A DNA stretch of 64,000 bases from Deferrisoma camini S3R1 (GTDB lineage: Bacteria; Desulfobacterota; Deferrisomatia; Deferrisomatales; Deferrisomataceae). The stretch covers positions 2,567,014 to 2,631,013 of the forward strand of contig NZ_JAFN01000001.1 in assembly GCF_000526155.1 (NCBI RefSeq). Reading direction: 5' to 3'. Both the position numbers and the translations under genes were made by a program. Shown here piece after piece: positions 1 to 64,000 of the stretch. The notes below the pieces were generated by a model. The model was not told the DNA's origin, did not search any database, and was given only the letters and a program-made list of their open reading frames with translations. Each line of letters begins with the position of its first letter. The first letter of the stretch is position 1.

Positions 1-1
1 C

Positions 2-772
2 TACCTGGAGGAGTGGATCGGCCGGCTGATCGCCGAGGGCACCCTGATCGTGGAGACCGAGGGCACGGCCGTGGGTCAGGTGAACGGCCTGTCCGTGTAC
101 GACCTGGGGGACTACTCCTTCGGCAAGCCCTCCCGGGTGACGGCCAAGATCTTCCTGGGCAAGGAAGGCCTGGTGAACATCGAGCGGGAGAGCGAGCTGG
201 GCGGCCGCATCCACAACAAGGGGGTGCTGATCCTCCAGGGCTTCTTCGGATCCCGGTACGCCCGGAGGTTCCCGATCTCGTTCGCGGCGAGCCTGTGCTT
301 CGAGCAGTCCTACGGAGGGATTGAGGGGGACAGCGCCAGCTCTGCCGAGCTGTTCGCCCTGATCTCGGCCCTGGCCGAGATCCCCCTGCGCCAGGACCTG
401 GCGGTGACCGGGTCGGTCAGCCAGCAGGGCCAGATCCAGGCCGTGGGCGGGATCAACGAGAAGATCGAGGGGTTCTACCGGACCTGCAAGGTCAAGGGGC
501 TCACCGGCACCCAGGGGGTGATCATCCCCAAGGCCAACGTGCCCCATCTGATGCTCGACCCCGAGGTGGTCGAGGCGGTGGATGCCGGCCGGTTCCACAT
601 CTACCCCATCGAGAACGTGGACCAGGGCATGGAGCTGCTCACCGGGCTGCCGGCCGGCGAGCTCACGGCTTACGGCACCTACCCGGAGGGCACCGTGAAC
701 GGCAAGGTCATGCGCAAGCTCGAGCGCCTGGCCGCCCTGTGGCGCCGGATCCACAACGGCGAGGAGACGTGA
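2..772 (+). CDS. Lon-family (S16) ATP-dependent protease, C-terminal part
   Basis: The frame is open from the window edge, so the ATPase part lies upstream and only the last 256 residues are seen. They form the lid and proteolytic (P) domain of a LonB/LonC-like protease, a cytoplasmic ATP-dependent enzyme. The catalytic serine lies in GDSASSAE (about bases 326-350) and the catalytic lysine in GGINEKIEG (about bases 448-475), the Ser-Lys dyad of peptidase family S16. The stop overlaps the GTG start of the next gene (GTGA), so the two are translationally coupled. The internal ATG at base 50 is not the real start because homologous sequence continues before it. Confidence 0.93.
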   Translation, partial: YLEEWIGRLIAEGTLIVETEGTAVGQVNGLSVYDLGDYSFGKPSRVTAKIFLGKEGLVNIERESELGGRIHNKGVLILQGFFGSRYARRFPISFAASLCFEQSYGGIEGDSASSAELFALISALAEIPLRQDLAVTGSVSQQGQIQAVGGINEKIEGFYRTCKVKGLTGTQGVIIPKANVPHLMLDPEVVEAVDAGRFHIYPIENVDQGMELLTGLPAGELTAYGTYPEGTVNGKVMRKLERLAALWRRIHNGEET

Positions 773-1752
773 GGCCTCTCCGGCGGCTGCTCGCCGCGGG
801 CCTGGTCCTGGCATGGGTCGCTCCGGCCCGACCCGCGCCGCCGCCCCGACCGTTCCCCGGAGTGAACCGCAGCCCCCTGGCCGGCCTGCACGCCCCCCTG
901 CCCCCCCAGCCCTCCGATCTGCCGGCCGAGGGGCGCGTGCGCCTGCGCCTCACGGCAGAGGCCGCGAGCCACTTCACCTGGGACGACCGCGGCGGCGAGA
1001 GGGTCCGGTTCGACGGGGAGACCCAGGTCGTGCGCCTGGCCGCGGCCCGGGGCCTGGGTTGGGGCGAGGTGGGAGCGGAGATCCCGGTGGTGGCCCACAA
1101 CGGGGGGGTGTTCGACGGGTTCATCGAGGGGTGGCACCGGTTCTTCCACCTCCCCCAGGGGGGACGGGACGAGGCTCCCCACGGGCTCCTGGAGTACCGG
1201 TACGAGGAGGGCGGCGGGGTCCAAAAGGAGCTGGACGGCCCGGCCTGGGGGCTGGGGGACGTGCGCGTGTGGGCGGGCCGGGAGATTCCGGCGCCGGCCG
1301 GGGCCGCCGGGGCGCTGCGGGGGTGGATCAGTCTGCCCACGGGACGGGCGGACGATCTGCTGGGCTCCGGATCGGTTCAGGGGGGCATCCGGATGGACCT
1401 GGCCGGACGGGTGAGCCCCCTTCGGGCCGGATGGTACGCCGGCGCGGCCGCCTGGGCCGGCACCCCCGGCCGGGTGGTTCCGGAGCGGCGCCGACCGTGG
1501 GGGATCGGCGGCACCCTGGGGGCGGAGTGGTCTCCGGCGGACCGGGTGGTGCTGCGGGTGCAGCTCGATGCGGCCACGCCGGCGTACCGGAGCCCGCTGG
1601 TGCCGGTGGGAGCGGGATCCCTCCAGCTCTGGACCGGGGGGGCGCTCCGGCTCACCCCGTCCGCGTGGCTCGACCTGGCCGTGGGCGAGGACGTGGCCGT
1701 GGGCACGGTCCCGGACGTCACCTTCCTGGCGTCGGTGCGGTGGGAGCCCTGA
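769..1752 (+). CDS. DUF3187-like probable outer-membrane protein
   Basis: About 327 residues. The GTG at 769, overlapping the protease stop, gives a basic n-region (RPLRRLL), a hydrophobic stretch and an Ala-rich cleavage region, so export by the Sec system is likely. The earlier ATG at 739 would put charged residues in front of the signal and is disfavoured. The mature part is rich in alternating polar and hydrophobic stretches with aromatic-ended strands and closes in VRWEP, as expected for a beta-barrel. It resembles DUF3187 proteins, whose function is unknown; that assignment is from memory of the family. Coupling to a Lon-type protease may be only positional. Confidence 0.75.
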   Translation: MRPLRRLLAAGLVLAWVAPARPAPPPRPFPGVNRSPLAGLHAPLPPQPSDLPAEGRVRLRLTAEAASHFTWDDRGGERVRFDGETQVVRLAAARGLGWGEVGAEIPVVAHNGGVFDGFIEGWHRFFHLPQGGRDEAPHGLLEYRYEEGGGVQKELDGPAWGLGDVRVWAGREIPAPAGAAGALRGWISLPTGRADDLLGSGSVQGGIRMDLAGRVSPLRAGWYAGAAAWAGTPGRVVPERRRPWGIGGTLGAEWSPADRVVLRVQLDAATPAYRSPLVPVGAGSLQLWTGGALRLTPSAWLDLAVGEDVAVGTVPDVTFLASVRWEP

Positions 1753-1776
1753 CCTTCAAACGTATTGCCAGGGTGC

Positions 1777-1800
1777 GGGGCAAGGGACCTGCCTCCGGCC
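1777..1800 (+). repeat. Dispersed GGGGCAAGGG element, copy 1
   Basis: Begins GGGGCAAGGGACCTGC and ends in CTCCGGCC. The same core recurs at 1948-1962, 3397-3420, 7533-7555, 7723-7737, 11522-11544 and 22954-22976, all at gene edges or between genes. It has no match I can name. Confidence 0.6.
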
Positions 1801-1921
1801 GGGCGCGAAGCCGGGCATGAGATTCGCCGCGCAGGCACGGGACCGAAGGGCTGGCTTCACGACAACTCTGTGGAATCCTAACCATTTCGCAGTCCGAGCG
1901 TCAGAGGCGCTGCGCGGCGAG

Positions 1922-3346
1922 CTAAGGGGCCGCGCCCGGCTCTCCGACAGGTCCCTTGCCCCTCCGAGCAGGGAGCGATAGCGCCTGTTTATCCTCCGGG
2001 GTAATAGTAATGGCCCCGGCCAGGGCCTCCCGGGCCCAGGGGAGCTGGTCCACCAGGGGCCGGTCGAAGCACTCCCTGGGCCGGTTGAAGTAGCCGAGCT
2101 CCAACCGGGGAAACCGCTGCTTCAGGCGCCGGGCGAGCCCCAGCAGGCCGATCCCGTCGTCCCGACGCCGGAGGCGGGGGGGCAGGTGGTCCAGGTACAG
2201 GCGGGGATCCAGGGACAGGTTGCGCAGGTGGACCATGTGGAGCCCCGTCTCGTCGATCAGGCCCTCCAGGGCCTCCACCTCCTCGGGCAGGTCGGACACC
2301 CCGGGGAACACCAGCAGGTTCAGGGCCGTGTACAGCCCCGCATCCACCGCCGTCCCCACCGCCTCGCGCACCTGGTCGAACCGGAACCGGCGGGGCCGGT
2401 AGTAGGCGTAGTAGGTCTCGGCCACCGCCGAGTTCAGGCTGATCCGCACCGAGTCCAGCCCGGCCCGGGCCAAGGCCCGGAGGGCCTCGGGCCGGCTACC
2501 GTTGGTGTTCAGGTGCACGGTGCCCCGGTCGGTGCGGTCCCGGAACGCCCGCACCGCCTCCTCGATCCGAGGGGCCACGGTCAGGGGCTCGCCCTCGCAG
2601 CCCTGGCCGAAGCTCACGATGCCCCGGTCCACCCGCTCCAGGTGGGGCACGGCCACCTCCACCAGCTCCTGCACCGAGGGCACGAACCGGATCCGCTCCT
2701 GGCTCGCGGGGCAGCAGTCGGCCGGCTGGAGGCTGATGCAGCCCACGCACCGGGCGTTGCACGACGGCGCCGTGGGCAGGGGCGCCTCCCACCGCTCCAT
2801 GAACAGATTCTTGGCCGCGAAGCAGTGGTACTCCAGGGCGCACCGGCCCAGGTGGCGCAGGAGTCGGTTCCTCCCCTCCCGCCGGAGCCGGGCCTCGACC
2901 CGGGGAGCGATCTGCCGGTCGTCGTAGTGGCGGGTCTCGGAGTGGGTCATGGGGTCCACCCGGAAGGCGGCCGCCACCATCCGGCCGTCCTTCCAGCCCA
3001 CGGCCGCGTAGGCCCACAGGGGCAGGTACCGGTGGCACCCGTAGTCGGGGCTCCTTCCGCGGGGATAGGCCACGGCCGGCAACCGGGTGCGGGTGTAGCC
3101 CGCCTGGAGCATGGCGGCCACGGCCCGGTACCGCCAGAGCACCCGGGGCCGCCCCGCGTCCGGATCCCACCCCACGGCCTGGGTTTCGGGCAGGAAGAAC
3201 ACCTTGGTCCCCTCGGGCACCGGCACCAGCTCCTCGTCCGGCACCGGCCCCCACCGGTCGCCGGACTGACCGGCCAGGGCGAGCCCGGGCCACTCCAGGA
3301 TCTGCCCTTCCTCGTCCGCCACCAGAAGCCGCGCGCTATCATCCAT
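1922..3346 (-). CDS. Radical SAM domain protein
   Basis: A 474-residue protein with a CX3CX2C cluster (CNARCVGC, near residue 195) that would bind the [4Fe-4S] cluster cleaving S-adenosylmethionine. It is followed by SFGQGCEGEPL and HLNTNGSRPE, which match the glycine-rich SAM-binding and beta-strand motifs of the superfamily. The motif is placed unusually far from the N-terminus, after about 190 residues of no recognised domain. The substrate is unknown. The last residues (LPARRGKGPVGEP) are encoded by a copy of the dispersed GGGGCAAGGG repeat, so the C-terminus may have been extended by the repeat. No clear ribosome-binding site precedes the ATG; a GGTC-heptamer array lies just upstream. 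Confidence 0.85.
   Translation of the reverse strand: MDDSARLLVADEEGQILEWPGLALAGQSGDRWGPVPDEELVPVPEGTKVFFLPETQAVGWDPDAGRPRVLWRYRAVAAMLQAGYTRTRLPAVAYPRGRSPDYGCHRYLPLWAYAAVGWKDGRMVAAAFRVDPMTHSETRHYDDRQIAPRVEARLRREGRNRLLRHLGRCALEYHCFAAKNLFMERWEAPLPTAPSCNARCVGCISLQPADCCPASQERIRFVPSVQELVEVAVPHLERVDRGIVSFGQGCEGEPLTVAPRIEEAVRAFRDRTDRGTVHLNTNGSRPEALRALARAGLDSVRISLNSAVAETYYAYYRPRRFRFDQVREAVGTAVDAGLYTALNLLVFPGVSDLPEEVEALEGLIDETGLHMVHLRNLSLDPRLYLDHLPPRLRRRDDGIGLLGLARRLKQRFPRLELGYFNRPRECFDRPLVDQLPWAREALAGAITITPEDKQALSLPARRGKGPVGEPGAAP
1948..1962 (-). repeat. Dispersed GGGGCAAGGG element, copy 2 (inside a gene end)
   Basis: On the minus strand it reads GGGGCAAGGGACCTG. It overlaps the 3' end of the radical SAM gene and so contributes to its final residues. 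Confidence 0.5.
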
Positions 3347-3358
3347 TTAAGTCACTTC

Positions 3359-3372
3359 GGTCGTTGGTCGAA
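3359..3372 (+). repeat. GGTC-type heptamer pair
   Basis: Two 7-bp units, GGTCGTT and GGTCGAA, directly upstream of the radical SAM start codon. This is the smallest of eight loci with this unit. Confidence 0.45.
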
Positions 3373-3396
3373 AGTTCGCCCCGACATCGGAGCCGA

Positions 3397-3420
3397 GGGG
3401 GCAAGGGGCCTGGTGGAGCG
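3397..3420 (+). repeat. Dispersed GGGGCAAGGG element, copy 3
   Basis: Reads GGGGGCAAGGGGCCTGG then TGGAGCG. It is nearly identical to the copy at 7533-7555, including the TGGAGCG tail. Confidence 0.55.
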
Positions 3421-3462
3421 CTCGCCCGCCTAACTGGCGGAGCCCCCCAGAGATCCTAGCCT

Positions 3463-3483
3463 CTAGTCTCTAGTCTCTAGCTC
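3463..3483 (+). repeat. CTAG-type heptamer array
   Basis: Three tandem 7-bp units, CTAGTCT, CTAGTCT and CTAGCTC, just downstream of the rhomboid gene stop. Related arrays are at 29650-29667 and 31981-32008. Confidence 0.6.
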
Positions 3484-3488
3484 CCCCC

Positions 3489-4226
3489 TCACCAGTACTC
3501 GTCCACCCGCTCCCACGGCGAGCGCAGGGTGGGGCGGGAGCCCCGGGGCCGCCGGGGCTTGCCCCCGCCCAGCACGAACACCGTTGCGGCACCGGCCACG
3601 AACCCGCCCACGTGGGCCCACCAGGCGATCCCCCCCGCGCCGCCCGCCGCCACCGAAGCGGTCCCGCTCAGGAACTGGAGCAGGAACCACAGCCCCAGAA
3701 AGAAGTACGCGGGAAGCTCCACGAAGGTGAAGAAGAAAAAGATCGGCAGCAAGGTGAGCACCCGGGCGGTGGGGTAGAGCAGGAAGTAGGCCCCCATCAC
3801 CCCGGCGATGGCGCCCGACGCCCCCACCGTGGGCACCGGGGAGCCCCAGTTGAAGAACAGGTGGAGCACGCCCGACGCCAGTCCGCAGAACACGTAGAAC
3901 ACGGCGAACCCGACGTGGCCGAACCAGTCCTCCACGTTGTCGCCGAAGATCCACAGGGTCCACATGTTGCCAAGGATGTGGAGGAACCCGCCGTGGATGA
4001 ACATGGAGGAGAAGAAGGGGATCACCTGGGCCACGGGGCCGAAGTGGACCCGCACCAGGGGGTCCGAGTACCGGGCCGGCACCAGGCCGTAGTGCATGAA
4101 GAACCGCTGGAGCCCGGTGGGGCCGAGCCTCAGCTCGTACAGGAACACCAGGGCGTTGAGCGCGATGATGGCGTAGGTGACGTAGGGGGTGCGCCGATGG
4201 GGGATCGTGTCCCGAATGGGGATCAC
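3489..4226 (-). CDS. Rhomboid-family intramembrane serine protease
   Basis: A 245-residue integral membrane protein with about six hydrophobic segments. The catalytic serine is in GASGAIAG and the paired histidine in [10 protein letters not shown]; the [12 protein letters not shown] motif in the second membrane segment is typical of bacterial rhomboids. The family cleaves single-pass membrane proteins inside the inner membrane; the substrate cannot be told. It starts at GTG (4226), overlapping the cimA stop as GTGA, so it is the last gene of the operon and coupled to cimA. The C-terminus is a short basic, Arg/Pro-rich tail. Confidence 0.92.
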
Positions 4227-5830
4227 GGGTCACCTCCCCGGACGGGGGCCTGCACGAGCCGCCCGGACTCCTGCTCGCGCATCAGCTTGAACTCGATCGA
4301 GTCCACCAGGGCCTGCCACGACGCCTGGATGATGTTCTCGCTCACCCCCACGGTACCCCAGGTGTCGGTGCCGTCGGTGGACTCGATCAGCACCCGCACC
4401 TTGGACTCGGTGCCGCCGCCCGAGGTGAGCACCCGCACCTTGAAGTCCACCAGCCGCACCGTACGGATCACGGGGTAGAACTTCTCCAGGGCCTTTCGGA
4501 GAGCCGCGTCCAGGGCGTTGACCGGCCCATTGCCCAGGGCCGCCGTGTGCTCGCTCACCCCGTCCACCCGCACCAGGATGGTGGCCTCGGCGATCGGCTC
4601 CTCGTCCTCCTTTCGTTTCTCGTCGATCACCCGGAACCCCACCAGGTCGAAGAACTTCCGGTGGCGGCCCATGGTCTTCTTCAAGAGCACCTCGAAGCTG
4701 GCCTCGGCCCCCTCGTACTGGTACCCGGCTGCCTCCAGGCTCTTGACCCGGTCGAGCACCCGGCGGGCCAGCTCGCTGCCCTCCTCCAGGGGAATCCCCA
4801 GCTCCTGGGCCTTGGACAGCACGTTGGACCGGCCGGACAGGTCCGAGACCAGGACCCGCTGCACGTTGCCCACCAGGGACGGATCGATGTGCTCGTAGGT
4901 CAGGGGGTTGCGCCGCACCGCGGACACGTGCACCCCACCCTTGTGGGCGAACGCGCTGTCGCCCACGAACGGCTGGTGCTTGTCGTGCTGGAGGTTGGCC
5001 AGCTCGTCCACGAACCGTGACACCTGCCGGAGGTTGCGCAGCCGGTCCATGGACACGCACGACCGCCCCATCTTGAGGACCAGATTGGGGATGATGGAGA
5101 TCAGGTTGGCGTTGCCGCAGCGCTCCCCGAACCCGTTCACCGTGCCCTGGACGTGGCTCACCCCCGCGGTCACGGCCGTGAGGCTGTTGGCCACGGCCAG
5201 CTCCCCGTCGTTGTGGCAGTGGATCCCGAGCACCGCATCGGCGAACCGGGCCCGCACCTCGCCCACGATCCGGCCCACCTCCCAGGGCATGGACCCGCCG
5301 TTGGTGTCGCACAGCACGACCACGTCGGCGCCGCCCCGCACGGCCGCCTCCAGGGTGTCCAGCGCGTAGCCGGGGTTCGCCTTGTACCCGTCGAAGAAGT
5401 GCTCGGCGTCGTACACCACCTCGCGGCCCTGGGACTTCAGGTAGGCCACCGAGTCCTCGATCAGCTCCAGGTTCTCCTCCAGGGAGATCCGCAGCGCCTC
5501 GTCCACGTGCAGGTCCCAGGACTTGCCGAACACCGTGACCACCGGGGTCTCGGCCTCCACCAGGGCCTGGATGTTCACGTCGTCCTCGGGCGCCACCCCG
5601 GGCCGGCGGGTGCTCCCGAACGCCGTGAGCTTGGCGGTGCGCAGCCGGAGCCGCCGGGCCTCCCGGAAGAACTGAATGTCCCTGGGGTTGGACCCGGGCC
5701 ACCCGCCCTCGACGTAGTGGATGCCCAGCTCGTCGAGCTTCTCGGCGATGCGCAGCTTGTCCTCCACGGTGAACGAAATGTCCTCGGCCTGGGTCCCGTC
5801 GCGCAGCGTTGTGTCGTAGATCCGGATCAT
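4223..5830 (-). CDS. cimA: (R)-citramalate synthase
   Basis: A 535-residue enzyme of the alpha-isopropylmalate synthase/HMGL family. It opens with the canonical [12 protein letters not shown] motif; a Mg-binding HCHNDGELA motif and a GNANL segment follow, and a C-terminal LeuA-type regulatory domain occupies roughly residues 390-535. Citramalate synthase condenses pyruvate with acetyl-CoA, starting the threonine-independent route to isoleucine. The ATG at 5830 has a nearby AAGGA. In related bacteria cimA usually sits directly after lysC; here a mobile element separates them. Confidence 0.95.
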
Positions 5831-5873
5831 GGTCGTCCTTGCTGGGAGCCTCGGCTGGAAGGCGAATGACTTC

Positions 5874-5908
5874 GGTCGTCGGTCTTCGGTCTTCGGTCCA
5901 CGGTCGTG
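5874..5908 (+). repeat. GGTC-type heptamer array, five units
   Basis: Perfect 7-bp phasing: GGTCGTC, GGTCTTC, GGTCTTC, GGTCCAC, GGTCGTG. It lies about 40 bases upstream of the cimA start and is followed by a GGGCTTTGGGCCCCC-type hairpin. Confidence 0.7.
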
Positions 5909-5940
5909 GGCCGGGCTTTGGGCCCCCTGGGGGGCTCAAA

Positions 5941-5962
5941 GGCTAGAAAGCTGGAAAGCTAG
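5941..5962 (+). repeat. GGCTAGAA-type octamer array, left part
   Basis: Units GGCTAGAA, AGCTGGAA, AGCTAG. It is interrupted by the mobile element at the CTAG of the third unit; removing the insertion joins it in perfect 8-bp register to GGCCAAAA and GGCGAAGA at 7252-7267. Confidence 0.65.
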
Positions 5963-5971
5963 CCCGCATTA

Positions 5972-7075
5972 CTAATACCTACAAAAGTATTGCCAGTTCC
6001 CTACGCGGCGTATCGGCAACTTGGGGCCAGGAAAAACCCTCGAATCTTGTCTGGCATCCGCTGCAACGAGCGCAGGGCGGAGAGGACCCGAGCCTTCAGG
6101 TCCTCCTTCGATTGCACCAACTCACGGGCCACTCGCCGCTTCACCTGCGACCACACCAGTTCGTCTGGATTGAGTTCCGGCGAGTACGGCGGAAGGAAAA
6201 ACAGCGTGATCTTCCCGTCCATCTCCTCCAACAACTCCCGAACCCTTTTGGCACGGTGAATCGCATGCCGATCCACGATCAGGAAGATCTTCTGCTCCAC
6301 CCCGGCGGCCAACCGCCTCAAGAACGTGCAAAACACCTCCGCCGTCACCGTACCCTCGTGCACCATGAACCGAAACTCACCCCGAGGGCTCACGGCCGAG
6401 AGCATGTTCACCGAAAAGCGCTTCCCCGTCGCCTTCACCACCGGCGTGCGCCCCGCCTCCGCCCACGTGTGCCCCTTGTGGTAGTCCGACCGGATCCCAG
6501 ACTCGTCCGCAAAGAAGATCAGGGCGTTCTCCTTGCGCGCCCGTTTGCGGATCTTCGGGTACTCCTCCTCCCGCCACTTCTCCACCAAGGCCGGGTTCTG
6601 CTGGTACGCCCGGTGAAGCGGCCTCTGCGGCGTGAACCCCAAGGCCCGCATCACCCGCCCCACCGAGACTTCGCTCAACCGAACCCCAAACTTCCAGCGG
6701 ATCAACTCTCGAATCATGCCCAACGTCCACAGGGCAAACGGAAAGCTCATCTGCTGCGGGTTCTTGTCTCGGACCGTGTGGGCGATCCATGCCATCTGCG
6801 CCGCCGTCAGCTTCGGAGGTCGACCCGTCTTGGGCTTGTTTCGAAGCGCCTCCTCGCCCCCGTAATGGAAGCGCTCGATCCAGCGGTAGATCGTCCGCGG
6901 ATTGATGTCCAGGGTCTTGGCGAGTTGCTCAGGGCTGACCCCTTCGCGCACCTGGCGCACCACCCGGATGCGCAAGGCTTCCTGAGCTTTTTTGTCGAGC
7001 GATCGGTTGTCTGTTCTCCGTTTACATTTCATGCGCTCATACTAGCACATCCGGCAATACTTTTGAAGGTCTTAG
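5972..7075 (-). mobile_element. IS630-family insertion sequence
   Basis: An 1104-bp element with 23-bp imperfect terminal inverted repeats (5972-5994 and 7053-7075, two mismatches, ends CTAA(T/G)ACCT) and a TA dinucleotide on both sides (5970-5971, 7076-7077), as expected for IS630/Tc1-type insertion at TA. It carries one intact transposase and interrupts the left inverted repeat of the surrounding 177-bp element. The near-identical termini and intact gene suggest a fairly recent insertion. Confidence 0.92.
6001..7032 (-). CDS. IS630-family transposase
   Basis: A 343-residue DDE transposase. The N-terminal helix-turn-helix region (about residues 20-75, with NPRTIYRWIERF) binds the terminal repeats. 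The catalytic triad is visible as D in FFADESGIRSD, D in LIVDRHAIHRAK and E in PELNPDELVWSQVK, the typical IS630 spacing. The reading frame is intact, fills the element between its inverted repeats and points towards cimA, so readthrough could affect cimA expression. Confidence 0.95.
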   Translation of the reverse strand: MKCKRRTDNRSLDKKAQEALRIRVVRQVREGVSPEQLAKTLDINPRTIYRWIERFHYGGEEALRNKPKTGRPPKLTAAQMAWIAHTVRDKNPQQMSFPFALWTLGMIRELIRWKFGVRLSEVSVGRVMRALGFTPQRPLHRAYQQNPALVEKWREEEYPKIRKRARKENALIFFADESGIRSDYHKGHTWAEAGRTPVVKATGKRFSVNMLSAVSPRGEFRFMVHEGTVTAEVFCTFLRRLAAGVEQKIFLIVDRHAIHRAKRVRELLEEMDGKITLFFLPPYSPELNPDELVWSQVKRRVARELVQSKEDLKARVLSALRSLQRMPDKIRGFFLAPSCRYAA

Positions 7076-7369
7076 TATTCATGAGCGTTCGTCGCGAAAC
7101 CGTCGAGTGTGCGTCAGATCGGGGCAAGCACGAGCGCCGAGGGGCGCAGGCGTACTGGACGGTACGTCGAGCCCCGAGGCGCGAGCACGCCCCGAGATGG
7201 CGTGCAATCGGCGGTTGCAGCAGAAGGCTTCATGAATAATGCGGGCTAGAAGGCCAAAAGGCGAAGAACCTCTTTTTCTCCATGGTGGTTGCCGGCCCCC
7301 CAGAGGGGCAAAGGGCCCCCGGGCTTTGACCGCCGGGTCGGAAGCCAGTTGGAAGTAGACAGGGAACGG

Positions 7370-7404
7370 ATCCCGTCCTCTGACTTCTGTCACCTGAATT
7401 CTGG
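7370..7404 (-). repeat. CAG-type heptamer array
   Basis: On the minus strand the 7-bp units are CAGAATT, CAGGTGA, CAGAAGT, CAGAGGA and CGGGATC. The same family recurs at 19010-19037 and 19103-19138. Confidence 0.6.
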
Positions 7405-7437
7405 CAAAGGGCGGAACCGTCGTCCCCGGATACGCGT

Positions 7438-7462
7438 GCGGGCGGATACGCGATCCGCCCGC
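7438..7462. other. Perfect 10-bp hairpin without U-tract
   Basis: GCGGGCGGAT pairs with ATCCGCCCGC around an ACGCG loop. There is no poly-T on either side, so it is more likely a protein-binding palindrome or repeat fragment than an intrinsic terminator. Confidence 0.4.
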
Positions 7463-7532
7463 TCCGAGCCGTTCCTTCCGCCCCGCGGAATCATACCAAC
7501 TTGAGTTCAACGCTATCGGACCCCTGAACGGT

Positions 7533-7555
7533 GGGGCAAGGGGCCTGGTGGAGCG
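7533..7555 (+). repeat. Dispersed GGGGCAAGGG element, copy 4
   Basis: GGGGCAAGGGGCCTGG followed by TGGAGCG, matching copy 3. Confidence 0.55.
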
Positions 7556-7576
7556 CCGGGCGTGGCTCCTACCGTC

Positions 7577-7687
7577 GCTGCATTCGGCACTCAGCCGATG
7601 CCTGCTTCACGATGATCCCGAGAGTGCCTTGTCAGGGTTCGCTGTTCCAACGCCCAATGAGCACCAGGGCTGAGTGCCGAATGCAGC
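7577..7687. repeat. 111-bp element bounded by a 20-bp perfect inverted repeat
   Basis: 7577-7596 is the exact reverse complement of 7668-7687, with a 71-base centre. The arms contain TGCATTCGGCACTCAG. No coding region lies inside. A small MITE or IS remnant is the simplest reading; a long-loop RNA hairpin is possible. Confidence 0.6.
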
Positions 7688-7722
7688 GTACGTCGGATGC
7701 TGCACTCACGCACGGCCGGAAT

Positions 7723-7737
7723 CAGGCCTCTTGCCCC
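7723..7737 (-). repeat. Dispersed GGGGCAAGGG element, copy 5
   Basis: On the minus strand it reads GGGGCAAGAGGCCTG, located 40-50 bases after the lysC stop. Confidence 0.45.
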
Positions 7738-7774
7738 GGTCCCCGGATCATCTCTGTTTGAACGCAACTTGGAT

Positions 7775-9010
7775 TCAGGCGTTCGCGCCGTTCTCCCGGT
7801 CGAGCCCGAACGCGCTGTGGAGCACCCGCACCGCGAGCTCGGTGTACTTCTCTTCGATCACACACGACACCTTGATCTCGGAGGTGGAGATCATCATCAC
7901 GTTGATGCCCTCGCGGGACAGGGCCTCGAACATCTGGGCAGCCACGCCGGCGTGGCTGCGCATGCCCACGCCCACGATGGACACCTTGGCGATGCCCGTG
8001 TCCGCCTCGACGTGGGTGGCCCCCAGCTCCTCGGCCACCGGCTCGATCACGGCCAGGGCCCGCTTGAGATCGGCCTTGGGCACCGTGAAGGTCATGGAGG
8101 CCCGGTCCCCCTCCCCCACGTCCTGGACGATCATGTCCACCACGATGTTTCGCTCGGCCAGGGCACCGAAGATCTTGGCCGCGATGCCCGGCCGGTCGGG
8201 AACCCCCCGCACGCTCACCTTGGCCTCGTTGCGGTCGTAGGCCACCCCGGCCACCACCACCTGTTCCATCTCTTCGCTCTCCTCCACCACCCAGGTGCCC
8301 TCGTCGTCCGAGAACGAGGAGCGCACGTGAATCGGCACCCCGAACTTCTTGGCGAACTCCACCGACCGGATCTGGAGCACCTTGGCGCCCACGCTCGCCA
8401 GCTCGAGCATCTCGTCGTAGGAGATGCGCTTGAGCTTCCGGGCCCGCTCGCACACGTTGGGGTCGGTGGTGTACACCCCGTCCACGTCGGTGTAGATCTC
8501 ACAGGCGTCGGCCCCCAGGGCCGCGGCCACGGCCACGGCGCTGGTGTCCGAGCCCCCGCGGCCCAGGGTGGTGATGTTGCCCGTGGCCGGATCCACCCCC
8601 TGGAACCCGGCCACCACCACCACCTTGCCCTGGTCCAGGGCCCTTCGCAACCCCTCGGTCTCCACCTGGGAGATCCGGGCCTTGGTGTGGGACGCGTCCG
8701 TGAGCACCCGGCACTGGAACCCGGTCATGGACACGGCCGGCACGCCCATGGCGTTCAGGGTGATGGCCAGCAGGGCGATGGTGACTTGCTCGCCCGTGGC
8801 CAGCAGCACGTCCAGCTCCCTCTCGTCGGGCAGCTCGGCCAGGTCGTGGGCCATCTGGAGCAGCCGGTCGGTGGTTCCGGCCATGGCCGACACCACCACG
8901 ACCACGTCGTGCCCCTCCTCGCGATACCGGGCCACCCGCCGGGCCACGTTGCGGATGCGGTCGAGATCCCCGACCGACGTGCCGCCGTACTTCTGGACCA
9001 CCAGCGCCAT
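7775..9010 (-). CDS. lysC: Aspartate kinase (aspartokinase)
   Basis: A 411-residue enzyme phosphorylating L-aspartate, the first step towards lysine, threonine and methionine. The N-terminus [12 protein letters not shown] is the kinase signature; [14 protein letters not shown] binds the nucleotide. The last about 150 residues hold two ACT domains ([17 protein letters not shown] and [19 protein letters not shown]), the usual site of lysine/threonine feedback. The length is normal. The ATG at 9010 has a GGGAG site and lies 4 bases after the lpdA stop, so it is cotranscribed with the upstream genes. Confidence 0.97.
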
Positions 9011-9014
9011 CGGT

Positions 9015-10418
9015 CTACTCCCGACGACGCCGCGCCATGCGGTGGATCGACAGCCCCATGGTGTCCTCGCTGGCCTCCAGCACCACCTCGCTGATCGTGG
9101 GGTGCACGTGGATCGTGGTCACGATGTCGCCCGGCGACGCCTCCATGCGCATGGCCACGGCCACCTCGCCCACGATGTCGGAGGCGTGGGCCCCCACGAT
9201 GGTGGCCCCCAGGATCCGGCCCGTGTCCTCGTGGGACAGGATCTTGATGAACCCCTCGGGCTCGCCCATGCACAGGGCCTTGCCGCTGGCGCCGAAGGAG
9301 AACCGGCCCACCTTGTACGGCACGCCCTTCTCTTTGAGCTCGGCCTCCTTGGCCCCCACCGAGGCCACCTCGGGCCGGGTGAACACCGCGTAGGGCACGA
9401 TGGAGTAGTCCATCCAGTACTTCTTGCCCAGGCTGTTGTGCATGGCCACCAGGGCCTCGCTCGTGGCCACGTGGGCCAGCTGGTACTGCCCCACCACGTC
9501 GCCCACCGCGTACACGCCGGGCACCGAGGTCTCCATCTCGTCGTTCACCACGATCCGGCCCCGGTCGTCCACCTCGACCCCCAGGTCCTCCAGGCCGATG
9601 CCGCTGCTGGCCGGGATCCGGCCCACCGCCACCACGGCGTAGTCGCCAACCACCGGGTCTCCGTCCTCCAATGCCACGGCCACCTCCTCGCCGCGGGTCT
9701 CGGCCCCGGCCACCCGCACGCCCGTGCGGATCTCCACGCCGAGGGTCTCCAGGCTCCGCCGGACCGTGCGGGACGCCTCCTTCTCCTCGGTGGCCAGGAT
9801 CCGGTCCAGGGCCTCCAGCACGGTGACCCGGCTCCCGAACGCCGCGAAGATGTAAGCGAGCTCGCAGCCGATCACGCCCCCGCCCACGATCACCAGCCGC
9901 CGGGGCAGGGTCTCCAGGTCCCACACGGCGTCGGTGGTCAGGATCCGGTTCCCGTCGGGGGTCAGGCCGGGGAGCCCGGCCGGCCGGGATCCGGTGGCCA
10001 CGATCACGTTGCGGGCCCGAACCACCCGGCTCGACCCGTCGGGCGAGCGCACCTGGATCGCGTCGGGCGCGGTCAGGGTGCCCCGGCCCTGGATCAGGTC
10101 GACCCCGTAGCCCTGGAGGAGCTTCTGAACCCCGCCGACCAGGGTGCCCACCACCCGGTTCTTCCGGGCCACGCACGCCCCCATGTCGAACCCCTCCAGG
10201 GAGGCGCGCACCCCGAACTCGGCGCCGTTTCGCACGGCGAGCACACGGGCGGCGCTCTCGTAGAACGCCTTGGAAGGGATGCACCCCCGGTTCAGGCAGG
10301 TGCCGCCCAGGCTCGCCTCCTCGACCACGCACACCTTGGCCCCCAACTGCCCCCCGCGAATCGCGGCCACATACCCGCCGGGCCCACCCCCGAGCACCGC
10401 CACATCATAGCTCTCCAT
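9015..10418 (-). CDS. lpdA: Dihydrolipoyl dehydrogenase (E3)
   Basis: About 467 residues. FAD-binding [14 protein letters not shown] at the N-terminus, the redox-active disulfide [14 protein letters not shown], an NAD-binding GGGVIGCE, and a C-terminal dimerisation domain with the active-site histidine in HVHPTISE. The enzyme reoxidises lipoyl groups of 2-oxoacid dehydrogenases or the glycine cleavage system; no partner subunits are in the window. The ATG at 10418 follows GGAGG by 7 bases, better than the TTG two codons upstream. The start overlaps the end of tsaE. An lpdA inside this operon is a less usual addition. Confidence 0.95.
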
Positions 10419-10920
10419 CGACAACCTCCCTCCGCAGAAGCGCCGCCGCCCGGGCCGAGACCTCCCGGAGTACGGCCGTACTCGATGCCCCGGAGGCTGA
10501 GAACTCCAGGGTGCGTTCCGTTTCCCCCGGCCCCTGCCACCGCAGGCGGACCAAGAGCCGATCTTCCGGAAATTCCGTAAGAAAAAGGTCGGGCCATTCT
10601 ACCACGCACACGTCGGCCCCATACAACACCTCGTCGAGCCCGGCGGCCGCCAGGTCCTCGGCCTGCCCCAGGCGGTACAGGTCCAGGTGGTGGAGCCGCA
10701 GCCGGCCCTCGTACACGTTGTGCAGGGTGAAGGTGGGGCTCGTGACCCGCTCCCACCGGGGGCACCCGAGCCCCCGGGCGATCCCCTTGGTCAGAACGGT
10801 CTTGCCGGCGCCCAGATCCCCGGACAGCCCCACCACCAGCCCGGGCACGGCCGCCCAGCCGATCGCCTCGCCCAGGTCGAGGGTTTCTTCGGGCCCCAGG
10901 GACCGGAACTCCGCCCTCAT
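10405..10920 (-). CDS. tsaE: tRNA threonylcarbamoyladenosine synthesis ATPase TsaE
   Basis: 171 residues with the Walker A motif SGDLGAGKT near residue 35 and the family signature VTSPTFTLHNVY followed by LHHLDLYRL. TsaE is the ATPase of the TsaB-TsaD-TsaE complex making t6A at position 37 of ANN-decoding tRNAs. The start ATG overlaps the stop of the CBS gene (ATGA). The C-terminal about 25 residues extend over the lpdA start. Confidence 0.95.
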   Translation of the reverse strand: MRAEFRSLGPEETLDLGEAIGWAAVPGLVVGLSGDLGAGKTVLTKGIARGLGCPRWERVTSPTFTLHNVYEGRLRLHHLDLYRLGQAEDLAAAGLDEVLYGADVCVVEWPDLFLTEFPEDRLLVRLRWQGPGETERTLEFSASGASSTAVLREVSARAAALLRREVVDGEL

Positions 10921-11372
10921 CCTCCGCCCATGGCCCGGATCACGTCCACCTTGCCGATCACGCCCACCACGTTGCCCTCGTCGTCCAGCACCGGCAGGGT
11001 GTGGATGTGGCGTTCCGCCATGATCTGGGCCACCTCCTCCACGGGGGTGTCCTCACCGACCGTGACCGGGTCGGAGGTCATGATCTCCTCCACCGTGGTG
11101 GCCGCCATGCGACGGAGCTCCTCCTCGAGCTTCCGGGAGCTGCCCAGGAAGATGACCGCGTCGAACAGGGCGATGGTGGTGGGGATGTGAAGGCGCTGGT
11201 TCTGGTGGATCAGGTCGCTCTCGGTCACCACGCCCCGGAGGGTTCCGTCGGCGTCCACCACCGGAAACCCGCTCACCCGGGTCTCGGTGAACAGCCGGGC
11301 CAGGTCTTTGAGGGACGTTTCGGGGGTCACCGTCCGGACCTCCCGGGTCATGATGTCACGGGCTCGCTTCAT
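10917..11372 (-). CDS. Two-CBS-domain protein
   Basis: 151 residues made of two CBS domains (about 7-60 and 95-148), with DIMTREVRTVTPE and EIMTSDPVTVGEDTP as domain openers and a helical linker between. Stand-alone CBS pairs bind adenine nucleotides and act as energy sensors or regulators of partner proteins; the partner is unknown. It sits between nnr and tsaE, overlapping tsaE by 4 bases. A GGTC-heptamer and an octamer array separate it from nnr. Confidence 0.92.
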   Translation of the reverse strand: MKRARDIMTREVRTVTPETSLKDLARLFTETRVSGFPVVDADGTLRGVVTESDLIHQNQRLHIPTTIALFDAVIFLGSSRKLEEELRRMAATTVEEIMTSDPVTVGEDTPVEEVAQIMAERHIHTLPVLDDEGNVVGVIGKVDVIRAMGGG

Positions 11373-11400
11373 GGGGATCTCCGAGGAAAAGGCGGTCTTT

Positions 11401-11436
11401 GGTTGTTGGGAGAACGGTCTGGGGTCGTCGGTCGGG
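11401..11436 (+). repeat. GGTC-type heptamer array
   Basis: Units GGTTGTT, then GGTCTGG, GGTCGTC and GGTCGGG in phase from 11416, followed by a GGGCCTTCGGCCC hairpin at 11434-11446. It lies in the nnr to CBS gene gap, about 25 bases before the CBS start. Confidence 0.6.
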
Positions 11437-11451
11437 CCTTCGGCCCGCTGG

Positions 11452-11491
11452 AAGGCTCAAAGGCTGGAAAGCCAGAAGGCCGAAAGGCCCC
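11452..11491 (+). repeat. AAGGCTGG-type octamer array, five units
   Basis: Perfect 8-bp phase: AAGGCTCA, AAGGCTGG, AAAGCCAG, AAGGCCGA, AAGGCCCC, followed by AAAAACCTCTTT. The octamer arrays at 5941-5962/7252-7267 and 18861-18932 are followed by closely similar AACCTC(TT) sequence. Confidence 0.65.
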
Positions 11492-11521
11492 AAAAACCTC
11501 TTTAGCATCTCTCAGCGCTGC

Positions 11522-11544
11522 GCCGGAGGCAGATCCCTTGCCCC
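11522..11544 (-). repeat. Dispersed GGGGCAAGGG element, copy 6
   Basis: Minus strand GGGGCAAGGGATCTGC then CTCCGGC; one mismatch to the copies at 1777 and 22954. Confidence 0.55.
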
Positions 11545-11614
11545 CCGATGAAGCGGGCCTCCTTTGCCGCCGGGCTAATCGTTTTCCGGCTCGATCGTGG
11601 GGTCGACGGCTGCC

Positions 11615-13219
11615 TCACTTTGGGCACAACCCGGTCTCGGTCGTTCTGCCGAGGGCCGGGAAGAGCCGGTCGTCGGGCGGCGGGGCCGTGGGGGCACCGG
11701 GCAGGGCCTCCAGGGCCTCCGGCAGCCGGGAGGCCAGGTCCCCGGCCAGGCGCCCCTCCATGCCGGAGGCCGCGGCCAGGTCTCCGGCCACCGCATGAAC
11801 CCAGGCTCCCAGCCGGGCCGCATCGAACGGCCCCAGGCCCCGGGCCAGGAACGCCCCCACCACGCCGGCCAGCACGTCGCCCGTTCCGGCCGTGGCCATG
11901 CCCGGGTTCCCGGCCGGCACGAGCCACACGCGCTCCCCCGGGGCCGTGACCAGGGTGGCCGCGCCCTTGAGCACCACGGTCGAGCCGGCGCGGCGGCACA
12001 GCTCCCGCGCGGCCCCGACACGGTCGGCCTGGATCTCGGCAGTGGAGGCCCCCAGGAGCCGGGCCGCCTCCCCCGGGTGGGGGGTCAGGACCCTTGCGGG
12101 CCCCAGCTCCGGCAGCCCCTCGGCCGCCAGCAGGTTCAGGGCGTCCGCGTCCAGCACGACGGGACACGCCGCAACGGCCAGGAGCGCCCGAAGGAGGGCC
12201 GATGCACCGGAAGACGTGCCCATGCCGGGCCCCACCACCCAGGCGTCCGGACGGCCCGCCGACACCGAGGCCCACGCCTCCTCCGGCCAGTCCGGGCCCT
12301 CCCCCACAGGGTGGGTCATCACCTCCAGGGGCAGCCGGGCCTCGATCCCCAGCCCGCCGGGCGCGGCCACGGTTGCCAGCCCCGCACCGGCCCGGAGCGC
12401 CCCCAGGGCGGCCAGCCCGGGTGCCCCGGTCTTGCCCCGGCTTCCGCCGACCACCCACACGTGGCCCATGCGCCCCTTGTGGGCGTCCGGGGGCCGCCGG
12501 AGCCTTCCGGCCAGGTCCTGGGCCTCCAGCGCCACCAGGTCGGCGTCGACCCGGTTCACCCCGGCCGGCGGGATGCCGATGTCCACCACCACCAGTTGCC
12601 CCCGGAGGGCCGCGCCGGGGAACAGGAAGTGCCCCCGCTTCGGCCAGGCGAAGGTCACCGTGACCGCGGCCTCCACCGCAGCGCCCCGCACGGCGCCCGT
12701 GTCCGAGTCGACCCCCGACGGGATGTCCACGCTCACCACCGGCGCCGGCGCCTCGTTCATCCAGGCCACTGCCCGGGCCGCCATCCCCCGCACCTCGGCC
12801 CGAAGCCCGGTGCCCAGCACCGCGTCCACCACCAGGGCGGCCGCCCCCACGATCCGGGCGGCCTCGGCCTCGCCCCCCTCCGACACCTCGACCATCCGCC
12901 CTCCGGATCCCCGGAGCGCCTCGAGGTGCACGGCCGCGTCTCCGCGGACCCGGTCCCGGCTCCCCAGCAGCAACGCGGTCACGTCCACCCCGCGGTTGCG
13001 GAGGCACCGGGCCACCACGAACCCGTCGCCCCCGTTGTTGCCCCGGCCGCACACCACGACCACCGGCCCCTGGCGCAGGCGTGGGCCGAACCGCTGCCAC
13101 AGGGCGCGCACCACCCCCCGGCCCGCGGTCTCCATGAGCACCGGCCCGGGCACCCCCACCTCCCGGATCGTCCAGGCGTCGAGCGCCCCCATCTCCTCGG
13201 CCGTGAGCAGCTCGATCAT
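11615..13219 (-). CDS. nnr: Bifunctional NAD(P)H-hydrate epimerase / ADP-dependent NAD(P)H-hydrate dehydratase
   Basis: A 534-residue fusion. The N-terminal YjeF_N epimerase domain (about 1-215) has VCGRGNNGGDGFVVAR and the IPSGVDSDTG segment; the C-terminal ribokinase-like dehydratase domain has HKGRMGHVWVVGGSRGKTGAP and ATAGTGDVLAGVV, the ADP-binding catalytic motif. Together they repair hydrated NADH and NADPH. The length is normal for the fused form. The ATG at 13219 is preceded by GGAG at a 6-base spacing, and this GGAG belongs to a GGTC-heptamer array (minus strand ACCGGAGACCGAC), so a repeat provides the ribosome-binding site. Confidence 0.95.
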   Translation of the reverse strand: MIELLTAEEMGALDAWTIREVGVPGPVLMETAGRGVVRALWQRFGPRLRQGPVVVVCGRGNNGGDGFVVARCLRNRGVDVTALLLGSRDRVRGDAAVHLEALRGSGGRMVEVSEGGEAEAARIVGAAALVVDAVLGTGLRAEVRGMAARAVAWMNEAPAPVVSVDIPSGVDSDTGAVRGAAVEAAVTVTFAWPKRGHFLFPGAALRGQLVVVDIGIPPAGVNRVDADLVALEAQDLAGRLRRPPDAHKGRMGHVWVVGGSRGKTGAPGLAALGALRAGAGLATVAAPGGLGIEARLPLEVMTHPVGEGPDWPEEAWASVSAGRPDAWVVGPGMGTSSGASALLRALLAVAACPVVLDADALNLLAAEGLPELGPARVLTPHPGEAARLLGASTAEIQADRVGAARELCRRAGSTVVLKGAATLVTAPGERVWLVPAGNPGMATAGTGDVLAGVVGAFLARGLGPFDAARLGAWVHAVAGDLAAASGMEGRLAGDLASRLPEALEALPGAPTAPPPDDRLFPALGRTTETGLCPK

Positions 13220-13222
13220 GTC

Positions 13223-13243
13223 GGTCTCCGGTCGTCGGCCTGG
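13223..13243 (+). repeat. GGTC-type heptamer array overlapping the nnr ribosome-binding site
   Basis: Units GGTCTCC, GGTCGTC, GGCCTGG, followed by a GGGGCCTCAGGCCCC palindrome. It touches the nnr start codon. Confidence 0.55.
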
Positions 13244-13247
13244 GGCC

Positions 13248-13664
13248 TCAGGCCCCTGATCCCTGAACCCCGGGCCCCGCGTCCGCCTCCTCCCCCTCGA
13301 GCACCGCGAACGCCAGGGCCAGGCCAGCGTCGTGGGCGAGGCTCAGGTGCACCCGCCGCACCCCCAGCGCCAACGCCCGCTGGTGCGCCACGCCGTGGAG
13401 CCTCGCGGCCGGGGGACGGCCCCGGCCCCCCACCACCTCCACGTCGGTCCACCGGGCCCCCGAGGCCCATCCCGTGCCCAAGGCCTTGAGCACCGCCTCC
13501 TTGGCCGCGAACCGGGCCGCCAGGGACTCGGCCGGCAGGATCCCCCCGGGCCCCCGGCACTCGGCCGGGGTGAACACCCTGCGCAGGAACCGCTCGCCGT
13601 GGCGCTCCACGGCCCGGGCAATCCGGGCCACGGGCACCAGGTCCGTGCCGACCCCACGGATCAC
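13248..13664 (-). CDS. acpS: Holo-[acyl-carrier-protein] synthase
   Basis: 138 residues. [18 protein letters not shown] is the conserved N-terminus and [14 protein letters not shown] carries the Mg/CoA-binding glutamate and lysine. The enzyme transfers 4'-phosphopantetheine from CoA to apo-ACP for fatty acid synthesis. The GTG start at 13664 overlaps the pdxJ stop (GTGA); longer frames upstream are only shadow reading across pdxJ. The last about 12 residues are not conserved and run into the GC-rich junction before nnr. Confidence 0.93.
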
Positions 13665-14392
13665 CGCCGGGCCGCCTCCTCGGCCAGGATCTCCTTCATC
13701 TCGGCCACGGCCGCCTTGAGACCCACGAAGATGGCCCGGCCCACGATGGCGTGGCCGATGTTGAGCTCCTCCACCTCCGGAATCCGGGCCACGGGCCGCA
13801 CGTTGCGCACGTTGAGGCCGTGGCCCGCGTGCACGGCCAGGCCCTTGTCGGCGGCCAGGGCCGCGGCCCGCCGGAGCCGCTCCAGCTCCTGCTCTGCCGC
13901 GGGCGTGCCCCAGGCCTCGCAGAAGGCTCCGGTGTGCAGCTCCACGGCCCGGGCCCCCGTTCGGAAAGCCGCTTCCACCTGGCCGGGATCCGGGTCGATG
14001 AACAGGCTCACCCGGATCCCGGCCGCGGCCAGAGCCTCGACGGCCCGGCCCACGGTCTCCGGCTGGCCCGCCACGTCCAGCCCCCCCTCGGTCGTCACCT
14101 CCTCCCTCCGCTCCGGCACCAGGGTGGCCGAGTGGGGCCGGCGGTCGGTGGCGATGGCCACCATCTCGTCGGTCACGGCCATCTCCAGGTTCACGGGCAC
14201 GCTGGCCGTGGCCAGCACCCGGTCCAAATCGTGGTCCTGGATGTGCCGCCGGTCCTCGCGCAGGTGCAGGGTGATCTGGTCGGCTCCCCCCAGCTCGGCC
14301 AGCACCACGGCCCACACCGGGTCCGGCTCCCGGATGCGCCGGGCCTGGCGCACGGTGGCCACGTGGTCGATGTTCACGCCCAGGCGGATCAT
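13661..14392 (-). CDS. pdxJ: Pyridoxine 5'-phosphate synthase
   Basis: 243 residues starting [17 protein letters not shown], the PdxJ signature. TIM-barrel enzyme condensing 1-deoxyxylulose 5-phosphate with 3-amino-2-oxopropyl phosphate to pyridoxine phosphate. [11 protein letters not shown] and GHGLNVRNV hold the phosphate- and substrate-binding residues. The ATG overlaps the glmM stop by ATGA and the stop overlaps acpS, so three genes are translationally chained. Confidence 0.96.
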
Positions 14393-15759
14393 GCCGCCTC
14401 CTCCTGCCCGATCTCCCGGTGCACGGCCTCGCAGATCTCGTCCGCCAGGGCGTGGATGCGATCCTCGTCGTCCCCCTCGACCATCACCCGGAGCTTGGGC
14501 TCGGTGCCCGAGTACCGCACCAGCACCCGGCCGTCCCGTCCCAGCTCCTCCTTCGCCGCCTCGATCGCCCGACGGGCGGCCGGCAGCTCGTCCACCGGCC
14601 GTTTCTCCCGCACCCGCACGTTCTTCAGCACCTGGGGCACGGCCTCCATCACCCGGGCCAGCTCGGACAGGGGCCGGCCGGTGCCCACCACCACCCCCAG
14701 GAGCTGGAGCGCGGCCAGCACCCCGTCGCCGGTGGTGGCGTGGTCCAGGAAGATCAAGTGCCCCGACTGCTCGCCCCCGAAGTTGTACCCGTCACGGCGC
14801 ATCCGCTCCACCACGTACCGGTCGCCCACCTGGGTCCGCACCAGGTCCAGCCCCGCCTGGGCCAGGGACCGCTCCAGCCCCAGGTTGCTCATGACCGTGG
14901 CCACGACCGCCCCGCCCTTGAGCCGGCCCCGCTCCGCCAGGTCCCGGGCGCAGATGGCCATGATGTGGTCGCCGTCCACCTCGTTACCGTGCTCGTCCAC
15001 CACGATCACCCGGTCCGCGTCGCCGTCCAGGGCGATGCCCAGATGGGCCCCCCGGGCCCGCACCTCGTCGGCCACGCACTCCGGGTGGAGGCTGCCGCAC
15101 CCGGCGTTGATGTTGGTGCCGTCCGGCTGGACCCCGATGGGGATCACCTCGGCCCCCAGCTCCTCGAACACCGCCGGCGCCACCCGGTAGGCCGCGCCGT
15201 TGGCGCAGTCCACCACGATCCGGATCCCCTCGAGGGTGAGCTGGGACGGGAAGGTACCCTTCAGGTACACCACGTACCGGCCCACCGCGTCGTCCACCCG
15301 GAACGCCTTGCCCACCTCCTCCGCCGTGGGCCGCACGTGGTCGAGCTGGCCGTTGAACACATGGGCCTCGATCTCGGCCTCCACCTCGTCGGGCAGCTTG
15401 AACCCGTCGCGGTCGAAGAACTTGATGCCGTTGTCCTGGTACGGGTTGTGGGAGGCCGAGATCACCACCCCGGCGTCGGCCCGCATGCTCGAGGTGATGA
15501 ACGCGATCCCCGGGGTGGGCAGGGGGCCCACCAGAAGGATGTCCACCCCCATGGAGCAGATGCCCGAGGCCAGGGCGTTCTCGAGCATGTAGCCGGAGAG
15601 CCGGGTGTCCTTGCCGATCACGATCCGGTGGCGCCCCTCTCTGCGCTCCTTGAACACGTGGGCCGCGGCCCGCCCCACCCGCACCATGGTCTCGCTCGTC
15701 ATGGGCTCCACGTTGGCAACCCCGCGGATCCCGTCCGTTCCGAACAGCTTTCGCACCAT
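14389..15759 (-). CDS. glmM: Phosphoglucosamine mutase
   Basis: 456 residues. [12 protein letters not shown] at the N-terminus, the phosphoserine loop [15 protein letters not shown], the Mg loop [11 protein letters not shown], the sugar loop GGEQSGH and the phosphate loop [11 protein letters not shown] are all present. It converts glucosamine-6-phosphate to glucosamine-1-phosphate for peptidoglycan and LPS. The second of two nearby ATGs is chosen because AGGAGG lies 8 bases ahead of it; the frame upstream is non-coding. A GGTC-heptamer array separates it from the YbbR gene. Confidence 0.97.
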
Positions 15760-15790
15760 CGCCCCATCCTCCTGGTAAAAGGCGGCCCTT

Positions 15791-15818
15791 GGTCGTTGGT
15801 TGCCGGTTGTTGGCGTCC
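15791..15818 (+). repeat. GGTC-type heptamer array
   Basis: Units GGTCGTT, GGTTGCC, GGTTGTT, GGCGTCC in phase, between the YbbR gene stop and glmM start. Confidence 0.5.
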
Positions 15819-15833
15819 GGGCGCCCCGGCGCT

Positions 15834-16805
15834 TCACTCGCTCGTGGGAGCCGCGTCTTTTTCTGCCGGCGTCGTCCCGGAGCCCGGGGTCGGCACCTCC
15901 GGCGGTTCCGGGGCCAGCCGCTCCACCGACTGGGGGTCCACCTCCACCACCTCGACGGTGGACGGGGCCTCCACGAACACCCGGACCACCCCCGTCCCCC
16001 CCGGCTCCGGGTACACCCGTAGATCGTCCGGCGACAGCTTCGACACGATCCGCAACGGTCCCCGCACCTTGACCCGAACCTCGGGCGGGACCACCCGCCC
16101 CCCGCCGGGGCCGACCTCCACCGGCACCCCCAGGAACTCCCGCTCGGCCACCACCTCCCGCACGGACACGGACACCCGCACCGTGGCCACGTCGACCGGC
16201 CGCACGGTGGGGTCCGGCAGCGCCAGGCCCACCGGCTGCACCACCCCGCCGGTGGCGCCGGTGATGTCCACGGGCTCGGTGGGGATCTCCTTGCGGTCGC
16301 GCAGGGCCCGCTCGGCCCCCTGAACCCTGACCTCGGCCGGCTCGACCTCGACCGAGGCCACCTCGAACCCCTCGGCCGGGGCCCCCCGGATCCGGGGCTT
16401 GACCCGGAGCACCTTCTCCACCTTGCGGTCGGCCTCGAGGGTCACCACCGAAGGGGAGATGTAGGTCACGTCCACGCCCCGGGGCAGGTTCAAACGGGAG
16501 GGCAGGATCTCGAAGGCGCTGATACCGGGTTGGATCCCGTCCAGGTTCAGGGTGACCCGCAGCTTGTCCGGATCGATCGCGGCCAGCAGGGTGCGCGGCC
16601 CGTTCACCCGGATCCGGATCGCCTCGGGCACCGGGCTCACGATCACCCGGTCGGCCGGCATGCCGGTGAGCTCCAGGGGCACCGTAAGGCTGATCTCGCT
16701 GCGTTTCTCCCCCACCACGAACATCCACAGGAGGATCGCGAAGCCCAGGGACACGAGCTTCAACCCCCAGTTCTCGGTGAACCAGGCCTGCCAGCGCAGG
16801 GTCAT
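15834..16805 (-). CDS. YbbR-domain protein (CdaR-like)
   Basis: 323 residues: one N-terminal membrane anchor (about 13-30, [15 protein letters not shown]) then three or four YbbR repeats of about 80 residues, visible as recurring prolines and VRVxG motifs ([30 protein letters not shown]). In Firmicutes the equivalent protein (CdaR) binds and regulates the c-di-AMP synthase; the coupling here to dacA (ATGA overlap) and glmM is the same arrangement. The tail is Pro/Glu-rich and low complexity. Confidence 0.9.
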
Positions 16806-17614
16806 GGCCGAGCCTCCGCCCTTCTGGGCCGACCCCGCACCCGGTCGGCCCGGCCGGCCTCGCCCACCCGGAACAGGTTCAGGAGCACCTTGCGCAGGGT
16901 CGCGCCGTCCAGGTCGCGGGTGACCCGGCCGTTCAGGGCCAGCGAGATGGCGCCCCGCTCCTCGCTCACCACGATCACCACGGCGTCGGTCTCTTCGGTC
17001 AGGCCGATGGCGGCCCGGTGACGGGTGCCGAAATCCTTGTCCAGGTCGGAGCGGGTGGTCAGGGGCAGGAGGCACCCGGCCCACAGGATCCGGCGGCCCC
17101 GCACCACCACGGCGCCGTCGTGGATGGGGGAGTAGGGCAGGAAGATCGCCTGGAGGAGCTCCCGGGACACCCGGGCGTCGAGGGTGACCCCCTTCTCCAC
17201 GTGGTCGTCCAAGCGGGTCTCCCGCTCCAGCACGATCAGGGCTCCGATGCGCTTGTTGGCCAGGCTCACGGCCGTGCGCATCAGCTCCTCGATCACCGCG
17301 GCCTCTTGGGCCCCTTCCCGGGTGCCCAGGAACGGGTTCATGCCCACGTGGGCCAGGGCCCGGCGGATCTCGTTCTGGAACAGGACGACCACCACGAGGA
17401 TGATGGACGAGAGGAACGCGTTGAGCAGCCAGTGGAGGGTGAACAGCTCGAACACCTGGCTCGCCACGTAGGCCACCACCAGGATGGCCAACCCCACCAG
17501 GATCTGGAGTGCACGGGTGCCCTTGAGCAGAAGAAAGATCCGGTAGATCACGAAGGCCACTAGCAGGACGTCCACCACGTCCTGCACCCGGATCCCGCCC
17601 AAGAGGCCTCCCAC
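16802..17614 (-). CDS. dacA: Membrane diadenylate cyclase (c-di-AMP synthase, CdaA type)
   Basis: 270 residues. About three N-terminal hydrophobic segments (roughly 10-80) followed by a DisA_N catalytic domain. The DGA motif ([10 protein letters not shown]) and RHR motif ([11 protein letters not shown]), both needed for ATP binding and cyclisation, are present. Product c-di-AMP controls potassium, osmolytes and wall homeostasis. Gene order dacA-ybbR-glmM is the classic one. Only 4 bases after folP. Confidence 0.95.
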
Positions 17615-17618
17615 GCCC

Positions 17619-18824
17619 TTACTCCTCCGTGGCCCGGCCCGCCGCCCACGCCAGGTCGGCCGCCCGCCGGGTCGCCCGCACGTCGTGGACCCGCAGGATC
17701 CGGGCCCCGTTCCACACCGCCACCACGGCCGCGGCCAGGGATCCCTCGAGGCGGTCCTTGGGGTCCTCGATCCCCAGGGTCCTGCCGATGAACGACTTAC
17801 GGCTGGCCCCCACCAACACGGGGCACCCCAGGGACCGGAACTCCGCCAGGCGCCGGAGCAGCACCAGGTTCTGCTCGGCGCTCTTGCCGAACCCGATCCC
17901 CGGATCCACCCACACCCGCGCCCGGTCCACCCCTGCCTCCACGGCCCGGTCCACGCTCTCCTCCAGGGCCCGGAAGATCTCGCCCACCAGGTCCGCGTAC
18001 CGGGTGTCCGACTGCATGGTGCGCGGATCCCCCCGCATGTGCATCACCACGAGCCCGGCTCCCAGGCCGGCCACGGTCCCGGCCATGGCCGGATCCATGC
18101 GCAGCCCGCTCACGTCGTTCACCAGGGCGGCCCCTGCCTCCACGGCCCTCCGGGCCACCCCCGCCTTGTAGGTGTCCACCGAGATCGGCACCCCCACCCG
18201 GTGTGCCAGGTGCTCGATCACCGGCACCACCCGGCGCTCCTCCTCCTCAAGGGGAACCGGCGGCGCGCCGGGCCGGGTGCTCTCGCCGCCCACGTCCAAC
18301 AGATCGGCCCCCTCCTCCACCATCTGAAGGGCCCGGTCCAGGGCGGCCTCCCGGTCGAAGTAGTCCCCCCCGTCCGAGAACGAGTCGGGGGTCACGTTCA
18401 GGATGCCCATGACCAGGGGCCGGCCGTCGAGGCGCAGCACTCCGCCGTGCCACCGGAACTCCCGGGGCTCCTCCCGGCCCAGCAGCTCCTGGAGCTCGGC
18501 CGCCAGGGCCTTGAGGCCGAACGGTTGGGGCCGGAGCTTCCGGACCAGCCGCCGAACCTGCTTCCGGGTGCCCAGGATGAGGGCGTCGGACCGGTCGACC
18601 GAAGCGTTCACCACCCCCCGGGCCACGGCCGCGTCCGCGCCCAGGGACAACATCTCCTGCTTGAGGATGTTGGCCGCCGGCGCCTTGAGCCCCTCGACCC
18701 GGATCGCCAGGAACCCGGCCTTGTCGATCATTCGGGCCACCCCGGCCGCGTCCGCCCCGATCCGCTCCAGCTCGGCCCGGGCCCGCTCGGGCTCGGAAAG
18801 GTCCATCACGCGAAGGTGGTACAC
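17619..18824 (-). CDS. folP: Dihydropteroate synthase with N-terminal extension
   Basis: 401 residues. The catalytic TIM barrel occupies about 125-401: VMGILNVTPDSFSDGG, DVGGESTRPGA, SVDTYKAGVA, DPGIGFGKSAEQN and VGASRKSFIG are standard FolP motifs. It joins 6-hydroxymethyl-dihydropterin pyrophosphate to p-aminobenzoate in folate synthesis. About 125 extra residues precede the barrel and are not a domain I recognise; typical enzymes are near 280 residues. Upstream lies a 346-bp repeat-rich gap separating it from ftsH. Confidence 0.95.
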   Translation of the reverse strand: MYHLRVMDLSEPERARAELERIGADAAGVARMIDKAGFLAIRVEGLKAPAANILKQEMLSLGADAAVARGVVNASVDRSDALILGTRKQVRRLVRKLRPQPFGLKALAAELQELLGREEPREFRWHGGVLRLDGRPLVMGILNVTPDSFSDGGDYFDREAALDRALQMVEEGADLLDVGGESTRPGAPPVPLEEEERRVVPVIEHLAHRVGVPISVDTYKAGVARRAVEAGAALVNDVSGLRMDPAMAGTVAGLGAGLVVMHMRGDPRTMQSDTRYADLVGEIFRALEESVDRAVEAGVDRARVWVDPGIGFGKSAEQNLVLLRRLAEFRSLGCPVLVGASRKSFIGRTLGIEDPKDRLEGSLAAAVVAVWNGARILRVHDVRATRRAADLAWAAGRATEE

Positions 18825-18860
18825 GCTGCTGCTCCGCGATTCAGGCTTCTGCCCTTTCGA

Positions 18861-18932
18861 GGCTAGAAAGCTCGAAGGCTAGAAGGCTGGAAAGCTGAAA
18901 GGCTAGAAGGCTAGGAGGCTAGGAGGCTTGAA
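18861..18932 (+). repeat. GGCTAGAA-type octamer array, nine units
   Basis: Perfect 8-bp phase over 72 bases: GGCTAGAA, AGCTCGAA, GGCTAGAA, GGCTGGAA, AGCTGAAA, GGCTAGAA, GGCTAGGA, GGCTAGGA, GGCTTGAA. It is the longest array in the window and CTAG-rich, although CTAG is usually rare in proteobacterial genomes. Confidence 0.75.
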
Positions 18933-19009
18933 AACCTCTTTCATCTCCTAAGCGATTCCAGCAGGCCTACGTCACAGCGTCATGGTCCGGGGGCATGGGT
19001 TTCAGGGGC

Positions 19010-19037
19010 CAGAATTCAGCGGACAGTGGACAGGGGG
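19010..19037 (+). repeat. CAG-type heptamer array, plus orientation
   Basis: Units CAGAATT, CAGCGGA, CAGTGGA, CAGGGGG in phase. Confidence 0.6.
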
Positions 19038-19102
19038 AGGCTGCTCGTTGTCTCGAGTGGATCCATTCCCGCGGTCAATCCCACGGACCGCTTTGTTCGG
19101 GA

Positions 19103-19138
19103 TTTCCTGTCTTCTGTCCTCTGAAATCCGACTTCTGA
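19103..19138 (-). repeat. CAG-type heptamer array, minus orientation
   Basis: Minus strand units CAGAAGT, CGGATTT, CAGAGGA, CAGAAGA, CAGGAAA in phase, just after the ftsH stop. Confidence 0.6.
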
Positions 19139-19170
19139 GCCCCCTGCCCCGCCGCCGAGAGCTCATGCCC

Positions 19171-21099
19171 TCACCCGAACAGCTCGACCTGGCGTGGGTC
19201 CTTCCCCGGGGTGTCGGACCGGACGTCCTTGGTCTCCGCACCCGAGTGCTCCTCCCCGGTGCCGCCGCCCCCTTCCGGGTCGTCTCCCCCCGGCACCTCC
19301 CCGAGGATCTTCTGGATCTCATCGGCCACCAGCACCTCCCGCTCCAGCAGGGCCGTGGCAAGGGCGTCGAGCCGGTCGCGGTTGTCGGCCAGCAGCCTCC
19401 GAGCCCGTTCCAGGTTCTCGCGGACGATCCGCTTCACCTCGGAGTCGATCTCCTCGGCCGTGCGCTCCGAGTAGTCCCGGTGGGCGGCGAGCTCCTTGCC
19501 CAGGAAGATCTGCTCCTCCTCCCGGCCGAAGGTGAGGGGACCCAGCCGGTCGCTCATGCCCCACTTGCACACCATGCGCCGGGCGATCTCCGAGGCCTTC
19601 TCGATGTCGTCCCCGGCCCCGGTGGTCAGGTGCCCCACCGACAGCTCCTCGGCGGCCCGGCCGCCCAGGAACACGGCGATCCGGTCCATCAGGTACTCCC
19701 GGGTGTAGGTGTGGCGCTCGTCGATGGGCAGCTGCTGGGTCACCCCCAGGGCCCGGCCGCGGGGGATGATGGACACCTTGTAGATCGGGTCGGCGTTCGG
19801 AAGCAGCATGGCCACCAGCGCGTGGCCGGCCTCGTGGTAGGCGGTGTTCCGCCGCTCCTCGTCCGACAGCACCAGGCTCCGGCGCTCGGCGCCCATCAGC
19901 ACCTTGTCCTTGGCCTTCTCGAAGTCCTCCATGCCGACCCGGTCCTTGTCCTGGCGGGCCGCGGCCAGGGCCGCCTCGTTGACCAGGTTCTCGAGGTCGG
20001 CCCCGCTGAACCCCGGGGTTCCTCGGGCCAGGGTCTGCAGGTCCACGTCGTCGGCCAGGGGCACGCCCTTCACGTGGACCTTGAGGATCCCCTCGCGGCC
20101 GCGCACGTCGGGCCGGGGGATCACGATCTGCCGGTCGAACCGGCCCGGCCGCAGCAGGGCCGGGTCGAGCACGTCGGGCCGGTTCGTGGCGGCGATCAGG
20201 ATCACCCCCTCGGACGACTCGAACCCGTCCATCTCGACCAGGAGCTGGTTTAGGGTCTGCTCGCGCTCGTCGTGGCCCCCGCCCAGCCCCGCCCCCCGGT
20301 GGCGGCCCACCGCGTCGATCTCGTCGATGAAGATGATGCAGGGGGCGTGCTTCTTGGCCTGCACGAACAGGTCTCGCACCCGGCTCGCGCCCACGCCCAC
20401 GAACATCTCGACGAAGTCAGATCCCGAGATGGAGAAGAACGGCACCCCTGCCTCGCCCGCGATCGCCTTGGCCAGCAGGGTCTTCCCGGTCCCCGGCGGC
20501 CCCATGAGCAGAACCCCCTTGGGGATCCGGCCCCCCAGCTTGGTGAACTTCTTGGGGTTCTTGAGGAACTCGATGATCTCCTCGACCTCCTCCTTGGCCT
20601 CGTCGATCCCGGCCACATCGGCGAAGGTCACCTTGGTCTCGTCGGGGGTGAGCATGCGGGCCCGGCTCTTGCCGAAGCTCAGCGCCTTGCCGCCGCCCGC
20701 CTGCATCTGGCGCATGAAGAAGATCCACACCCCGATCAGCAGCAGCATGGGGAACCACGAGATCAGGATGGTCACGTACCACGGCGACTCCTTCTCCGGC
20801 TTGGCCGTGATGGCCACCCCGTTTTTCCGCAGGATCCGCACCAGGTCCGGGTCGTCGGGCCGGTAGGTACGGAACGCGGTGCGGTCGGTCATGACGCCCT
20901 GGATCTCCCGGCCCTGGAGCACCACCTCGCTCACCTGACCGGCCTCCACCGCCTCGAGGAAGTCCGAGTAGGTCACCGCCCGCTGCACGGGCTGGTTGCC
21001 GGGGAACATCTGGAACAGGAGAAGAAGCACCAACAAGATGAGCAGCCACAGGGCCATGTTGCGGAAAAACGGCCTCTGAGGCCGGGAAGCGATCGACAT
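19171..21099 (-). CDS. ftsH: ATP-dependent zinc metalloprotease FtsH
   Basis: 642 residues. Two membrane segments (about 14-32 and 112-130) enclose a periplasmic domain; then the AAA+ module with Walker A GPPGTGKT, Walker B IIFIDEID and second region of homology [11 protein letters not shown], and the zinc protease module with HEAGH. It degrades membrane and regulatory proteins at the inner membrane. The length is normal. It follows tilS by 73 bases, as in many bacteria. Confidence 0.98.
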
Positions 21100-21172
21100 C
21101 CGGTACGACTCCGCTCGGTCTGGAAGAAAGGAGAAACGGGCTGGAAGGAAAAGGGAAACTTAGCACATCGGT

Positions 21173-22549
21173 TCACCAGGCAACAACGGATTTCCGCCCG
21201 CCGGCCCCCGAAGCAGGGCTCCCGTCCCCCGGACCACCGGCCCGAAACGCGACCCACGAGGGCCCCTCGTCCGGCCCCACCGCGACGCCGGGTCCGATGA
21301 GACCGAAGCTCCCCCCGCGGTCGGTGACCACCCAGATCCGATCCCGCCGCCACCGGGGAATGCGGGCCTCCATGAGCACGTCCTTCACCTTGACCCAACG
21401 GCCCGAGCGCAGGATCCGGTCCCCGGCCCGTCGGGGCCGCAGCCCCAATCCCCCCGCGCCCCGCCCGTGGGGCACGGCGATCCACCCGTCCGGAGCCGGC
21501 TCGCCCGTGCCCCACTCCAGCCGACCCAGGCCCGGCACGTCCAACCGATCGCCGGGCTCCGACAGGTGGACCTCGGGGGCCGGGGGCCCCGGGTCCCGCG
21601 CCAGGAACCACAGGTCCTCCCCGCTTCGGCACACCCGCAACGGCCCCGGCACCGGGGCCTGCCGGTGGGGCCCAGGGGGTCCGAGCAGCCCGTCCACGGC
21701 CTCGAGGTGCGCCAGGTCGAGCCGCGCCGGATCGCCGCCCAATCGCTCCCACAGCGCCAGGTACGCGCGGAACCGGACCGCCTCGGGCCAGGCCCCCACG
21801 TCCGAGACCCGCAGCCTCGCCCCCTCGGGCTCCACCACCACGGCGCGGTCCAGGGCCCGGCGGGCCCACGCCGTCAGGGCCTCCTCGTCCCGTCGGATCA
21901 GAAGGGCGGCCCGCACCAGGGCCCGCTTCGCCCCGGGGTGGATCCGCTCGAGCAGGGGAAGGACCTCATGGCGGATCCGGCTGCGGGAAAAACGGGGGCA
22001 CGCGTTGGACGGGTCGTCCCGCCACGCCCAGCCCCGGCCCCGGGCCAACGCCTCCAGGTCGGCCCGCCACACCCCCAGGAAGGGGCGCACGAACGGAGGG
22101 CTCCACTCGGCCATGGCCGCCAGGCCCCGGGGGCCCGCACCCCGGATCAGCCGGAACAAGACGGTCTCGGCCTGGTCGTCGGCGTGGTGGGCCAGGGCCA
22201 CGGCCCCGAGGCCCCGGCGGGCCCGCACCGCCTCCAGGAACGTCCGGCGTTCCCGCCGGGCCCAGGCGTGGAGGTTTCCGGTGCGGCCGGTCGGATCCAG
22301 CCGGGTCGAGTGGAACCGCACCCCCAGCTCCTCGGCGAGGCGCCGGCAGAACGCCTCGTCGCGGGCCGACTCCGGCCGCAGGCCGTGGTCCACGTGGGCG
22401 AGCTCCACCCGACCCAGCCCGCGGGTCGCCAGCTCCGCCGCGACCCGGGCCAGGCACACCGAGTCCACCCCCCCGGACACGGCCACCACGAGCCCCTTCC
22501 CCCACAGGCCGTGGCGACGGAGCACCCGCTCGGCCCCGTGGGCCACCAT
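21173..22549 (-). CDS. tilS: tRNA(Ile)-lysidine synthase
   Basis: About 458 residues. The PP-loop VAVSGGVDSVCLARV binds ATP; GHARRERR-like RRERRTFLEAV and ALAHHADDQAETVLFRLIRGAG are the N-type ATPase signatures; a C-terminal TilS substrate-binding region follows (LRPRRAGDRI). The enzyme makes lysidine at C34 of the AUA-reading tRNA-Ile. The ATG at 22549 is preferred to the codon at 22588 because a good promoter for the divergent gene occupies 22552-22581, but no clear ribosome-binding site supports either. Confidence 0.92.
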   Translation of the reverse strand: MVAHGAERVLRRHGLWGKGLVVAVSGGVDSVCLARVAAELATRGLGRVELAHVDHGLRPESARDEAFCRRLAEELGVRFHSTRLDPTGRTGNLHAWARRERRTFLEAVRARRGLGAVALAHHADDQAETVLFRLIRGAGPRGLAAMAEWSPPFVRPFLGVWRADLEALARGRGWAWRDDPSNACPRFSRSRIRHEVLPLLERIHPGAKRALVRAALLIRRDEEALTAWARRALDRAVVVEPEGARLRVSDVGAWPEAVRFRAYLALWERLGGDPARLDLAHLEAVDGLLGPPGPHRQAPVPGPLRVCRSGEDLWFLARDPGPPAPEVHLSEPGDRLDVPGLGRLEWGTGEPAPDGWIAVPHGRGAGGLGLRPRRAGDRILRSGRWVKVKDVLMEARIPRWRRDRIWVVTDRGGSFGLIGPGVAVGPDEGPSWVAFRAGGPGDGSPASGAGGRKSVVAW

Positions 22550-22551
22550 CG

Positions 22552-22581
22552 TTGACAAGTTCTCAGCGTCCGGAGTAGAGT
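22552..22581 (+). promoter_or_regulatory. Sigma70-type promoter for the PxxKW gene
   Basis: TTGACA (22552-22557) and TAGAGT (22576-22581) are separated by 18 bases and lie about 60 bases before the start codon at 22642. The -35 box is a perfect consensus. It abuts the likely tilS start. Confidence 0.6.
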
Positions 22582-22641
22582 TTCGCACTTTCGGGAATCC
22601 GCCGGCCCGGCCGGCCGCGAGCGTAGAGGAGGAACACCGCC

Positions 22642-22926
22642 ATGTCGTGCCAGACGATCAAGAAGGACAAGGACTGCTTCTTCTGGGGTGCCGAGGGGTG
22701 CACCTTCCCCGGGGGCCAGTGCCGTCCCGTGGTGGAGAAGTGCGAGGGGTGCGGTCGGATCGAGGAGTGGCCCACCGGCAAGTACTGCTCCGCCTACCCC
22801 GCCCCTCAGAAGCAATGGGCCCTGGGCCTGTGCAACATGGCCACCCACATCAAGATCGAGGAGGAGCAGACCCAGAAGATGCTCAACCCCCTCAAGGCCA
22901 GCAAGCGGAAGGCCGCGGGGCGTTAG
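22642..22926 (+). CDS. PxxKW-family cysteine-rich protein
   Basis: 94 residues with eight cysteines in pairs (SCQTIKKDKDC, GCTFPGGQC, KCEGCGR, YCSAY and GLC) and the PxxKW-like motif PAPQKQW. This matches a small family seen mainly in deltaproteobacteria whose role is unknown; the cysteines suggest metal or Fe-S binding. No signal peptide, so cytoplasmic. A strong AGAGGAGGA site precedes the ATG, and the gene has its own promoter and a downstream hairpin, so it is monocistronic. Confidence 0.85.
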   Translation: MSCQTIKKDKDCFFWGAEGCTFPGGQCRPVVEKCEGCGRIEEWPTGKYCSAYPAPQKQWALGLCNMATHIKIEEEQTQKMLNPLKASKRKAAGR

Positions 22927-22935
22927 TACGAGTAC

Positions 22936-23003
22936 AGACGCGACCGCCCCCCGGCCGGAGGCAGGTCCCTTGCCCCTACCTCCGAGGAGTCGCGTCTATT
23001 TTG
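22936..23003. terminator. Long terminator-like hairpin between convergent genes
   Basis: AGACGCGAC (22936-22944) pairs with GTCGCGTCT (22989-22997), followed by ATTTT, with an inner CGGAGG/CCTCCG stem. The loop region contains a GGGGCAAGGG repeat (22954-22976), so a dispersed repeat is built into the terminator. The right arm overlaps the end of the DUF502 gene. Confidence 0.55.
22954..22976 (-). repeat. Dispersed GGGGCAAGGG element, copy 7
   Basis: Minus strand GGGGCAAGGGACCTGC then CTCCGGC; identical over its core to the copy at 1777. It sits inside the terminator-like hairpin. Confidence 0.6.
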
Positions 23004-23694
23004 TCGCCGGGTCAATAAAATCTGCGGACGCGGCCCGCCCCCCGGGGCGGGCCTTCGTTTCCAAGGGCTCCCAACCCACCATGCCCGCGCTCATGATCAG
23101 CTTGAACGCCTGCTCCACGCTGATCTGGAGGGGCACGGCGTCCTCCTCGGGCACCAGCAGGTAGTAGCCCGAGGTCGGGTTCGGGGTGGTGGGCACGAAC
23201 ACGTTCAGGACCTTCTGGGGGGTGCGGTTCTGGACCTCGCCCCGGCTGACCCCGGTGACGAACCCGATGCTGTAGATCCCCTTGCGGGGGTACTCCACCA
23301 AAACCACCCGGTGGAACCGGTCGGAGCGGGCGTCGATGAGCTGCTCCAGGAACTGCTTCACCGCCTGGTACAGGGTGCGGACCACGGGGATCCGGTCCAG
23401 CACCCGCTCGTAGGTGCGGACCACGCTGTGGCCCAGAAGGTTGGCGCTCAGGAACCCCACCACCTGGATGAACAACAGGGTCAGGATCACCCCCAGCCCC
23501 GGGATCCGGAACCCCAGGTAGGTCTCGGGCAGGAACCGCTGGGGCACCAGCTCCAGGAACCGGTCGGCCCAGTGCACGATGGCCGCCACCACGTAGAAGG
23601 TGAGCCCCAGGGGCACGATCACGACGAACCCGGCGATGAAGTTCCGCCGGATCCGGTCCCGCACGTACCGGATGACCCGCCCGATCCAGCCCAC
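22996..23694 (-). CDS. DUF502 membrane protein
   Basis: 232 residues with two strong membrane segments (FIAGFVVIVPLGLTFYVVAAIV, about 19-40, and LGVILTLLFIQVVGFLSANLL, about 66-90) and the conserved DUF502 stretch VPTTPNPTSGYYLLVPEED. The function is unknown; the family is widespread in bacteria and plants. The first residues are very basic, giving a cytoplasmic N-terminus. Convergent with the PxxKW gene. Confidence 0.9.
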   Translation of the reverse strand: MGWIGRVIRYVRDRIRRNFIAGFVVIVPLGLTFYVVAAIVHWADRFLELVPQRFLPETYLGFRIPGLGVILTLLFIQVVGFLSANLLGHSVVRTYERVLDRIPVVRTLYQAVKQFLEQLIDARSDRFHRVVLVEYPRKGIYSIGFVTGVSRGEVQNRTPQKVLNVFVPTTPNPTSGYYLLVPEEDAVPLQISVEQAFKLIMSAGMVGWEPLETKARPGGRAASADFIDPATK

Positions 23695-23759
23695 GACGCC
23701 TCCTCACCCCCATCCCCGAATCGAACTCATCCGGCGGCGATCAAACAGGAGCCCCCCAG

Positions 23760-24971
23760 TCATCCGGGGCGCGGGACCTGCTTCCGGCCCGGCACGGATC
23801 TCCCGCCGAGCCACATCCCCACCACCTGCCGATCCGCCAACACCGCCTCCCAGGGGTCCGGCCCCCGGGCGCGGACCGCCAATATATCAGCACCTGCGCC
23901 CGGCGCGAAACAGGCCGCCCCCCCGCCCAGGCCGAGGACCCCGGCCCCGCCGCGGGTGGCCGTCTCCAGGGCCTCCCGGGGGGTCCACCCGTAGTCCTCC
24001 ACGGCCGCGGCCGCGTCGGCCCACAGGTCCAGGCTGCCCGACGACAACACGCTGTCGGTGCCCAGACCGACGGGCACGCCGGCGTCCAGAAGATCCCGGC
24101 CGGGGGCCGGCCGGTCCGACAAGCGACGGTTGCTCCGAGGGCACAGGACCACCCCGGCCCCGGCCCGGGCCACCAGGGCCACGTGCTCGGCCTCCAGGTG
24201 GACCGCGTGGACCAGGACCGTACCCGGCCGCAGGGCGCCGGCGGCGCGGAGCCACTCCACCGGATGGCGGCCCGGCGGCGGGGGCGGAGCGATGCCCAGG
24301 GCGGCGTACAGCTCGTCTCGGATCGGCCCGGTTCCGGTCAGGCAGAACTCGATCTCGTCCGGCGACTCGGCCACGTGCACCATGAGCCGCCGGCGGGCCA
24401 GGGCCCGGCGCAGCCCCTCGGCGCACACCGTGTAGGGCGAGTGCGGGGACACGCCCCAGAGGTGGGGGCGGCACCCCTCCTCCAGCTCCTCCACCGCGGC
24501 CCACGCCCTCTCCACCCCGTCGGGCGACGCCGCGATCAGCTCGGGGTACGCGAGGATCCGGGGGCCCCCCTCGGGATACCCTGGCACGGCGTCGGGCCGA
24601 GTCACCACGTCGGCCACCCACCCCTGCCCCCCTCGGGCGCACGCCCGGGCGGCCTCGGCCACGGCGGGTCCCCAGCGGCCGGGGGCGGCCGACCTCTTCC
24701 GCGCCACCACCTGGAGCACCCACCGGGCGAACCCGCCGGGGCCGGCGGGCGGGACCAGGCCCCATAGCTCCAGGTGGGCGTGGGCGTTCACCAGCGGCGG
24801 CATCAGGGCGCACCCGGGCAGATCCACCCGCTCGGCCCCCGCGGCGATGGGAGCCACCTCGGCCAACCTCCCCACCGCACGGATTACCGGCCCCTCCACG
24901 AGAACGGCCCCACCCTCGAGGGCGGGGCCGTTCATGGTCAGGACCCACGACGCGGTGTAGAGCCGGGCCAC
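23760..24971 (-). CDS. Amidohydrolase-family protein (TRZ/ATZ-type deaminase or hydrolase)
   Basis: About 403 residues. Metal ligands typical of the superfamily are visible: HAH in VNAHAHLELWG, H in MVHVAESPDE, H in LVHAVHLEAEH and D in GLGTDSVLSSGS. The GTG start (24971) lies 2 bases after the panD stop. Family members deaminate aminofutalosine, methylthioadenosine, guanine or triazines; NAHxHLEL resembles the aminofutalosine deaminase group of the futalosine menaquinone pathway, but no other mqn gene is here, so the substrate is left open. Confidence 0.85.
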   Translation of the reverse strand: MARLYTASWVLTMNGPALEGGAVLVEGPVIRAVGRLAEVAPIAAGAERVDLPGCALMPPLVNAHAHLELWGLVPPAGPGGFARWVLQVVARKRSAAPGRWGPAVAEAARACARGGQGWVADVVTRPDAVPGYPEGGPRILAYPELIAASPDGVERAWAAVEELEEGCRPHLWGVSPHSPYTVCAEGLRRALARRRLMVHVAESPDEIEFCLTGTGPIRDELYAALGIAPPPPPGRHPVEWLRAAGALRPGTVLVHAVHLEAEHVALVARAGAGVVLCPRSNRRLSDRPAPGRDLLDAGVPVGLGTDSVLSSGSLDLWADAAAAVEDYGWTPREALETATRGGAGVLGLGGGAACFAPGAGADILAVRARGPDPWEAVLADRQVVGMWLGGRSVPGRKQVPRPG

Positions 24972-24973
24972 GG

Positions 24974-25336
24974 TCAGGCCGCCTTCTGGGAGGCGATGCG
25001 GTTGGCCGCGTCCACGAACACCAGGTGCGGCTTCCAGGCCGCCACCTCGTCCTCGGGGACCTGGGCGTAGGCGCAGATGATGACCAGGTCCCCGGGCGAG
25101 GCCTTGTGGGCCGCGGCCCCGTTCAGCCGGATCTCCCCCTCCCCCCGGGTGCCCGGGATGGCGTAGGTCTGGAACCGCTCGCCGTTGGCGATGTTGTAAA
25201 TCCAGACCTCCTCGTAGGGCACGATGTCCGCCGCCTCCAGGAGCACCGGATCGATCGTCACGCTGCCCTCGTAGTGGAGGTCCGCACCGGTCACCGTGGC
25301 CCGGTGGATCTTTCCTTTCAGCATGGAACGGGTCAT
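24974..25336 (-). CDS. panD: Aspartate 1-decarboxylase proenzyme
   Basis: 120 residues. [12 protein letters not shown] is the family N-terminus and the self-cleavage site Gly-Ser is in HYEGSVTID, which yields the pyruvoyl cofactor. It makes beta-alanine for pantothenate. The ATG at 25336 is 6 bases after GGAGG; the internal ATG four codons later is also possible. It overlaps panC by 4 bases, so panC-panD supply both substrate and ligase. Confidence 0.96.
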
Positions 25337-26199
25337 TTCGCACCTCCGGCATCTTCCCCCGCCACCACCACACGGTTATCGATGAGTCGCGTGTCGCCGG
25401 CGAACGCCGCCACCGCCACCACGGCCCGGGGCACCACCGTCTCCACCGGCTCCAGGGTCTCCGGGTGTCGAACCTCCACATAGTCGATCCGGAGGCCGGC
25501 CCCGGCGATGATCCCCTCGACCTCGTCCGCGATCCGTGCCGCCTCCACCACCCCCGAAGAAGCCAGCGCCTGGGCCCGGCCCAGCGCCCGGGAGATCGAC
25601 AGCGCCTGGCGCCGCTCCTCCGGGCTCAGGTAGGTGTTGCGGCTCGACAGGGCCAGCCCGTCGGGCTCCCGGACCGTGGCCACCCCTTCGATGCGCACCG
25701 GCACGTCCAGGTCGCGCACCATCCGCCGCACCACCTGGAGCTGCTGGTAGTCCTTCTCGCCGAACACCGCCACGTCCGGCTCCACGGCGTGAAACAGCTT
25801 CAGCACCACCGTGGCCACCCCCCGAAAGTGTCCGGGCCGCGACGCCCCGCACAGCGGCCTCGACACCTCCTCCACGGTCACGTAGGTCTGATACCCCGGG
25901 GGATACAGCTCCGCCGGGGCGGGCGCGAACACCGCGTCCACCCCGGCCTCTTCGCACATCCTGCGGTCCCGCTCGGGGTCCCGGGGGTAGCGGTCGAAAT
26001 CCTCGCCGGGGCCGAACTGGGTGGGGTTCACGAAGATCGACACCACCACCCGGTCCGCGCACTCCCGGGCCCGGGCCACCAGGGCCATGTGACCTCGGTG
26101 GAGGTACCCCATGGTGGGCACCAGCCCCACGGTCTCGCCCCGGGCCCGGCGTCCGCGGGACCAGGCGCGCATCGCTTCTACGGTCTCGAACCACTCCAT
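25333..26199 (-). CDS. panC: Pantoate-beta-alanine ligase
   Basis: 288 residues. [13 protein letters not shown] holds the HIGH-type ATP motif; [18 protein letters not shown] and FGEKDYQQL, and the KMSKS-equivalent LSSRNTYLS, are all present. It joins pantoate and beta-alanine. The ATG at 26199 (GGGAG 7 bases upstream) begins the conserved sequence; a longer frame back to 26373 crosses a terminator-like hairpin and is rejected. Confidence 0.96.
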
Positions 26200-26235
26200 G
26201 GAACGGCTCCCACGGCGCGCACGCCGTTTCCCGGA

Positions 26236-26269
26236 CAAACAAAAGCGCCCACCGGCAGACCGGGGGCGC
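26236..26269 (-). terminator. Terminator-like hairpin in the panC leader (possible attenuator)
   Basis: On the minus strand GCGCCC-CCGG-TCTG-CCGG-T-GGGCGC (26269-26245, one bulged T) is followed by TTTTGTTTG (26244-26236). It lies about 37 bases before the panC start and no minus-strand gene lies upstream, so it cannot terminate another gene. It would act in the panC leader. Confidence 0.55.
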
Positions 26270-26439
26270 CAAGCCGCAGCGGTGCGGCGAAACGACGGTT
26301 CTCCTCCCTCCGGGCGGCCCGAAGGGCACATCGCGCTGGCGTTCTCCCGTCCCGGTCCGTCATGCGGATCCAAGCGGTGGCGCTTTTGCTATCATATCCG
26401 CACGACGCGTGTCAACGCCCGGCAGGAGGCAACTTTCGT

Positions 26440-27540
26440 TTGAAACGCGCAAGCTTGCCAGGAGCTTCGGTCTCCGATCGTGGGTCCCCGGTCGTTGGTG
26501 GGGGCCTTCGGCCCGCGGCATGCCCAAGCTTCCTGGTGGACGCCATGCTCGGCAACGTGGCCCGGGACCTTCGGCTTCTGGGGTACGACGCCGAGTTCCG
26601 GCCCGAGCTGCCCGATCCGGCCCTCCTCGGCCTGGCCCAGAGGCAGGGGCGGATCCTCGTGACCCGGGACCGCGCCCTACACCGCCGGGCCCGGGGGGTG
26701 CGGTGCGTGCTGGTGACCGCGGCCGACCCCCGCCGCCAGACCGCCGAGGTGCTCCGGGCCCTGCCCCCCCACCGCCCACCCCGGCCGTGGACCCGGTGCC
26801 TGGTGTGCAACGGCCGACTCGAGCCCGCCCACCGGGACCAGGTGCTCCAGCGGGTACCCGACCACGTGGCGGTGGCCCACGACCGCTTCCTCGCGTGCTC
26901 GGGCTGCGGCCGGGTCTACTGGCCCGGCAGCCACACCGCCCGGCTGGGGGCGCGGCTTCGAGCCCTCGCCGCCTTTACAGGCTCTTGGCGCTCCAGTATA
27001 AAGCAGGGCTCTCCCACAGGAGGCGACGTCGTGAGCGAATCGGTTGCCGTCTATCCCGGAAGTTTCGATCCCATCACCAACGGCCACGTGGACATCATCC
27101 AACGAACGGCCGAGGTGTTCGACCGGGTCGTGGTGCTCGTGGCCGTGAACCGGGACAAGCGCACCCTGTTCTCGGTGGACGAGCGGATGGGCCTGATCGG
27201 CCAGGTGTTCACGGACCATCCCCGGGTGGAGGTGGACGCGTTCCAAGGGCTGCTGGTGGAGTACATGCGCCGCAACGGCTACCGGGTGGTGGTGCGCGGG
27301 CTGCGGGCCGTCAGCGATTTCGAGTACGAGTTCCAGATGGCCCTGATGAACCGGAAGATCTACCCCTCGGTGGACACATTCTTCCTGGCGGCCCGGGAGA
27401 ACTACAGCTATGTGAGCTCCCGGATCCTGAAAGAGGTGTTCGAGCTGGGTGGTTGCATCAAGGACCTGGCCCCCCCCGTCGTCATCGAGGCGCTCCAGGC
27501 CAAGTACGGGCGCTCCCCCACGAACGGAGGTGAACGGTGA
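26440..27540 (+). CDS. Mut7-C RNase-fold domain protein, frame continuous with coaD
   Basis: The Mut7-C domain (PIN-like fold) starts at FLVDAMLGNVARDLRLLGYD (about 26530) and ends with a zinc ribbon CLVCNGRL...CSGCGRVYWPGSH. No stop separates it from coaD: after about 25 linker residues the frame runs into the whole CoaD sequence. A TTG at 26440, 10 bases after AGGAGG, is the best start; the intervening codons then include a GGTC-heptamer array (26469-26503), so the repeat would be translated. Starting at ATG 26545 would delete the first strand of the domain. Either a Mut7-C/CoaD fusion or two overlapping products. Confidence 0.65.
   Translation: MKRASLPGASVSDRGSPVVGGGLRPAACPSFLVDAMLGNVARDLRLLGYDAEFRPELPDPALLGLAQRQGRILVTRDRALHRRARGVRCVLVTAADPRRQTAEVLRALPPHRPPRPWTRCLVCNGRLEPAHRDQVLQRVPDHVAVAHDRFLACSGCGRVYWPGSHTARLGARLRALAAFTGSWRSSIKQGSPTGGDVVSESVAVYPGSFDPITNGHVDIIQRTAEVFDRVVVLVAVNRDKRTLFSVDERMGLIGQVFTDHPRVEVDAFQGLLVEYMRRNGYRVVVRGLRAVSDFEYEFQMALMNRKIYPSVDTFFLAARENYSYVSSRILKEVFELGGCIKDLAPPVVIEALQAKYGRSPTNGGER
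26469..26503 (+). repeat. GGTC-type heptamer array inside the Mut7-C 5' end
   Basis: Units GGTCTCC, GATCGTG, GGTCCCC, GGTCGTT, GGTGGGG, then GCCTTCGGCCCGC. It separates AGGAGG from the conserved Mut7-C sequence and is a multiple of three, keeping the frame open. Confidence 0.6.
27031..27540 (+). CDS. coaD: Phosphopantetheine adenylyltransferase
   Basis: 169 residues. AVYPGSFDPITNGHVDII carries the nucleotidyltransferase (T/H)xGH motif, VRGLRAVSDFEYE and NYSYVSSRILKEV the remaining active-site motifs. It makes dephospho-CoA. The GTG at 27031 has AGGAGG 7 bases ahead, which strongly supports independent translation even though the upstream Mut7-C frame runs in without a stop. panC and panD, acting in the same CoA pathway, lie just across the divergent promoter region. 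Confidence 0.95.
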   Translation: MSESVAVYPGSFDPITNGHVDIIQRTAEVFDRVVVLVAVNRDKRTLFSVDERMGLIGQVFTDHPRVEVDAFQGLLVEYMRRNGYRVVVRGLRAVSDFEYEFQMALMNRKIYPSVDTFFLAARENYSYVSSRILKEVFELGGCIKDLAPPVVIEALQAKYGRSPTNGGER

Positions 27541-28733
27541 GACTCAGTTCCCGCGCTCGCATGCTGAAACCCTCGCCCACCCTGGCCATCACGGCCAAGG
27601 CCAAGCAGCTCCGGGCCCAGGGGATCGACGTGATCGGGTTCGGCGCAGGCGAACCCGACTTCGACACCCCGGCCCACGCGGTGCGCGCCGCGGTCGAGGC
27701 CCTCGAGGCGGGCGAGACCCGGTACACCCCGGCCGGTGGAACCGCCGAGCTCAAGCAGGCCGTGTGCCGGAGGATCGCCGGCGACTACGGGATGGAGTAC
27801 GGACCGACCGAGGTCACCGTGTCGTGCGGGGCCAAGCACACCCTGTACAACCTGTTCCAGGTGCTCCTGGACCCCGGCGACGAGGTGATCGTGCCGGCGC
27901 CCTACTGGGTGAGCTACCCCGAGCAGGTCCGGCTCGCGGGGGGCAGCCCGGTGGTGATTCCCACGCGGGAGGCCGACGGGTTCCGGATGCAACCCGAGGC
28001 CCTGGAGGCGGCCCTCACCCCCCGCACCCGGGCCGTGGTGATCAACAGCCCCTCCAACCCCACGGGGGCCCTGTACCGGGCCGAGCACCTGGAAGCGTTG
28101 GCCGATGTGATCCGCGGCCGGGACCTGGTGGTGGTGAGCGACGACATCTACCACCGACTGGTGTACGGAGACGAGCGGTTCGTCAGCATCCTGGAGGTGG
28201 CCCCGGATCTGCGCGACCGCACGGTGATCGTGAACGGGGTGAGCAAGACCTACGCCATGACCGGCTGGCGCATCGGGTATGCGGCCGGACCGGCCGAGGT
28301 GATCCGGGCCATGGAGGCCCTCCAGAGCCAGTCCACCTCGAACCCCACGAGCTTCGCCCAGAAGGGCGCCGTGGCCGCCCTGATCGGGGACCAGGCCTGC
28401 GTGGAGGAGATGCGCCGGGCGTTCGCGCGGCGCAGGGACCTGATCGTGGAGGCCCTGAACCGCATCCCGGGCGTGACCTGCCGCCGGCCCGAGGGAGCGT
28501 TCTACGTGTTCCCCAACGTGTCGGGCCTGTTCGGCCGCCGGTGGGGCGACCGGGGGATCGGGGCCCCTGCGGACCTGGCCGCGTTCCTGCTGGACGAGGC
28601 CCGGGTGGCGGTGGTGCCCGGCGAGGCGTTCGGCTCGTCCGAGCACCTGCGGATGTCGTACGCCACGTCCGAGGACGCCATCCGGGAGGGGGTGGGCCGG
28701 TTCGCCGAGGCCGTGGGCCGCCTGTCGACCTGA
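27537..28733 (+). CDS. Class I pyridoxal-phosphate aminotransferase (aspartate aminotransferase type)
   Basis: 398 residues of the AAT I-gamma group. GFGAGEPDFDTP, the PLP-contact NSPSNPTGALY, the Schiff-base lysine in NGVSKTYAMTGWRIGY, and the carboxylate-binding arginine in LRMSYATS. Probable aspartate or related amino acid transamination in the cytoplasm. GTG start overlapping the coaD stop (GTGA). Confidence 0.92.
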   Translation: MRLSSRARMLKPSPTLAITAKAKQLRAQGIDVIGFGAGEPDFDTPAHAVRAAVEALEAGETRYTPAGGTAELKQAVCRRIAGDYGMEYGPTEVTVSCGAKHTLYNLFQVLLDPGDEVIVPAPYWVSYPEQVRLAGGSPVVIPTREADGFRMQPEALEAALTPRTRAVVINSPSNPTGALYRAEHLEALADVIRGRDLVVVSDDIYHRLVYGDERFVSILEVAPDLRDRTVIVNGVSKTYAMTGWRIGYAAGPAEVIRAMEALQSQSTSNPTSFAQKGAVAALIGDQACVEEMRRAFARRRDLIVEALNRIPGVTCRRPEGAFYVFPNVSGLFGRRWGDRGIGAPADLAAFLLDEARVAVVPGEAFGSSEHLRMSYATSEDAIREGVGRFAEAVGRLST

Positions 28734-28740
28734 CATCGCG

Positions 28741-29628
28741 ATGGACACCCCCCGGTTCCGGAGCCTCACCGACGACGAACTCGTCGACCTACTGTACACG
28801 GCGGCGGACCGGCTTCCCCGCGAGGCGGTCGACGAGTTTCTCCGCCGCTCCCGGCGTCTGCTGCCCCGGCTCGCCGAGATCGTGTCCGACAAGCGCGCCT
28901 GGACCCAGCAGCTTCCCGAGTGGTGGGCCGTGGTCCACGCCACCTACATCCTGGGCGCCATGGAGAACGAAGAGGCGCTGATCCCCCTGCTCACCGCCCT
29001 GCGGTGGGCCGACGCGTTCGACTGCGACTGGGTCACCGAGGACCTGCCCAGCATGTTCGGCCGGATCGCCGAAGCGGCATACGGCCCCCTCATGGCCGTG
29101 GTCCACGACCCCACGGCCGGCCCCGGGGCCCGATCGGTGGCATTGGCATCCACCGTGGCCGCAGCCCTCGCAGCCCCCCGGCGCCAGGCCGAGGTGCTCG
29201 AAACCGCGGCCCGGATCCTGGCCGATCCGGCCGAACCGCTGTACCTGCGGCAGACCGCGGCCAACATCCTGGTGGACCTGAAGTCGAGCCAGCACCGGGA
29301 TCTCCTGCTGGCCTTCGGCCGCGAGGAGGCGGCCCGCCACCGGGACGATCCCGAGTACCAGGGGGTGTTCTACGACTGGGAGGTGGACGAGCTCCTGTCC
29401 GACCGGTCCGGCAACGCGGGTCTCGACTACTACCGGAGGGACTGGCTCGTGTTCTACGAGCCGGAGGAGATCGAGAAACGCCAGGAGCGGTGGCGGCGTG
29501 AGGAGCAGGAGGCTGCGGAGCGCGAGGAACCCCCACCCGAGCGACCGGCCCGGCCGGACCTGGGCGCGCCGTGCCCCTGCGGCTCGGGCCGGCCCTTCGG
29601 CCACTGCTGTTACCTGCGAATGCATTAG
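28741..29628 (+). CDS. DUF1186-like / SEC-C motif protein
   Basis: 295 residues. The first about 215 are helical and look like a DUF1186/HEAT-type repeat region (YILGAMENEEALIPLL); a charged coiled stretch (about 235-270, rich in E and R) leads to a C-terminal SEC-C zinc motif APCPCGSGRPFGHCC, as in SecA tails, where it binds zinc and SecB or ribosomes. The function is unknown. It follows the aminotransferase by 7 bases, probably one transcript. Confidence 0.8.
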   Translation: MDTPRFRSLTDDELVDLLYTAADRLPREAVDEFLRRSRRLLPRLAEIVSDKRAWTQQLPEWWAVVHATYILGAMENEEALIPLLTALRWADAFDCDWVTEDLPSMFGRIAEAAYGPLMAVVHDPTAGPGARSVALASTVAAALAAPRRQAEVLETAARILADPAEPLYLRQTAANILVDLKSSQHRDLLLAFGREEAARHRDDPEYQGVFYDWEVDELLSDRSGNAGLDYYRRDWLVFYEPEEIEKRQERWRREEQEAAEREEPPPERPARPDLGAPCPCGSGRPFGHCCYLRMH

Positions 29629-29649
29629 AAAGGCTGGGAAGCCCCTCCG

Positions 29650-29667
29650 CTAGAGACTAGAAATTAG
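29650..29667 (-). repeat. CTAG-type heptamer array
   Basis: Minus strand CTAATTT, CTAGTCT, CTAG. It lies between convergent genes. Confidence 0.5.
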
Positions 29668-29684
29668 AGAAATCTGAGGGGCCA

Positions 29685-29719
29685 GGAGACCGACGACCGG
29701 CGACCGTAGACCGACGACC
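29685..29719 (-). repeat. GGTC-type heptamer array, minus orientation, five units
   Basis: Minus strand GGTCGTC, GGTCTAC, GGTCGCC, GGTCGTC, GGTCTCC in phase. Directly after the NUDIX gene stop; with the CTAG array it fills the whole convergent gap. Confidence 0.7.
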
Positions 29720-29723
29720 GAAG

Positions 29724-30149
29724 TTACAAGCCTTCCAGCCGGGGGCGTTCCCCCGTGGCCAGGTAGCGGCGCACGTCGGCCAGGATTCGGCCGTGGTCGA
29801 AGCACAGGGGTGGCAGGGCGTCCCACGGCCAGATCCGGGCCTGCCGGGCGTCGCTGCCCCCCAGGGGGGTGCCCTCCGCCCGGGCCAGGTACACCGTGGT
29901 GATCGTGTGGCGGCGGGGGTCCCGGCGGGGGTTGGAGTAGGTGAAGAACTGCTCCCGGAGCCGGACCTCCAGCCCGGTCTCCTCCCGGGCCTCCCGCACC
30001 GCAGCCTGCTCGAGTGACTCGCCCTCCTCCACGAATCCCCCCGGCAGAGCCCACCCCAGCGGGGGATTGCGGCGTTCCACCAGCACCACCCCCTCCTCCC
30101 GGAGGATCACCACGTCGACGGTGGGCAACGGGTTTCGGTACCGGCTCAC
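29724..30149 (-). CDS. NUDIX hydrolase
   Basis: About 141 residues with an intact Nudix box GGFVEEGESLEQAAVREAREETGLE (about residues 38-61), which binds Mg and cleaves nucleoside diphosphates linked to other moieties. The ending LCFDHGRILADVRRYLATGE resembles ADP-ribose/NADH-type or NrtR-like Nudix proteins; the substrate is unknown. The GTG start overlaps the upstream sensor gene stop (GTGA). Confidence 0.92.
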   Translation of the reverse strand: MSRYRNPLPTVDVVILREEGVVLVERRNPPLGWALPGGFVEEGESLEQAAVREAREETGLEVRLREQFFTYSNPRRDPRRHTITTVYLARAEGTPLGGSDARQARIWPWDALPPLCFDHGRILADVRRYLATGERPRLEGL

Positions 30150-31837
30150 CCCTGGGCTTCCTTGGTGCGTTCGTTGACGGCCGCGAAGAACTCCTCGGCG
30201 TTCGCCCCCTCCGCCCGACGGTACTCCCCCCACCCCGCGGCGAACCGCAACCGGCCCTCCGGCAGCGCCTCCTCGCCCGGGTAGGACTCCTCCTCGAGGG
30301 CCGCCAGCAGGTCGGCCGCCCGCTCCCGTGCGGTCTCGGCGTCGGCCCCCGGCATCAGCACGGCAAAGGTGGACCCGAAGCACCGGCCGATCACGTCCTT
30401 GGGCATGCTGCGCTCCCGGATGATCTCGGCCACCCGCCGTAGCACCTCGTCGCCGTGCTTGTGGCCCAGGCGCTCGTTGTACTGGGCGAAGTTGTCGATC
30501 CGGACCACCAACAGACCCAACGCGGTGCCGGCCAGCCGGGCCCGGTCGATCTCGCCCTGCAGCAGCTTCTTGAAGTGGAAGAAGGTGAACAGCTGGGTCA
30601 GGTGGTCCGTGACCTCCAGCTCGTCGGCGTAGAGCTTGAGCTGCTGGTACAGCCGGGCGTTCTCGATCGCCACCGCCGCCTGGCTGGTGAACAGCTCCAC
30701 GGTCTCGATCACCTCCGGCGGGATCGGCCGCTTGCTGATCTGGTTGTCCACCGCCACCACCCCCACGCAGTCGCTCTCGACGATCATGGGGATCACGATG
30801 AAACTGCGGCTGCGCAGCGCGCGGATCTCGTCATAGGGGGGCTGCAGCCGCAGGTCGGGGGGCAGCTCCCGCGCGTTCTCCACCCGGTAGGTGCGTTTCT
30901 GCAGGAACGCCTGGGCGATCACCCCACCCCCCGGCCCCAGGGGCAGGCGAATCTCCTCCGGCGACTCGTCCTGGTTGCCGAACGCGCCCTTGCACTCCAG
31001 CACCGTGCGCTCCGGGTTGGGGAGGAACAGGAAGATTCGGTCGAGCCCCAGCACCTCGTGGGCCGCCCCCAGAATGGTCCGGATCCGGTCCTCCAGGGCC
31101 AGCGTCCGCTGCATGCCCACCGAGACCTCGTGGAGCTTTCTGAGGTTGCGGTTCGCCGCCTCCACCCGGGCCAGCAGGTCCAACCGCTCCCGGTAGAACG
31201 GCTTGATCACGAACGAGATGGACAGGGCCGTGCTAAGCAGAATGGACAACCCCAGCACCCCGCAGGTCAACAGCACGTACTTCTTGAGGCTCGCCGCCAC
31301 GCTGCTCGAGGAGGCGTAGGGCTCGTCCACCGCCACCACCCACCCCCGGTCCCGGAGCACCCGGAACGCCACCATCCGGGGCTCCCCGAACAGGGTGGCC
31401 AACCCAATGCCCTCTTCGTAGTCCCCCACCGCCTCGGCGAGCCGGAGCCGGTTCCCCCGCCCCCGTTCCCCGAGGGTCTCCAGGGGCTTGCGGGCGGCCA
31501 ACAGCTCCACCTCGAGCCCCCCCAGGTCCTGGGCGTCCCCCATGGCCGCGGGGGCCGCGATCACCCGCCCCTGCCGGTCGAGCACCCACGCCGAGCCGGC
31601 CCGGCGCAGCCGGTTGCGCAACACCACCCGCGACAGGTCGGACTCCGCCGTGGACGCCCCCGCCACCTCCTCCACGATCCGAGCCAACTCGGAGGCCTCG
31701 GCCCGCAGCCGGGCCTTCACCTCGTCCTCGCTCAGCTTCGTGACCACCGCGCCCACCACCAGCGCGGCCAGGGCCACGATGGCGGCGGACACGAGGATCA
31801 GCCGGACGCCCAAGCCCGTGGGAACCTTTTCGGCCAT
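30146..31837 (-). CDS. Membrane sensor with GAF and degenerate GGDEF domains
   Basis: 563 residues: membrane segment (about 12-32), periplasmic sensory region (35-185, Cache-like), second membrane segment (190-212), GAF domain (about 230-400) and a C-terminal GGDEF fold (about 405-560). The fold shows LGHKHGDEVLRRVAEIIRE, but the signature loop is RCFGSTFAVLM instead of R(Y/F)GGDEF, so the catalytic acid residues are missing and diguanylate cyclase activity is unlikely. It may bind GTP or c-di-GMP or act by protein contact. It lies downstream of the cytochrome operon after a 193-bp repeat-containing gap. Confidence 0.88.
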   Translation of the reverse strand: MAEKVPTGLGVRLILVSAAIVALAALVVGAVVTKLSEDEVKARLRAEASELARIVEEVAGASTAESDLSRVVLRNRLRRAGSAWVLDRQGRVIAAPAAMGDAQDLGGLEVELLAARKPLETLGERGRGNRLRLAEAVGDYEEGIGLATLFGEPRMVAFRVLRDRGWVVAVDEPYASSSSVAASLKKYVLLTCGVLGLSILLSTALSISFVIKPFYRERLDLLARVEAANRNLRKLHEVSVGMQRTLALEDRIRTILGAAHEVLGLDRIFLFLPNPERTVLECKGAFGNQDESPEEIRLPLGPGGGVIAQAFLQKRTYRVENARELPPDLRLQPPYDEIRALRSRSFIVIPMIVESDCVGVVAVDNQISKRPIPPEVIETVELFTSQAAVAIENARLYQQLKLYADELEVTDHLTQLFTFFHFKKLLQGEIDRARLAGTALGLLVVRIDNFAQYNERLGHKHGDEVLRRVAEIIRERSMPKDVIGRCFGSTFAVLMPGADAETARERAADLLAALEEESYPGEEALPEGRLRFAAGWGEYRRAEGANAEEFFAAVNERTKEAQG

Positions 31838-31861
31838 GGTTATTCCCTTCCCAGTAACTTC

Positions 31862-31896
31862 GGTCGTCGGTCTACGGTCAACGGTCCTCGGTCTGG
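31862..31896 (+). repeat. GGTC-type heptamer array, five units
   Basis: GGTCGTC, GGTCTAC, GGTCAAC, GGTCCTC, GGTCTGG in phase, then a GGCCTTCGGCC hairpin. About 25 bases before the sensor gene start. Confidence 0.7.
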
Positions 31897-31980
31897 GGCC
31901 TTCGGCCCGCTGGGCAGCCAGGGGGCCTTGAGCCTGATGGAGCGTGTGCCACCTAACGGGCCAGGCTACCCGGAATTTCT

Positions 31981-32008
31981 CTAGTTTCTAGTTTCTAGTC
32001 TCTCGCTT
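31981..32008 (+). repeat. CTAG-type heptamer array
   Basis: CTAGTTT, CTAGTTT, CTAGTCT, CTCGCTT in phase, just downstream of the decaheme cytochrome gene stop. Confidence 0.6.
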
Positions 32009-32030
32009 CTGCCTCGCGGCCCACCAGGGC

Positions 32031-33581
32031 TCACATCTGGTGGCATCCGGCACAGCCCCCCGGGACCGTGGCCATCCGGTCGCTGTCCGAGCCGTGGGGG
32101 TCGTGGCAGGTCAAGCAGGTCAGGTTCCCGTTCGGATCCAGCCGCATGCCCGGCACGAGGAACTTGGGCGGACGACCCACCGGGTGTTTGTGACGGGCCA
32201 AGGTCTCGTCGTCGTGGCACCGTCGGCACAGGGCCTCGCCCACGCCCTTCAAGAAATACTTGGGGTTGTCCGACGAATGGGGATCGTGGCATCCGGAGCA
32301 GTTGCCCTCGGCAAACGGCTTGTGGAGCACGAACCGGTTCATCTTCTCCTTCATGTTCTCGTGGCAGGACAGGCACAGGTCCCCCTGGGGGAGCCGCAGC
32401 TGGAACTTGAACGGCGAACCGTGGGGGCTGTGGCACACCGTGCAAAACCCCATCGCCACCGGCCCGTGTACGTTGGTCCGGGTGAACTGGGCCCGAATGT
32501 CGTCGTGGCAGGTGAAGCACAGGTCGGCCCCCTGGTTCAACAGGTCGTACTTGTGCGGCTTGCTCGTGAAGTCGTGGCAGGGGCTGCAGCCTCCGACCGG
32601 AATCGGACCGTGGACCCAGGTCTGGTCGGTCAGGTATCCGTGGCACCGCAGGCAGAACGTGGTGATCACCGCCACCTCGCCCCCGCCCTCGGGCTCCATC
32701 TGGTGACACCGCCGGCACCGGTCCTCGTGGTCCGAGGTGTGGAACTGGAACTCGGGGAACGGCGACTGGAGCCCCTCTCCCATCATCGGCTCCCGAAACA
32801 GCACGATCGCCAGGTTTCCCTGTCCCCCGTCCTCCTCGGGGTATCGGATCTCGATGTAGTTGGACCCCAGGCTCAACGGGGTGCGAACCCAGAACATCTT
32901 GCCGTAGTTCTTGGCCTCCCTCTCGCTTCCCCCGTTCAACCGCAGGATGAACGGCCCCTTGCGCCCTCCCGTCAGCCCGACCACCGAGATGGAGTCCTGG
33001 TAGGTCTTGGTGAAGTTGTCCGGCGTCAACAGCACCACGTTCTCCGCCGCCCCACCCATCTGGCCCGCGGTGGCCCCCTCCTCCACCACCCGGCGTACGG
33101 CCTCCTCCAGCTCGTTCCAACGGCCCTCGTTGTACCCCACCACGGTCTGGACGATCTCGCCGTTGCGGTCGACCAACACGTAGGTGGGCAGCGTCGTCAC
33201 CTGGAAGGCGCGGCTGATCTTGAGGTTCAGATCCAGCACCACGGGGAACGACAGCATGTCCTTGAACTGGCCGTAGAACCGCCGCACCCGGGCCACGTTG
33301 TAGGTGTCCAGGTTGATCCCCACCACCCGAAGCTTGTCGGCCCCGTGACGGTTCTGCAGATTGACCAGGCGCGGGAGGGACTGCACGCAGCTGGAGCAGT
33401 AGATGGAGCCGAAGTCCAGCAGGATGGGAACCCTGCCCAGGTAGTCCCGGAGGTCAAACGTCTCACCGGGCAGCGTCATTCCTGTGAAAGGCTGCACTTT
33501 CTCGGCCGAAAACGCGGGCGTTCCCGCGGCCACGAGCAGCCCCAGGCACACCCACCCGACGGAACGACGCCACCGGCCCAT
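32031..33581 (-). CDS. Thioredoxin-decaheme cytochrome c fusion protein
   Basis: 516 residues. A signal peptide (about 1-26) exports it. Residues about 30-170 are a TlpA/thioredoxin-like domain with a CSSC redox motif (near 62) and the cis-proline region TLPTYVLVD. A beta-rich linker follows, then from about 285 to the end ten CXXCH heme motifs (CRRCH, CLRCH, CSPCH, CFTCH, CTVCH, CLSCH, CSGCH, CRRCH, CLTCH, CAGCH), several in doubled CxxCH...HG(P/S) repeats typical of doubled-CXXCH cytochromes. It would couple thiol-disulfide chemistry to heme electron transfer in the periplasm or at the outer membrane. The gene starts 3 bases after the TlpA gene. Confidence 0.93.
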   Translation of the reverse strand: MGRWRRSVGWVCLGLLVAAGTPAFSAEKVQPFTGMTLPGETFDLRDYLGRVPILLDFGSIYCSSCVQSLPRLVNLQNRHGADKLRVVGINLDTYNVARVRRFYGQFKDMLSFPVVLDLNLKISRAFQVTTLPTYVLVDRNGEIVQTVVGYNEGRWNELEEAVRRVVEEGATAGQMGGAAENVVLLTPDNFTKTYQDSISVVGLTGGRKGPFILRLNGGSEREAKNYGKMFWVRTPLSLGSNYIEIRYPEEDGGQGNLAIVLFREPMMGEGLQSPFPEFQFHTSDHEDRCRRCHQMEPEGGGEVAVITTFCLRCHGYLTDQTWVHGPIPVGGCSPCHDFTSKPHKYDLLNQGADLCFTCHDDIRAQFTRTNVHGPVAMGFCTVCHSPHGSPFKFQLRLPQGDLCLSCHENMKEKMNRFVLHKPFAEGNCSGCHDPHSSDNPKYFLKGVGEALCRRCHDDETLARHKHPVGRPPKFLVPGMRLDPNGNLTCLTCHDPHGSDSDRMATVPGGCAGCHQM

Positions 33582-33584
33582 CGA

Positions 33585-34160
33585 TCACCGCCCCAGGGCT
33601 TTCCGGATCTCGTTCTCCAGCACTTCCTTGTCCGTGAGGCCCACCTCGGCAAAGGCGATCTTGCCGTCGCGGCCCACCAGGTACAGGGTGGGGGTGCCGG
33701 CCACACCGTAGGGGTCGGCCACCACGAAGGATTCGTCCGGGGCCAGTTTGTCGATGAACACCCGGAACTTGTACCCCTGCTGCTTCACGAGGCCCACGAT
33801 GCTCTTCTTCATCGGCTCGCCGTCCAGGGCCACGGCGATCACCTCGAACCCCTTGTCCCGATACTCCTCGTAGAGCCGTTCGATCAACGGCATCTCGGCC
33901 TTGCACGGCTCGCAGAAGATCGACCAGAACACCAGCAGGTGCACCTTCTGTGGGACCTCTTTCGAGAGCTGAAACGAGCGGCCCTCGATGTCCTCCAACG
34001 TGAAGTCCGGGGCCTTGTCCCCGGGCTTGAGCATCTCGATGTCCCCGATCATGGGGATATCGAGGGGGGTCATCTTCTTCTGTTCCGCGATCGCGCCAGA
34101 GCTCCAAAGCGCCACCGCCCCGATCACGACGAGCAGAGTCTGCAGGGATTTCCGTGCCAT
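33585..34160 (-). CDS. TlpA-family thiol-disulfide oxidoreductase
   Basis: 191 residues with a signal peptide (about 1-25) and a thioredoxin fold: PGDKAPDFTLEDIEG, active-site CEPC in FWSIFCEPCKAEMP, and cis-proline GVAGTPTLYLV. TlpA/ResA-type proteins reduce apocytochrome CXXCH cysteines or other periplasmic disulfides, which fits its place directly before a ten-heme cytochrome. Confidence 0.93.
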   Translation of the reverse strand: MARKSLQTLLVVIGAVALWSSGAIAEQKKMTPLDIPMIGDIEMLKPGDKAPDFTLEDIEGRSFQLSKEVPQKVHLLVFWSIFCEPCKAEMPLIERLYEEYRDKGFEVIAVALDGEPMKKSIVGLVKQQGYKFRVFIDKLAPDESFVVADPYGVAGTPTLYLVGRDGKIAFAEVGLTDKEVLENEIRKALGR

Positions 34161-34190
34161 GGTCCCCTCTCCCTATCCCATCCGTACGGT

Positions 34191-35138
34191 TCACTGCCGT
34201 TCGAACTTGAGTACGCGCCGGCCGGCCCGGTCCGCCACGTACACGTCCCAGTTCCGCAGTACGAAAAGCCCCGCCGGCTCGAACGCCTCCCCCTCGGCCG
34301 GCAGGATCTCGGCTATCTTCTCCCCCCGCCGGTCCAGGACCCAAATCTTTCCGGTGGCGCGGTCCGAAAGGAACATCCGGTAGAACGTGGGCTCCACCAC
34401 GACATCCTCGACCTGCGCCCCCTCGGGAAGCCACGACGAGAGATCGAGGGTCTCCTCCCACTCTCCGTCCAGGTCGAACCGCTCCAGACGCCGCCATCCC
34501 CGGCTCAGCACCCACAGGCCGCCGCGGCCTTCCGGAGTGTAGGCCACGATCACCGGCTTGCCCAGGTGGTCACGCCGCCTCCCGGTGCGGCGGTCCCACG
34601 AGGCCAGGAACGTGCCGTCGGGCCGGAACACCTGGACCCGTTCGTTGCCCGGGTCCGCCACGTAAAGACGGCCGCGGCGGTCGAACGTTACGTCGGCCGG
34701 GTGCCGAAACCGTCCGTCGCCCCCCCCCAGGCTGCCCAGAACGAAGGCCTCGTTCCCGGCCTCGTCCACCACCACCAGCCGGTGGTTGCCCGTGTCCACC
34801 ACCCACAGTCGACCGTCCGGCCCCCGGGCCAGGCGCTGGGGCCTCCGCAGACGCAGATCCCCGGAGCCCCGGCTTCCCCCGAAGGTCCCCTGCCACCGTC
34901 CCGATCGGGCGAACCGCACCAACGCTTCCCGCTTTCGGTCCAGCACGGTCACGGTGCCGTCCCGATCCACGTCCACGTCCACGGGCTCGCGCAGCTCGTT
35001 GCGACCCCGGCCGTGCTCGCCGAACCCCTCAGCCGCCCTCCAGGACATCACCCGGGCCGAAGCCCATCCCCCCCAAACGATCACGAGGAGTCCGAGGGTG
35101 GCTCCCAAGCGAAGACGCCCCCGCGATGTATGACGCAT
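34191..35138 (-). CDS. Exported NHL-repeat (beta-propeller) protein
   Basis: 315 residues with an N-terminal hydrophobic signal or anchor (about 10-28) and at least five to six NHL-type repeats, seen as LREPVDVDVDRDGTV, LRRPQRLARGPDGRLWVVD, FRHPADVTFDRRGRLYVAD, FEPAGLFVLRNWDVYVAD. A six-bladed propeller for binding or scaffolding is expected. NHL proteins are frequently encoded beside multiheme cytochromes in metal-reducing deltaproteobacteria. Confidence 0.88.
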   Translation of the reverse strand: MRHTSRGRLRLGATLGLLVIVWGGWASARVMSWRAAEGFGEHGRGRNELREPVDVDVDRDGTVTVLDRKREALVRFARSGRWQGTFGGSRGSGDLRLRRPQRLARGPDGRLWVVDTGNHRLVVVDEAGNEAFVLGSLGGGDGRFRHPADVTFDRRGRLYVADPGNERVQVFRPDGTFLASWDRRTGRRRDHLGKPVIVAYTPEGRGGLWVLSRGWRRLERFDLDGEWEETLDLSSWLPEGAQVEDVVVEPTFYRMFLSDRATGKIWVLDRRGEKIAEILPAEGEAFEPAGLFVLRNWDVYVADRAGRRVLKFERQ

Positions 35139-35160
35139 GCCCGGGCACCCCCTCGGCGGC

Positions 35161-35910
35161 CTACTTCGGCTTCACCTTGAGGAGGATCTCTTCCGTCTGC
35201 TTCTCTGGGGCCATCTCGGTCTCGGCGGGCTTTGCCTCCTCGGCCGCCGGTGCGCCCTCTTCTCCGGCCAGCTCCCGGGCCTTGGCCGCTTCCAGCATAC
35301 GCTGGACCTCGGCCTCCCGAGCCTTGCGGAACTCGGAGTCCAGGCGGGCGACCAACCGGGCCACCCCCCGGGCCGCCACGGCGTTGGGGGACGGCCCCTG
35401 GTTCACCCCGAGGATCTCGCCCAGGGTCGTGCTGGACTTGGCATAGGTCCGGCCGCTCCACAGGATGTCCCCGTTCTCGGTGTCCACCATGTTGACCTGG
35501 AGCGCGAACTCCACGATCTCCGAGTTCTCCTCCCGGCCGTACACCAGGAGGTCGCCCAGGATCAAGGCCTGGGCCTGGAGCTCCTCACCGATCTTGCGCA
35601 CGATCTCCCGATCGAGCCCCTCGGTGTTCCGCAGCTTGAGCTTCTTCATGAGCTCGTTCACGTACCGGGGCTCCTCCACCTGTTCGAAGGTGCCGCGGTT
35701 CAAGAGCTCTTGCAAAAACAGGTTTTCCGCAATCTTGGGCGCCTGCGCCCCCTCCACCACGCTGTCGAAGGGCAGCACCGCAACCTTCTTGATATTACCG
35801 TACTGGCGTTGGCCGGTGGGGGGCTTGACGTAGGTCTTCACCGACGCCCCCGCGCATCCCATCATGGTGGCCAGCACGATCGCGCCTGCCGCCCACAGTG
35901 TCCGACGCAT
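35161..35910 (-). CDS. Exported lipoprotein (GNA1162/CsgG-like)
   Basis: 249 residues. The signal peptide ends in a lipobox (ATMMGC, Cys about residue 19), so the protein is lipid-anchored. Residues 35-190 with VAVLPFDSV and GDLLVYGRE resemble the CsgG/GNA1162 (DUF799) fold of outer-membrane-associated lipoproteins. The C-terminal about 60 residues are Ala/Glu-rich low-complexity helix. The ATG at 35910 follows GAGGAGGAG; a longer frame upstream is rejected. Confidence 0.82.
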   Translation of the reverse strand: MRRTLWAAGAIVLATMMGCAGASVKTYVKPPTGQRQYGNIKKVAVLPFDSVVEGAQAPKIAENLFLQELLNRGTFEQVEEPRYVNELMKKLKLRNTEGLDREIVRKIGEELQAQALILGDLLVYGREENSEIVEFALQVNMVDTENGDILWSGRTYAKSSTTLGEILGVNQGPSPNAVAARGVARLVARLDSEFRKAREAEVQRMLEAAKARELAGEEGAPAAEEAKPAETEMAPEKQTEEILLKVKPK

Positions 35911-35980
35911 GATGTCTCCTCCTCGTCTCATGGGGTCCTCGGATTCCTTCGTCTCACGCCGAGGAACTGGCGTCACCTTA

Positions 35981-37804
35981 TCAGAACTGCCCCTGCACCT
36001 CAATCAGGTACCGGTGGGTGTCCCGCCGGTCCCCTTCGAGCTGTTGATCCAGCTCCCACTCAAAATTCACGGACAACAACCCCTCCAAGAACTCCGCCGA
36101 CAGGGTGATCTGATGGTTCCGGGTGTCCTCCGCCTCGCTCTTCTTATCGAGCTGATACTCATAGCTCAGATCGTACTGATCAAAGATCGTCCAGTCGTAG
36201 GAGGCCGAGTACGTATAGTCGACCGTGGGACCCTGATCATCTTCGCTCTCGTCCGATGCCTTGCGCGTCAAACTGAGCTCCAAGCCCATTCCATCGAAAA
36301 AATCCGTAAAAGAGAGGGTCACATCGGTGTCGTCGTCCCGCCGAATCGTCGACTTTCCTTCCGCCGGGTCCGTATGCGTCCGGGTGTACGTGTGATCGAG
36401 GCTCAGCGTCGTCACATCGCCCAGGGTGAGCTCGTACTGGATGCCCACCTCCCACTGCCGCTCCACGTCTACCGTATCGGTCAGGAGATCCTCGTCCTCG
36501 GTGTAGGTGTAGTCCGGGGTGAGGGTGAGATTGGGCAGTCCCTCGTACGACAGGGTGAACTCCAGGTCCCAGTTGCGCTCGTTGGTGCTTCGCTCGCCGT
36601 TCTCGGTGGTCTGGTTCCAGGTCCGGGTGACGGTGAAGGCGACCTGATCGTTCCAGAACGAGCTGTCCAACTGGATCTCCCAGGTATCGTCCAGGGTGTC
36701 GTCGGTGGCCTGGGTCGGGTCCGCGAACCACTCGATCTGGTCGCTGCGATCGAACGAGGGAGAGATCGTGATGTTTTCGAGGGGGCTGAAGTCCAGGGCC
36801 GCCGAGTAGTCCCGCGTGATCGAGTAGGAACCGGGCTCGGCCCCCCGGGTGTCCTTGCGCTCGTCCGAGTAGTCCAGATCGATGTCGATCGTGTCCGTGA
36901 GGGACCGGCCGTAGGAGATCTCCCCGGTCCAGGTGTCGGTGACCTCCACCGGCGCCGCCTGCTCCAGGTCCTTGTCCCAATCGATCTCCCGGTCGAGGCT
37001 CAGCTCCAGATCGTCCAGCGGATCGAACGTGATCTGGGCCTGAACGTTGTTCTTCAGGCTGTCGTCACGCTGCAGCACGTCCCCGTCGTCGGAGAGCGTC
37101 AGGGACTGCTGGCGCTCGTTGGTCCACTGGGCCTCCAGCTTGAACCGGTCGCCGAACTCCCGGTCGAACGAGATGTCCACGCTGTAGTCCCGGTCTTCCG
37201 TGTCCGAGTCGGGGTTGATCTGGTCGTCGGTGGTGTCCCTGCGGACATCGAACGACAGATCGAGCAGGTCCCACAACGCGTAATCGAGGCTGGCCTCCCG
37301 CGAGGTGTCCACCGTCTGGGTCACCCCCCCCTCTTTGGAGAGGTCGCGTTGGAAACTCAGCTTGAGGTCGGGTAGGGCCTCGCCCGCGGGCTCCATGGTG
37401 AGCTCGGCCTGCCAGGAGTCGTCCCGGGTCGTCTCCACCTCGGGGTCGTGGGAGGACTTCTCGGAGGTTTCCCAACTCCCCGTGAGGGTCCACCAAGGCC
37501 CCTGCAGCTCCATCTCCACGGAGGGCTGGACCTCGCGGGTGTCGTAGTCGGGTTCGTTGATCTCGTCGGTGATGTCGAGACCGAGGTCGAGGGTGAAGGT
37601 GAGGGTGGGATGGATCTGGAGCTCGTAGGAGATGGAGTAGGACTGGTCCACCGTCTCGGTGGTGTCGCTCCCCTCCGCCGTCACGTCGGTTCGGCGCTCG
37701 TCCGAGACGGAGGCGTCCACGGACCAGGTCGCGGCACGGGAGACTCCCGGGGCCAGGGCGGCCAGGCACACAAGTGCAATCGCGGAAAGCCGGGGCTGGG
37801 GCAT
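35981..37804 (-). CDS. Large outer-membrane beta-barrel protein (porin-like)
   Basis: About 607 residues. After the signal peptide (LSAIALVCLAALAPGVSRA) almost the entire protein is alternating beta-strand sequence with aromatic strand ends and Asp/Glu/Thr-rich turns (for example WTLTGSWETS, YSVDISFDREF, LSYEYQLDKK), ending in a terminal phenylalanine (EVQGQF), the outer-membrane assembly signal. It is very acidic, with no cysteine in the barrel. As first gene of an operon with a lipoprotein and a multiheme cytochrome it could be the porin of an electron conduit; no family name is claimed. ATG 37804 is chosen because it begins the signal peptide. Confidence 0.82.
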   Translation of the reverse strand: MPQPRLSAIALVCLAALAPGVSRAATWSVDASVSDERRTDVTAEGSDTTETVDQSYSISYELQIHPTLTFTLDLGLDITDEINEPDYDTREVQPSVEMELQGPWWTLTGSWETSEKSSHDPEVETTRDDSWQAELTMEPAGEALPDLKLSFQRDLSKEGGVTQTVDTSREASLDYALWDLLDLSFDVRRDTTDDQINPDSDTEDRDYSVDISFDREFGDRFKLEAQWTNERQQSLTLSDDGDVLQRDDSLKNNVQAQITFDPLDDLELSLDREIDWDKDLEQAAPVEVTDTWTGEISYGRSLTDTIDIDLDYSDERKDTRGAEPGSYSITRDYSAALDFSPLENITISPSFDRSDQIEWFADPTQATDDTLDDTWEIQLDSSFWNDQVAFTVTRTWNQTTENGERSTNERNWDLEFTLSYEGLPNLTLTPDYTYTEDEDLLTDTVDVERQWEVGIQYELTLGDVTTLSLDHTYTRTHTDPAEGKSTIRRDDDTDVTLSFTDFFDGMGLELSLTRKASDESEDDQGPTVDYTYSASYDWTIFDQYDLSYEYQLDKKSEAEDTRNHQITLSAEFLEGLLSVNFEWELDQQLEGDRRDTHRYLIEVQGQF

Positions 37805-37833
37805 GCGTCCCGCCTGTCCCTCCAAGACAAGAG

Positions 37834-37855
37834 CGTGGCCGACCCAGCGGCCACG
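37834..37855. promoter_or_regulatory. Leader hairpin upstream of the beta-barrel gene
   Basis: CGTGGCCG pairs with CGGCCACG around a 6-base loop in the roughly 150-base 5' leader. It may stabilise the mRNA or regulate translation; no known riboswitch class is matched. Confidence 0.4.
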
Positions 37856-37958
37856 AGGTCCGTTGCGCTCCGAGCCCGCTCGCGGGGCCGGCCCCAAAAG
37901 GGAAAAGGAATGAAATGAACTCGCCCCAGGCCACCCCACATGGCCAAAAGTCCGGCGT

Positions 37959-37988
37959 TTTCTAGCAGAACGGTCCGGTTTGTGTCAA
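37959..37988 (-). promoter_or_regulatory. Sigma70-type promoter of the barrel-cytochrome operon
   Basis: On the minus strand TTGACA (37988-37983) is followed after 18 bases by TAGAAA (37964-37959). It would transcribe the beta-barrel, lipoprotein, NHL, TlpA and thioredoxin-cytochrome genes with a leader of about 150 bases. Confidence 0.6.
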
Positions 37989-38001
37989 CGAGGACATGGG
38001 C

Positions 38002-39759
38002 CTACCCCCCCGAACCCGACACCGGCACCCGAAGCTCGTCGCCGGGCCGCAACACATGGTCCGGCCGCAGGCCGTTGACCCGAAGAAGCGTCTCCAGGTC
38101 GACACCGTACCGGCGGGCGATGCCCCACAGGGTGTCGCCGGGCTCCACCACGTGTACGGTCCCCCCCTTGGCGACCGCCACCGGCTCCACCCGGAGCACC
38201 TGCCCGGGCCGCAGCACGCCCCGCCTGGGAAGGCCGTTCCACCGTTGCAACCGGGCCACGGTGGTGCCGAACCGGCGGGCGATGCCCCATAGGGTGTCGC
38301 CCGGTCGCACCCGATACTCCCCCATCCGAACTGGGGTATCGACCCGACGCCCGCGGGACTTGACCGCCCTTCCCCTTGGGACCGGGATCACCAGGTGCTG
38401 GCCGGGCCTGAGCCGGCGGGCGGACCGGACCCGGTTCAGGTCCCGGATCGCCGCCACCCGGGTGCCGAACCGCCGGGCGATGCCCCACAGGGTGTCGCCC
38501 GGTTCCACCCGGTACCGCTGGAAGGACAGCCGCCGGTCCGGCGGCAGCCGCTCCAGGGCGGCGGCCACCAACTCGCCCTTCCCCACCGGCACCCTCACGG
38601 GGTAGGCCGAAGATCCCGGCGGGGTGCAGCCGCGCAACAACGCAGGGTTCAACCCCTCGACCACGCGGCGGTCCACGGCCGCCAACCTCGCCACGGTGCC
38701 CACGTCCACCGGGGAGTCCACGAGAACGGTGTCGTAGACCCAAGGATCCGCCTCCCGCTTCCACGTGAGACCGTAGGCCTCGGGGTTTCTCGCGATGGCC
38801 ACCGCGGCATAGAACTTGGGTACGTACCGGCACGTCTCCGACCGCAGCCCTCCGGCCGCCAAAAGCCCCCAGAAATCGGAGACGTTGCACCGGCGCAACG
38901 CCCGCCCCACCGCACCCGGCCCCGCGTTGTACGCGGCCAAGGCCAGGTTCCAGTCCTCGAACAGGGCGTAGAGCTCCTTCAGGTGTCGGGCGGCCGCCCG
39001 GGTCGCGAGCTCCGGGTCCAGGCGCTCGTCCACCCACCAGTCCACCCGCAGCCCGCTGGCCCGCGCGGTGGACTCGATGAACTGCCACATCCCCACCGCC
39101 CCTGCGGGTGAGCGGGCGTCGGGCTTGAAGTGGCTCTCCACCAGCGCCAGGTACGCCAACTCCTCGGGCAGCCCTTCGTCGCGCAGCACCCGGCGGATCA
39201 TCGGGAGGTACCGCTCCCCCCGCTGGAACGCGAGGGTCAGGGTCCTGCGCCGGGGGCCCGAGAACTCCTCGAGCAGCGAGGTCACGGCCGGGTGATCGGG
39301 GATCGGAAGCCCCTCGGGCTCCTCTCGGGCCTGGTTGGTTTCCTCCGGCGCGGGGGAGCGGGGCTCCGGCGCCTCGGCAACCGGCTTCCGGGCCTCGTCC
39401 GGGACCGTCGCCGGAACGGGCGGGGGCGGAGGCTGGGCCGGCACGGCCGGCCGCTCCCCCTCCGTGCTCCCCTCGCGGCCCGCCCCGTCGGCGGGGGGGA
39501 GGGGTCCGACCGGTGGAGACGCATCGGCGGACGCCGGCGGCGGCTCGGGTTCGGGGGAGTCGGCAGGGATGGGGGCCACCGGCTCCGGGCGCGGCGGCGC
39601 AGGCCCGGCCGGCGCGGGGGCGGCGATCCCGGCACCCGGAGTCTCGGCGGCGGGCGGGGCCGAGCGCACCTGCGCCTCTTTGACGCCGGGTGCCACCGCA
39701 CAGGCCCCGAGCCCCGTGGCCATCAGGGCCGTCCCCAGAAGCACTCCCAATCGCCTCAA
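38002..39759 (-). CDS. mltD: MltD-like lytic transglycosylase lipoprotein with three LysM domains
   Basis: About 585 residues. The TTG at 39759 lies 7 bases after AAGGAG and gives a lipoprotein signal with lipobox GLGAC; the upstream codon at 39792 lacks these features. Then a Pro/Ala-rich spacer (about 30-140), an SLT domain with LALVESHFKPDARSPAGAVG (catalytic Glu in VESHF) and AYNAGPGAVGRAL, and three C-terminal LysM repeats, each with YRVxPGDTLWGIARRFG. It cleaves peptidoglycan in the periplasm. Divergent from the pilus cluster. Confidence 0.93.
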   Translation of the reverse strand: MRRLGVLLGTALMATGLGACAVAPGVKEAQVRSAPPAAETPGAGIAAPAPAGPAPPRPEPVAPIPADSPEPEPPPASADASPPVGPLPPADGAGREGSTEGERPAVPAQPPPPPVPATVPDEARKPVAEAPEPRSPAPEETNQAREEPEGLPIPDHPAVTSLLEEFSGPRRRTLTLAFQRGERYLPMIRRVLRDEGLPEELAYLALVESHFKPDARSPAGAVGMWQFIESTARASGLRVDWWVDERLDPELATRAAARHLKELYALFEDWNLALAAYNAGPGAVGRALRRCNVSDFWGLLAAGGLRSETCRYVPKFYAAVAIARNPEAYGLTWKREADPWVYDTVLVDSPVDVGTVARLAAVDRRVVEGLNPALLRGCTPPGSSAYPVRVPVGKGELVAAALERLPPDRRLSFQRYRVEPGDTLWGIARRFGTRVAAIRDLNRVRSARRLRPGQHLVIPVPRGRAVKSRGRRVDTPVRMGEYRVRPGDTLWGIARRFGTTVARLQRWNGLPRRGVLRPGQVLRVEPVAVAKGGTVHVVEPGDTLWGIARRYGVDLETLLRVNGLRPDHVLRPGDELRVPVSGSGG

Positions 39760-40014
39760 CGGCAGACTCCTTTCCTCGTCGTGGTCGACCAACTCCGTTG
39801 GTGCGCCTTGAGTTTTTCGGCCGGTGGGCCGATCCGGTTGGTACCTCGGAAGCGGGTCCTCGACACGATCCGGGGGGAACGGGAACGGGGGCCCCGCCGA
39901 ACGAAGCCCCCCACCGGGGAGCCCCCGTCCACTGGAACCCGAGGGGAAGGGCCGGTAGCATGGCGGTTCCTACTTAGCAGACCCCCCTCTTCCGGGACAA
40001 GGAGAAAGCCCATC

Positions 40015-41904
40015 TTGCACGATCCGTGCACACCCGATCCCGACGTCCCCTTCCGGGGCGTCCTGGACGTGGATTTCCTTGCCCGCGTGTGCCTGCGCCG
40101 CGGCCTCCTGACGGAGTCGCAGGCCCGGTTCGTGCGGGAACGGGCCGGCATCCAGGCCGCGGCCCTCCGGCGCAGGGTGGGACCGGACCTCGCCTCGGAC
40201 CCGGTGGAGCTCTTGCTGTCGTTCGAGCTGAAGCCCCCCGGCTCCGACTCCCCCCTCGACGCCGACCAGGTGCTGGCCGCGCTGGCCGATGCGGCGCGGG
40301 TGCCCAGGATCCAGATCGACCCGCTGAAGCTCGACGCGGCAGCCATCGTGCGGTCGCTGCCCAGGGCGTTCGCCCGGCGGCACGCCGTGCTGGTGCTCGA
40401 CCCCGGGGCCGATCCGGTGCCGGTGGCGGTGGCCGATCCGTTCGATGTGGCCGCGCTGGAGACGGTGCGCCAACGGCTGGGCAAGCCCTTGCAGCCCAGG
40501 GTCGCGGCCCGGCGCGAGATCCTGCACCTGATCCGGGAGATCTACGGGTTCCAGACCTCCGTGGCCGCGGCCGAGCGGGACCTGGGGGAGCTGCACGATC
40601 TCCAGAACCTGGAGCAGTTCTTCCGGATGCGGCCCGAGACCGACCTGGACTCGACCGACAGCCACATTGTGCGCGCCGTGGACCACCTGCTGCGGTACGC
40701 CCTGGACCAGCGCGCCAGCGACATCCACATCGAGCCCAAGCGGGAGCAGTCGGCGGTGCGGCTGCGCATCGACGGGGTGCTGCACACCGTGCACCGGTTC
40801 TCCCGGCGGATCCACAGCGCCATCGTGTCGCGGATCAAGACCCTGGCTCGGATGGACATCGCCGAGAAGCGCCTTCCCCAGGACGGCCGGATCAAGACCG
40901 AGCACGAGGGGCGGTCCGTGGAGCTGCGGGTGTCCACCCTGCCCGTGGCGTTCGGCGAGAAGCTGGTGCTCCGGATCTTCGACCCCCAGATCCACGAGAA
41001 CGACCTTCCCGACCTGGGCCTCCAGGGAGCCGACCTCGAGGCGGTGGAGGGGTTCCTGGACCGCCCCCACGGGCTGGTGTTGGTCACCGGCCCCACCGGA
41101 TCCGGGAAGACCACCACCCTGTACGCGGCCCTGCGCCGGCTGGCCACCGAGGCCCGCAACGTCTCCACGGTGGAGGACCCCATCGAGAACGTGGTGGAGG
41201 CGTTCAACCAGGTGGGCGTGCAGCCCCAGATCGGGCTCACCTTCGCCTCGGCCCTCCGCACCCTTCTGCGGCAGGATCCGGACGTGATCATGGTGGGGGA
41301 GATCCGCGACGGGGAGACCGCCCGGATGGCGATCCAGGCCTCGCTGACCGGCCACCTGGTGCTGTCGACGGTTCACACCAACGACGCGCCGAGCGCCGTG
41401 AGCCGGCTCCTCGACATGGGGGTGGAGCCCTACCTCCTCTCGTCCACCCTGCTCGGCGTATTGGCCCAACGCCTGGTGCGCACCCCCTGTCCCCACTGCA
41501 GCCGCCAGGAGCCCCTTCTGCCGGCCCATGCCGAGGCCCTGCGGCTGCCGCCCAACACGCTGGAACGCCGGGGCAGGGGCTGCCCCCGGTGCCGCCGAAC
41601 CGGCTACCTGGGCCGCACCGGCGTGTACGAGGTGCTTCGGATCACACCGGAGCTGGCCGAGGCGATCCACCAGGCCCGGCCCACCGCCCACCTCGGGGCA
41701 TTGGCCCGGACCGCGGGGATGCGCACCCTTCGCCAGGCCGGAGTCGCCCTGGTGCTCGAGGGCCGGACCACCGCCCTCGAGGTGCTGGCGGTGACCCCGC
41801 CGAGCCCCGAAGACCCGTTCGTGACGCCTTCGGTGAAACGGAACGCGGCTTGCAGCGTATCCGAGGGGAACCACCCCACGGCTCGGGGAGGAACAACGCC
41901 ATGA
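40015..41904 (+). CDS. pilB: Type IV pilus / type II secretion assembly ATPase (PilB/GspE family)
   Basis: About 629 residues. An N-terminal MshEN/T2SSE_N-like region (to about 190), then the ATPase: DIHIEPKREQSAVRLRIDGVL (Asp box begins), Walker A GPTGSGKTTTLYAAL, Walker B VGEIRDGETARMA and the His box LSTVHTNDAPSAVSRLLDMG. A tetracysteine zinc motif CPHC...CPRC distinguishes assembly from retraction ATPases. It powers pilin extraction from the inner membrane. TTG 40015 (AAGGAG 10 bases ahead) is the best start. It leads the pilin operon, overlapping gspH by 4 bases. Confidence 0.93.
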   Translation: MHDPCTPDPDVPFRGVLDVDFLARVCLRRGLLTESQARFVRERAGIQAAALRRRVGPDLASDPVELLLSFELKPPGSDSPLDADQVLAALADAARVPRIQIDPLKLDAAAIVRSLPRAFARRHAVLVLDPGADPVPVAVADPFDVAALETVRQRLGKPLQPRVAARREILHLIREIYGFQTSVAAAERDLGELHDLQNLEQFFRMRPETDLDSTDSHIVRAVDHLLRYALDQRASDIHIEPKREQSAVRLRIDGVLHTVHRFSRRIHSAIVSRIKTLARMDIAEKRLPQDGRIKTEHEGRSVELRVSTLPVAFGEKLVLRIFDPQIHENDLPDLGLQGADLEAVEGFLDRPHGLVLVTGPTGSGKTTTLYAALRRLATEARNVSTVEDPIENVVEAFNQVGVQPQIGLTFASALRTLLRQDPDVIMVGEIRDGETARMAIQASLTGHLVLSTVHTNDAPSAVSRLLDMGVEPYLLSSTLLGVLAQRLVRTPCPHCSRQEPLLPAHAEALRLPPNTLERRGRGCPRCRRTGYLGRTGVYEVLRITPELAEAIHQARPTAHLGALARTAGMRTLRQAGVALVLEGRTTALEVLAVTPPSPEDPFVTPSVKRNAACSVSEGNHPTARGGTTP

Positions 41905-42473
41905 GGGCTCACCGCCGCCGGGGATTCACCCTGGTGGAGCTCATGATCACCATCGCAGTGATCGGCATCCTGGGGCTGGTCGTGACCCCGGGGATCCTCA
42001 CCTACATCCCCCAGTACCGCGTAAACCGGGCCGCCAAGGCCCTGGCCACCGAGATGAACCTGGCCCGCATGCGGGCCATCGCCAAGAACCGCATCCACTA
42101 CGTGGTGTTCGCGGCCGGCTCGGACCAGACGGTCAAGGTGTACGAGGAATCCACCAACGACACGTCCTGGTCCACCTCGGACACCTTGGTGAAGACCGTC
42201 GCCCTGGCGACCGAGTTCCCGAACGTGCGCCTCGATTACAATTCCGTGACCGGCCTGGACGGAACCACCCTCACGTCCGCCGTGACGTTTCCGAGCGGCC
42301 GCGCCGTGTTCCTGCCCAACGGCCTGCTGTCCACCCCCGGTGCCTTCTACCTGATGCCCGCCGGCGACAAAGACACCCGGAACGACCGCCTGCGGGCGGT
42401 GGAGGTGGGCCGCGCCGGTCAGGTCACGCTGTACCGGTACGACACGGCCTCGTCGTCGTGGGAGGAGATGTGA
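41901..42473 (+). CDS. GspH/FimT-family minor pseudopilin
   Basis: 190 residues with a class III leader RRRGFTLVELMITIAVIGILG; the prepilin peptidase cuts after the Gly and Glu5 is present. The GspH/FimT C-terminal domain is suggested by the residues following the helix (MNLARMRAIAKNRIHYVV). A minor pilin of the tip-initiation complex. ATG overlaps the pilB stop. Confidence 0.92.
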   Translation: MRAHRRRGFTLVELMITIAVIGILGLVVTPGILTYIPQYRVNRAAKALATEMNLARMRAIAKNRIHYVVFAAGSDQTVKVYEESTNDTSWSTSDTLVKTVALATEFPNVRLDYNSVTGLDGTTLTSAVTFPSGRAVFLPNGLLSTPGAFYLMPAGDKDTRNDRLRAVEVGRAGQVTLYRYDTASSSWEEM

Positions 42474-43105
42474 TGCGGGCCCGGTCGGACGTCCGGACGG
42501 TGGGCCGTCGGGACGGGGGGTTCACCCTGGTCGAGACGCTGGTGGCGTTGGTGGTGCTGGCCGTGGGGCTTCTGGCGATCGCCAAGATGAGCATCACCTA
42601 CGTACGGGCCAACTCCTACAGCCATCTGCTCTCCGAGGCCACCGTGGCGGCCCAGGAGAAGATGGAGCAGCTGCGCTCCTACGCCGCCTCGGAGCGGGGC
42701 GACCGATTCAGCGTGTTCGACTTCGACTACCTGATCAGCACCGACCCCGCGTTCACGTCGGTGGAGGACCCGCCGGGCAGCGGCACCTCCAAGACGGTGC
42801 CAGGCCTCTTGTCCGGATCCAATGGCGGATCCCCCGTCACCACCACCGGCGGCACGGTGTACGAGGTCCTGTACGACGACGGCAATCACGGCGACGGCGC
42901 GGCCGGCGACGGGGTGTACGGCGCCACCGACACGGTCACGATCGAAGGGACGGGGTTCACGATCGCTCGGACGTGGACCGTCGAACCCATCCCGATCAAC
43001 GGCCAGACCAACTTCGCCCGCGTCACCGTGGAGTGCTCGTGGACCGACCGTTTCGGCCAGACCCGCACCGTGCACCTGGAGTCGCTGGTCCACCGGAGGC
43101 AATGA
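42473..43105 (+). CDS. PilV-family minor pilin
   Basis: About 210 residues with prepilin motif GGFTLVETLVALVVLAVGLLAIAKM. The start ATG (42473) shares one base with the gspH stop and follows GGAGGAG by 5 bases. The C-terminal domain includes a Gly/Asp stretch (DDGNHGDGAAGDGVYGATD) that might bind calcium. Part of the PilVWX tip complex. Confidence 0.92.
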   Translation: MRARSDVRTVGRRDGGFTLVETLVALVVLAVGLLAIAKMSITYVRANSYSHLLSEATVAAQEKMEQLRSYAASERGDRFSVFDFDYLISTDPAFTSVEDPPGSGTSKTVPGLLSGSNGGSPVTTTGGTVYEVLYDDGNHGDGAAGDGVYGATDTVTIEGTGFTIARTWTVEPIPINGQTNFARVTVECSWTDRFGQTRTVHLESLVHRRQ

Positions 43106-45303
43106 AGATGATCCCGCGAGGTTACGGAGAACACCGGCCGGGCACTCGGCACGGGCCGGCAGGCCGACACGCCATCGCGAACCGCCGACGCTCGAACCGG
43201 GGCACCGTGCTCGTGGCCGCCATGGTGATCCTGGCACTCCTGTCGCTGCTGGGGGCGGGCAGCCTCCTGAACGCCACCCTCGACACCCAGCTCGCCCGCA
43301 ACCAGGCAACCAGCAAGGAGGCGTTCTACGCGGCCGAGGCGGCCCTGGAGGTGGGGGTGGGCCGGGTCATGGCGGCCTTCCGGGACGAGCTGCGGCCCTA
43401 CACCCCGGGGACCACGGCCGACTGGACCGAGCCGTCCACGGCAGGCGGAGACCCCTACGACAACCCGTTCAACGGGTTCACCACCGAGTTCAAGATCACG
43501 AACTCCCTCGACCCCAACAACCCCGGCGCAGAGCCTGACCCGTTCCTGTTCACCACGGTCGAGAACAACCAGCAGATCATCCACTTTGCGTACGAGTACC
43601 AGGTGGAGGCCCGGGCCACCAGCGCCCTGGGCAGCGAGAGCATGGCCGAGACCGTGCGGGTGCTGGAGACCCCGCTGGTGCAGTACTACATCTTCTTCGA
43701 GGACGACCTCTCCTGGCACAACGGTCCCACCATGAACTCGTGGGGAAGGGTCCACACCAACGGGAACCTCTACTTTGCACCGGGGAGCGGCGGGATCTGG
43801 TTCCGGGACTATGACAACGCCGGGGCGGCCGCGCCCCACATCCTGACGGTGCACGGTGAGATCTACTCCGGAAAGTACCTGTTCGAAGGCAACACCATCG
43901 GCACGCGCTCGTCCGGGCCGGTGCGGGTGCGGGTGAGGAACCTGACCTCACCCCCAACCATACCGGTGACGACGGGGGACTGCGAGCAGATCAACACCAG
44001 CATCACGGCCACGAACGCCGGGGTCCAGGAGGCCCGCTTCGTGGACGCCAACGGCACCTACCACGTTCGCGTGGGCGTGGACCGGATGCCGAGCGCCTCG
44101 TACCAGACCCTCGCCCGCGACGGGTTCTACGAGGCCGCCGCCGACGACCCCAAGAAGCCCGACGTGGATGGCATAAAGATCGTGGTCGAGGGGGGCGCCC
44201 TGAAGATCTACTTCACCCCGAACGGCGGCGTGCAGGAGGACGTGACCGACCTGGTGCACAACTACTGGGTGGACGCCCTGGGGAACCCGGTGAACTTCGG
44301 AGCCTGGTCCACAGGGGCCAAGACCATGGCCGACGGCAACGTGGCGACCACCGTCACCCAGCTTCAGCCGGGAACCATGGTGTACTCGCCCGAGGCCCCC
44401 GTGACCACCGACGACACCGGGGCCGGATCGTACGACGGCACCCGGGGCAACATGAACCCCTGGTACCCCTGCATCCTCGAGCGTCGGGACCCCCGCGAGA
44501 ACAAAGAGGTGGACTTCACCGTGATCGACCTGCAGAGGCTCGAGCTCTGGTACCGGGACTACCTGGACTGGTCGGACAACGGCTCGTTCGACGGCAGCGT
44601 GGATCCGTTTGCCGACGGCCGGAGCCTGCTCATCTACGTCTCGCGCTCCCTCTCCGGCGGCGGGTTCGCCTCGGGCACCGGGGCGGGGAACCTCCAGGCC
44701 GTGAAGATTATCGGGTCCCGGGCGGGCCGCACCCGCACCACCAACGACCGGCAGGACGGATCCTCCCCCACCCTGGTGACCCGCACCAGCGTTGTCACCG
44801 ACAACCCCGTGTATTTGGACGGCGACCTGAACGTAGCGAGCCCAGGAGGGTCGGACGCCCCTGCCGGCCCGGGGGGGTTGGCCATCGTGAGCGATGCCGT
44901 GACCCTTCTCTCCAACAACTGGGGGCCCAGCCACAACGGCCAGACCGGGGGCACCTATACGAAAAACTCCGCATCGAACTCGGCTTTTAACGCGGCCCTG
45001 TTCACCGGCCGGTTCAACTTCCGCTCGGGCGGATCCGGCGAGGAAGCCGGGATCCACAACTTCCCTCGGTTCATCGAGAGCTGGTCGGGACGCGAGTGCC
45101 ACATCACCGGATGCCTGATCAATCTGTGGTTCAGCCAGCAGGCCACGGCCGAGTTCCGGTGCTGCGGCACAGGCACCGGCGACGTGTACACCCCCCCGCA
45201 GAGGTTTTTCGGGTGGGACGTGAACTTTCAGAGCCAGGACTACTGGCCTCCCTACGTGCCGAGCATCTACAGCGTGGAACGCGCATCCTGGCGCGAGGAT
45301 TAG
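43102..45303 (+). CDS. PilX-family pilus assembly protein, oversized
   Basis: 733 residues. After a basic N-terminus, residues about 33-60 (RGTVLVAAMVILALLSLLGAGSLL) form the PilX-type N-terminal helix (TVLVAAMVILALLSLL), without the usual Phe-Thr-Leu prepilin motif. The large remainder (PilX proteins are usually under 200 residues) is beta-rich and Asn/Gly-rich, with four cysteines near the C-terminus (HITGCLINL, FRCCGTG). It is likely a tip subunit with a displayed domain. It overlaps pilV by 4 bases and precedes pilW by 10 bases. Confidence 0.88.
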   Translation: MKMIPRGYGEHRPGTRHGPAGRHAIANRRRSNRGTVLVAAMVILALLSLLGAGSLLNATLDTQLARNQATSKEAFYAAEAALEVGVGRVMAAFRDELRPYTPGTTADWTEPSTAGGDPYDNPFNGFTTEFKITNSLDPNNPGAEPDPFLFTTVENNQQIIHFAYEYQVEARATSALGSESMAETVRVLETPLVQYYIFFEDDLSWHNGPTMNSWGRVHTNGNLYFAPGSGGIWFRDYDNAGAAAPHILTVHGEIYSGKYLFEGNTIGTRSSGPVRVRVRNLTSPPTIPVTTGDCEQINTSITATNAGVQEARFVDANGTYHVRVGVDRMPSASYQTLARDGFYEAAADDPKKPDVDGIKIVVEGGALKIYFTPNGGVQEDVTDLVHNYWVDALGNPVNFGAWSTGAKTMADGNVATTVTQLQPGTMVYSPEAPVTTDDTGAGSYDGTRGNMNPWYPCILERRDPRENKEVDFTVIDLQRLELWYRDYLDWSDNGSFDGSVDPFADGRSLLIYVSRSLSGGGFASGTGAGNLQAVKIIGSRAGRTRTTNDRQDGSSPTLVTRTSVVTDNPVYLDGDLNVASPGGSDAPAGPGGLAIVSDAVTLLSNNWGPSHNGQTGGTYTKNSASNSAFNAALFTGRFNFRSGGSGEEAGIHNFPRFIESWSGRECHITGCLINLWFSQQATAEFRCCGTGTGDVYTPPQRFFGWDVNFQSQDYWPPYVPSIYSVERASWRED

Positions 45304-45313
45304 GAGGACCGTC

Positions 45314-48300
45314 ATGCGGTACCGGCGCGGGTTCACCCTGGTGGAACTGCTGGTCACGATGGCCGTGGCCCTGATCCTGATGGCGGGGCTGTACCAGTTC
45401 TTCGTGAGCCAGCAGCGCAGCTACTCCACCCAGGACGAGGTGCTCCGGCTGCAACAGGAGGCCCGGATGGCCGAGGACCTCATGGTCAAGGCCATCCAGC
45501 AGACCGGCGCGTTCGCGCCGTCGCTCGGGACCACGGTGTCGCTGCGGGGCCAGGTGATCCTGGCCGCCTCGGACCACTACCTGACGCTCCAGTACGACGA
45601 CCCCTACCGTGACGCGGACAAAGGGGTGATCACCGCCCCTGAGATCGTGACCTACGCGGTGTCCAAGCCCTCGGGCTCGGCGACGGAGCGGGTGGGCGAC
45701 GACCCCACGGTGGCCAAGGCCAGCCGGACCGTGCGGGTGTTCTTCGACGCGGACGGCGACGGCGAGGTGGAGGCCTCGGAGGCCTTCGACCTTGCGATTC
45801 CCCTCGCCCTTTCCGGGCCGCCGTACACGTTGTACCGGGTGACGCCGGACGACAACGGCACGCCGACGTTCGAGGCCGTGGCCGCCCGGGTCGAGAACCT
45901 GGTGCTGCGCTACTACGATCACAACGGCAACCCGCTGCCCCGCGACCCCACGACCGGGGCGGCCGTGGACCCGCCCTACGTGCTCGACGAAACCGAGCGG
46001 GCCCAGGTGCGAACGATCGAGATCGAGCTAACCCTGAGGACCCGCAACGACGATCCCCGTTACTCGGCCTCGTTCGTGTACCCGGCCGGCACGGTGGGCT
46101 CCTACGACACCTCGGGCGACCCCAGCTCCACCGACGTCACGGTCACCGACGGCTACCGCCGCCGCACCTTCACCACCCGGGTCTCCCCCCGCAACCTCTC
46201 GGCCAACACCTGCGGCCGGATCACAGTGAACGCCTCCCCTGCAAACCCCCAATGCCCGGCCTCTTCTACGGTAAAGGTCAACGTGGCAGATCAGTACGGC
46301 GACCCCGTAGCCGGCACCACGGTGACCTTGAGCCTGCCCTCCGGCTCCGGGGCATCCTTCATTAGCGGCGGGTCGGCCGTCTCGACCACGGCGACCACCG
46401 ACACCAATGGTGACGTCTCGGCCACCGTGTACTACACCGGCACAGCCAGGGTGATCCCGGTGTCGGCGCAGGCCGTTGTGGACTGCCGGCCCAGCGGCCC
46501 CGCCAATTTCACTCTCATCGGGTCGGTACCCATCGAGTTCCAACCCGGCGACCCGGTGCGGGTGGAACTCACCGAGATCCCCCACGGCCCGGCCCACGCC
46601 ACCTACCTGGACACCTCTGACGCCTCCTGCTCGGCGGCCGGATCGTTCACGTTCAAAGCCCAGGCCTACGATGCCTGCGACAACGAGGTAGACCCGCTCC
46701 CCGGGCTTTCTTTCCAGACCGCTGACGGCACCGGCTCGGCCTTCGGTTCGGTCAGTCCGTCCGCGTTCTCCTCAACCGGGGAGACCTTCACCGTGCAACT
46801 GCCCGCCTCCGGCCCGTACGGGGCTCCCCAAGACGCGAGCGGCTACTTCCACCAGTTCGTGCAAGCCGCCGGCACGCCTTCATGGCTCACCGGCGGCATC
46901 ACAGCCACGGACGATCAGGGGCACACGCTGGGGTTTCCTTTCAGCGCGACCGTGCGTCCCTGGCCGCCGGCGAGCCTGGGCGCCCTCTCCGGGAACATCG
47001 CGGGCACCACCCATACCGACTGCCCGAGCCCGGCCGTGGCCGACACCTTTCGGGTGTACGACTGCTACCAGAACCCGATCTACTCCCTGGGCGGCGGGTA
47101 CCAGGTGACCCCAACCCTCACCAACGACGCCTCGGGTCCCTCGGACCAGGGCTCGGTCTCGCCGACGTCCATCACCACGGCCGCGACCCCACCCGATTAC
47201 GAGGTGACCTATACCCCACCAAACTGCACCCTGGGCCCCCAGGCGGGCAAGCAGGTGACTCCCCAGATTACCCTTACCCTGGAAAACGGAGGTACGCCCA
47301 AAGCCACCCTGGGCCCCACGAACCTGACGCTGGAGGCCTGCGTGGACTGCCAGCTCACAGCGAGCCCGGCCACCATGACCCAATGTTCCGGCTCCACCAC
47401 CATTACGGTGTCGGGGTGCAACAAAGACGGTCAGCCGGTGCGGCTGACCGTTTCGAGCACCGGGGGCGATGCCTCGTTCAGCTCGTCTGGCATCGTGACC
47501 CAGACCACGGTGACACTGAGCGGGACTGCCCCCTCCACCGCCTCGGCCGACCTGTACCTGGGCAACGCCCAAAACGGCGACATCCTCACCGTGACCGCGG
47601 AGTATCTCGACCCCTCGACCGGCGACGTACTCGGCACCTGCGGGCCGGTGACGATCCCCGTCTCGAGCGCATGTGTGGACCTGAGGGTGTTCCCCGACAA
47701 CACGTACACCACTGAGGTGGGCAACCTGCCGGGGCAGGTGAGCTGCATCTCCAATATCGACGCCCTGTACTTCGAGGTGGAGGACTGCCAGTGGCAGCCC
47801 CTCAGGCTCTACAAGGCTGTGCGGGTGTATGCATTGGCGGATACGAACGGGGACGGCAACGCCGACTACCTTGATCAAGAAGAGGTCGATCTCGATCCGT
47901 TCCCGGCCACTGCCACCCCCCCCCTGTACTTTCGCTCGGTCCTGGGGCTGCCCCTCCAGCCGAACCCCACGCCCACCGTGCTCGACGGAGTCCTCACCTA
48001 CCCGTCAGGCAAAACCGTGCAGATCCTGGCCGCATACCGGGATCCCAACGATCCCGTGGGCGACGACTACTGGCGGAACCTGAACGCGCCAGTGCCGTCT
48101 TCGTTCTTGTCGAGCCTTTCGAGCGCGCTGAGGCAGTGCGAGAAGTACTTCACCCTAACGGTGCCCTTGCCCATCTGCTTCCCGAACGCGGTCACCTCTG
48201 GTGGCGGGGGCATCTGGCACGGGAACTTCAAGATCCATTGGGGAGACGTTGTGGTCCGAGGGGACGTGAAGCTGGCCCCCACCCCCAAGTTCCTCCTCAA

Positions 48301-51103
48301 AGAGTCCACCGCCCCCTTGAATGGAAGTCCATACACAGGCACCGGCAACCGAGACCGATTCTTCGACCTCTATGTGGGCAAGAACTACGATGGCTCAGGG
48401 GGGAACTACATCGAAAACAGCGGCGTCCCGGTCCCCAACAGCGATCCGTCCACGATCGACCGACCTTTCATCTCGGGGGGGGAAGGCGCATCTTTGGGGA
48501 CGAGCTACGGAAACTACTTCCGGAACCTCTCTTACGAAAAGATCAGCGAGATGCTTCGGGAGCTCGATTACGACACCATGAAGACCCTGGCCCAGGACCG
48601 GGGGGTGTACTGGTACACGCTCCCCACAGGCCAGCTTCGCAACCCCGTCACCGGAGACGTGGTTGCCGATCTCGACACGCTCCTGGACATGCCCGGTCCG
48701 GGGCTTCCGGGCGCGTACCACGATGGAGAGTTCATCTTCGTCGACACCTTCGGAACAACAACGACGCCCCCCTCGACCACGGGGGTGGACATCGACAGCA
48801 CGCCCTTGAGTTCGCTTCCGAGCTTTCAAATTAGGAACATCTACACCGAGGGGATCATCTACATCGCGGGCTCCCTAGACTTTAAAGGGGGAGGAGGGGG
48901 GTTCAACCTGAACGTCACGACCCCTCCGGAGTACGACACGCGCTACGACCACAACGACCCGGCGGCCACTTTCACGGCAGGGGACCTCCCCATCCGCCCC
49001 GATCCGGCCCAAACCCAGCAAGCCGTGACGCTGTCCTCCATCAACGTGAACGGCGGGATCTACTTGGACGGCGAGGCCCTTTTCTCTGGCAACCCATCGA
49101 TCTTCGGCGCCATAACGGCCGAGCGGGGGTATCAAGGCAACGGGACCCCCGAGATCTGGTACAACTACACCCTGAACCAGAGCGGGGAGAACGAGTCCCT
49201 GTGCATCGCCTGCTGCACCCTCGAGATCTCACCGTCCGCCGTCCAAGTGCCTCTTGGGGGCGCCACCACCCTTGCGGCTGTTTCCGCGGCCGGCACGGTG
49301 CAATGGGTGAGCGAGAATCCCACCGTGGCGTCGGTGGACTCCTCGGGGATTGTCACGGCCAACGCCATCGGCGTGACCCGGGTCAAGGCCGTGGACACCA
49401 ACAATTGCTTTGCCTGGGCAACGGTGGAGGTGACGGATCCGTGCACGCTCATGCGGATCAGCCCCCAGAACCCGTCGATCACAACGGGCGGAACCGAGTC
49501 GTTCAGCGTGGTGAACGCACCGGTCGGAGTGAGTATCGTGTGGGGATCCAGCGATCCCACCGTAGCCACAATCGATCCCGCCACGGGCCTGGCCACCGGG
49601 ATCGGCGGCGGCACGACCGTCATTACCGCCCAGGACACGAGCGGAACCTGTCCCGATTGGACCGGCACCGTGGGCGGGTTCGCGGACGACGAGACCCTTC
49701 TGACCGTGAACTGCGGGCTCGCCATCTCGTCCGCACCCTCATCGGTGAACGTGGGCGACGACATCGTGCTCACCGCCACAGGCGGCTACGGCACGGTGAC
49801 ATGGACTCCGGACAATCCAACGTTGGTGACGCCGGGGTCGGCAACGGGCGACTCGGCCACGTTCACTGCGGATGCCGCCGGCACGGTGACGTTCACCGCC
49901 AAAGACTCGGCGGCGTGTGAAGACACAGTGAGCGTTGAGATCGTCTCCACGTGTCCGAGCCACACCGTGGCGACCACGATCCCCTCGGACGGTGCTTACT
50001 ACGGGGTCTACACCCCAAACGGGAAAACTCTCACCTGGAGGGCGATCCCCGACGACAACGACGGATCTGCCGACTCGCTGGACAACATCGACCGGCTGGA
50101 GTTCGTCATCAAAGATCCAAGCGGCACGGTGATCCACACACAGACCGAAAGCCAGGACTGGTACTGTGGATTTGGCGGCAACGGCCCGTGCAACACCAAG
50201 GACGTGAGCACATGGGCGCAAGGAACCTACACGTTGGAAGTCACTGCTTACACTAAGGCATCTCACCCTTGCGGGGTGAGCACGGTCAGCGACTCGATCC
50301 AGATCAAAGTCGATAATAGCCCCATCGAGGTCGGACGGATCTCCGGCCTCACCGACTCCTGGCAAACCGTGACATTTAGCCGCCCGTTTTCGGATCCGGT
50401 GGTGGTGGCGAAGCCCCTGAGCCTCAACGACGGCGATCCAGCCACCGTGAGAATCCGAAACGTCACCTCCACCGGGTTCGAGATCCGCGTCGAGGAGTAC
50501 GAGTATCAAGACGGAACCCACGGCGGGGAAACCGTGAGTTACCTGGTGGTGGCAAGGGGCCGCCACACCCTGCCGGACGGCACCGTGGTCGAAGCTGGTA
50601 CCAGCTCGGCGCCCGGGGACGGCACTTGGACCTCAGTTTCGTTTGCTTCCGCGTTCCCTTCGACGCCCGTGGTGGCTACCTCGGTGATCACTGTGAATGA
50701 GGCCGACACCGTGGTCACCCGGAACAGGAACGTAGGCACTAGCGGTTTCGACGTCCGACTTCAGGAGGAGGAAGCGCTGCGCTACAACCATGCGGCCGAG
50801 ACCGTGGCCTGGGTGGCGTGGGAACCCGGCTCCGGGACGGCCTGGGGCATCCGGTACGAGGTGGGCACCACGGGCGACTCGGTGACCGACGGCTTCACCA
50901 CGGTGTCCTTCGCCACCTCGTTCACCGGCCCTCCCTTTCTCATCGCCGACATGCAGACCCAGGACGGAGGCGACACCGCGAACCTGAGGTACCAGAACCT
51001 CACGGCCACCTCATTCCAGGTGCAGGTGGACGAGGAAGAGTCCCAAAACCCCGAGACCAATCACATCACCGAGGTGGTGGGGTACATGGCCTTCGAGCCG
51101 TGA
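45314..51103 (+). CDS. Giant PilW-type minor pilin fused to an adhesin (Ig-like and lectin-like domains)
   Basis: 1929 residues. The N-terminus RRGFTLVELLVTMAVALILMAGL is a normal prepilin leader and the first about 290 residues look like PilW. Then come Ig-like repeats (about 295-880, each with paired Cys), a unique middle (about 880-1300), three bacterial Ig-like segments, at least two Big_2-like (about 1303-1545, for example IVWGSSDPTVATIDPATGLATG), a folding domain and three tandem C-terminal modules of about 80 residues (about 1670-1929) with W/F-xxVSFxxxF and RxRNVxxTGF, resembling H-type lectin domains. PilW is usually 200-400 residues. AGGAGG precedes the ATG. This would make an exposed tip adhesin assembled through its own pilin domain. 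Confidence 0.9.
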   Translation: MRYRRGFTLVELLVTMAVALILMAGLYQFFVSQQRSYSTQDEVLRLQQEARMAEDLMVKAIQQTGAFAPSLGTTVSLRGQVILAASDHYLTLQYDDPYRDADKGVITAPEIVTYAVSKPSGSATERVGDDPTVAKASRTVRVFFDADGDGEVEASEAFDLAIPLALSGPPYTLYRVTPDDNGTPTFEAVAARVENLVLRYYDHNGNPLPRDPTTGAAVDPPYVLDETERAQVRTIEIELTLRTRNDDPRYSASFVYPAGTVGSYDTSGDPSSTDVTVTDGYRRRTFTTRVSPRNLSANTCGRITVNASPANPQCPASSTVKVNVADQYGDPVAGTTVTLSLPSGSGASFISGGSAVSTTATTDTNGDVSATVYYTGTARVIPVSAQAVVDCRPSGPANFTLIGSVPIEFQPGDPVRVELTEIPHGPAHATYLDTSDASCSAAGSFTFKAQAYDACDNEVDPLPGLSFQTADGTGSAFGSVSPSAFSSTGETFTVQLPASGPYGAPQDASGYFHQFVQAAGTPSWLTGGITATDDQGHTLGFPFSATVRPWPPASLGALSGNIAGTTHTDCPSPAVADTFRVYDCYQNPIYSLGGGYQVTPTLTNDASGPSDQGSVSPTSITTAATPPDYEVTYTPPNCTLGPQAGKQVTPQITLTLENGGTPKATLGPTNLTLEACVDCQLTASPATMTQCSGSTTITVSGCNKDGQPVRLTVSSTGGDASFSSSGIVTQTTVTLSGTAPSTASADLYLGNAQNGDILTVTAEYLDPSTGDVLGTCGPVTIPVSSACVDLRVFPDNTYTTEVGNLPGQVSCISNIDALYFEVEDCQWQPLRLYKAVRVYALADTNGDGNADYLDQEEVDLDPFPATATPPLYFRSVLGLPLQPNPTPTVLDGVLTYPSGKTVQILAAYRDPNDPVGDDYWRNLNAPVPSSFLSSLSSALRQCEKYFTLTVPLPICFPNAVTSGGGGIWHGNFKIHWGDVVVRGDVKLAPTPKFLLKESTAPLNGSPYTGTGNRDRFFDLYVGKNYDGSGGNYIENSGVPVPNSDPSTIDRPFISGGEGASLGTSYGNYFRNLSYEKISEMLRELDYDTMKTLAQDRGVYWYTLPTGQLRNPVTGDVVADLDTLLDMPGPGLPGAYHDGEFIFVDTFGTTTTPPSTTGVDIDSTPLSSLPSFQIRNIYTEGIIYIAGSLDFKGGGGGFNLNVTTPPEYDTRYDHNDPAATFTAGDLPIRPDPAQTQQAVTLSSINVNGGIYLDGEALFSGNPSIFGAITAERGYQGNGTPEIWYNYTLNQSGENESLCIACCTLEISPSAVQVPLGGATTLAAVSAAGTVQWVSENPTVASVDSSGIVTANAIGVTRVKAVDTNNCFAWATVEVTDPCTLMRISPQNPSITTGGTESFSVVNAPVGVSIVWGSSDPTVATIDPATGLATGIGGGTTVITAQDTSGTCPDWTGTVGGFADDETLLTVNCGLAISSAPSSVNVGDDIVLTATGGYGTVTWTPDNPTLVTPGSATGDSATFTADAAGTVTFTAKDSAACEDTVSVEIVSTCPSHTVATTIPSDGAYYGVYTPNGKTLTWRAIPDDNDGSADSLDNIDRLEFVIKDPSGTVIHTQTESQDWYCGFGGNGPCNTKDVSTWAQGTYTLEVTAYTKASHPCGVSTVSDSIQIKVDNSPIEVGRISGLTDSWQTVTFSRPFSDPVVVAKPLSLNDGDPATVRIRNVTSTGFEIRVEEYEYQDGTHGGETVSYLVVARGRHTLPDGTVVEAGTSSAPGDGTWTSVSFASAFPSTPVVATSVITVNEADTVVTRNRNVGTSGFDVRLQEEEALRYNHAAETVAWVAWEPGSGTAWGIRYEVGTTGDSVTDGFTTVSFATSFTGPPFLIADMQTQDGGDTANLRYQNLTATSFQVQVDEEESQNPETNHITEVVGYMAFEP

Positions 51104-51124
51104 GCCGCTGCGGGCCGGTTCGAC

Positions 51125-51161
51125 GCGCCCGGGCTCCCCGAGGGCCCGGGCGCTTTTCGTT
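51125..51161 (+). terminator. Intrinsic terminator of the pilus operon
   Basis: GCGCCCGGGC (51125-51134) pairs perfectly with GCCCGGGCGC (51144-51153), a 9-base loop between, followed by TTTTCGTT. It lies 22 bases after the giant pilW stop. Confidence 0.8.
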
Positions 51162-51289
51162 CCCGGACCGGACTGGACGAACGACGCGGAGCCGTTAAAC
51201 GTTTTCGGACTTCTGGTGCATGCCTTGCGAGACGGGATCCCCGTCTTCGGCGAGGCGAATGCAGGCTCCGAAAGGAACACGAGACACGA

Positions 51290-52030
51290 ATGGGGAACCG
51301 GCCCGTTGTGGGATGCTCTGGCTTTCCCGTGGCCCGCGCCCGCTACTGGGAGCGGTTCCGGGCCGTGGAGGTGCAGCAGACCTTTTACCGCCCCCCACGG
51401 ATCGCTACGTTGGAACGCTGGCGGGCCGAGGCGCCCGCCGAGGCCGTGTTCGCCCTCAAGGCCTGGCAGGTGGTGACCCACCCGGCCACGAGCCCCACGT
51501 ACCGGCGGCTGGCACGGCCCGTGGCGCCGGACCGGCGGGACCGGTACGGGTTCTTTCAGCCCACCGAGGAGGTGGCCGGGGGGTGGAACGTGACCCGGGA
51601 GGCAGCCCTCGCCCTCGGCGCAGTCGCTGTGCTGTTCCAGTGCCCGGCCTCGTTCCGCCCCACCCCGGAGAACGTCGAGAACCTCCGGCGATTCTTCCGG
51701 GGCATCGGCCCCCAGCCGTTCCTCCTGGCCTGGGAGCCCCGGGGCCCCTGGCCCCGGGAGCTCGTGGGGGAACTTTGCCAGGACCTGGGGCTCGTCCACG
51801 CCGTGGACCCCTTTGGAGCCGACCCGACCACGCCCGACCCCGTCTATCTCCGGCTCCACGGCCGGGGCGGGTACCGGTACCGATACTCCGACGGGGAACT
51901 TCGGGAGCTCGCCACGCGCCTGCGCGGCCGCACGGGGTTCGTGTTCTTCAACAACGACCACATGTGGGAGGACGCCCGGCGGTTTCTCCAAGCGTCTGCC
52001 GGGGTTGCCGGAGGTGGGGGCCGAGGATAA
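51290..52030 (+). CDS. DUF72 (YecE-like) protein
   Basis: 246 residues with the DUF72 opening VGCSGFPVARARYWERFRAVEVQQTFYRPP (TIM-barrel fold, first strand and helix), and the closing YLRLHGRGGYRYRYSDGELRELA and VFFNNDHMWEDARRFL, the conserved family end. The function is unknown; a barrel enzyme is expected. The stop lies just before the antitoxin gene. Confidence 0.88.
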   Translation: MGNRPVVGCSGFPVARARYWERFRAVEVQQTFYRPPRIATLERWRAEAPAEAVFALKAWQVVTHPATSPTYRRLARPVAPDRRDRYGFFQPTEEVAGGWNVTREAALALGAVAVLFQCPASFRPTPENVENLRRFFRGIGPQPFLLAWEPRGPWPRELVGELCQDLGLVHAVDPFGADPTTPDPVYLRLHGRGGYRYRYSDGELRELATRLRGRTGFVFFNNDHMWEDARRFLQASAGVAGGGGRG

Positions 52031-52073
52031 GATGGCCTTGGATTGCGGCCCATCCTTCATCTTGGGGGTTCCG

Positions 52074-52310
52074 ATGGGTGCAGTACGAAGGGAGATCGAC
52101 CGCCTCCTGGAGGGGCTTCCGCCGGAGCAGCAGGAGGAAGTGTTGCGATTCGTCCGGCGGTTGACGACGGCGCGCCCCTCTCCGGGGTCCACCAGACCCT
52201 CGTTTTCCTGGGCCGGGGCATTGAAGGCGACGGACCGGGGGAAGACCTCGGTGGAACTGCAACACGAGGCCCTGGTTGTCCGGTTGGGAACGCATGGAAC
52301 TCCTTCTTGA
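52074..52310 (+). CDS. Antitoxin of a PIN toxin-antitoxin pair (DUF2281-like)
   Basis: About 78 residues from ATG 52074; an in-frame ATG at 52032 gives 14 extra residues. The helix REIDRLLEGLPPEQQEEVLRFVRRL and the closing SWAGALK and TSVELQHEAL match the small antitoxins paired with PIN toxins. It overlaps the toxin gene by 17 bases, a usual TA arrangement ensuring coupled translation. Confidence 0.8.
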   Translation: MGAVRREIDRLLEGLPPEQQEEVLRFVRRLTTARPSPGSTRPSFSWAGALKATDRGKTSVELQHEALVVRLGTHGTPS

Positions 52311-52686
52311 CACCAACATCTTTCTAGAGGTGTTCCTGGACCAGGCTCATGCCGCGGACGCCCGACGCATTCTGACAACGGGGGACCACACCCGGTGGAT
52401 GACCGACTTCTCCCTGCACTCGATCGGGGTGCTTCTGTTCCGCCGCAGCCTCCAGGGCGTGTTCGGGGAGTTCGTGAAAGACATCATCTCCCCGGGAGTC
52501 GTGCGGATCGTTTCTCTGCCGGAGGACCAGGTCCCGAACCTCTGCGCTGCTTCCCGGCGGTTCGGGTTGGATTTTGACGACGCCTACCAGTACGCTACAG
52601 CCCGCTGGCTCAACCTTTCGCTCGTGAGCTTCGATTCCGACTTCGATCGCACCAACCTGCCTCGGTTGGATCCTTCGCACATCTGA
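52294..52686 (+). CDS. PIN-domain toxin (VapC-like ribonuclease)
   Basis: About 130 residues. The first acidic residue of the PIN site is in MELLLDTNIFLEVFL, and the remaining metal ligands in GLDFDDAYQYATA and LVSFDSDFDRT. PIN toxins cleave RNA; the upstream gene would neutralise it. A TTG 6 codons upstream is an alternative start. Confidence 0.85.
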   Translation: MELLLDTNIFLEVFLDQAHAADARRILTTGDHTRWMTDFSLHSIGVLLFRRSLQGVFGEFVKDIISPGVVRIVSLPEDQVPNLCAASRRFGLDFDDAYQYATARWLNLSLVSFDSDFDRTNLPRLDPSHI

Positions 52687-52767
52687 GAAAATGGATCTCG
52701 AGTTCACACCCTGACGCGCCGATCAGGAAGACCGGCGGCGTATCCCCATTTTGCACGCGAGGAGACC

Positions 52768-52935
52768 ATGGCACGAGAGAGGAAGACGAAACCGTCGGAG
52801 GCCGGGGAGGCTTACGTGAAGAAGCTGAACTTCGCCCGCAAGATCCACGAGAAGCTCGACGACGGGGCCCTTTTGGCCCTGTGCGAGTACTACGGGGATG
52901 ACGACGGAGAGGACTGCGAGAACGACGCCTGTTAG
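52768..52935 (+). CDS. Small acidic protein of 55 residues, unknown
   Basis: Starts ATG after AGGAG at a 3-base spacing and ends TAG. The N-terminus is basic (ARERKTKPSE), the centre a helix (AYVKKLNFARKIHEKLDD), and the end is very acidic with two cysteines (YYGDDDGEDCENDAC). No hit I can name. It is followed by a strong hairpin, which supports an expressed short gene. The function is unknown. Confidence 0.6.
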   Translation: MARERKTKPSEAGEAYVKKLNFARKIHEKLDDGALLALCEYYGDDDGEDCENDAC

Positions 52936-52957
52936 GAAACACCCTCCCCATTTGCGA

Positions 52958-52989
52958 GAACGGCCGCCTCGGAATCGGGGCGGCCGTTC
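52958..52989. terminator. Terminator-type hairpin between convergent genes
   Basis: GAACGGCCGCC (52958-52968) pairs perfectly with GGCGGCCGTTC (52979-52989) over 11 bp with a 10-base loop, followed by TTCGCG. It is convergent, so could serve both the small gene and amtB. Confidence 0.6.
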
Positions 52990-53015
52990 TTCGCGTGAGA
53001 CGGGGGGGGGAACGT

Positions 53016-54323
53016 TCACAGATCGTACCCGCGCTCCTCGTGCAGGGCCAGGTCGAGCCCCTGGACCTCGGCTTCCTCGTCCACCCGCAGGCCGCAGATG
53101 GCGTCGATCACCTTGAGGATCACGAAGGTCGCCACGGCGGTGTACGCGAACGTGGCCACCACGCCCACGGCCTGCACCCCCAGCTGCCCACCCACCGAGT
53201 CGATGCCCTGGGCGAACCCGAGGCCGCTGAACACCCCCAGGCTGGGGGACGCGAACACGCCGGCCAGCAGGGTCCCAAGCATGCCGCCCACGCCGTGCAC
53301 CGGGAACACGTCGAGGGAGTCGTCGATCTGGAACCGCTGCTTCACGAGCATGGTGGCGTTGAAACAGATCAATCCCGCCAGAATTCCGATCACCAGCGCC
53401 CCCATCGGCCCCACGAACCCCGAGGCTGGGGTGATCGTGCCCAGCCCCGCCACCATGCCGGTCACCACGCCCAGGATGCTGGGCTTTCCGAACTTGCGCC
53501 ACTCGCACACCATCCAGGTGAGCGCCCCGGCCGAGGCCGACATGTGGGTGGCCACCAGGGCCATGCCGGCGTTGGCGTTGGCCGCCAACGCGCTGCCCGC
53601 GTTGAACCCGTACCACCCCACCCAGAGCATGCCGGCGCCGGCCACGGTCAGGGTCATGTTGTGGGGCGGCATGGGGGTGTCGGGGAACCCCTTGCGGCGA
53701 CCGATCACCAGGGCACAGACCAGCGCGGCCGCCCCGGCGGTGGCGTGGACCACGGTGCCCCCCGCAAAGTCCAGGAGCCCCATCTGGCCCAGCCAGCCTC
53801 CGCCCCACACCCAGTGGGTGATGGGGGCGTACACCACGGTCACCCACAGCACGGTGAACCACAGCACCGCCGAGAACTTGGTGCGCTCGGCGAACGCCCC
53901 GATCACCAGGCCCGGGGTGATGATGGCGAAGGTGAGCTGGAACATCGCGAACACGGTCTCCGGGATGGTCCCGCTCACGTTGTCGAGCCCCACCGAGGCG
54001 AACAGGACCTTGCCCAGCCCGCCGACCACGCCTCCCAGGTCCGGGCCGAACGCCAGGCTGTAGCCGTACACGAGCCACAGCACCGAGACCACGCCGCTGA
54101 TCGCAAAGCACTGCATGAGCACGGACAGGACGTTCTTGCTGCGAACCAGCCCCCCGTAGAACAGGGCCAGCCCCGGCAGGGTCATGAACAGGACCAGAGC
54201 GGTCGAGACCAGGATCCAGGCCGTGTCGCCCGTATCGGTTCCCTGGGCCGCCCAGGCCGGGGCGGCGGCGAGAACCAGGAGCAGGGCCGAAGCCAACGCG
54301 CGAATGTGCCGTCGAAAAACCAT
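53016..54323 (-). CDS. amtB: Ammonium transporter
   Basis: About 435 residues with a signal-like first segment and eleven predicted membrane helices. LFYGGLVRSKN, the pore histidine region THWVWGGGWLG, the DFAGGTVVHATAG motif and the twin-histidine end SLDVFPVHGVGGMLGT are all characteristic. It takes up ammonium. ATG 54323 lies about 10 bases after GGAGG, better than the GTG at 54332. The neighbour glnK (28 bases upstream) gates AmtB according to nitrogen status. Confidence 0.97.
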   Translation of the reverse strand: MVFRRHIRALASALLLVLAAAPAWAAQGTDTGDTAWILVSTALVLFMTLPGLALFYGGLVRSKNVLSVLMQCFAISGVVSVLWLVYGYSLAFGPDLGGVVGGLGKVLFASVGLDNVSGTIPETVFAMFQLTFAIITPGLVIGAFAERTKFSAVLWFTVLWVTVVYAPITHWVWGGGWLGQMGLLDFAGGTVVHATAGAAALVCALVIGRRKGFPDTPMPPHNMTLTVAGAGMLWVGWYGFNAGSALAANANAGMALVATHMSASAGALTWMVCEWRKFGKPSILGVVTGMVAGLGTITPASGFVGPMGALVIGILAGLICFNATMLVKQRFQIDDSLDVFPVHGVGGMLGTLLAGVFASPSLGVFSGLGFAQGIDSVGGQLGVQAVGVVATFAYTAVATFVILKVIDAICGLRVDEEAEVQGLDLALHEERGYDL

Positions 54324-54351
54324 GGGAACCACTCCTCCCTCGGGGACAGGA

Positions 54352-54901
<550 letters not shown>

Positions 54902-55312
54902 TCAGGCAGGGGCGTGGTTGCCGCCCCCTTCGGCGGCACGGGGCAGCGGTGCCCGGCCGGAAGGGGTCTCGGGGCGGGGGGAGGAATCCACCTCACTTGC
55001 GCTCTCCACCCGCCACTCCACACCCTGGGAGAACTCGGCCAGGCGGCGGATTACCTTGCGGGCCTCGCCCGGATGGAGGCCGATGGCCACCGCCACATCG
55101 GTAAAATACTCCGACTCGAGCCAGGCCCGAGCTTCCTGCCGGCGAGCCGGGTCGGCTGCCGGATCCGCGTAGGCGTCGCGTACGGCGTGCTCGATCACGG
55201 CGAGCCACAGCTTCTGTTCGGGGGACGGGTCGGGTACCTGCCTGCGCAAAAGGCGCATGGCCCATGTGGCTGCGCGCCGGGGATCCATGGTGCTCCGGGC
55301 CTCAGTGCTCAC
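54902..55312 (-). CDS. Hypothetical protein
   Basis: About 136 residues from GTG 55312, which follows AAAGGAGG by 7 bases. Mostly helical with WAMRLLRRQVPDPSPEQKLWLAVIEHAVRDAY and EARAWLESEYFTDVAVAIGL as conserved-looking segments (perhaps a helix-turn-helix near 80-100), and a disordered Pro/Gly-rich tail. It resembles small hypothetical proteins seen on phage-like and accessory DNA, but no function can be given. A TACAAT box lies upstream (about 55341). Confidence 0.65.
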   Translation of the reverse strand: MSTEARSTMDPRRAATWAMRLLRRQVPDPSPEQKLWLAVIEHAVRDAYADPAADPARRQEARAWLESEYFTDVAVAIGLHPGEARKVIRRLAEFSQGVEWRVESASEVDSSPRPETPSGRAPLPRAAEGGGNHAPA

Positions 55313-55405
55313 GGCTGTTCCTCCTTTGGGGACACAACATTGTATCATACTTCCCCTACATTAGAGGAGGATGAAACCGCGATGAGGAACTTCTGAAAAC
55401 TTTTC

Positions 55406-55819
55406 TCAAGGGCGATTCTCCAAACCGCCGTCCCGAAGGGGAATCACGACCCGGTCCACCCGGCGATCCCCGACCTTCACCTCTGCCTCTCCCCGCAACT
55501 CCCGCCGACCGTTCCCGGCGGGGAGCGAGCCGCTCGCCACGAGCCGGTAGATCCCTGGGGGGAGTCGAACGGCGAACGATCCGTGATAGCCGCTGCGGGC
55601 TTGGGCCACGGGCCCGACCTCTTCCTGCCCCGGCCGGTACACCTGGATCCCCACCTCCTCGACCCCCATGCCACGGAACACGGTCTTCCCCGACACGGTG
55701 ACCTTGCCGGATCCCGGAGACCCGCAGCCCACTGCAACCGCCAGCAGAAACCACCCCGCCCACCGGAACCATGCCGGACACGCCTCCCCTTGATTCCCGG
55801 TCCACCACACTAGGAACAT
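55406..55819 (-). CDS. Putative lipoprotein with carboxypeptidase-regulatory-like fold
   Basis: About 137 residues. A hydrophobic segment ending AVAVGC gives a lipobox near residue 32, though the region before it (FLVWWTGNQGEACPAWFRWAG) is long, so the start is uncertain. The remainder, with GIQVYRPGQEEVG, GYHGSFAVRLPPGIYRLVASG and VRDGGLENRP-type ends, looks like a transthyretin-like/carboxypeptidase regulatory beta-sandwich. The role is unknown. Confidence 0.6.
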   Translation of the reverse strand: MFLVWWTGNQGEACPAWFRWAGWFLLAVAVGCGSPGSGKVTVSGKTVFRGMGVEEVGIQVYRPGQEEVGPVAQARSGYHGSFAVRLPPGIYRLVASGSLPAGNGRRELRGEAEVKVGDRRVDRVVIPLRDGGLENRP

Positions 55820-56226
55820 CCCCCTTTCTAGGGAACCCCGGCCCTGGATACCGTCCCCCCCCACACCGCAACGAGCGCACCGCCAGGGGAAACGCCACCG
55901 TCCGTTATGGTACCACCCCTTGCGGCCCCCGGAAGCCTCTTCAGGTACCGCAAAGGCTCCGTCCTCGGCACCGGAACCGAGGCCGTCCCCCAACTCCGGC
56001 ACCTCCGACAACGCAACGGCCGGGTGAGAAGGGAGGTGCAACCCAGCCGAGGGCACCGAAACAAGCTTGTCGGGGGAGACGGAAGGGGGGAAGATCTTAG
56101 CCTCACACCCCCTTCGCCCGGGATGCAATGCCGAAGAGGCGGGGTCGTGCCCAGCGCGTGTGGGAATCCGGGAGGTTTTCAAGCCTCCCAGCGTCCTAGC
56201 GGAAGCTACATGGAAGGAGACCCGTT
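55820..56226. other. 407-bp gap with several hairpins upstream of the Crp gene
   Basis: No gene supported. It holds TTGCGG/CCGCAA pairing (about 55920-55953), a CCTCGG/CCGAGG hairpin (55963-55982) and a GGGAGG/CCTCCC hairpin (56170-56189) shortly before the Crp gene. It could be a structured 5' leader; I tested it by eye against c-di-GMP and cobalamin riboswitch patterns and did not find a match. Confidence 0.4.
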
Positions 56227-56934
56227 ATGACCGAACCCAGGTGCCTCTGCGAACGCCTCGCCGGTCCTGGGCTCCACCCCCGGTGCATCGGGCAGGTCTG
56301 GTTGTTCGAGGGACTCGACCCCGAGGCCCGGCAGATGGTGGCCCGCCACCTGGAGCGACGGCGCCTGGAGCCGGGTCAGGTGCTGTTTCGCCAGGGGGAC
56401 CGGGCCGACACCATGTACCTTCTGAAAGCAGGGGCCGTGAAGCTGTGGAAGGTCACCGAGGACGGTCGGGTTCTCACCCTCGACATCCGGCACGCCGGCG
56501 ACCTGCTGGGAGAGAGCGTGTTCCTGGAGGAGGAAGGGGAGTACCCCGTCTCGGCCACGTGCCTCGAGCCCATGTTCGTCTGCGGGGTGGCCAAGGACCG
56601 GTTCGAGCGGTTGGTGGAGGAGAACCCCCGGATCGGCCTGAGGGTGATCCGAAACCTGGCCCGGCGTATCGAGCAGTTGCGGAGCAAGCTGGAGGCCCTG
56701 TCGGAGCCCATGCTGGAGGAGCGGATGTACCGGGTTCTCGTGAACGTGGCCCGGGAGGTGGGAACGCGGGGGAAAGGGGGTTGGGTGATCCCTTTCCCCC
56801 TCACCCACGAGGAGATCGCGTTTCTGGTGGGAGCCCATAGGGTCAGCGTGACCCGTGCCCTGGCCCGGCTCCGGTCCGCAGGCCGGGTTCGGGCCGAGGG
56901 CAGGAATCTGTTCGTGGCCGAGGGGCCCCCGTGA
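56227..56934 (+). CDS. Crp/Fnr-family transcriptional regulator
   Basis: 235 residues: N-terminal cyclic-nucleotide-like beta-barrel (about 22-135), long dimer helix (about 137-165) and C-terminal helix-turn-helix with LTHEEIAFLVGAHRVSVTRALARL. Cysteines at positions 6, 8 and 20 and a further pair near 112-118 (CLEPMFVC) recall the Fe-S ligands of FNR, so it could sense oxygen or redox state; the spacing is not that of classic FNR. It faces, convergently, the CMD and selenoprotein operon. Confidence 0.92.
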   Translation: MTEPRCLCERLAGPGLHPRCIGQVWLFEGLDPEARQMVARHLERRRLEPGQVLFRQGDRADTMYLLKAGAVKLWKVTEDGRVLTLDIRHAGDLLGESVFLEEEGEYPVSATCLEPMFVCGVAKDRFERLVEENPRIGLRVIRNLARRIEQLRSKLEALSEPMLEERMYRVLVNVAREVGTRGKGGWVIPFPLTHEEIAFLVGAHRVSVTRALARLRSAGRVRAEGRNLFVAEGPP

Positions 56935-56947
56935 GGGAGGAACGGGC

Positions 56948-57940
56948 TCAATCCTTCCCCGCGAGGCCGGGACCGGGACGATAGGGCTCATCGAACTCCC
57001 GGACCATCCCGCCCTCCGACGCGGTCTCCAACAGCTCCAACGCGGCCCGTACCACCGCGGCCTGCCGCTCCCGGTCGCCGGGCGCACCCAGGGGCCGCCC
57101 CACCGGGTTCGGCGTCAGGAGAACCCGCGGCAGCTGCATCTCCCGGGCCACCTTCTCGAACGCCTTCACGTACACGGCCACGGTGGGGATGCCAGCCTCT
57201 TCCAGGGTGCGGGCGACGTGTCCCACGGACACGTGGCACACCGGTCAGACCGGCACCAGAAGCACCGCGGCCACCCCCTCGTCCCGGAGGAGCCCGGCCC
57301 ACCGGGGAGCATGGTCTCTTAGCAGGCGGAGCTGGGAGCAGGCACCCACGAACGAGTAGAAGGTTCCGGCCCGTCGCCCGATCGCGCCCTCGGCCTCCAG
57401 CTCCCGCAGCCGGTCCACCGGGAACACCACGTTGGGGTCGGCCTGGGCGGCCCGCACGTCGTAGCCGCCGTGGCGCACCCGCAGACGCTCGGCCGGCACG
57501 TCGGCCGGGATCCGGCTCAGCGTGGGCGGCGCCTTCAGAAACTCCTTGATCCGACGGCAGGCCTCCTCCTGGGTCATGCCCTTCACCCCGAACGGCTCGG
57601 GATCGTCGTCCTCGACGAAATGCCCGCTCGAGGTCAAGAGCCCCACCACGGATTCCCGCACGGGTTTCTCGAGGGGTGCGAACGGAGCGTCTTCGTACGT
57701 CCATCTCCCACCCCCCTCTCCTGCATAGGCCCGAGCCTGCCACTCCACGGCCAGCCGGACGAGACGTCCGGCATCGCCGTCGTCCACGGTGCGCCCCAGG
57801 TTCTCCAGGAGCTCCCGAAAGAACTCCGCGGCGTCCTCGTTGGACAGGTTTTTCAAAAACTTGAACGCCAGGTCGCTTCGGGAACCGTAGAAGAACGAGT
57901 TTTTGAACGCCTCGAAGGTCTCCGTCACAGGCTCGGGCAT
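56948..57940 (-). CDS. Selenoprotein of the glycine/betaine/sarcosine/D-proline reductase B-like family (in-frame UGA read as Sec)
   Basis: One frame of 330 residues crossed by TGA at 57245-57247. The residues on both sides are conserved (GVAAVLLVPV before, PVCHVSVGHVARTLEEAGIPT after), giving a UxxC motif U232-P-V-C235 where homologues carry Sec or Cys. A hairpin with ACGTGTCC/GGACACGT arms (57216-57234) starts 10 bases after the UGA, as a bacterial SECIS should. Domain: NVVFPVDRLRELEAEGAIG through GRPLGAP is the family core; a helical N-terminal half (about 1-90) precedes it. ATG 57940 follows AAAGGAG. It is a likely redox enzyme; the substrate is unknown. Confidence 0.88.
57216..57234 (-). 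promoter_or_regulatory. Predicted SECIS stem-loop
   Basis: An 8-bp perfect stem with a GTG loop directly downstream of the in-frame UGA, at a spacing of 10 bases; SelB would bind it to insert selenocysteine. Coding constraints could partly cause the palindrome. Confidence 0.55.
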
Positions 57941-57970
57941 GGGGCTGCTCCTTTCGGGCCTCAAGGGCAT

Positions 57971-58501
57971 TCAGAAGTCCACATCCACCTGGAGGGCGTC
58001 CAGGAACTTGTTGAACGCCACAAACACCTCCATCACCCCCAGGGCCTCCACGATCTCGGCGTCGGAGGCTCCCGCGGCACGGGCTGCCTCGAACAGGGCC
58101 TCGGGTATTCGATGGGGGTCGGTGTTGGCCTGCCGGGCCAAGCGGATCAACGCCTTCTCCCTGGGCGAGAACTCCGCTCCGTCCGGGTCGTCCAAGATGC
58201 GGGCCACCTCGTCCTCCGGGACGCCGACAGCCCGCAGGGCCGCGGTGTGGGCGGCCACGCAGTACGGGCAGGCGTTGTCCTTCGACACGAGCACGGCGAT
58301 CGCCTCCTTGACCTTGCGCGACAGCACACCGCCCATCATGACGGCCTTGACCTTCTCCCAGTTCGCCCGGAGGAGCGCCGGGACATGGGCCTGGGTCCGA
58401 AACAGGTTCGGCACCATCCCGAACGTTTCTCGGATCTCGGCGAACACGGTATGAACATCGGGGGATGCGTCCGTAGGATCGATCGGCGGCACGCGGGGCA
58501 T
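57971..58501 (-). CDS. Carboxymuconolactone decarboxylase/AhpD-like (peroxidase-related) protein
   Basis: 176 residues of the CMD/AhpD fold with the redox and proton-relay motif ACPYCVAAHTAALRAVG (CxxC...H). GMVPNLFRTQAHVPALLRANW is typical of the alkylhydroperoxidase-related subgroup. It probably handles peroxides through the CPYC pair. Its stop lies 30 bases before the selenoprotein start, so the two form an operon and may be redox partners. Confidence 0.92.
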   Translation of the reverse strand: MPRVPPIDPTDASPDVHTVFAEIRETFGMVPNLFRTQAHVPALLRANWEKVKAVMMGGVLSRKVKEAIAVLVSKDNACPYCVAAHTAALRAVGVPEDEVARILDDPDGAEFSPREKALIRLARQANTDPHRIPEALFEAARAAGASDAEIVEALGVMEVFVAFNKFLDALQVDVDF

Positions 58502-58812
58502 GGCAGCACCTCCTCTTACGGTCCGAGAAGAATCGACCAGGATGACCGGCTGCCAGACTACACCCCACGGGGAAGCAGGAATGTAGCCCCCGCTACCCTC
58601 CCCAAGCCTGCAAAGCCGGGAAACCCGATTAGGAGGACTCTGTGGGTTTCCGGCCGCCTCGACTTCCTTCCACTCCCGCAGATGGCGTTCGAGCCAACAG
58701 ACACCGCGCCGTTTCTTGACCCTTTCGAAAAGCCCGCTAGGTTCTTCCCGGTCGGAGATGAGTGGCCGGGACGTTTGCGCACTGCCTGCAAAAAGGGGAA
58801 GGAGGAGGTCTC
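58502..58812. other. 311-bp divergent region with hairpin and promoter
   Basis: Between the CMD operon (minus) and the lipoprotein-OmpA pair (plus). It holds a hairpin with arms 58615-58626 and 58644-58654 (11 pairs, one bulged G) and a TTGACC-N16-TAGGTT promoter candidate facing right. The hairpin is in the leader of the CMD-selenoprotein operon on the minus strand, where it is followed by TTTGC. Confidence 0.45.
58716..58743 (+). promoter_or_regulatory. Sigma70-type promoter candidate for the lipoprotein-OmpA operon
   Basis: TTGACC (58716-58721), 16 bases, TAGGTT (58738-58743), about 70 bases ahead of the lipoprotein ATG at 58813. Confidence 0.45.
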
Positions 58813-59094
58813 ATGGGATGGAAACCTTACGTGGCCGTTGCAGCGGCCCTGGTGCTGCTGGGCGGGTGCTCCACCCTGAACACCTTGGAGCAGGCCCACA
58901 CAACCCTGGAGCGGGCTAAGGAGGCCGGAGCCGAGGTCAAGGCTCCTTACGCATTCCACAAAGCCCAGTCCTTCTTGGAGATGGCCGAGCACGAGAAGGA
59001 CGAGTTCGACTGGCGGGCGGCATCCGAATGGGCAAAGGTGGCCCTGGACAGCGCTCGTCAAGCCCTGGACGGGGCGAAGGGAGGGTCGAAATGA
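58813..59094 (+). CDS. Small lipoprotein (DUF4398-like)
   Basis: 93 residues. The signal ends LVLLGGC (Cys about 18), a clear lipobox. The mature part is a helical hairpin ([43 protein letters not shown]), as in DUF4398 proteins often encoded before OmpA-like proteins. AGGAGGAGG precedes the ATG. It overlaps the OmpA-like gene by ATGA. Confidence 0.88.
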
Positions 59095-60428
59095 GACGCC
59101 GCTGGACCTTCTGGATTCCTACCCTTCTGGTCCTCGTGACGGCATACGGGTGCGGGGCGGTTCGCCCTTTGACCAAGGCGGACGCGGACCGGGCTCGAGC
59201 CATCCAGGCCCGGATCGAGGAGGCCCGCCAGATGGGGGCCGAGGAGTGCGCTCCTCGGGAACTGGCCGAAGCCGAGGCACGGGTCGAGTACGCGCGGCAC
59301 GAGGCCCGCGAGTTCCACGATCGGGCCAAGGTGGACGCGTTGTTCGAGTCGGCCCGGAACGCGGCTGACGAGCTTCTGGGCAAGACACGCCGGTGCGTGG
59401 CAGCCCGCAAACCTCCGCCGCCCCCGCCCGATAGCGACCGGGACGGAGTGCCCGATGCCCAAGACCGCTGCCCGGGCACACCCCGGAACGTGACCGTGGA
59501 CGCCCGGGGGTGTCCACCTGACACGGACGGGGACGGCGTGGCCGATTACCTGGACCGATGCCCCGGTACTCCCCGCAACGTGGCCGTGGACGCCAAAGGG
59601 TGCCCCACCGACTCCGACGGCGACGGCGTGGCCGATTATCAGGATCAGTGCCCCGGCACGCTCCCAAATGTGCCGGTGGATGCCCGTGGGTGCCCGCCCG
59701 ACTCCGACGCAGACGGGGTGGCCGACCACGAGGACCGTTGCCCCGGCACACCCCGAGGCGCGCCCGTGGACCGTGCGGGTTGTCTCAAGGACTCGGACGG
59801 CGACGGCCTGGCGGACTGGGACGAGACCCAGAAGTACGCCACCAACCCCAACGATCCGGACTCGGACGACGACGGGCTCCGGGACGGCGACGAGGTGCGA
59901 CGCTACCAAACCGATCCCAACGACCCGGACACCGACGGGGACGGCCTCACCGATGGCAGCGAGGTGACCGAGCACCGCACCGACCCCAAGAGGGCCGACA
60001 CGGACGGGGGCTCGGTGCCAGACGGCGTGGAGGTGAGGGTGGCCGGCACGAATCCCCTGGACCCGGCCGACGACGTGAAGGAGGTCAAGACCGTCGAGCT
60101 CAACATCCAGTTCGACTTCGACTCGGCAGAGATCCGCCGGGCCGATCACGCCCAACTGGAGGAGGTCGCCCGGTTCCTGAAGGAGAACCCGGGGTTGACG
60201 CTCACGGTCCAGGGACACACCGACAACGTGGGGGCACCCGAGTACAATCGGCGGCTGTCCCTTCGCCGGGCCCAGGCCGTGGTGCGGTTCCTGAACGAGC
60301 GCTACGGGATCCCCCTGGACCGCATGGAGGCCGAGGGGTACGGTGCCACGCGGCCCATCGCATCGAACGAAACAGAGGAGGGACGGGCCAAGAACCGAAG
60401 GGTGTATGCCGTTCTCAAGGCGGAGTAA
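59091..60428 (+). CDS. OmpA-family protein with thrombospondin type-3 (calcium-binding) repeats
   Basis: 445 residues. Signal or lipoprotein N-terminus (TAYGC), a DUF4398-like helical part (about 25-110), a Pro-rich hinge, then many TSP3 calcium motifs, DxDGDGVxDxxDxCPGTP (about 115-310, at least seven), and a C-terminal OmpA peptidoglycan-binding domain (about 325-445) with [39 protein letters not shown] and [23 protein letters not shown]. It should tie the outer membrane to the wall. Confidence 0.93.
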
Positions 60429-60559
60429 CCCTCCGGTTCGCATCCATGGAGCCACGCGGCGCTCGAGCCTCCCGCCGGGGCCCCCGGCCACGTCCACAAG
60501 GCTATGGCTGATGCAAAAGACTGGGTACCGGGGGGCAGGCGGTCCCGACGGGAGGCCGC

Positions 60560-61918
60560 TCAGGGCCGAGGGGGCTCCGGAGCACCGAGGCTACCCCCGG
60601 CCAGGGCCACCTGGAGCCGGGCGATCTCCGCCTCTCTGCGTGCCTGCCGAAGGAGGGCCCGGGCCTCGAGCAGGGCCGCCTCGGCGTCCAGCACGTCGTT
60701 GATCACCCCTTTGCCCGCGCGGTACTTGAGCTTCTCGACCCGCAGCGCCTCCTCGGCCTCCCTCACCTCGGTGCGGACGGCCTCGATCCGGGCCCGGGCT
60801 CCTTCCAGAAGGGCCCGGGCCTGCGTCTCCTCCCGCCGTGCCTGGAGGAGCAACTTCTCCCGCTCGGCGCGGGCCTCCACGGCCCGGGCCCGGCTCTGCC
60901 GGATGCGGCTCCTGCGAAGCCCCCCGTCGAGCCAGGGGAATGTGATCCGAAGGCCCACGACCGCGTCGTCCTCCCACGGACCGTCTGCGCCCCCGGGGGT
61001 CAGGGGGGTGGGATCCGGGGCCCCGTACAGGGCATAGGAGGCCTGGACCTCCACGCGGGGGTAGAGCCGTTTCCGGGCCGCCTCGGCTTCGGCCTCGGCA
61101 GCCCGGGCCTCGGCCTCGGCGGCACGCAGGTCGGGCCGGTCCGGTTTCGGCCCTACGGGTGGGGGCGCCCCCACCTCCCGCGGATCTTCGTGGGCCAGCG
61201 GGGGAATCTCCGCGCCCTGCCACCCCATGGCCTCCCCCAGGGCGGCCATCAGGGCCTTGCGCTGGGCCTCCAGGTCGGCGATGCGGCTTTGCACCCGGGC
61301 GAGCCGTACCCGCACCTTCAGCGCGTCGATCCGGGGGGCCTTGCCGTGGGCCACGAGCCTCCGGGTGGTCTGCTCCAGGGCCGTCAGGCTCTTCTCCGTG
61401 GCCCGGGCGGCCTCCAGGACCTCATCGGTGGCGAGGACCCCAAGGAACGCCTGGGACACGCGGAAGATCACCTCCTGCCGAACCCGTGACTCCAGATCGG
61501 CGCCAGCCTCCTTCCGGGCCAGGGCCGCCCGCACCCGGGAGCGGGTCTCGCCGAAGTCCCAGATCAGGGCCCGGGCGAACAGGCCGGCATCTGCCCGCCA
61601 CCGGTCCGAGCGCTGGACATCTCCGGTGGCTCCGGGGAGCAAGACGTGCTCCTCCTGGGTCCACGCGAGCCCCCCGACGAGATCCACCCGAGGACGCAAG
61701 GGGGCGGCCGTCTCCTCCACGCCCGCCGCCCGCCGGTCCACCCGGGCCCGGGCCGCGTGGAGGCTCGGGTTGTGGGCCAGGGCAAAGGCCACGGCAGCCT
61801 CCAGGGTCAGGGGGCCGGGGGAAGGTTCTTCGGCACGCGGCGCGGCCGGCAGGACCAGCAAGGCCACGACCGCGGCGGCCGCGGCCGCCGTTCGGCGACG
61901 CGCGGACACCCGCCGCAC
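60560..61918 (-). other. TolC-like outer-membrane efflux domain of the fusion (possible separate start)
   Basis: About 450 residues of two OEP repeats: LTLEAAVAFALAHNPSLHAARARV and a second set after about 200 residues (PDLRAAEAEARAAEAEAEAARKR), with GGLAWTQEE and YRAGKGVINDVLDAEAAL as typical TolC strands and helices. GTG codons at 61918 or 61909 could start an independent product with the signal VSARRRTAAAAAAVVALLVLPA, but no ribosome-binding site precedes them. Confidence 0.75.
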
Positions 61919-64000
61919 GCCCGTGGCCAGGGAGTCGAGCACCGAGTAGATCACGGGCACGGCCACGGTGGTGACCACCGTGCCCACCAGGAGCCCCGCG
62001 CCCGCGGCGATGCCCAGGGGGCTCATGCGCTCCAGCCCCACGGCCATCTCGAAGATGAGGGGGGTGAAGCCGATGACGGTGGATCCCGCGGTCATCAGGA
62101 TCGGCCGCAGCCGCAGCCGCACCGACTCCACGATCGCCTCGTCCTTGGGGACCCCCTTCCTGCGGGCCTCGAGCACGAAGTCCAGGAGCAGGATCGCGTT
62201 GTTCACGATGGTGCCCCCGAGCAGGATGATCCCCATGAATGCGGGCTTGCAGAAGGGCTTGTCGAACAGCAGGAGACCCCACATGGCCCCGGCCACGGCC
62301 AGGGGGATCGCGGTCATGATCGTCACCGGGTGGCCGAACGACCGGAACATGGCCAGGAGCAGGATGTAGAGGAGCACGATCCCGACCACGAGGGCCCGCC
62401 CCATCTCGGCCTGGCTCTCCCCCATGTCCCGCACGGTGCCGGCCACCGTGAGCGTGTAGCCGGCGGGAAGCTTCAGATCCGCGAGGCGGCGCCGGGCCGC
62501 CGCGGTCACCTGGCCGATGGTGAGGCCGGTGTTGCCCGCCGTGATGTCGATGGTGGGCACGAGGTTCTCCCGGGTGATGAACGGCTGGATCCGGGACGAC
62601 CCGGTGGTGGCCAGCGTGCGCAGGGGCACCAGGCCCTTGGCCGTGGGGATCATGGCCTCGGCCAGATGGGCCGGGTCGGCCACCTGGTCGGCCCGGTACC
62701 GGACCCGGATGGGAATGTCCAGGTAGTCCGACAGCCGCAGCCGGGTGGCCGGGATCCCTTGCACGGCGGCCCGGAGGTTGCGGGCCACGTCCTCGGGGGA
62801 GGTGCCGTACAGGCGCGCCAGGGCCGGGTCCACATGCACCCGGGTCTCGGGCTTGTCCAGGTACCAGCTTCGGCGCAGATCGACCAGGCCGGGGGTTCCC
62901 CGCAGCCGGGCGATCACCCGGTCGGCCAGGCGGTCGAGCACCCGGGGGTCCGGGCCGGAGAGAATCAGGTCGAAGGGGGCCTTGGTCGTGGACACGGGCG
63001 TGGCGCCGTACTCCGAAACCCGGAAGGTGCGCACCCCCGGGATCGTCCGCAGGGCGTCCCGCCACCGGCTCTCGATCTGCCAGATCGTGTCGGAACGCCG
63101 GGTGCGGTCCACGAGGTGGACGGTGAGCCGGGCCGTCTGGGTGGTGGCCCCCCCGCCGCCGAAGCTCACGGCCCCCGGCTCCGACCCCACCACGGCGGAC
63201 ACGGCTTCCACCCCGGGCGTTTCGTAGATCATCCGCTCCACCCGCGCCAGGGTCCGCTCGACCTCCTCGGGGCGGGCGGAGGCCTCGGTGTCGAACTCCA
63301 CGATGGCGATGCCGGTGTCCATGGGGGGCATCTCCTCGGCCCCCAGGAGGGGCTTGACCTGGGTCCGGGTGACCGCGAGGAACGCCATCATGAGCCCCAG
63401 AAAGAGCCAGCGGTGGCGCAGCCCCAGGCGCACGAGCCCCACGTACAGATCGGTCAGACGGTCCACGGCCCATCCGACGGGCGAGACGAGGCGCTCGATC
63501 CGGTTCTTGCTCCCGTGGGGCCGGGCCAGGAGCCGGGAGGCGACAATGGGCACCACGGTGAGCGAGATCAGGAGCGAGGCCACCAGGGTGGAGATGATCA
63601 TGAGGTTCAAGGGGGCCATGATGCGGCCCGTGAACCCCTTGGTGAACAACACGGGCACCAGCACCACCACGGTGGTGAGCATGCCGGCCGTGATGGCCAG
63701 GGCCACCTCCCCGGTGCCCTCGATCGCGGCCCGCCGGGCGTCCGGAACCTCCATGGCCCCGTAGTGCCGGTACACGTTCTCGAGGACCACGATGGAGGCG
63801 TCCACCACCATGCCCACCGCGATGATGAGACCCGAGAGGGTCACCATGTTCAGCGTGTGGGGGCTGAACCACAGGACCACCAGGGAGGTCAGGAACGACA
63901 GGGGGATCGAGACGCTCACCACGGCGGCGGCCCGGAGATCCGCGAGGAACAGAAAGATCACCAGCACGGTGAGGGCCACGGCCTGCCACAGGGAGGTGCG
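60560..64000 (-). CDS. RND efflux transporter fused in frame to a TolC-like outer-membrane factor (5' end outside window)
   Basis: One uninterrupted frame of more than 1140 residues, continuing beyond the window edge. The visible N-terminal about 690 residues are the middle and C-terminal part of an AcrB/MexF-type permease: membrane segment GLIIAVGMVVDASIVVLEN with the conserved Asp, the porter and docking domains, and the last membrane helix MSPLGIAAGAGLLVGTVVTTVAVPVIYSVL. A basic loop (GVRRVSARRR) is followed by a signal-like helix and a TolC/OEP domain. The RND part has no stop. Pump and channel would otherwise be made as separate proteins. Cut by signal peptidase after APRA is possible. 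Confidence 0.88.
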   Translation of the reverse strand, partial: RTSLWQAVALTVLVIFLFLADLRAAAVVSVSIPLSFLTSLVVLWFSPHTLNMVTLSGLIIAVGMVVDASIVVLENVYRHYGAMEVPDARRAAIEGTGEVALAITAGMLTTVVVLVPVLFTKGFTGRIMAPLNLMIISTLVASLLISLTVVPIVASRLLARPHGSKNRIERLVSPVGWAVDRLTDLYVGLVRLGLRHRWLFLGLMMAFLAVTRTQVKPLLGAEEMPPMDTGIAIVEFDTEASARPEEVERTLARVERMIYETPGVEAVSAVVGSEPGAVSFGGGGATTQTARLTVHLVDRTRRSDTIWQIESRWRDALRTIPGVRTFRVSEYGATPVSTTKAPFDLILSGPDPRVLDRLADRVIARLRGTPGLVDLRRSWYLDKPETRVHVDPALARLYGTSPEDVARNLRAAVQGIPATRLRLSDYLDIPIRVRYRADQVADPAHLAEAMIPTAKGLVPLRTLATTGSSRIQPFITRENLVPTIDITAGNTGLTIGQVTAAARRRLADLKLPAGYTLTVAGTVRDMGESQAEMGRALVVGIVLLYILLLAMFRSFGHPVTIMTAIPLAVAGAMWGLLLFDKPFCKPAFMGIILLGGTIVNNAILLLDFVLEARRKGVPKDEAIVESVRLRLRPILMTAGSTVIGFTPLIFEMAVGLERMSPLGIAAGAGLLVGTVVTTVAVPVIYSVLDSLATGVRRVSARRRTAAAAAAVVALLVLPAAPRAEEPSPGPLTLEAAVAFALAHNPSLHAARARVDRRAAGVEETAAPLRPRVDLVGGLAWTQEEHVLLPGATGDVQRSDRWRADAGLFARALIWDFGETRSRVRAALARKEAGADLESRVRQEVIFRVSQAFLGVLATDEVLEAARATEKSLTALEQTTRRLVAHGKAPRIDALKVRVRLARVQSRIADLEAQRKALMAALGEAMGWQGAEIPPLAHEDPREVGAPPPVGPKPDRPDLRAAEAEARAAEAEAEAARKRLYPRVEVQASYALYGAPDPTPLTPGGADGPWEDDAVVGLRITFPWLDGGLRRSRIRQSRARAVEARAEREKLLLQARREETQARALLEGARARIEAVRTEVREAEEALRVEKLKYRAGKGVINDVLDAEAALLEARALLRQARREAEIARLQVALAGGSLGAPEPPRP

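Follow-up and report, generated by a model that had tools for sequence, protein, structure and literature searches.

A gene of Deferrisoma camini S3R1 raises the question of what a thioredoxin domain does when it is joined to a ten-heme cytochrome c. In the periplasm, thiol-disulfide chemistry and multiheme electron transport are usually seen as two distinct systems whose sole point of contact is cytochrome assembly. The gene lies in a 64,000-nucleotide stretch of DNA, analysed here as a whole and referred to as the window.

Anatomy of the fusion gene

The open reading frame at 32031-33581 is read from the minus strand, begins with ATG and encodes 516 amino acids without interruption. A sequence-only reading had placed a thioredoxin domain and ten heme sites in one exported chain at exactly these coordinates, with no strand given, and this is borne out by a Redoxin domain, a Paired_CXXCH_1 domain and a signal peptide in one frame (Table 1). 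Inspection of the N-terminus found no lipobox, and in the model preferred below we propose a periplasmic or outer-membrane-associated location.

Table 1. Positions of the fusion domains, neighbouring genes and related loci discussed in the text (numbers without a locus prefix are window positions).
Feature	Position	Strand	Basis or remark
Sec-type signal peptide, residues 1-26	33504..33581	-	Inspection: MGRWRR, hydrophobic stretch, AFSA/E
TlpA/ResA/Redoxin thioredoxin domain, residues 27-170	33072..33503	-	PF08534; best PDB matches ResA, DsbE-like
CSSC redox motif, residues 62-65, within FGSIYCSSC	33387..33398	-	Both Cys in all operonic copies
Ig-like linker, Glucodextran_B-like, residues ~181-270	32772..33041	-	Orthologue matches to PF09136
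Decaheme doubled-CXXCH domain, residues 281-516	32034..32741	-	PF09699; invariant columns
Membrane sensor, weak dCache + GAF + degenerate GGDEF (RCFGSTF replacing GGDEF)	30146..31837	-	Domain matches
TlpA191, stand-alone ResA-like TlpA (CEPC, Glu three residues on)	33585..34160	-	3 bp upstream of fusion
NHL-repeat beta-propeller protein	34191..35138	-	PF01436, synteny
LpoB/CsgG-like lipoprotein, lipobox MMGC	35161..36003	-	Weak LpoB match below cut-off, synteny, lipobox by inspection
Predicted large outer-membrane beta-barrel, 607 aa, C-terminal Phe	35981..37804	-	Model, fold matches, amphipathy
TlpA tandem	G000:C1:2317.3-2318.4 kb = L103:12293-13423	+	First gene is one of two free paralogues
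Thioredoxin-less Ig-decaheme homologues, class-wide	L006, L100:9417-10571, L022-L026, L030, L031, L033
Cys-less fusion copies	L078:8482-10050; L112:5437-7155	-; -	Second copy = L090/L112

The N-terminal part matches Redoxin (PF08534) over residues 27-154 at 59.3 bits (Pfam cut-off 26.6), and with C62, C65 and the cis-Pro P132 it has the features of the TlpA/Redoxin fold. In the linker, orthologues of the fusion match Glucodextran_B (PF09136) just under the cut-off (E 2.9e-5 to 8e-4), and the window copy itself gives no match to this family. The C-terminal part is a doubled-CXXCH multiheme domain, scoring 134.6 bits for Paired_CXXCH_1 (PF09699; cut-off 20.6) and 129.1 bits for TIGR01905 (cut-off 25.2). 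Its ten CXXCH motifs place the heme His at 293, 314, 336, 359, 384, 407, 432, 456, 493 and 514, whereas composition-matched shuffles (n = 20,000) held a mean of 0.04 such motifs and a maximum of 2. Apart from one Cys within the signal peptide, every Cys of the protein belongs to the CSSC or to a heme site. The ten heme motifs and nine further His are invariant alignment columns of the decaheme part, consistent with hemes that would be mainly bis-His ligated.

By sequence, the closest solved cytochrome to the decaheme part is 6r2q_A (E 7.7e-19), which we take to be MtrA. Ten doubled-CXXCH hemes are shared with the DmsE/MtrA-type and GSU2203-type decahemes, from which the fusion differs by its extra N-terminal thioredoxin and Ig-like domains. 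The DmsE-type model TIGR03508 gives 80.5 bits against a cut-off of 192.2, which leaves the fusion outside that type, and the GSU2203-type NCBIfam model gives a clear but sub-cut-off 86.6 bits (cut-off 325). An AlphaFold2 model of the fusion, built on three near-identical rows, was unusable (pLDDT 33, pTM 0.32) and was not used. The earlier impression that this architecture is undescribed agrees with a literature search, chiefly of open-licence papers, which returned no thioredoxin-multiheme fusion.

The surrounding cluster and its distribution

All 12 genomes of the window's class encode the fusion (48-97% identity), every copy having ten CXXCH and YC[ST][ST]C. When 395 genomes of the phylum were searched with a profile, 19 carried it, seven of those from outside the class. 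Searching the class of one outside carrier gave matches in 10 of 26 genomes, new ones included, and another class of the phylum gave one in two genomes. The CxxC-bearing copies examined number 24, with 12 in the window's class and 12 outside it (11 genomes, one of which has two copies). Because the same continuous ten-CXXCH fusion recurs in every genome of the class and also beyond it within the phylum, it is one gene; two separate genes, the arrangement that would have spoken against the first reading, are ruled out, and a frameshift is likewise rejected. The nearest public relatives of the window are metagenome-assembled genomes. Viral contigs yielded no relatives, and plasmids gave single-domain matches only.

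The order of genes around the fusion is conserved as barrel, lipoprotein, NHL propeller, TlpA191 and fusion, usually followed by the degenerate-GGDEF sensor, and a NUDIX gene often trails the cluster downstream. TlpA191 lies directly upstream of the fusion in 24/24 CxxC-bearing copies, and the NHL, lipoprotein and barrel genes are present wherever contigs extend far enough, the last two being lost to contig ends in several loci. Upstream of the TlpA191 gene, the next intergenic gaps in the window are 30 and 22 bp. Loci outside the window's class have, by inspection, a PpiC/SurA-like gene between the lipoprotein and NHL genes. The lipoprotein gene keeps its place between the barrel and propeller genes, and its true start is probably internal to the called frame.

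TlpA191 carries both CcmG/ResA hallmarks, Pro inside the CXXC and the later Glu (CEPC..E); the CEPC was found by pattern in 18 of 19 rows, the nineteenth being a pattern miss in the signal region. A recent duplication of TlpA191 as the origin of the fused domain was rejected, the two being 25% identical compared with up to 40% for other TlpA paralogues of the genome. Among the exported operon proteins of the window, non-heme Cys pairs occur only in TlpA191 and the fusion: the barrel and NHL proteins have zero Cys, and those of the lipoprotein are one ahead of the likely start and the lipobox Cys. Apart from the fusion, no operon gene encodes a protein with multiple CXXCH. The whole cluster is a candidate outer-membrane electron-transfer system, and the open-licence literature searched contains no description of it.

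The sensor gene adjoins the fusion in most loci; within the window's class, three loci lack it there. Its degenerate GGDEF motif, with a constant RC, is found in 16/16 orthologues, and the product is probably a conserved pseudo-diguanylate cyclase. A gene found this regularly beside the fusion, its non-catalytic motif conserved, would suit a redox switch or sensor, in which the state of the CxxC would set decaheme docking or conductance and perhaps signal to the GGDEF protein. However, the periplasmic domain of that protein is Cys-free in 14/16 orthologues, which makes direct disulfide signalling to it unlikely, and we consider a switch quite improbable overall.

The 607-aa product is predicted to be a large outer-membrane barrel of uncertain strand number, probably ~26-30. 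Its C-terminal Phe is invariant in 12 homologues, and it shows 21-27 amphipathic peaks, compared with 11-14 in shuffles. A model of moderate confidence from a shallow alignment (pLDDT 59.5), drawn on for strand count and fold class alone, has about 30 strands and matches generic porin and TonB-dependent receptor folds; MtrB is not among the fold matches listed, which is no evidence against MtrB likeness. The porin-cytochrome conduits MtrCAB and Omb-Oma-Omc combine a large outer-membrane barrel with a multiheme cytochrome; in the window a predicted barrel is encoded in one operon with a decaheme that has MtrA as its closest solved sequence. The window cluster differs in having no surface multiheme or other redox lipoprotein (the sole lipoprotein recognised is LpoB-like and heme-free), and in a genome with zero matches to MtrB_PioB (PF11854), a family that defines the Mtr/Pio type only and not all conduits. 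It differs further in a cytochrome fused to thioredoxin and Ig-like domains, with TlpA, NHL and degenerate GGDEF partners. Because the operon has no second multiheme protein, it falls outside the standard definition of a porin-cytochrome conduit.

The CxxC pair and relatives of the fused domain

Both Cys of the fused domain are present in all 24 operonic copies and the inner residues are S or T (CSSC, CSTC or CTTC), which argues that the CxxC is chemically active. Fusions of genus g34 (G037, G402) have lost both: STFSTNG or STYSLVS replaces the motif, and the fold and all ten CXXCH are kept. None of the operon genes was found within the ~17-19 kb stretches around these two copies, so that, among the copies read, the CxxC is conserved only within the cluster. 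A third g34 copy (L113) ends before the thioredoxin region and was left out of the Cys reading; with one clade and two readable copies, the loss may be a single evolutionary event. A few kb at most separate each Cys-less copy from a gene for a 12-heme protein on the other strand.

Retention of the fold after loss of the Cys would be expected of a docking domain, in which the thioredoxin fold serves chiefly as a binding module and the disulfide is structural, and the change from Trp to Gly by the active site likewise departs from a normal thioredoxin. Against it, the operonic Cys pair is strict across several families while the inner residues vary, and TlpA191 adjoins every CxxC-bearing copy. 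Docking as the chief function is, in our judgement, the least probable of the explanations weighed here.

A thioredoxin-less homologue in the same genome (L006, 405 aa), together with its relatives across the class, aligns end-to-end with residues 174-516 of the fusion (hhalign probability 100%); in the window's genome it is encoded outside the barrel operon. The thioredoxin domain therefore looks as if it was either gained by an Ig-decaheme protein or lost from one.

The closest families of the fused domain are ResA, TlpA and DsbE, and CcmG/ResA/TlpA oxidoreductases share with it the fold, the CXXC, the cis-Pro loop and export. This kinship suits a built-in maturation aid, in which the thioredoxin domain, acting in the manner of CcmG/ResA or of an isomerase, would keep the CXXCH thiols of its own chain and those of sister cytochromes reduced or correctly paired and TlpA191 would reset it. 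The genome (G000) is also very heme-rich, with 670 occurrences of a CXXCH-type DNA pattern compared with 120 for the reversed-pattern control. However, characterised CcmG proteins that act in maturation alone have Pro inside the CXXC and Glu three positions on (PMC5909903), and the operonic fused domains, with no Pro in CSSC, CSTC or CTTC, with Ser68 in place of Glu at +3, with Gly in place of Trp at -4 and with ten attached heme motifs, depart from the dedicated CcmG/ResA type. These missing hallmarks lower the maturation reading but do not remove it, since Helicobacter pylori HP0377 has neither the Pro nor the Glu and yet functions both in maturation (as CcmG) and as an isomerase (PMC5909903).

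The sequence-only reading had suggested that the domain helps to attach its own hemes and had proposed a comparison with natural homologues that have lost the CxxC. That comparison was run, and in the one clade concerned the ten heme motifs (motifs read, not attached hemes) persist in both Cys-less proteins, so that heme attachment there seems not to need the CxxC. Together with the absent Pro and Glu, this weakens the suggestion. The thioredoxin-less decahemes keep all ten motifs as well, cytochrome c assembly (PF01578) genes exist elsewhere in the genome, and a one-to-one covalent tether is a strange way to build a general chaperone. We regard a maturation aid as possible but on the unlikely side.

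The genome elsewhere encodes several such PF01578 proteins, two DsbD/CcdA-type transporters and some two dozen TlpA-like matches. At L102:9631-11910 (-), a 13-heme cytochrome and genes for cytochrome c assembly lie beside two TlpA-like proteins, of which one or both seem to lack the CxxC. Gly58 and Ser68 of the fusion correspond to Trp and Glu in the close free paralogues of the fused domain (DFWSIYCVACLKE and DFWSIYCVSCIQE), and the two residues may represent a specialisation beside the active site. One of the paralogues, a SIYCVSC TlpA with 34% identity to the fused domain, is followed in a two-gene tandem by a TlpA191 homologue (42%). The recurrence of both TlpA types as a stand-alone tandem points to a joint function. 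The same 20-kb stretch (L103) encodes 21-heme and 9-heme proteins.

A possible thiol-to-heme relay

Of the four explanations weighed, we favour a thiol-to-heme redox relay with TlpA191 as partner; we hold it tentatively, at somewhat less than an even chance. In this relay, TlpA191 and the fused domain would swap electrons by thiol-disulfide exchange, the fused domain would pass electrons to, or take them from, the nearest heme in one-electron steps, and the decaheme would link onward to an operon complex of the predicted barrel, the lipoprotein and the NHL propeller. The coupling of CxxC and heme, the direction of electron flow, the partnership with TlpA191 and any crossing of the outer membrane are inferences from sequence and gene order. 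Electron transfer between protein thiols and extracellular acceptors, the other role suggested by the sequence-only reading, is a conjecture for a chain that has no lipobox and whose barrel partner is predicted.

Several lines of evidence favour the relay: the CxxC and an adjacent TlpA191 occur together in every operonic copy, the readable non-operonic copies have lost both Cys and kept the ten CXXCH, and the same two TlpA types form a tandem of their own. The confinement of non-heme Cys pairs to TlpA191 and the fusion, the Gly58/Ser68 change close to the active site, and the invariance of the heme motifs and nine His, as in an intact wire, point the same way. Against the relay, the pattern of CxxC conservation would also be expected of a chaperone or of a redox switch. 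Direct reduction or oxidation of a thioredoxin-type disulfide by a heme is chemically awkward, pairing one-electron with two-electron chemistry, and we know of no characterised case.

The closest published themes are Geobacter ExtHIJKL (PMC6148476) and a seep-SRB operon (PMC5539420). ExtHIJKL is a putative conduit in which a barrel and a pentaheme cytochrome are accompanied by a sulfur-active lipoprotein, a rhodanese; the window has a predicted barrel and a multiheme cytochrome, and the sections consulted describe no thioredoxin fused to the wire (PMC6148476). The seep-SRB operon encodes a six-bladed propeller and a PPIase with 16- and 26-heme cytochromes, and resembles the present cluster as found outside the window's class, where the PpiC/SurA-like gene occurs; a thioredoxin fusion is not described in the parts consulted (PMC5539420). 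Thioredoxin-like and NHL modules are also associated in NHLRC2 and SOQ1, which are weak PDB matches of the thioredoxin part, but there they form one heme-free chain and here they are neighbouring genes.

A more far-reaching form of the relay is a thiol-wired conduit, in which a two-step TlpA relay would feed or drain the ten-heme wire via the fused thioredoxin and through the outer-membrane barrel. Periplasmic protein dithiols and disulfides, or the sulfur compounds they handle, may then be tied to the outside. We judge this conduit, its substrates included, to be rather unlikely.

The place of the fusion in a conserved operon with a likely barrel means that whether hemes drive or drain a protein dithiol can be tested directly, and the natural Cys-less and thioredoxin-less variants serve as built-in controls. 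For the phylum, this undescribed multi-gene cluster is a further candidate for electron transfer at the outer membrane, in which the fusion may tie protein thiol chemistry to cell-surface electron transport.
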